Part shown: piece by piece, positions 1-12,241 of the stretch
Position numbering within the stretch: position 1 is the first letter of the stretch
How the letters are laid out: each line of letters starts with the position of its first letter
Origin: Candidatus Auribacterota bacterium
GTDB taxonomy: Bacteria > Auribacterota > JAFGBW01
Assembly: GCA_016932965.1 (NCBI GenBank)
Contig: JAFGBW010000220.1
Coordinates: 1-12,241, forward strand
Direction of reading: 5' to 3'
Length of the DNA stretch: 12,241 bases
Position numbers and translations under genes: made by a program
Notes under the pieces: model-generated
Databases searched by the model: none
Told to the model about the DNA's origin: nothing
What the model saw: the letters and a program-made list of their open reading frames with translations, nothing else

Positions 1-231
1 GTTATCCTTGGCGAGTCTGGGCCTGGCAAGCGCCGTGATAAAAAGCAAAGCGGCGGCAATCCTCAAGCCTTTCAAAACCGGTTCTCTTATCCGCAGCCGG
101 AAAGAAGTTTTCAGATTCTCGACCAGCGAGAGTTCTCCGTATAACAGGGAACGGATATTTACATCCGGCCTCCTGTAAACAAAAGGGAGAAACAGAATCA
201 ATAAGAAAACCCATGGATATTGAAAAATCAT
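1..231 (-). CDS. BatA/BatB-like membrane protein, N-terminal 77 residues (runs off left edge)
   Basis: The reading frame opens with ATG at 231-229 and stays open for 77 codons to the window edge. It starts MIFQYPWVFLLILFLPF, then RR, then a polar stretch (about residues 20-55), then a second hydrophobic segment GLRIAAALLFITALARPR. A short N-terminal transmembrane helix, a basic linker and a second helix ending in ALARP is the arrangement of the BatA/BatB aerotolerance N-terminal domain, which precedes a von Willebrand A domain in full-length proteins. That second domain would lie outside the window, so batA and batB cannot be told apart. The ATG overlaps the stop of the upstream zinc-ribbon gene (ATGA), indicating translational coupling. 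A competing frame from 214 is open but has no family resemblance. BatA-type proteins sit in the inner membrane with the VWA domain facing the periplasm. Confidence 0.8.
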   Translation of the reverse strand, partial: MIFQYPWVFLLILFLPFVYRRPDVNIRSLLYGELSLVENLKTSFRLRIREPVLKGLRIAAALLFITALARPRLAKDN

Positions 232-470
232 GTAGGATTCCATTTATTCAAGGCAATCAACAACCGAATGAAAAGAGCGGGTTTTTTCCTGCATTTCCAG
301 CACTGGATGTGCTCAATCGTATTTTCCGTTTTGCACGCGGAACAAATCCAGCGGCTCTTCTCCAAATAATGCCTGTTGATCCATTTTTCAACAAAACGGA
401 ATAAAATAAAACACAAAAAAAGAATAAAAATCAAAATAATACATAGAAGCATGAACAGTTTGGCAATCAT
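228..470 (-). CDS. Small membrane protein with a CxxC-CxxC zinc ribbon
   Basis: An 80-residue protein. Residues 1-27 are almost wholly hydrophobic (one transmembrane helix or uncleaved signal anchor). A basic stretch follows, then a zinc-ribbon-like element with C43-x2-C46 and C57-x2-C60 (CSAC...CWKC), then a weakly hydrophobic C-terminal tail. The paired CxxC knuckles about ten residues apart are typical of small zinc ribbons. I do not recognise the family and give no function. The TGA stop overlaps the ATG of the BatA/BatB-like gene, which supports both being real and suggests co-production with that membrane system. The ribosome binding site is a modest GGGA about six bases before the ATG; an in-frame stop upstream excludes a longer start. 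Confidence 0.7.
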   Translation of the reverse strand: MIAKLFMLLCIILIFILFLCFILFRFVEKWINRHYLEKSRWICSACKTENTIEHIQCWKCRKKPALFIRLLIALNKWNPT

Positions 471-519
471 TTCTTTTCCCGCGACATAATTAATAACTTT
501 CTCACATAGAGTTCACTTA

Positions 520-548
520 TTTAAATATCGAAAACACCAGGAAATCAA
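520..548 (-). promoter_or_regulatory. Possible sigma-70-type promoter for the zinc-ribbon/Bat operon
   Basis: On the minus strand TTGATT (548-543) and TTTAAA (525-520) are separated by 17 bases and lie 50 bases upstream of the zinc-ribbon start. The match is only fair and the region is A+T rich, so chance is possible. Confidence 0.3.
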
Positions 549-674
549 GGATTGATTATCACAAAGTCAGCTGTCGTCGCAGGCGGCTTGAACTGTGGAT
601 CTTCTAAGCAGTTATGTTGAACCTCTAAACGGGGCATGATCATGGATCGTGTTTTGTACCGGATCATTTTAAAT

Positions 675-701
675 CACGAAGGACACGAAGAGCACGAAGA
701 A
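675..701. repeat. Nonamer tandem array, CACGAAG core, three units
   Basis: Three consecutive 9-base units, CACGAAGGA, CACGAAGAG and CACGAAGAA, lie in non-coding DNA. CACGAAG-type arrays of this sort are common intergenic clutter in many uncultured and delta-proteobacterial genomes (from memory). No function is implied. Confidence 0.7.
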
Positions 702-837
702 AACAATTGCTCGCATTAGTTTGCAAGAAAATGACGGCTCCCGCAGAGGTATAAGAGGCGCAAAAATAAAGATCTAATAACCGCCAACTTACAACCATCA
801 ACTATTCATCTTCCCATTTAATATTCACCATTTCCCA

Positions 838-865
838 TTCTCAATTCTCAATTCTAAATTCTCAA
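838..865. repeat. Heptamer tandem array TTCTMAA, four units (copy 1)
   Basis: Four exact 7-base units: TTCTCAA, TTCTCAA, TTCTAAA, TTCTCAA. They are preceded by CCATTTCCCA and followed by a C-rich stretch and GTGG. The copy at 7628-7655 has the same unit count, the same first and last units, and the same C-rich then TGG flank, so these are two copies of one dispersed element and not independent low-complexity runs. Confidence 0.8.
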
Positions 866-997
866 TTTCCACCCCCTCCGTGGTGAAACGATGTATTTAT
901 AAAACTTCTGGAATTGGGAACCTGAATGCGGTTTTACTGGCAAATTGTCATAAAAAAATATTTAATGTGTACCCATGATATCAATCAGAGGCCATTC

Positions 998-1522
998 ATG
1001 AGCTTTAGAACCGGATCAGGATTTGATCTTCACCGAATTGTACCCGGCAGGAAAATGATTCTTGGCGGAGTGGATATCCCCTATGACAGGGGTTTTTTGG
1101 GACATTCCGACGGGGATGTCCTGGTTCATTCGGTGTGCAGTGCTCTTCTGGGAGCGGCAGGCATGAAAGACCTGGGGACCTATTTCCCTGATACAGATCC
1201 GAAATGGAAAAATGCGGATTCCTTGCGTATAATCCTTCCTGAGGTCCATCAAATGATCGCAAAACGCTTTTCCGTTTATAACCTGGACATCACGGTAGTC
1301 ATGGAAAAGCCGAAACTGGCACCTTACATCGATTCCATCAAAAAAAATCTGGCCCGGACCCTTCAACTCGATGTCAACCGGATTGCCGTGAAAGCCACCC
1401 GCACGGAAGAATGCTTCCTGATACCGCCCAACGAAGCTGCCCTTGTTCTGGTTTCATTGCTCTTAAGGGAAAAACGAACCGTTTCCAGAAAGCCGGACGC
1501 ACGGAGATCAAAAACAAAATAG
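998..1522 (+). CDS. ispF: 2-C-methyl-D-erythritol 2,4-cyclodiphosphate synthase, divergent
   Basis: IspF converts CDP-methylerythritol 2-phosphate to the cyclic diphosphate with release of CMP, in the cytosolic MEP isoprenoid pathway. The start at 998 is chosen because MSFRTGSGFDLHR is the family's usual N-terminus and AGAGG lies seven bases upstream; the frame is open from 926 but those 24 extra residues have no counterpart. This gives 174 residues, slightly long for the family because of a basic tail. The GFDLH motif (metal ligands D10, H12), GHSDGD (35-40), H44 and the FPDTDP motif are intact. Departures: the Asp of HAxxDALLGA is S48, the KATTTE motif reads KATRTE, and the following LGFxGRxEG signature is replaced by CFLIPPNEA. 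The other forward frames there do not restore it, so this is divergence and not an obvious frameshift. It converges on the NDK-like gene with 57 bases between. Confidence 0.9.
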   Translation: MSFRTGSGFDLHRIVPGRKMILGGVDIPYDRGFLGHSDGDVLVHSVCSALLGAAGMKDLGTYFPDTDPKWKNADSLRIILPEVHQMIAKRFSVYNLDITVVMEKPKLAPYIDSIKKNLARTLQLDVNRIAVKATRTEECFLIPPNEAALVLVSLLLREKRTVSRKPDARRSKTK

Positions 1523-1579
1523 TGATTGGGGTCCTATTCAACTGATGCTTGAAGAACGGCGTATTTCTTGAATTCCGGA

Positions 1580-2899
1580 TCAGGCGGAACCCTCGACAAA
1601 CCGGGCAACAGCCTGTCTTATAGAGCCGGCCGTATCAAACGGTATATGACTCAGCACGTTATGGATGACCTCCTGCCAGCTCATGCCGCTGCCATAACGG
1701 CTCTCTTTAAAAAGCGTAGAGGTAACGATCAGATCATCTATCCACTTTACAACCTCATCCAAAGGCAGTTCCTCGGTGCAATCAAAAACGCGCTCCATCT
1801 TTTGTTTCCTGGAATGAAACATCTCAGGATTTTCCAATAAAATTTTTAATATTTCCTCCAGTTCCTGTTCTGAATGGCCCTTTTCTCTCAAGGCGGCAAA
1901 AAGTCCGGTATCTTTAAGGTCAAATCCCATGATATTCATCAGTTCTCTCAGACCCTCCAGATATCCGGCGCTGCCGTGGATTCCGTTCTCAAGCACATTG
2001 GCAGCAGAATTCATCCCTAAAAATACGTTCCTGAATGTACCTTCTTTAGCTTGAGTTGGATCATTAGCGCCTATGAGATCCCTTAAAGCTTTTACTTCAA
2101 AATCAGGGGAAAGACGCACACTAAATGCAAGAATACCGCATCCTTGGGTATAAAAAGTATTCAATTGTGCCGCATAAAATCCATCCACTACGGCAAATGT
2201 CTCCCCTTCGAAAGTATAGGGCTTCGAATAAATTCCAGGCATGGTCTTAAACGGCTTTCCGGCTTTTGACCACATCCGGGCAATTTCTATATCAGTTATG
2301 GATATTTCCGGTTTACTTTTTCTCCTTAAAATCTCATTGATTCTGGTAACAGCTTCCAGACCACCCACAACATGATCTGAAGGCACATTAAAATGATCGG
2401 CAATCCCTTTAAGCTTTTCATCCCCCATCCACCTGGCATTCTGTGCCACATTGTTTATCACCCCGTAATGACGCTCCATCATGCCCTTTTGTTTCAGGTG
2501 AGCGGCATTCATTATTTTCATGCCTGTCAGAACCGTTTTTTTGTCTTTCAGGAGTGTTTTCATGATCAATTTATAAAACTCCGGGAAAGCCAGACTGTTT
2601 GCTTTAAAAAACAGGGTCACTTCCCTTCCGGGAGTTGTCTGCGGCCTGTTGGGAACCAGTATTTCCTCCCTAGGAGAGGAATCTGCCGTAACGGATGGAA
2701 TGAGATTCGTGTAAATATCATTCGCTGCCATGTCTATCAATGAAGGCATTTGCTCATCTGAGGCAATGACAGCCGCCCCGCCCTGAACCTGTTCTGACAG
2801 ATCCGCCATTTGTTCATAGATGGATACGGATTTGGGTGAAAGGGTAAAAGCAAACCACGAAAAACAAACCCATAACAAGCAAGAAAGAATATGTTTCAT
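1580..2899 (-). CDS. Nucleoside-diphosphate-kinase-like protein with signal peptide and LSP motif
   Basis: A 439-residue protein. Residues 4-19 form a hydrophobic signal-like segment followed at once by LSP (20-22). The similarity to nucleoside-diphosphate kinase (phosphotransfer between NTPs and NDPs through a phosphohistidine) comes in two blocks. Residues 93-150 (TLFFK...LTGMKIM...ERHYG) match the NDK start, with K99 at the place of the conserved lysine. Residues about 250-325 match the NDK core: LIGANDPTQAKEGTFR (compare GATNPADAxPGTIR, R290) and NGIHGS with H308 at the catalytic histidine. About 85-100 extra residues lie between the blocks, and five more between R290 and H308. The Asp normally following HGS is Ala. 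The C-terminal ~100 residues are unassigned. It is the last gene of a three-gene operon; a strong AAGGAG overlaps the previous gene's stop. NDK is normally ~140-150 residues and cytosolic. Activity is inferred, not certain. Confidence 0.72.
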   Translation of the reverse strand: MKHILSCLLWVCFSWFAFTLSPKSVSIYEQMADLSEQVQGGAAVIASDEQMPSLIDMAANDIYTNLIPSVTADSSPREEILVPNRPQTTPGREVTLFFKANSLAFPEFYKLIMKTLLKDKKTVLTGMKIMNAAHLKQKGMMERHYGVINNVAQNARWMGDEKLKGIADHFNVPSDHVVGGLEAVTRINEILRRKSKPEISITDIEIARMWSKAGKPFKTMPGIYSKPYTFEGETFAVVDGFYAAQLNTFYTQGCGILAFSVRLSPDFEVKALRDLIGANDPTQAKEGTFRNVFLGMNSAANVLENGIHGSAGYLEGLRELMNIMGFDLKDTGLFAALREKGHSEQELEEILKILLENPEMFHSRKQKMERVFDCTEELPLDEVVKWIDDLIVTSTLFKESRYGSGMSWQEVIHNVLSHIPFDTAGSIRQAVARFVEGSA

Positions 2900-2904
2900 A
2901 TAAA

Positions 2905-2910
2905 CTCCTT
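2905..2910 (-). promoter_or_regulatory. Strong ribosome binding site overlapping the upstream stop codon
   Basis: AAGGAG on the minus strand lies five bases before the ATG at 2899 and shares two bases with the TAA stop of the kinase-HD gene. This fixes the NDK-like start and suggests translational coupling of the two genes. Confidence 0.8.
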
Positions 2911-5182
2911 AACCTGATTTCCTGAATGGAGCTGTTTCTGCCGGTACAGGAAGCGAAGGGGCCGGCCCGGTACGCAAAAGAAGAACAGACCCAAAAATCC
3001 CGCCCGGCAATTCCTCACGGGTGATGATCTGAAAACCCGCCCTTTCAACGGCCGCAAAATAAACTTCTTTGGGATCGTCCAATCTGACCTGCTCCAATGT
3101 GGCGGTTAATTGTAAAATCACTTCCAATGCGGCATCCCACGGTTCTGCAGTAATAAAACTCCCTACAGATGCAGGAGCATTGGATTTCATGTGATAATAC
3201 AATTTCAATATTTTGGCCAGCATTTCATCCTGTTCATCTGTTTCCTCTTTATAATGATCTCTCAAGACTCTCGTGACATTGGAAAAACTGACTGTTCCAT
3301 ATAGATTGAATTCCTCCACCACAGCAGGGTATTTCTGAACAAAACGGTCAAACCAGGGAGAATCACCTCCGGGATTGGTGAAAAATTCCTTACGTGGGGT
3401 CAATAATTTCCGCAAACGGATTTTTGCATCCATATATTTTTCAGGATGTTCCATGATGTCGCAATATCCGGCCAGGGAAGAAGGCCTGAGCTTATTGGGC
3501 CCCCTCACCAACTGATTGTAGGAAGGATTCGGGTTTCTGTACCCGGCCAGATCAACAATATTCTGAACAAGAAGACAGATATTTTGCTGGGGGGAATCGT
3601 GCAGAAAAACGGTCGGATCACCAAAGCCCAGATTGACATCTCCGACAATAGTGTGTTTCCTGATGATATCAGGTATAAAGGTGTTATCTTCCAAAAAACG
3701 GATGCCCAGTAAACGCATCTTTCCAGGAAAATGTACGGCACCCAGAAAACCGTGATTCTGTCCGTTACTGCCTTTCATAGTGGCCCCCAGATCATGAAAC
3801 AAGACCTCCCAGGTTAAAAGCCATCTCTCATAAGGAGTAGTCAGGGTATATAATCTTTCATGTATTCGTCTGAGCCGTTCGATATATTGCGCCCTGACAT
3901 CTGAAGGCAGGGGCTGATCATACCCCAAATCATATTGCTGGGTGAAATATTCAAACCTGCCGTGGAGAAGACGGTTATAATAGACTACCACTTCCACGAC
4001 ATGTTCAAATTTAAAAGTGTCGGGAAAACCATTTTCTCCGAATTCAGAGATGAGTCTTGGAATAGTCTCCCGGAGCTTTTGTCTCAGGACCTCGACATCA
4101 TCCCCGTCATAATCGATAATAAAAGAAACGAGCCTTTGAAGCTCAATGCCTTTCAGAAAATGACTGGTCCTGTCCAGTACCTCTTTTGTCCGCGCATCAT
4201 AGGAAGCATACCCTGACAGAGGAAAATACCCGAAGGCAGAACGAAGAGGAACGGAAGTATGATATTGACGAAAAATTTCCGGGGTATAGCCGTCTATTTT
4301 ATCCCGTTCTGAATATAGACGGCCGTACTGGGCAATCAAATCCCGGCGCATGACCTCTTCGGAAAGCAGAACCTGATCCGGGGCATCTGATGTCTTCAAA
4401 ATGTCCCGCAAATACAAATTCTTTAACTCATGTCCGTCTCTCAGCCACCTGTTCAATTCCCCCTCTCCTGCCTGTTCCGGAGTGACTTCAAGATACAATT
4501 CAATGGAAGGGACATTCATGGCGCGGATGGAGGGCAATGCACGATACCGGCAGTCAACGAGCACGGAATAACCGGATTCCAGCAAATCCTGTAATTCCCT
4601 GATCCTGAACTCTCCCATGAAACCGGATTGATTCAATACCTCTGTGACAGCAGATATCGCTATGTTGTTTGCCATATCCCTGTTGGCTTTCAGATTGATC
4701 AAGGCATACAAGTCCACAGGCGGTCCTTCATCGGTCACATGCTCGTAAGTGACATAACGGGTTCCGTCGGGACGCTGGTTGATTTTCCGGACCAATTGCC
4801 GGGAAAAGTTCCTGGCGTATTGATCCACTTCTCGACGATGCTCGCTCAAATACGCCGTGAATGCTTGTCTGGTTTTCACTAATTCCGGATCGATCTGCCT
4901 GACATGTTCCACTATCTGAAGGGTGAACACCCTGTATAAATCCCCCCAGGAAAACTGGACGCTGTCTGGAATATGCCCGGCAAGATCTCTTTCAAGCATG
5001 GATTTGCCTGAACCGCTGTTTCCGACGATCGCTATCAACTGGCCTTTGGTTTCCAGATATTTGGTGGAAAATTGAACAGAGGATACTGGGGCCAGGGATG
5101 AGGTATCGGCTGAATATCCATCTTTAATCAAAAAAATCCCGAATATCAGGACCCCTATCAAACTTTTTTTTTTAATCCACAT
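2909..5182 (-). CDS. P-loop (cytidylate-kinase-like) kinase fused to HD phosphohydrolase, with signal peptide and LAP motif
   Basis: A 757-residue protein. Three lysines and a hydrophobic run (residues 7-19) form a signal-like start, with a plausible cleavage after YSA (25); LAP is at 30-32. A P-loop kinase domain follows: LIAIVGNSGSGKS (Walker A, 54-61), then SWGDLYRVF, which resembles the substrate region of cytidylate kinases, and a GYSVLVDCR strand resembling their VLDGRD segment. The second domain carries an HD phosphohydrolase pattern: H394, H463-D464 (FHDLGA), H477, H510 and D544. The N-terminus predicts phosphoryl transfer and the HD part predicts phosphate or phosphodiester hydrolysis; substrates are unknown. 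The last ~120 residues are unassigned. It is the middle gene of the operon, 20 bases after the radical SAM gene and 9 before the NDK-like gene. Its start has only a weak upstream GACGG, with an in-frame TGA just before, so no longer start exists. Confidence 0.78.
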   Translation of the reverse strand: MWIKKKSLIGVLIFGIFLIKDGYSADTSSLAPVSSVQFSTKYLETKGQLIAIVGNSGSGKSMLERDLAGHIPDSVQFSWGDLYRVFTLQIVEHVRQIDPELVKTRQAFTAYLSEHRREVDQYARNFSRQLVRKINQRPDGTRYVTYEHVTDEGPPVDLYALINLKANRDMANNIAISAVTEVLNQSGFMGEFRIRELQDLLESGYSVLVDCRYRALPSIRAMNVPSIELYLEVTPEQAGEGELNRWLRDGHELKNLYLRDILKTSDAPDQVLLSEEVMRRDLIAQYGRLYSERDKIDGYTPEIFRQYHTSVPLRSAFGYFPLSGYASYDARTKEVLDRTSHFLKGIELQRLVSFIIDYDGDDVEVLRQKLRETIPRLISEFGENGFPDTFKFEHVVEVVVYYNRLLHGRFEYFTQQYDLGYDQPLPSDVRAQYIERLRRIHERLYTLTTPYERWLLTWEVLFHDLGATMKGSNGQNHGFLGAVHFPGKMRLLGIRFLEDNTFIPDIIRKHTIVGDVNLGFGDPTVFLHDSPQQNICLLVQNIVDLAGYRNPNPSYNQLVRGPNKLRPSSLAGYCDIMEHPEKYMDAKIRLRKLLTPRKEFFTNPGGDSPWFDRFVQKYPAVVEEFNLYGTVSFSNVTRVLRDHYKEETDEQDEMLAKILKLYYHMKSNAPASVGSFITAEPWDAALEVILQLTATLEQVRLDDPKEVYFAAVERAGFQIITREELPGGIFGSVLLLRTGPAPSLPVPAETAPFRKSG

Positions 5183-5202
5183 GTTCCGTCAACCATATCG
5201 GG

Positions 5203-6309
5203 TTACGCAGAGGAGGCGTCCCTCTCCAATGCCCACTTATCAAAATTCAAAAGGGATCCGCAAACTCCCCCAATATCCCTTCCATGCCCCTTGGATATTT
5301 TAACTACAAATCCCATATCTATCAAAGTTCTAACAAATTTCCGCAACTCCTCATCCACATTAATTCCTGACAACAAATGGATTTGTCCATCAGCCGTATT
5401 GACTCTAGCAAAACTAAAGGCAAAATGCTGGGGATCAAAATACCTAGTTAAATTAGCTAATGTTGTGTCATTAATGTTTAATTCGGTTAAAATATAATTA
5501 AGAAAAACTTTTCTTCCAGTTGCTTCACTCCAACGCCTGCCGTATCTTTGCAATCGAGCTAAATATCTACTGCTCCTCATTACCGTTCCTTCTAAGGGAT
5601 GAATACTCAATTGCAGGCCGATCTGGGGAATACGCTGTGACAATTCGATAAAATCATCGTATAATTTCGAATCAACTTTCGGCATCATGGTTGAAACCAA
5701 AAGCTGAGCCCTTGGAAAAAGACGGTTCAATTCTATCAAAGCTTCTTTCACATTATCATAATTGACAAAAGGTTCCCCCATGGACATCAGCATGATTTGA
5801 AATTGTTTGGCTTCATCTCTTACTGTCTCGTAAACACCGCGGTGTTTAAGCATGCTGACCACCTGCTCCACGATTTCAGCCGATGTCAATGACCGGTAAA
5901 ACCTGCCTTTTGTCGCGCAATACCGGCATTTCTGGGGACAGCCGCAGCTTATCGAAATGCAGCATAAGACGCGTCTTTTAAAATCAGCGCTTTCCGTAAA
6001 AAGAACACATTCAGTCAGGGCCGAAGCCAGCTGAGGCACTCCCAGCTTCATTTCAACACCTGCAGGGAAAAAGGTATAGACATATTTCCAGATATACGGA
6101 TTGCCGTCAGGCAGCCGGTCCTGACTCTCAAAACAGTGTTCTATCAGGCCGCGCACCGTAGTGGCAGGGGCAAGAGTGTGCTGCGAAGTACTCTCCGGGG
6201 CCGAATGGATTCTCTGACCAGCGAAACCGGTGCTTATAAAGAAACAAAAGAAAAAAATGCCATAATAAAGAGATATTTTTTTATTGCAAAAAATCATGCT
6301 GCACGACAT
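5203..6309 (-). CDS. RlmN/Cfr-like radical SAM protein with signal peptide and LAP motif
   Basis: A 368-residue protein. The hydrophobic segment at 12-29 (LYYGIFFFCFFISTGFA) looks like a signal peptide with possible cleavage after A30; LAP is at 46-48. The body matches RlmN/Cfr, SAM enzymes that methylate an RNA adenine through a methyl-cysteine. The iron-sulfur motif C124-x3-C128-x2-C131 is present, with C117 upstream at the spacing seen in RlmN (CxxxxxxC before the cluster), SMGEPFVNYDNV corresponds to GMGEPLLNYDNV, and C350 in RDIGGVCGSL corresponds to the catalytic C-terminal cysteine of DIxAACGQL. Both mechanistic cysteines are therefore kept. The RlmN accessory N-terminal domain is largely missing and replaced by the signal/LAP leader. 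RNA methylation in an export location is paradoxical, so the substrate may differ. It heads the three-gene operon and has a clear promoter; AGGAAGAA precedes the ATG, and an alternative ATG lies four codons in. Confidence 0.82.
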   Translation of the reverse strand: MSCSMIFCNKKISLYYGIFFFCFFISTGFAGQRIHSAPESTSQHTLAPATTVRGLIEHCFESQDRLPDGNPYIWKYVYTFFPAGVEMKLGVPQLASALTECVLFTESADFKRRVLCCISISCGCPQKCRYCATKGRFYRSLTSAEIVEQVVSMLKHRGVYETVRDEAKQFQIMLMSMGEPFVNYDNVKEALIELNRLFPRAQLLVSTMMPKVDSKLYDDFIELSQRIPQIGLQLSIHPLEGTVMRSSRYLARLQRYGRRWSEATGRKVFLNYILTELNINDTTLANLTRYFDPQHFAFSFARVNTADGQIHLLSGINVDEELRKFVRTLIDMGFVVKISKGHGRDIGGVCGSLLNFDKWALERDASSA

Positions 6310-6347
6310 TTCTTCCTATTCCTTATTTTATCTCTTCCTCTGCTTAA

Positions 6348-6375
6348 TATTTACCTCATGAAAAAAGAAAGTCAA
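6348..6375 (-). promoter_or_regulatory. Promoter of the radical SAM/kinase-HD/NDK operon
   Basis: On the minus strand TTGACT (6375-6370), a 16-base spacer and TAAATA (6353-6348) lie 38 bases upstream of the radical SAM start. The element shares TATTGACTTT and CATGAGGTAAATA with the promoter of the 848-residue gene at 7780-7810. The match continues outside the -35 and -10 hexamers, which suggests a common regulator or sigma factor. Confidence 0.7.
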
Positions 6376-6390
6376 TAGATCAGCTGTATT

Positions 6391-6413
6391 TTTTTAATCA
6401 AATTCATTAAAAA
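6391..6413. repeat. A+T-only inverted repeat upstream of the operon promoter
   Basis: TTTTTAAT (6391-6398) and ATTAAAAA (6406-6413) are perfect 8-base inverted arms around a 7-base loop. The repeat lies 15 bases upstream of the -35 box and after the isochorismatase-like gene's stop. It could act as an UP element, a regulator site or a weak end for the upstream transcript; the sequence does not decide between them. Confidence 0.5.
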
Positions 6414-6461
6414 TAGGAGAACATCTTCATATTATATAACTTCCTGCTTTCATGAATTTTA

Positions 6462-7283
6462 TCATGCCGCGCCCAATACCAGGGCATGCCCGGCACAGGA
6501 TATCCCGGCCTGCTGCAATGCTTCAAGAGCCAGAGCATGTGTTCCTTCTCCCAACGAAGTGGCAACAGAATCTGATAATACGGTTATATCCAACCGGCCT
6601 TTATAGGGGGAGCCCGCTGTCCGGGTGATACAGGCATCGGTTTCAACACCACAGACAAGCGGTTTCATAAGGCCATGCTGTTCAAGCCACCTGGCAAGAT
6701 CCGTTTCGCAGAATCCGTCATAATGGTGCTTGACCACTTCAAATGCTTGGATGGGCAATTGTTCTATCGGGGCGATCAATCTGCTGCCCCAGGTATTTTT
6801 TTTACACGGATAATACCGCGGGTGTTTCCGTAAAAAATCCGGCGGCGGAGCTTTTGGGTTCTCATATTTTCTCGTATGATCATATTCCACACGGACAAAA
6901 ATAATGGGGATCCCTTGTTGTTCAGCCTGGCAGATCGTTTCCAGGACTCTGGCGATAAAATCAGGTGAAAATTCCTTTCTCAGTCTGTATTCCTGCTCAG
7001 CAGAAGGAGTCTCCAGGGCCTGCTCATAATCAGTTGAGGCGGGACTGGTCATTTCTGCTTCAAGATCTGTTTTTCTGTCGTAGTACCCCTTTTGGGCAAG
7101 AAAATCGTTCTGCATATCAATCACAATCAATACGTTATTTCCTGTGAACCTGACATCTTCTGCTTCGGAGATCGGTATCAGCTTCAAACTGCATTTTTTA
7201 GGGGCAAGGAAATCATGCCCAATCCCCCAAACTGAATTTGAAAGAAAGATCATATTGACTATGAATATGATTGATTTTTTCAT
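6462..7283 (-). CDS. Isochorismatase-family hydrolase with signal peptide and LAP motif
   Basis: A 273-residue protein. Start: the ATG at 7283 gives MKKSIIFIVNMIFLSNSVWG, a clean signal-peptide start; a GTG five codons upstream (7298) is in frame but lacks a binding site. LAP is at 26-28. The rest is an isochorismatase-like cysteine hydrolase with the full triad: D56 in VLIVIDMQNDF, K185 in EVVKHHYDGF, and C218 in CGVETDACITRTA. Members hydrolyse amides or vinyl ethers (nicotinamide, isochorismate, ureidoacrylate). The D-x-H metal site typical of nicotinamidase PncA is not evident, so I do not call it PncA despite a nucleotidyltransferase-like neighbour. An insertion at about 70-105, rich in Glu and polar residues, lengthens it beyond the usual ~180-220 residues. 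It has its own promoter, divergent from the 848-residue gene; reading on into the radical SAM operon is possible. Confidence 0.85.
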   Translation of the reverse strand: MKKSIIFIVNMIFLSNSVWGIGHDFLAPKKCSLKLIPISEAEDVRFTGNNVLIVIDMQNDFLAQKGYYDRKTDLEAEMTSPASTDYEQALETPSAEQEYRLRKEFSPDFIARVLETICQAEQQGIPIIFVRVEYDHTRKYENPKAPPPDFLRKHPRYYPCKKNTWGSRLIAPIEQLPIQAFEVVKHHYDGFCETDLARWLEQHGLMKPLVCGVETDACITRTAGSPYKGRLDITVLSDSVATSLGEGTHALALEALQQAGISCAGHALVLGAA

Positions 7284-7346
7284 GATCTCATTTTTCACTT
7301 AATACTGAAATCGATATTATTAACATGCCTGGTTGACCTCAATTTA

Positions 7347-7375
7347 TTATTACCTGAATTGATAAATCATGTCAA
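7347..7375 (-). promoter_or_regulatory. Promoter of the isochorismatase-family gene
   Basis: On the minus strand TTGACA (7375-7370), a 17-base spacer and TAATAA (7352-7347) form a near-consensus sigma-70 promoter, 63 bases upstream of the chosen ATG. It ends AGGTAATAATA, resembling the AGGTAAATA of the two other promoters in this window but without their CATG. Confidence 0.7.
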
Positions 7376-7395
7376 GCCATGAGGCTCTGGAACAT

Positions 7396-7625
7396 GGTGA
7401 ATAGTAAATAGTGAATGGGAAAAACGGCTTGTGAGTTGGAATGATGAAATTTCTTTTTACTTGTAACTCAACATTTATAGCTCTAATCCATTGCGCCTCT
7501 GTGGTAAACCTTTTCTCTCATCCCGGGCAACAGCGAAACATCCATAACTAGTAACTGATGATTTGGTGACTAGTGACTGGTACCAGCAGATCATTACTCC
7601 TCTCCTGTCACTATTCACTATTTAC
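7396..7625. repeat. Imperfect inverted repeat pair of GTGAATAGT words
   Basis: The 23 bases at 7396-7418 (GGTGAATAGTAAATAGTGAA and three more) match the reverse complement of 7604-7625 with about four differences. The arms enclose roughly 185 bases. Each arm is itself built of 7-9 base AGTGAAT/AGTAAAT words, so this may be repeat drift and not the ends of a transposable unit. Confidence 0.5.
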
Positions 7626-7627
7626 CA

Positions 7628-7655
7628 TTCTCAATTCTAAATTCTAAATTCTCAA
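7628..7655. repeat. Heptamer tandem array TTCTMAA, four units (copy 2)
   Basis: Four exact 7-base units: TTCTCAA, TTCTAAA, TTCTAAA, TTCTCAA, followed by a C run and ATGGTG. It differs from copy 1 (838-865) only in the second unit and has the same kind of flanks. Confidence 0.8.
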
Positions 7656-7779
7656 TCCCCCCCATGGTGTCACTGTTTCTTTGGGAATTTCCTCCAATTG
7701 TCAAACTTTGCCAGTCCAAAGGCTGTACCGTTAGGTTACCGGCCTAAATAAACAAATTTTTAAAAAAAATGATTCTAAG

Positions 7780-7810
7780 TATTGACTTTTCCGGCGGCAT
7801 GAGGTAAATA
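7780..7810 (+). promoter_or_regulatory. Promoter of the 848-residue nucleotidyltransferase-like gene
   Basis: TTGACT (7782-7787), a 17-base spacer and TAAATA (7805-7810) are preceded by an A+T-rich, UP-like stretch. It shares TATTGACTTT and CATGAGGTAAATA with the promoter at 6348-6375. Transcription from here gives a leader of about 110 bases. A second, weaker TTTAAT/TATAAT pair lies closer to the gene (about 7874-7902). Confidence 0.7.
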
Positions 7811-7928
7811 AAATCATGTAAAAAAGGTCATAAGATGATGCTCAATATACAGACAACGAAGTTCAAAATGGAATTTAATCATACTCCTTATTAATATATA
7901 ATGCTAAAGAACAAAGAAGGGAACTGCT

Positions 7929-10475
7929 ATGTGTAGAGATAATAATCATTTGTTCTTACAACTCATTTTACTGATCTTCTTTTCATTCCCCCCTCTTCAG
8001 TCAAAGGAAATGGCTGTCGATTCCGCACTGGCCCCTAAAAACAATAATTTGACTGCCGTAACCATTATGGAACTGGGCCCCCGTGTTGATGCCAAAACCC
8101 CTTTGGCCATGAAATGGCAGACGGTCAAGCAAAAAATCCTGAGAGGAGACCAGGAATTCCACGGAGATGAATTCCTGAAAAATTTATTTACCGACAAATA
8201 TGCGGGAATCATTCACACAATCAATCAGGACCCGGAAAAACATCTCTTAACCATCAATGCCCTGGACTTCATGATGAACACTTACAACTGGGTTACGCTG
8301 GAATACATCAATGAACCCTTGCTGGTGCAAGAGGGAGCGAACGAAGACGAAGAAAAGGAAAAGGCTATCCAGGAAATGCGGGTCATGTTTGATGCTATCA
8401 TCAGCGCAGTGGCAAGAACTTGCGATAGATTAGCCAGCGGGGACCTGACAGCCGGGTCTGTTCAATTAAGAACATCAGAAGATAAGACAGTGACACCTGT
8501 TTCCAACGCCAGAGATGCCTCTGGCAATAAAAGAAATGCAAAAGTGGTTATTTTACCAGTAAAATTCGACCCGTTGACAATGGCTCACATCCGGCTGATA
8601 TTCGAAAGTTTCGCACAGGGAGCGGACTGCGTCGTCACCATGATGGACGAATATGATGAGAGAAAAGCCGGACTTTCCGGCCGCACCATCAGAGAGGCTG
8701 ACACAAAATGGCTGTATGACGCTTTAAACGGGTTTCTTGTCGAGCCTGCCTTTCAATGTGAACGCAGATCGTTACTTGACTGTGACGGCGAGGCGATTCT
8801 TCCGACTTTGATTTATGAGAACAGGGCCATAGCCGAGGATGTGACCTGGATCTATCTGGCCGGTTACGACCATTTCAACTGGATAAGAACAGTGCCGGAC
8901 GCGCTCATGAGTATGCATGAGTTTGACGTTCAAATGGCTAAATACGCCGTTGATCCTAGGGAAATGCATGAACTCCTAAAGACCAATAAAATGGTCAATA
9001 ATTTTTATAAATTTCAAAGGAATCTCGCTGATCTTCCTGAAGTAGAGAGGAGGGCGTTAATAGCGACGATAGAAAAAAGATGGCCGGAACAGGCTTCGAA
9101 TATCATTCCTCTCCTGAACGGCCTTGTGCACTACCTGAGGGAAATGGACACACCGTCCAAACTGGCCCATACCCGGCAATTGATGTTATCTCTGAATATC
9201 AATACTTCAATAGGCGGATTCATTGTAAAACGTCTTGCAGATGCCAGAGATAAGACTGACGACCTAATACGAGAACGTCACAAGGCTATTGAAGCTTTAT
9301 GTAAGATAGCTGAAATAGATTATTATGAACAAACAATCAATGATTGGCTGGACATGACCCACTTGCCTGCTCCAATCAGAGATCATCTTGCTGTTTTCAG
9401 GGAAAGGCTAACCCGGTGGATATCCGATAAAAAGGAGCATGAGATAAATTACGATGGAAATGGCAGTCCGCATGAACCGGAGACGATTGAGAAAATAAAA
9501 ACCTGGCTGGGTTATTATCAAACCGCACAAAATCCCCGGCTTGCTACCAATGTCAGAGTGACCAACTGGCATAAACGATATGAACAAGCGGCTCAATGGA
9601 AAGAGCGCGGGCCGGCCGGCACTGAAAGACATATCCTTTCTGATTTATTCGATCAATTGTTAGGGCTGACAGAAGTTGATGGTTTTGATCAATTCTTTGA
9701 AGGACTGGATAAAATTTATTCTCAAAGCAATGGAATGAGTTTTACAATAGCTAAATCCCCGTCAAAAAATCCATCCTCCCGGTTAAGAATCGATGATACC
9801 GGTCATTCCATGCCTTATATAGGTTTCCAGCATGCCACGTCACTGGCCCTGCATCGTCCCTACTCAGACGACTATATAACAAAAAAAGACAGGGAAATTG
9901 CCGCTCAAGTCATCGGTTCGCTGATAGACCTGAACCTGTTTAAGCACCCTGGAATGGCGACAGTCAATAGAGCACAGATCAATCCTGAGCGATTAACAGA
10001 AATTCTAGGAAAAGTCTTAATTTACTCATTGGATATGGATATGCTGTTATCAACCATATTAAAAAGAGCAAAAGATTCTCTGGCTGTTAAAGAACGGTCT
10101 CCGCTGATGACAAGGGATTCAACAAGAGCCCTAATGGCATATAGCGATATAGCACACATGATGCATTCTGCTTACGGCCGCGGACTCAGCGCCATCGATA
10201 TATTTTTATCAACGTGTTTCAAAAATGATAACTCATATACGGCCCTGCGTCATACCATCGCGCAGGGCGTTCATGATGACGCGGCTGCGATGAAACTGGT
10301 CAGAAAAAAGATCACTGCATTCCGGGATCTGGTAAGGCAAAGATGCGAAACGATTTTTGCAGAAAGCGAAGGCAATCCTCACCCGATGAGTTCAGCTAAA
10401 AGAAGATTCATCCTGGAACAAATAACCGGCGGAACGATGCTGACTGAGCATTCTCTTGTCCGGGCCTCTTCATAG
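7929..10475 (+). CDS. Large protein with NadD/CoaD-type nucleotidyltransferase motifs, signal peptide and LAP motif
   Basis: An 848-residue protein. A hydrophobic run (8-20) gives a signal-like start and LAP is at 34-36. Residues about 205-325 contain VVILPVKFDPLTMAHIRLI: F213-D-P followed by T217-M-A-H220 matches the (T/H)xGH motif of NMN/nicotinate-mononucleotide and phosphopantetheine adenylyltransferases (compare FDPxTNGH). LSGRTIRE (249-256) resembles the ISSTxIR nucleotide motif but lies unusually close to the first one. IYLAGYDHFNWI (308-319) resembles the GADxxxxfxxW strand of NadD. I infer adenylyl transfer to a nucleotide-like substrate, with moderate doubt because Gly of xGH is Ala and motif spacing is unusual. 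Residues 1-200 and about 340-848 are largely helical, unrecognised, and make up most of the protein. AAGG eight bases before the ATG supports the start. Gene is divergent from the isochorismatase-family gene. Confidence 0.65.
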   Translation: MCRDNNHLFLQLILLIFFSFPPLQSKEMAVDSALAPKNNNLTAVTIMELGPRVDAKTPLAMKWQTVKQKILRGDQEFHGDEFLKNLFTDKYAGIIHTINQDPEKHLLTINALDFMMNTYNWVTLEYINEPLLVQEGANEDEEKEKAIQEMRVMFDAIISAVARTCDRLASGDLTAGSVQLRTSEDKTVTPVSNARDASGNKRNAKVVILPVKFDPLTMAHIRLIFESFAQGADCVVTMMDEYDERKAGLSGRTIREADTKWLYDALNGFLVEPAFQCERRSLLDCDGEAILPTLIYENRAIAEDVTWIYLAGYDHFNWIRTVPDALMSMHEFDVQMAKYAVDPREMHELLKTNKMVNNFYKFQRNLADLPEVERRALIATIEKRWPEQASNIIPLLNGLVHYLREMDTPSKLAHTRQLMLSLNINTSIGGFIVKRLADARDKTDDLIRERHKAIEALCKIAEIDYYEQTINDWLDMTHLPAPIRDHLAVFRERLTRWISDKKEHEINYDGNGSPHEPETIEKIKTWLGYYQTAQNPRLATNVRVTNWHKRYEQAAQWKERGPAGTERHILSDLFDQLLGLTEVDGFDQFFEGLDKIYSQSNGMSFTIAKSPSKNPSSRLRIDDTGHSMPYIGFQHATSLALHRPYSDDYITKKDREIAAQVIGSLIDLNLFKHPGMATVNRAQINPERLTEILGKVLIYSLDMDMLLSTILKRAKDSLAVKERSPLMTRDSTRALMAYSDIAHMMHSAYGRGLSAIDIFLSTCFKNDNSYTALRHTIAQGVHDDAAAMKLVRKKITAFRDLVRQRCETIFAESEGNPHPMSSAKRRFILEQITGGTMLTEHSLVRASS

Positions 10476-10546
10476 GAATAAGACAGATGCGAAGACGGGA
10501 TCAAAAAACGCAAAAAGGCGTGGATAATATATCCTGTATTTTCTTC

Positions 10547-10568
10547 TTTTTTCCTGATCAGGAAAAAA
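10547..10568. repeat. Perfect 22-base palindrome between the two plus-strand genes
   Basis: Six T, CCTGATCAGG and six A form an exact two-fold symmetric sequence 72 bases after the nucleotidyltransferase-like gene. As RNA it could fold to a 9-pair stem with a GATC loop, but no U run follows, so it is a poor terminator. A dimeric-regulator operator for the uridine-kinase/CYTH gene (start 10669) is equally possible. Confidence 0.55.
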
Positions 10569-10668
10569 CAAATTTTTCAGGATTCATTCAACAGAACGTA
10601 ACAACCTCAGAAATCAAAAAATTTGAACACCCGATACCCCGCTTTTAGGGTTTTTAGAGATATGGAGA

Positions 10669-12087
10669 ATGAAAAACAAAGGAATCATCCTTATTTGTAA
10701 TAAAGCCATTATGGTAACTGCTCTTCTGGCATTTGTTACGACCATGATAGGGGCAGTGCCTCTACCTGACACTTTTTCAAATGCAGCGCATCATTCCCAG
10801 GCTCTTTCCCCGGCTTCCATTCTGGATAAGGCGTCCCCGCCGTCCGCCAAGAAGCAAAAAGAAGGGAAACTCACGGAAGGAATCATGCAAGTGGCCATTT
10901 CAGACATAGAAGCAGCCATCAGAAAAAAAAAAGAAGAATCCGATGAACCTTTTATTATCCTGATCGGCGGAAAATCCTGCTCCGGGAAAACAACTCAAAT
11001 AGCCCAGGTTCTGGCAAAACATTTTTCCTGCAATGTTCTTGAAATGGACATGTATTACCTGGGCCGCACCTACATGAGAGAACATGGGTATGACAGTTTT
11101 GACATCCCTCAGGTCTTTGATTTGGGGCTTCTTGTGGAAAACATCCGGCAGTTGAGAAACAGGCAGACGGCCCGGATACCCGTTTACTCTTTTCTAACCA
11201 AAGAAAGACAGGGGTACACAGATCTTCCTCCTGCGGATGTCCTCATCATAGAAGGCATGTTCGGACTGGATGATCAACTCGCCGAACAGGGTGATTACTG
11301 TCTTTTTATTGATATAGGAAAAATCGGGCAACTGCTCAGAAGAATGTATAAGGAAGTGATCATAGGAAGAACCGGGCACACTTTCCGTCATGAAATCAGA
11401 CAATTATTGACCCAGGTCATCCCTTCTGAAAAAGAATACATTGAACCCACCCGAAAAAATGCGGATGTGATTGTCCATAATGAATACAACCCTGAAGTAG
11501 AGTCCGCCTTATTGCCATACACGGAAGTGCAGGCCAAGATCAACTCAGTCAATCTTCCTGCAGGCAGATTGACTGAGTTGGGGGCCCGGCAACTCGCTGA
11601 AACACAACACATCGACACCTACTATGTCCCTATTGATACGGATCTGGCACAAAACGGGGAAACACTGATGATCCGGGAGGAAGATCAGGAAATGAGTTTG
11701 ACTTATAAAGGGCCGCTTATTCCTTCCGAATTACAATACCGGACCAGGCTGAATCTGCCCTTTGAAAGAGATTTGCTTCCTTTTGTCCATCTTGATTATA
11801 AGCCGGTTGCGAAAATCCGTAAAACCAGAACAACATACAAACTCAACGAGCTGATCATCCATCTGGACCATGTGGAAACACTCGGGGATTTCATCGAAAT
11901 CACTACTCCTGAACCGGCCAATGCCGGAGACAGAGATACCATACTGGAACTCCTCAGAACATTGGGTATTTCTCAAGACAGAATCATCAAAAAAACCTAT
12001 CTGGATTTGATGCTGGAAAAAACCCCCTGGACTGAAACAAGGCCTTCAACCGGCGAAAGATCCAGCGGAGTCCCTTCTTCAGCATAA
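10669..12087 (+). CDS. Uridine-kinase-like/CYTH fusion with signal peptide and LSP motif
   Basis: A 472-residue protein. Hydrophobic residues 13-29 form a signal-like segment; LSP is at 46-48, followed by a Lys-rich linker. Residues about 94-275 are a uridine/phosphoribulokinase-type P-loop domain: IGGKSCSGKT (Walker A, 100-108), EMDMYYLGRTY, DSFDIPQVFDLGLL, ARIPVYSFLTKER, ADVLIIEGMFGL and a late EYIEPTRKNAD. Residues about 284-450 are a CYTH (triphosphate tunnel) domain: EVQAK (a variant of ExExK, 286-290), DTYYVPIDTDLA, LTYKGP, KIRKTRTTYKL and LGDFIEITTP. The kinase-CYTH order is the one of plant TTM1/TTM2, which hydrolyse pyrophosphate (established family knowledge); here a signal/LSP leader is added. 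A near-perfect palindrome encodes residues 292-304. The start is supported by GGAG just before the ATG, though the spacing is short. It may be read with the upstream gene or from an unseen promoter. Confidence 0.85.
   Translation: MKNKGIILICNKAIMVTALLAFVTTMIGAVPLPDTFSNAAHHSQALSPASILDKASPPSAKKQKEGKLTEGIMQVAISDIEAAIRKKKEESDEPFIILIGGKSCSGKTTQIAQVLAKHFSCNVLEMDMYYLGRTYMREHGYDSFDIPQVFDLGLLVENIRQLRNRQTARIPVYSFLTKERQGYTDLPPADVLIIEGMFGLDDQLAEQGDYCLFIDIGKIGQLLRRMYKEVIIGRTGHTFRHEIRQLLTQVIPSEKEYIEPTRKNADVIVHNEYNPEVESALLPYTEVQAKINSVNLPAGRLTELGARQLAETQHIDTYYVPIDTDLAQNGETLMIREEDQEMSLTYKGPLIPSELQYRTRLNLPFERDLLPFVHLDYKPVAKIRKTRTTYKLNELIIHLDHVETLGDFIEITTPEPANAGDRDTILELLRTLGISQDRIIKKTYLDLMLEKTPWTETRPSTGERSSGVPSSA
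11541..11580. repeat. 40-base palindrome inside the CYTH coding sequence
   Basis: Nineteen of twenty base pairs of a 40-base two-fold symmetric sequence match: arms CAACTCAGTCAATCT and AGATTGACTGAGTTG (15 bases, exact), one T/C mismatch, and a central CCTGCAGG. Because of the symmetry and phase, NSVNLPAGRLTEL is encoded both in the gene's own frame (residues 292-304) and in one minus-strand frame. It lies between the EVQAK strand and the LGARQL segment of the CYTH domain. Confidence 0.95.
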
Positions 12088-12241
12088 GCAGTCAGTGTCA
12101 GATCCACCAAAGTTTGAAGGCTTGAAATGGTTATCGGCTCAAAGCCTCCTATAATAAATATACTACCGGCAGAGCCGGCAGCTTTAAAAAGTGAACCTCT
12201 TCATCGCGGTTTGTTTTAATATAATAATTATTTTTTCACCA
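12088..12241. other. Non-coding right end with two weak hairpins
   Basis: I see no gene. A stem AGGCTTGA...TCAAAGCCT with one bulge (12118-12147) and a CCGGC-AGA-GCCGG hairpin (12166-12178) follow the CYTH gene's stop, but neither is followed by a convincing T run. A TATAAT word (12150-12155) lacks a well-spaced -35. Confidence 0.4.

What the first reader, a model, noticed from the sequence alone, without database searches (positions are those of the whole stretch)
1580..12087. Six unrelated 'cytosolic' enzymes share a signal-like leader plus an LAP/LSP tripeptide
Seen: the proteins start with a hydrophobic segment and then carry LSP20-22 (NDK-like), LAP30-32 (kinase-HD), LAP46-48 (RlmN-like), LAP26-28 (isochorismatase), LAP34-36 (nucleotidyltransferase-like) and LSP46-48 (uridine kinase-CYTH). 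The context is usually a small or polar residue then L-[AS]-P. The bodies belong to different folds, so common descent of the N-termini is unlikely. Known: the families normally act in the cytosol on NTPs, cofactors or RNA. Inferred: the tripeptide is part of a dedicated export, processing or compartment-targeting signal, and the locus encodes an extracytoplasmic nucleotide/cofactor enzyme set, possibly delivered to vesicles, an internal compartment or another cell. No lipobox cysteine follows, so it is not ordinary lipoprotein sorting.
Basis: partly seen in the sequence, partly recalled or inferred. Interest (0 to 1): 0.9.

Follow-up and report, generated by a model that had tools for sequence, protein, structure and literature searches.

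The report
Two-ended sorting tag on secreted enzymes
In an uncultivated bacterium, many unrelated enzymes of kinds that normally work inside cells carry the same pair of tiny labels, one just after an export signal at the front (L-A/S-P-x-S/T) and one at the very last residues (usually ending in alanine), which looks like a previously undescribed way of sorting exported proteins.

Summary
All six proteins have the stated leader and tripeptide. In 0.98 Mb of readable sequence from the same genome, 38 of 247 signal-like proteins carry L-[AS]-P-x-[ST] after the hydrophobic segment, against 1.3 in shuffled N-termini. An untouched test sample reproduces this (8 against 0.28 expected). The S/T two residues after the proline was not used for selection, yet 30 of 33 hits have it. 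The same proteins share a second mark: 18 of 33 end in alanine, against 7 of 193 other signal-like proteins, and the last two residues are usually A/S. They are also lysine-poor. Leaders share no DNA ancestry and bodies are mostly unrelated (NDK-like, RlmN-like, kinases, AAA ATPases, GH116, decarboxylase). Twelve genomes sampled from the same phylum show none (0 of 108). Best reading: a lineage-specific, two-ended sorting or processing tag on Sec-exported proteins, working like PEXEL or RXLR of eukaryotic parasites but unrelated to them. Destination (another cell, surface, compartment) and machinery are not shown. The motif and its C-terminal partner are secure; the mechanism is inferred.

The parts
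1580..2899 (-). NDK-like exported protein, 439 aa: leader, LSPKS (residues 20-24), NDK-like C-terminal half, C-terminus ...EGSA
   Evidence: ORF; weak NDK matches, with the NDK His motif region (IHGS) aligned; motif and C-terminus decoded
2828..2842 (-). L[AS]Px[ST] motif (LSPKS) of the NDK-like protein
2909..5182 (-). P-loop kinase-like protein with a probable HD region, 757 aa: leader, LAPVS (30-34), P-loop GNSGSGKS, C-terminus ...RKSG
5081..5095 (-). motif LAPVS
5203..6309 (-). RlmN/Cfr-like radical SAM protein, 368 aa: leader, LAPAT (46-50), C-terminus ...ASSA
   Evidence: alignment to E. coli RlmN keeps CxxxCxxC and the two further catalytic Cys positions; two ordinary RlmN genes exist elsewhere in this genome
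6160..6174 (-). motif LAPAT
6462..7283 (-). isochorismatase-family hydrolase, 273 aa from the internal ATG: leader, LAPKK (26-30), C-terminus ...LGAA
   Evidence: Pfam PF00857 E=2.7e-26
7194..7208 (-). motif LAPKK (fifth position not S/T)
7929..10475 (+). nucleotidyltransferase-like protein, 848 aa: leader, LAPKN (34-38), C-terminus ...RASS; tandem paralogues on contig C185
   Evidence: ORF; no family hit; paralogues; nucleotidyltransferase reading rests on a FDPLTMAH stretch only
8028..8042 (+). motif LAPKN; identical in a tandem paralogue whose hydrophobic leader has diverged
10669..12087 (+). uridine kinase-CYTH fusion, 472 aa: leader, LSPAS (46-50), C-terminus ...PSSA; same domain order as plant TTM1
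   Evidence: Pfam PRK and CYTH; PDB 7z66 match spans both domains
10804..10818 (+). motif LSPAS
1583..1591 (-). C-terminal tag GSA of the NDK-like protein
   Evidence: class-wide statistics
5206..5214 (-). C-terminal tag SSA of the RlmN-like protein
6465..6473 (-). C-terminal tag GAA of the isochorismatase
10464..10472 (+). C-terminal tag ASS of the nucleotidyltransferase-like protein, kept in the paralogue although the residues before it differ
12076..12084 (+). C-terminal tag SSA of the uridine kinase-CYTH protein

Best explanation
L-[AS]-P-x-[ST], placed in the segment just after a Sec-type signal peptide, and a C-terminal [SA]-[AS] end (most often ...SA or ...AA) together form a two-ended sorting or processing tag used by one bacterial lineage. 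Proposed sequence of events: (1) the leader takes the protein across the inner membrane and is removed upstream of the motif (inferred); (2) the exposed L[AS]Px[ST] segment and the free small C-terminus are recognised by a dedicated factor, a processing protease or an adaptor of an outer-membrane route (inferred); (3) the protein goes to a place distinct from that of ordinary secreted proteins of the same cell (inferred). Because many cargoes need ATP, SAM, PLP or an Fe-S cluster and keep catalytic residues, the likeliest end point is one that supplies these, such as the inside of a partner or host cell, or an internal compartment (inferred, weaker). Shown: the motif, its position, its replication, the C-terminal partner, the unrelated bodies, the lysine and cysteine depletion and the absence from sampled relatives.
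For: 38 of 247 signal-like proteins carry the strict motif against 1.3 when N-termini are shuffled, maximum 6 in 400 shuffles. Replicated in an untouched 397 kb sample, P = 7.5e-10. S/T at the fifth position in 30 of 33 hits chosen on L[AS]P alone. C-terminal alanine in 18 of 33 strict-motif proteins against 7 of 193 other signal-like and 18 of 378 other proteins; both last residues A/S in 18 of 33 against 10 of 193, Fisher P = 3.6e-11. Of 26 signal-like proteins ending in A, 18 have the strict motif (one of them, the ATP synthase c subunit-like protein, surely by chance), 5 a near variant, 3 none. The motif is not enriched in bodies: 3 in 21,649 residues of the class. Leaders share no DNA similarity beyond three matches of 17-30 bases and bodies are unrelated apart from two kinases. 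In tandem paralogues the hydrophobic leader diverged while VDSALAPKNNNLTAVTIMELGPRVDA is identical, and the C-terminal ASS is kept in a diverged tail. Real export is supported by cysteine content as low as other exported proteins (0.8% against 1.6%, P = 3e-8) and by a plausible -3/-1 cleavage site at or before the motif in 42 of 43. Lysine is depleted in this class only (5.5% against 8.1% and 7.7%; P < 1e-8; holds after a GC correction and in the test sample).
Against: No recognising factor was found: S41 tail-specific proteases and secretins are no more numerous than in relatives without the motif. No ATP/ADP translocase, and only one FHIPEP gene, as in the two order-level relatives. Distance from the hydrophobic segment to the motif varies from 0 to about 36 residues, looser than a classical cleavage site. 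About a third of motif proteins lack the C-terminal [SA]-[AS] end. Signal peptides were not called with SignalP, and nothing is known about localisation. The body composition resembles neither exported nor cytosolic proteins cleanly.
Confidence: 0.6

Rival explanations
1. Protease site only: the motif is cut by a second peptidase after signal-peptide removal to set the mature N-terminus, and the C-terminal [SA]A is trimmed or read by a tail-specific protease. The proteins stay in the periplasm or at the surface; there is no separate destination.
For: RXLR effectors show that a short motif in a disordered segment after the signal peptide can be a cleavage site, with a second cleavage motif besides (PMC11754927). 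Small non-polar C-termini suit tail-specific proteases (general knowledge); one strong S41 gene is present.
Against: ATP-, SAM- and PLP-using cargo would have little to do in a periplasm. Lysine depletion is not explained.
Confidence: 0.2
2. Modification site: the conserved S/T is O-glycosylated, or the motif is a surface-anchoring site, and the tag fixes the proteins to the cell envelope.
For: S/T is nearly invariant next to a proline, as in some bacterial O-glycosylation sites (general knowledge).
Against: L, A/S and P are as strict as the S/T, the motif occurs once per protein and not in bodies, and the C-terminal partner is not explained.
Confidence: 0.08
3. Internal compartment: the organism has a membrane-bounded compartment topologically outside the cytosol that holds nucleotides and cofactors, and the tag sends a second enzyme set there.
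For: Cargo is cytosol-type enzymes with catalytic residues kept, beside ordinary cytosolic copies (RlmN).
Against: No shell, membrane-remodelling or nucleotide-carrier gene was linked to the class, and the cargo does not form a pathway.
Confidence: 0.1
4. Chance or composition: hydrophobic leaders followed by A/P/S-rich segments give LAP often, and the reader picked a lucky window.
For: Unrelated named genomes show a slight excess too (4 seen, 0.84 in shuffles).
Against: 38 against 1.3 in shuffles, untouched replication, an independent fifth-position preference, C-terminal linkage and lysine depletion. None of the named-genome hits with a known end has a C-terminal A (0 of 4).
Confidence: 0.01
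5. Common descent: a mobile leader cassette was copied onto many genes.
For: Some clustering (6 in the window, 9 on contig C37).
Against: Leaders show only three weak matches of 17-30 bases, upstream and downstream DNA share no element other than promoter-like words, and the tag sits at both ends of the protein.
Confidence: 0.01

Closest known systems
PEXEL motif of Plasmodium (RxLxE/Q/D) with plasmepsin V
   Same: Short linear motif shortly after an N-terminal signal sequence, on many unrelated proteins, marking a sorted subset of the secretome (PMC4740378).
   Different: Eukaryotic; different residues; cleaved in the ER by plasmepsin V; no C-terminal partner. Works like, not a member.
RXLR (and EER) effector motifs of oomycetes
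   Same: Motif in a segment close after the signal peptide; two short processing motifs per protein (PMC11754927).
   Different: Eukaryotic; different residues; both motifs are N-terminal. Works like, not a member.
Bacterial C-terminal sorting signals (T9SS CTD, PEP-CTERM/exosortase, LPXTG/sortase, rhombosortase GlyGly-CTERM)
   Same: A tag on Sec-exported proteins read by a dedicated machine in a subset of lineages.
   Different: Those are C-terminal domains or tripartite tails. Here the C-terminus is only two small residues without a membrane segment, and the main motif is N-terminal. No such domain was hit in the Pfam scans.
Bacterial lipoprotein lipobox
   Same: Short motif next to the signal-peptide cleavage region.
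   Different: No lipidated cysteine; a lipobox-like string occurs in 1 of 43.
Plant TTM1/TTM2 (uridine kinase-CYTH)
   Same: Domain order of the window protein at 10669-12087 (PDB 7z66).
   Different: The plant protein lacks this leader and tag (general knowledge).

Membership tests
PEXEL/RXLR-type export motif | Short motif within a limited distance after a signal sequence, on unrelated proteins | tested here: met
PEXEL/RXLR-type export motif | Family residues RxLxE/Q/D or RxLR | tested here: not met
   consensus is L[AS]Px[ST]
PEXEL/RXLR-type export motif | Proteolytic cleavage at the motif and export into a host cell | not testable with these tools
   needs N-terminal proteomics and localisation
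Bacterial lipoprotein | Lipobox cysteine after the signal peptide | tested here: not met
   1 of 43
T9SS cargo | C-terminal CTD domain | tested here: not met
   no such Pfam hit in 34 tagged or candidate proteins scanned
T9SS cargo | SprA translocon in the genome | tested here: inconclusive
   no hit, but the control genomes did not ring either
PEP-CTERM / sortase substrates | C-terminal tripartite tail with a membrane segment and a basic end | tested here: not met
   C-termini end in small residues, mostly [SA][AS]; no Pfam hit
Sec signal peptide | Positive n-region, hydrophobic core, plausible -3/-1 site | tested here: met
   mean n-region charge +1.7; 42 of 43 with a plausible site by a simple, permissive rule; SignalP not run
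Type III secretion effector | Non-cleaved, non-Sec N-terminal signal | tested here: not met
   hydrophobic Sec-type leaders; a single FHIPEP gene, as in the order-level relatives

The most novel reading that the evidence does not exclude
A bacterial lineage has its own two-ended address tag that sends roughly a hundred or more Sec-exported, cytosol-type enzymes out of the cell and into another cell's cytoplasm, a bacterial counterpart of the PEXEL/RXLR effector systems.
Probability: 0.35. Interest if true: 0.95.

Novelty: categorically new. Interest (0 to 1): 0.85.

Why it matters
Bacterial sorting signals after signal-peptide removal are few, and the known ones are mostly C-terminal. A short N-terminal motif linked to a two-residue C-terminal end, replicated in an untouched sample and absent from sampled relatives, defines a new class of exported proteins that can be listed directly from sequence. 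If the cargo acts inside another cell, it would show that bacteria evolved an address tag of the PEXEL/RXLR kind, and would point to an interaction partner of a lineage known only from metagenomes. Even if it is only a processing signal, it predicts a dedicated protease and substrates for it.

Tried and rejected
Chance or composition: rejected by shuffles and replication. Mobile leader cassette: rejected by leader blastn and flank k-mer comparison. Lipoprotein sorting: rejected. Multi-copy modification site: not favoured, as the motif does not recur in bodies. Gain of S41 protease or secretin: no excess over relatives. T9SS SprA search: uninformative, controls silent. ATP/ADP translocase: absent. 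Viral contigs and phages: no relative of the tagged proteins as a whole, only uridine-kinase-domain matches at about 30% identity. AlphaFold of the isochorismatase without an alignment: useless, pLDDT 33. Literature searches found no description of such a tag, in an open-access library only.
Full report
What was checked. The window holds six ORFs with a hydrophobic N-terminal segment and L[AS]P at the stated residues, next to an ordinary ispF gene. Domain calls: NDK-like (weak, with the NDK His motif region aligned), P-loop kinase-like (weak), RlmN/Cfr-like radical SAM with the catalytic cysteine positions kept, isochorismatase, an 848-residue protein without a family hit that has a nucleotidyltransferase-like FDPLTMAH stretch, and uridine kinase-CYTH with the domain order of plant TTM1.

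Is it more than chance? The window is a contig of a 3.14 Mb, 300-contig metagenome genome, 92.6% complete. I read 101 stretches of it including the window, 996,619 bases of which 18,619 are withheld N. ORFs and signal-like leaders were called with a simple hydropathy rule. In the first sample LAP is the most enriched of all tripeptides in the post-signal region (20 against 1.6; LSP 9 against 2.4). Aligning the hits chosen on L[AS]P alone shows S/T two residues after the proline in 30 of 33. The rule L[AS]Px[ST] was then fixed and applied to a second sample: 8 hits against 0.28 expected from body frequencies. Over both samples 38 of 247 signal-like proteins have it against 1.3 in residue-shuffled N-termini; without the window and the nine-gene cluster on contig C37 it is 26 of 231 against 1.2.

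A second mark. The proteins also end alike. In the strict set 18 of 33 end in alanine and 18 of 33 have A/S in both last positions; other signal-like proteins give 7 and 10 of 193, proteins without a leader 18 and 9 of 378. Conversely, of 26 signal-like proteins ending in alanine 18 have the strict motif (one, the ATP synthase c subunit-like protein, by chance), 5 a near variant (LAPKK, LAPLH, LAPKH, LAQKS, ISPTT) and 3 none. A few other motif hits, such as a BtuF-like protein, are ordinary proteins and chance matches, so the true linkage is probably somewhat stronger. The 44-member curated list used partly used the C-terminus to admit near variants, so the unbiased figures are those of the strict set.

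Composition. Bodies of the class have exported-type cysteine content (0.8% against 1.6% in proteins without a leader) and are poor in lysine (5.5% against 8.1% in other exported and 7.7% in leaderless proteins), rich in arginine and more acidic; the lysine effect survives a GC correction and holds in the test sample alone. A strong arginine-over-lysine bias is known from A chains of toxins that pass through the ER (review PMC6471375). Here the shift is mild, and I take it only as a hint.

Not common descent. Leaders have only three weak DNA matches of 17-30 bases; bodies are unrelated except two kinases; flanks share only promoter-like words (TTGACA, GGTATAAT). In tandem paralogues of the nucleotidyltransferase-like gene the leader has diverged while the motif segment is identical, and ASS is kept at the end of a diverged tail. 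The motif is a short signal met again and again on unrelated proteins.

Cargo. Besides the window: GNAT, PrmA-like methyltransferase, amidohydrolase, divergent Ser/Thr kinases, GH116, an AAA_5 giant, an AAA_5/WD40 giant, an Asp/Glu racemase-like protein, an Orn/Lys/Arg decarboxylase, and many orphans. The genome has 26 matches to the Ser/Thr kinase family; the typical ones score high and the tagged kinases are among the weak, divergent matches. The genome also has two ordinary RlmN genes, so the tagged one is extra. The 757- and 848-residue proteins have no real homologue in the phylum genomes searched, 44 and 29.

Distribution. Zero of 108 signal-like proteins sampled from twelve genomes of the same phylum carry the motif, 0 of 65 in the two same-order genomes. 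At the rate seen here the chance of 0 of 65 is 2e-5. No genome of the same family was held, so how far the tag reaches is unknown. Eighty stretches from named genomes of other phyla give 5 hits under the rule, none of the four with a known end closing in alanine.

Mechanism. Shown: position, consensus, linkage of both ends, lineage restriction. Inferred: Sec export, removal of the leader upstream of the motif (a plausible site in 42 of 43, by a permissive rule), recognition of both ends by a dedicated factor, and a destination different from that of other secreted proteins. ATP, SAM, PLP and Fe-S cargo would be of little use in a periplasm (general knowledge), which favours delivery into a cell or compartment, but no delivery machine, translocase or host was found. 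This genome is the only one of eleven without a signal peptidase I match; with 7% of the genome missing that may be a gap.

Comparison. It works like PEXEL and RXLR (PMC4740378, PMC11754927): a short motif in the segment behind a signal peptide, on unrelated cargo. It is not a member: residues, domain of life and the C-terminal partner differ, and cleavage and host entry are untested. It fails the tested definitions of lipoproteins, T9SS cargo and PEP-CTERM or sortase substrates. I found no description of it in the open-access library, which does not cover subscription journals.

Noticed in passing
window 11541-11580: A nearly perfect 40-base palindrome inside the uridine kinase-CYTH ORF, between the two domains; both strands read NSVNLPAGRLTEL. 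Resembles a protein-coding palindromic insertion; no second copy in the sampled genome.
   Followed up: partly
window 808-873 and 7598-7663: Interspersed AT-rich repeat (TATTCACCATTTCCCATTCTCAATTCT...) in two intergenic regions.
   Followed up: no
L040 (contig C37) 980-15781: Nine tagged genes in one 16.5 kb contig, the densest cluster seen, interleaved with housekeeping genes.
   Followed up: partly
G000 whole genome: No signal peptidase I (PF10502) match although 10 of 10 phylum relatives searched have one; may be assembly incompleteness.
   Followed up: no
L016 8166-16508 and L032 1171-9768: Two tagged giants (over 2,700 residues each, cut by the contig end) with dynein-type AAA_5 domains, one with a WD40 propeller.
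   Followed up: no
upstream of tagged genes: TTGACA and GGTATAAT are enriched upstream, as if most tagged genes had their own sigma-70 promoter.
   Followed up: no
window 1-470: Start of a BatA-like gene and a small membrane protein with a weak zinc-ribbon match on the minus strand, not part of the class.
   Followed up: no

Follow-up and report, generated by a model that had tools for sequence, protein, structure and literature searches.

Results

A near-perfect palindrome in frame within a kinase–CYTH gene

A near-perfect palindrome of 40 bases lies in frame within an intact kinase–CYTH gene of the window (the whole 12,241-nucleotide stretch of DNA that was analysed), and it is likely the scar of a replication template-switch mutation, of the quasipalindrome type, in coding sequence. 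It occupies positions 11541–11580 of the plus strand and consists of two abutting 20-base arms with no loop, in which 19 of 20 pairs match. The left arm, CAACTCAGTCAATCTTCCTG (11541–11560, plus strand), encodes NSVNLP plus flanking bases, and the right arm, CAGGCAGATTGACTGAGTTG (11561–11580, plus strand), encodes GRLTEL. The sole mismatched pair (11556/11565) sets the T of CTT against the C of GGC, at third codon positions on both arms; the codons that a perfect copy would have left, CTG or GGA, are synonymous whichever arm changed, and the mismatch fits later drift. The central octamer, CCTGCAGG (11557–11564), is perfect, with TGCA as the hairpin loop, and a weak outward extension of the stem (11532–11586, plus strand) pairs GGCC at 11532–11535 with GGCC at 11583–11586 around an unequal internal loop.

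The palindrome falls in open frame at residues 291–304 (INSVNLPAGRLTEL), early in the CYTH domain, and in its register the third codon positions of the two arms face each other. Position, symmetry, frame, and freedom from stops had all been described in a sequence-only reading of this DNA and were confirmed on the sequence. The same reading had remarked that both strands encode one peptide. NSVNLPAGRLTEL can indeed be read on the minus strand as well; a palindrome in the third-with-third register forces this, so it is an automatic consequence rather than a second finding, and the minus-strand frame, only 76 aa long there, gives no evidence of a product.

The host gene (10669–12087, plus strand) is an intact open reading frame of 472 aa that joins a uridine-kinase-like part to a CYTH domain. 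A hydrophobic, signal-like stretch at the N terminus of the protein is followed by a P-loop kinase of the uridine kinase/PRK family (aa 96–270; Pfam PRK, 1.3 × 10−17) and a CYTH/CyaB-like domain (aa 286–448; Pfam CYTH, 7.8 × 10−19, 68.6 bits). The latter scores above the profile cut-off for a CYTH/triphosphate tunnel enzyme (TIGR00318 cyaB, 86.1 bits; cut-off 58), and an AlphaFold model of the CYTH piece contains many strands (mean pLDDT 73). The ExExK signature is degenerate, with YTEVQ at the aligned place and the middle E alone retained, but DTYY and LTYKGP are both kept. The palindrome spans helix 1 of this domain and the loop between that helix and strand 1, in the domain's poorly conserved N-terminal part; in the numbering of the modelled piece, the strand covers residues 13–18, the palindrome 19–31, and the helix 24–30, at a pLDDT of about 75.

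Among 59 relatives, no second full-length kinase and CYTH fusion was found. Searches for a close orthologue of the fused gene in its own order and phylum, in GTDB contigs (two scans), and in 384 relatives returned separate kinase or CYTH matches only. Plant TTM1 and TTM2 likewise combine a uridine kinase and a CYTH domain in one protein (PMC8615392); the host gene differs from these in being bacterial and in its signal-like N terminus, the activity of its protein is predicted, and no palindrome is known in TTM1/TTM2.

The symmetry exceeds chance and protein constraint

For random codons, the probability of such a palindrome is 5.5 × 10−11 per site, which by simple arithmetic corresponds to about 1.7 × 10−4 gapless cases over this 3.1-Mb genome. 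Not one in-gene hairpin of the palindrome's score appeared when 685 kb of coding DNA were codon-shuffled 40 times, in support of the earlier expectation that a symmetry of this length is unlikely to arise by chance in coding DNA. An unusual codon coincidence, noticed because very many windows are read, has nevertheless to be weighed; roughly tenfold more cases are expected when short loops are allowed, and some of them would turn up in a survey that covers thousands of genomes. Coincidence is an unlikely explanation here, since the genome's weaker in-gene hairpins also exceed codon shuffles, which points to a process, and since the asymmetry of the arms toward the protein family would be an additional coincidence (both described below).

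Synonymous recoding that left the peptide unchanged reached at least 19 pairs with P = 3.7 × 10−4 under the codon usage of the window and P = 2.6 × 10−4 under that of the genome sample; third-position pairs alone, 6 of 7 of which matched, gave P = 0.0087. Because of these last two values, protein constraint alone is insufficient. Pairs at first and second codon positions matched in 13 of 13 cases. Of the genome's 197,645 real codon windows in this register, no other does so; therefore, the amino acids themselves track the palindrome, as those of a copied arm would. Adjacent inverted arms that are near perfect beyond chance, and also beyond protein constraint, are what a template switch produces.

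The same values bear on a selected mRNA stem–loop, one that delays translation at the kinase/CYTH boundary and lets the kinase fold first, for example, or that controls mRNA stability. The stem is very stable (−24.6 kcal/mol for 40 nt, z = −7.1) and sits just past the interdomain linker, and third positions pair better than codon usage predicts. Selection at synonymous sites would, however, leave all 13 matched non-synonymous pairs unexplained, and the third-with-third register is the most restrictive one for the protein (PMC6649704). No Rfam match was found near the palindrome, and no comparable hairpin occurs at the site in relatives (see below). Such a selected element is improbable as the origin of the symmetry; that a hairpin made by template switch was afterwards kept, and sets the timing of expression, or of folding during translation, for the two-domain enzyme, has a slim chance of being correct.

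CYTH relatives lack the palindrome and fit one arm better than the other

Counted on printed sequences, the conserved strand-1 E and the D of DTYY lie 30 residues apart in the host. The three closest CYTH homologues and one same-order sequence have a distance of 29, others have 30, and one has 27. As this spacing is near normal, at most one codon is extra and no element was inserted, in agreement with the earlier view, drawn from the ExExK-to-DTYY distance, that the palindrome arose in place or replaced native sequence. None of the relatives, which are distant, separate-domain homologues, carries the palindrome, and the best local hairpin score at the site is 3–6 compared with 16 in the host. 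Orthologues encoding the same peptide without the palindrome, which the sequence-only reading had named as the observation that would count against it, were not encountered; the peptide is encoded by no relative.

Against the four closest relatives used, the right arm gave a mean BLOSUM62 score of +0.96 and the left arm −0.68, over 13 residues and at 33–36% identity at best. GRLTEL and the GA that follows it fit the family pattern K-L-x-x-L-G (K or R at the first position), and the left arm, NSVNLPA, aligns where the closest homologues have NKEDVEK and the like, in a stretch one codon longer than in the three closest relatives. The left arm is probably the overwritten one and the right arm the native template, a direction moderately supported by this alignment: the relatives are free of the palindrome and the left arm looks foreign among them, but all are distant, and neither arm stood out against five other, more distant relatives. 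The few residues compared and the low identity count against the assignment of direction.

No further copies of the palindrome were found

A second copy of the palindrome was found in its own genome neither by a 20-mer search allowing up to 3 mismatches nor by a 120-base BLAST; one 3-mismatch match, on contig C165, covers a single arm. The 20-mer search of 42 genomes of the phylum returned no palindrome and just two 3-mismatch single-arm matches, an exact-pattern search of IMG/VR viral contigs returned none, and the palindrome peptide occurs nowhere else in its own genome. The sequence-only reading had proposed kinship to the palindromic elements of Rickettsia (RPEs), with further copies and other genes holding the same peptide as the things to look for, and this proposal is not supported by the genome, the phylum sample, the viral contigs, or the length of the protein, to which nothing of element size was added.

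RPEs are reportedly multi-copy families that add residues to proteins (Ogata et al. 2000, 2002, as cited in PMC6649704). The host palindrome resembles them as a stop-free, in-frame palindrome in a bacterial protein-coding gene; it differs from them in having no family of copies, being single in its genome, and no inserted length, its E-to-D spacing of 30 compared with 27–30 in relatives. REP and MITE elements were also rejected, as the multiple, mostly extragenic copies that define them were not found in the genome or the phylum sample. That any in-frame mobile palindromic element (RPE type, REP, or MITE) landed in the gene is highly improbable, given a sole copy even at 3 mismatches, a peptide without a second occurrence, and no net insertion of element size.

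Long dyads are also typical of binding, recombinase, and protelomerase sites, and the sequence-only reading had suggested a regulatory hairpin or binding site. This suggestion fared poorly: a T-run does not follow the stem, Rfam gave no match, and relatives do not conserve the hairpin. Neither a terminator nor a promoter-like site was found at the palindrome; for an intrinsic terminator the T-run is lacking on both strands, the stem being followed by GGGGGCCC on the plus strand and ATCTTGGCC on the minus strand. That the gene harbours a protein-binding or recombinase/protelomerase-type site, or that the palindrome is an assembly artefact, is very unlikely: the palindrome is single, the gene intact, and the domain spacing normal, and an assembly fold-back would hardly preserve both reading frame and domain spacing.

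An excess of weaker in-gene hairpins in the same genome

A hairpin census was carried out on 909 kb of the genome (29%), fetched as stretches and with crude ORF-based gene calls. The palindrome was the strongest in-gene hairpin of this sample (score 16), and all equal or higher scores lay outside called genes. Weaker in-gene hairpins exceeded codon shuffles, with 11 compared with 2.6 at a score of at least 11 and 5 compared with 0.1 at a score of at least 13; stricter gene limits reduced the in-gene counts to 7 and 2, respectively. The excess is consistent with a genome-wide process that homogenises arms and, with gene calls this crude, is to be taken as indicative.

Outside genes, 16 hairpins scored at least 18 in the 909 kb. 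Paired or clustered long hairpins stand between genes at L066 7840–8224, L078 8718–8818, L079 13935–14289, and L062 12121–12849, with perfect or near-perfect arms of 15–21 bases that differ in sequence and often contain the motifs GGGAAAAACTTTTT or CATGGGGATC. In a genome of the same order (G001), a perfect A/T-rich hairpin with 20-bp arms lies within a called ORF at L149 19551–19594; this ORF may be miscalled.

Other features of the window

In five of the seven main genes of the window, the encoded protein opens with a hydrophobic stretch that resembles a signal sequence and then carries a short LAP/LSP tag. These are 2909–5182 (minus strand; SSLAPVSS), 5203–6309 (minus; HTLAPATT), 6462–7298 (minus; DFLAPKK), 7929–10475 (plus; SALAPKN), and the host gene itself, 10669–12087 (plus; QALSPAS). 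Such a start is unexpected for the domains of the tagged proteins (uridine kinase, RlmN-like radical SAM, isochorismatase), which normally belong to the cytosol. Roughly a dozen or more further ORFs of similar appearance were seen in the 909 kb of the genome, and none of this type in a sample of a same-order genome. Judged from these N-terminal sequences, the LAP/LSP start is possibly a lineage-specific sorting signal.

The 848-aa protein encoded at 7929–10475 had no Pfam or NCBIfam match; its segment VVILPVKFDPLTMAHIRLI may resemble the start of a nucleotidyltransferase (NMNAT-like). Intergenic, tandem-like repeats of ATTCTCAATTCTAAATTCT, with ATTCACTATTTACCATT nearby in both orientations, lie at 808–873, 7388–7416, and 7598–7663, in two spacers 6.8 kb apart.

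Discussion

The palindrome is a genuine, isolated coding palindrome that most likely arose by a known type of mutation, and a mobile element is not supported. From its symmetry beyond what the protein requires, its uniqueness, the lack of a net insert of element size, and its absence from relatives, we infer the switch, its direction, and its timing as follows. As replication passed through the beginning of the CYTH domain, the nascent strand would have folded back around CCTGCAGG or moved over to the opposite parental strand, and one arm would have served as the template for the other before the polymerase returned to its normal template with the frame kept. The left arm (NSVNLPA) would thereby have been overwritten as the reverse complement of the native right arm (RLTEL of helix 1, then GA), and one later synonymous change would have broken one pair. 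The enzyme would have tolerated the overwritten residues because the loop and helix are poorly conserved.

That the palindrome is present as a single copy counts in favour of a template switch. Against it, to rewrite an arm of 20 bases in full would call for either a large event or several steps, and a palindrome with zero loop requires either that the four central bases stay unpaired or that the switch occurs between strands. By itself the palindrome is a curiosity, and template switching has already been described in reporters, in strains of yeast, and in RNA genes, where perfect stems can arise by one switch (PMC8794818). If the explanation given here is true, the host gene adds a case from nature, in a protein-coding gene of a bacterium, where a single step may have rewritten about seven adjacent residues in a tolerant helix. 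Given sister genomes, the excess of weaker in-gene inverted repeats would make the rate of switching measurable.

Three known systems invite comparison. In Escherichia coli, template switches perfect quasipalindromes, and in the thyA and lacZ reporters adjacent inverted arms within coding DNA become identical or nearly so through copying of the sister arm (PMC7202029), much as proposed here; the host palindrome differs in its long, 20-bp arm and in being inferred from one genome without an ancestor. In Saccharomyces cerevisiae, switches produced clustered replacements in 39 genes (PMC8604942), and the homogenised arms, clustered amino acid replacements, and mostly tolerant positions are shared with the host case. 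The yeast events, unlike the host case, were seen between strains; most affect one or two codons, and they replaced at most five adjacent residues (PMC8604942). In the mitochondria of nematomorphs, inverted repeats lie inside conserved genes that encode proteins of normal length, as in the host gene (PMC6649704). Those palindromes are many, up to 284 bp long, and usually perfect, whereas the host palindrome is single, bacterial, and short, and it is in the third-with-third register (phase 3), which the longest nematomorph repeats avoid (PMC6649704).
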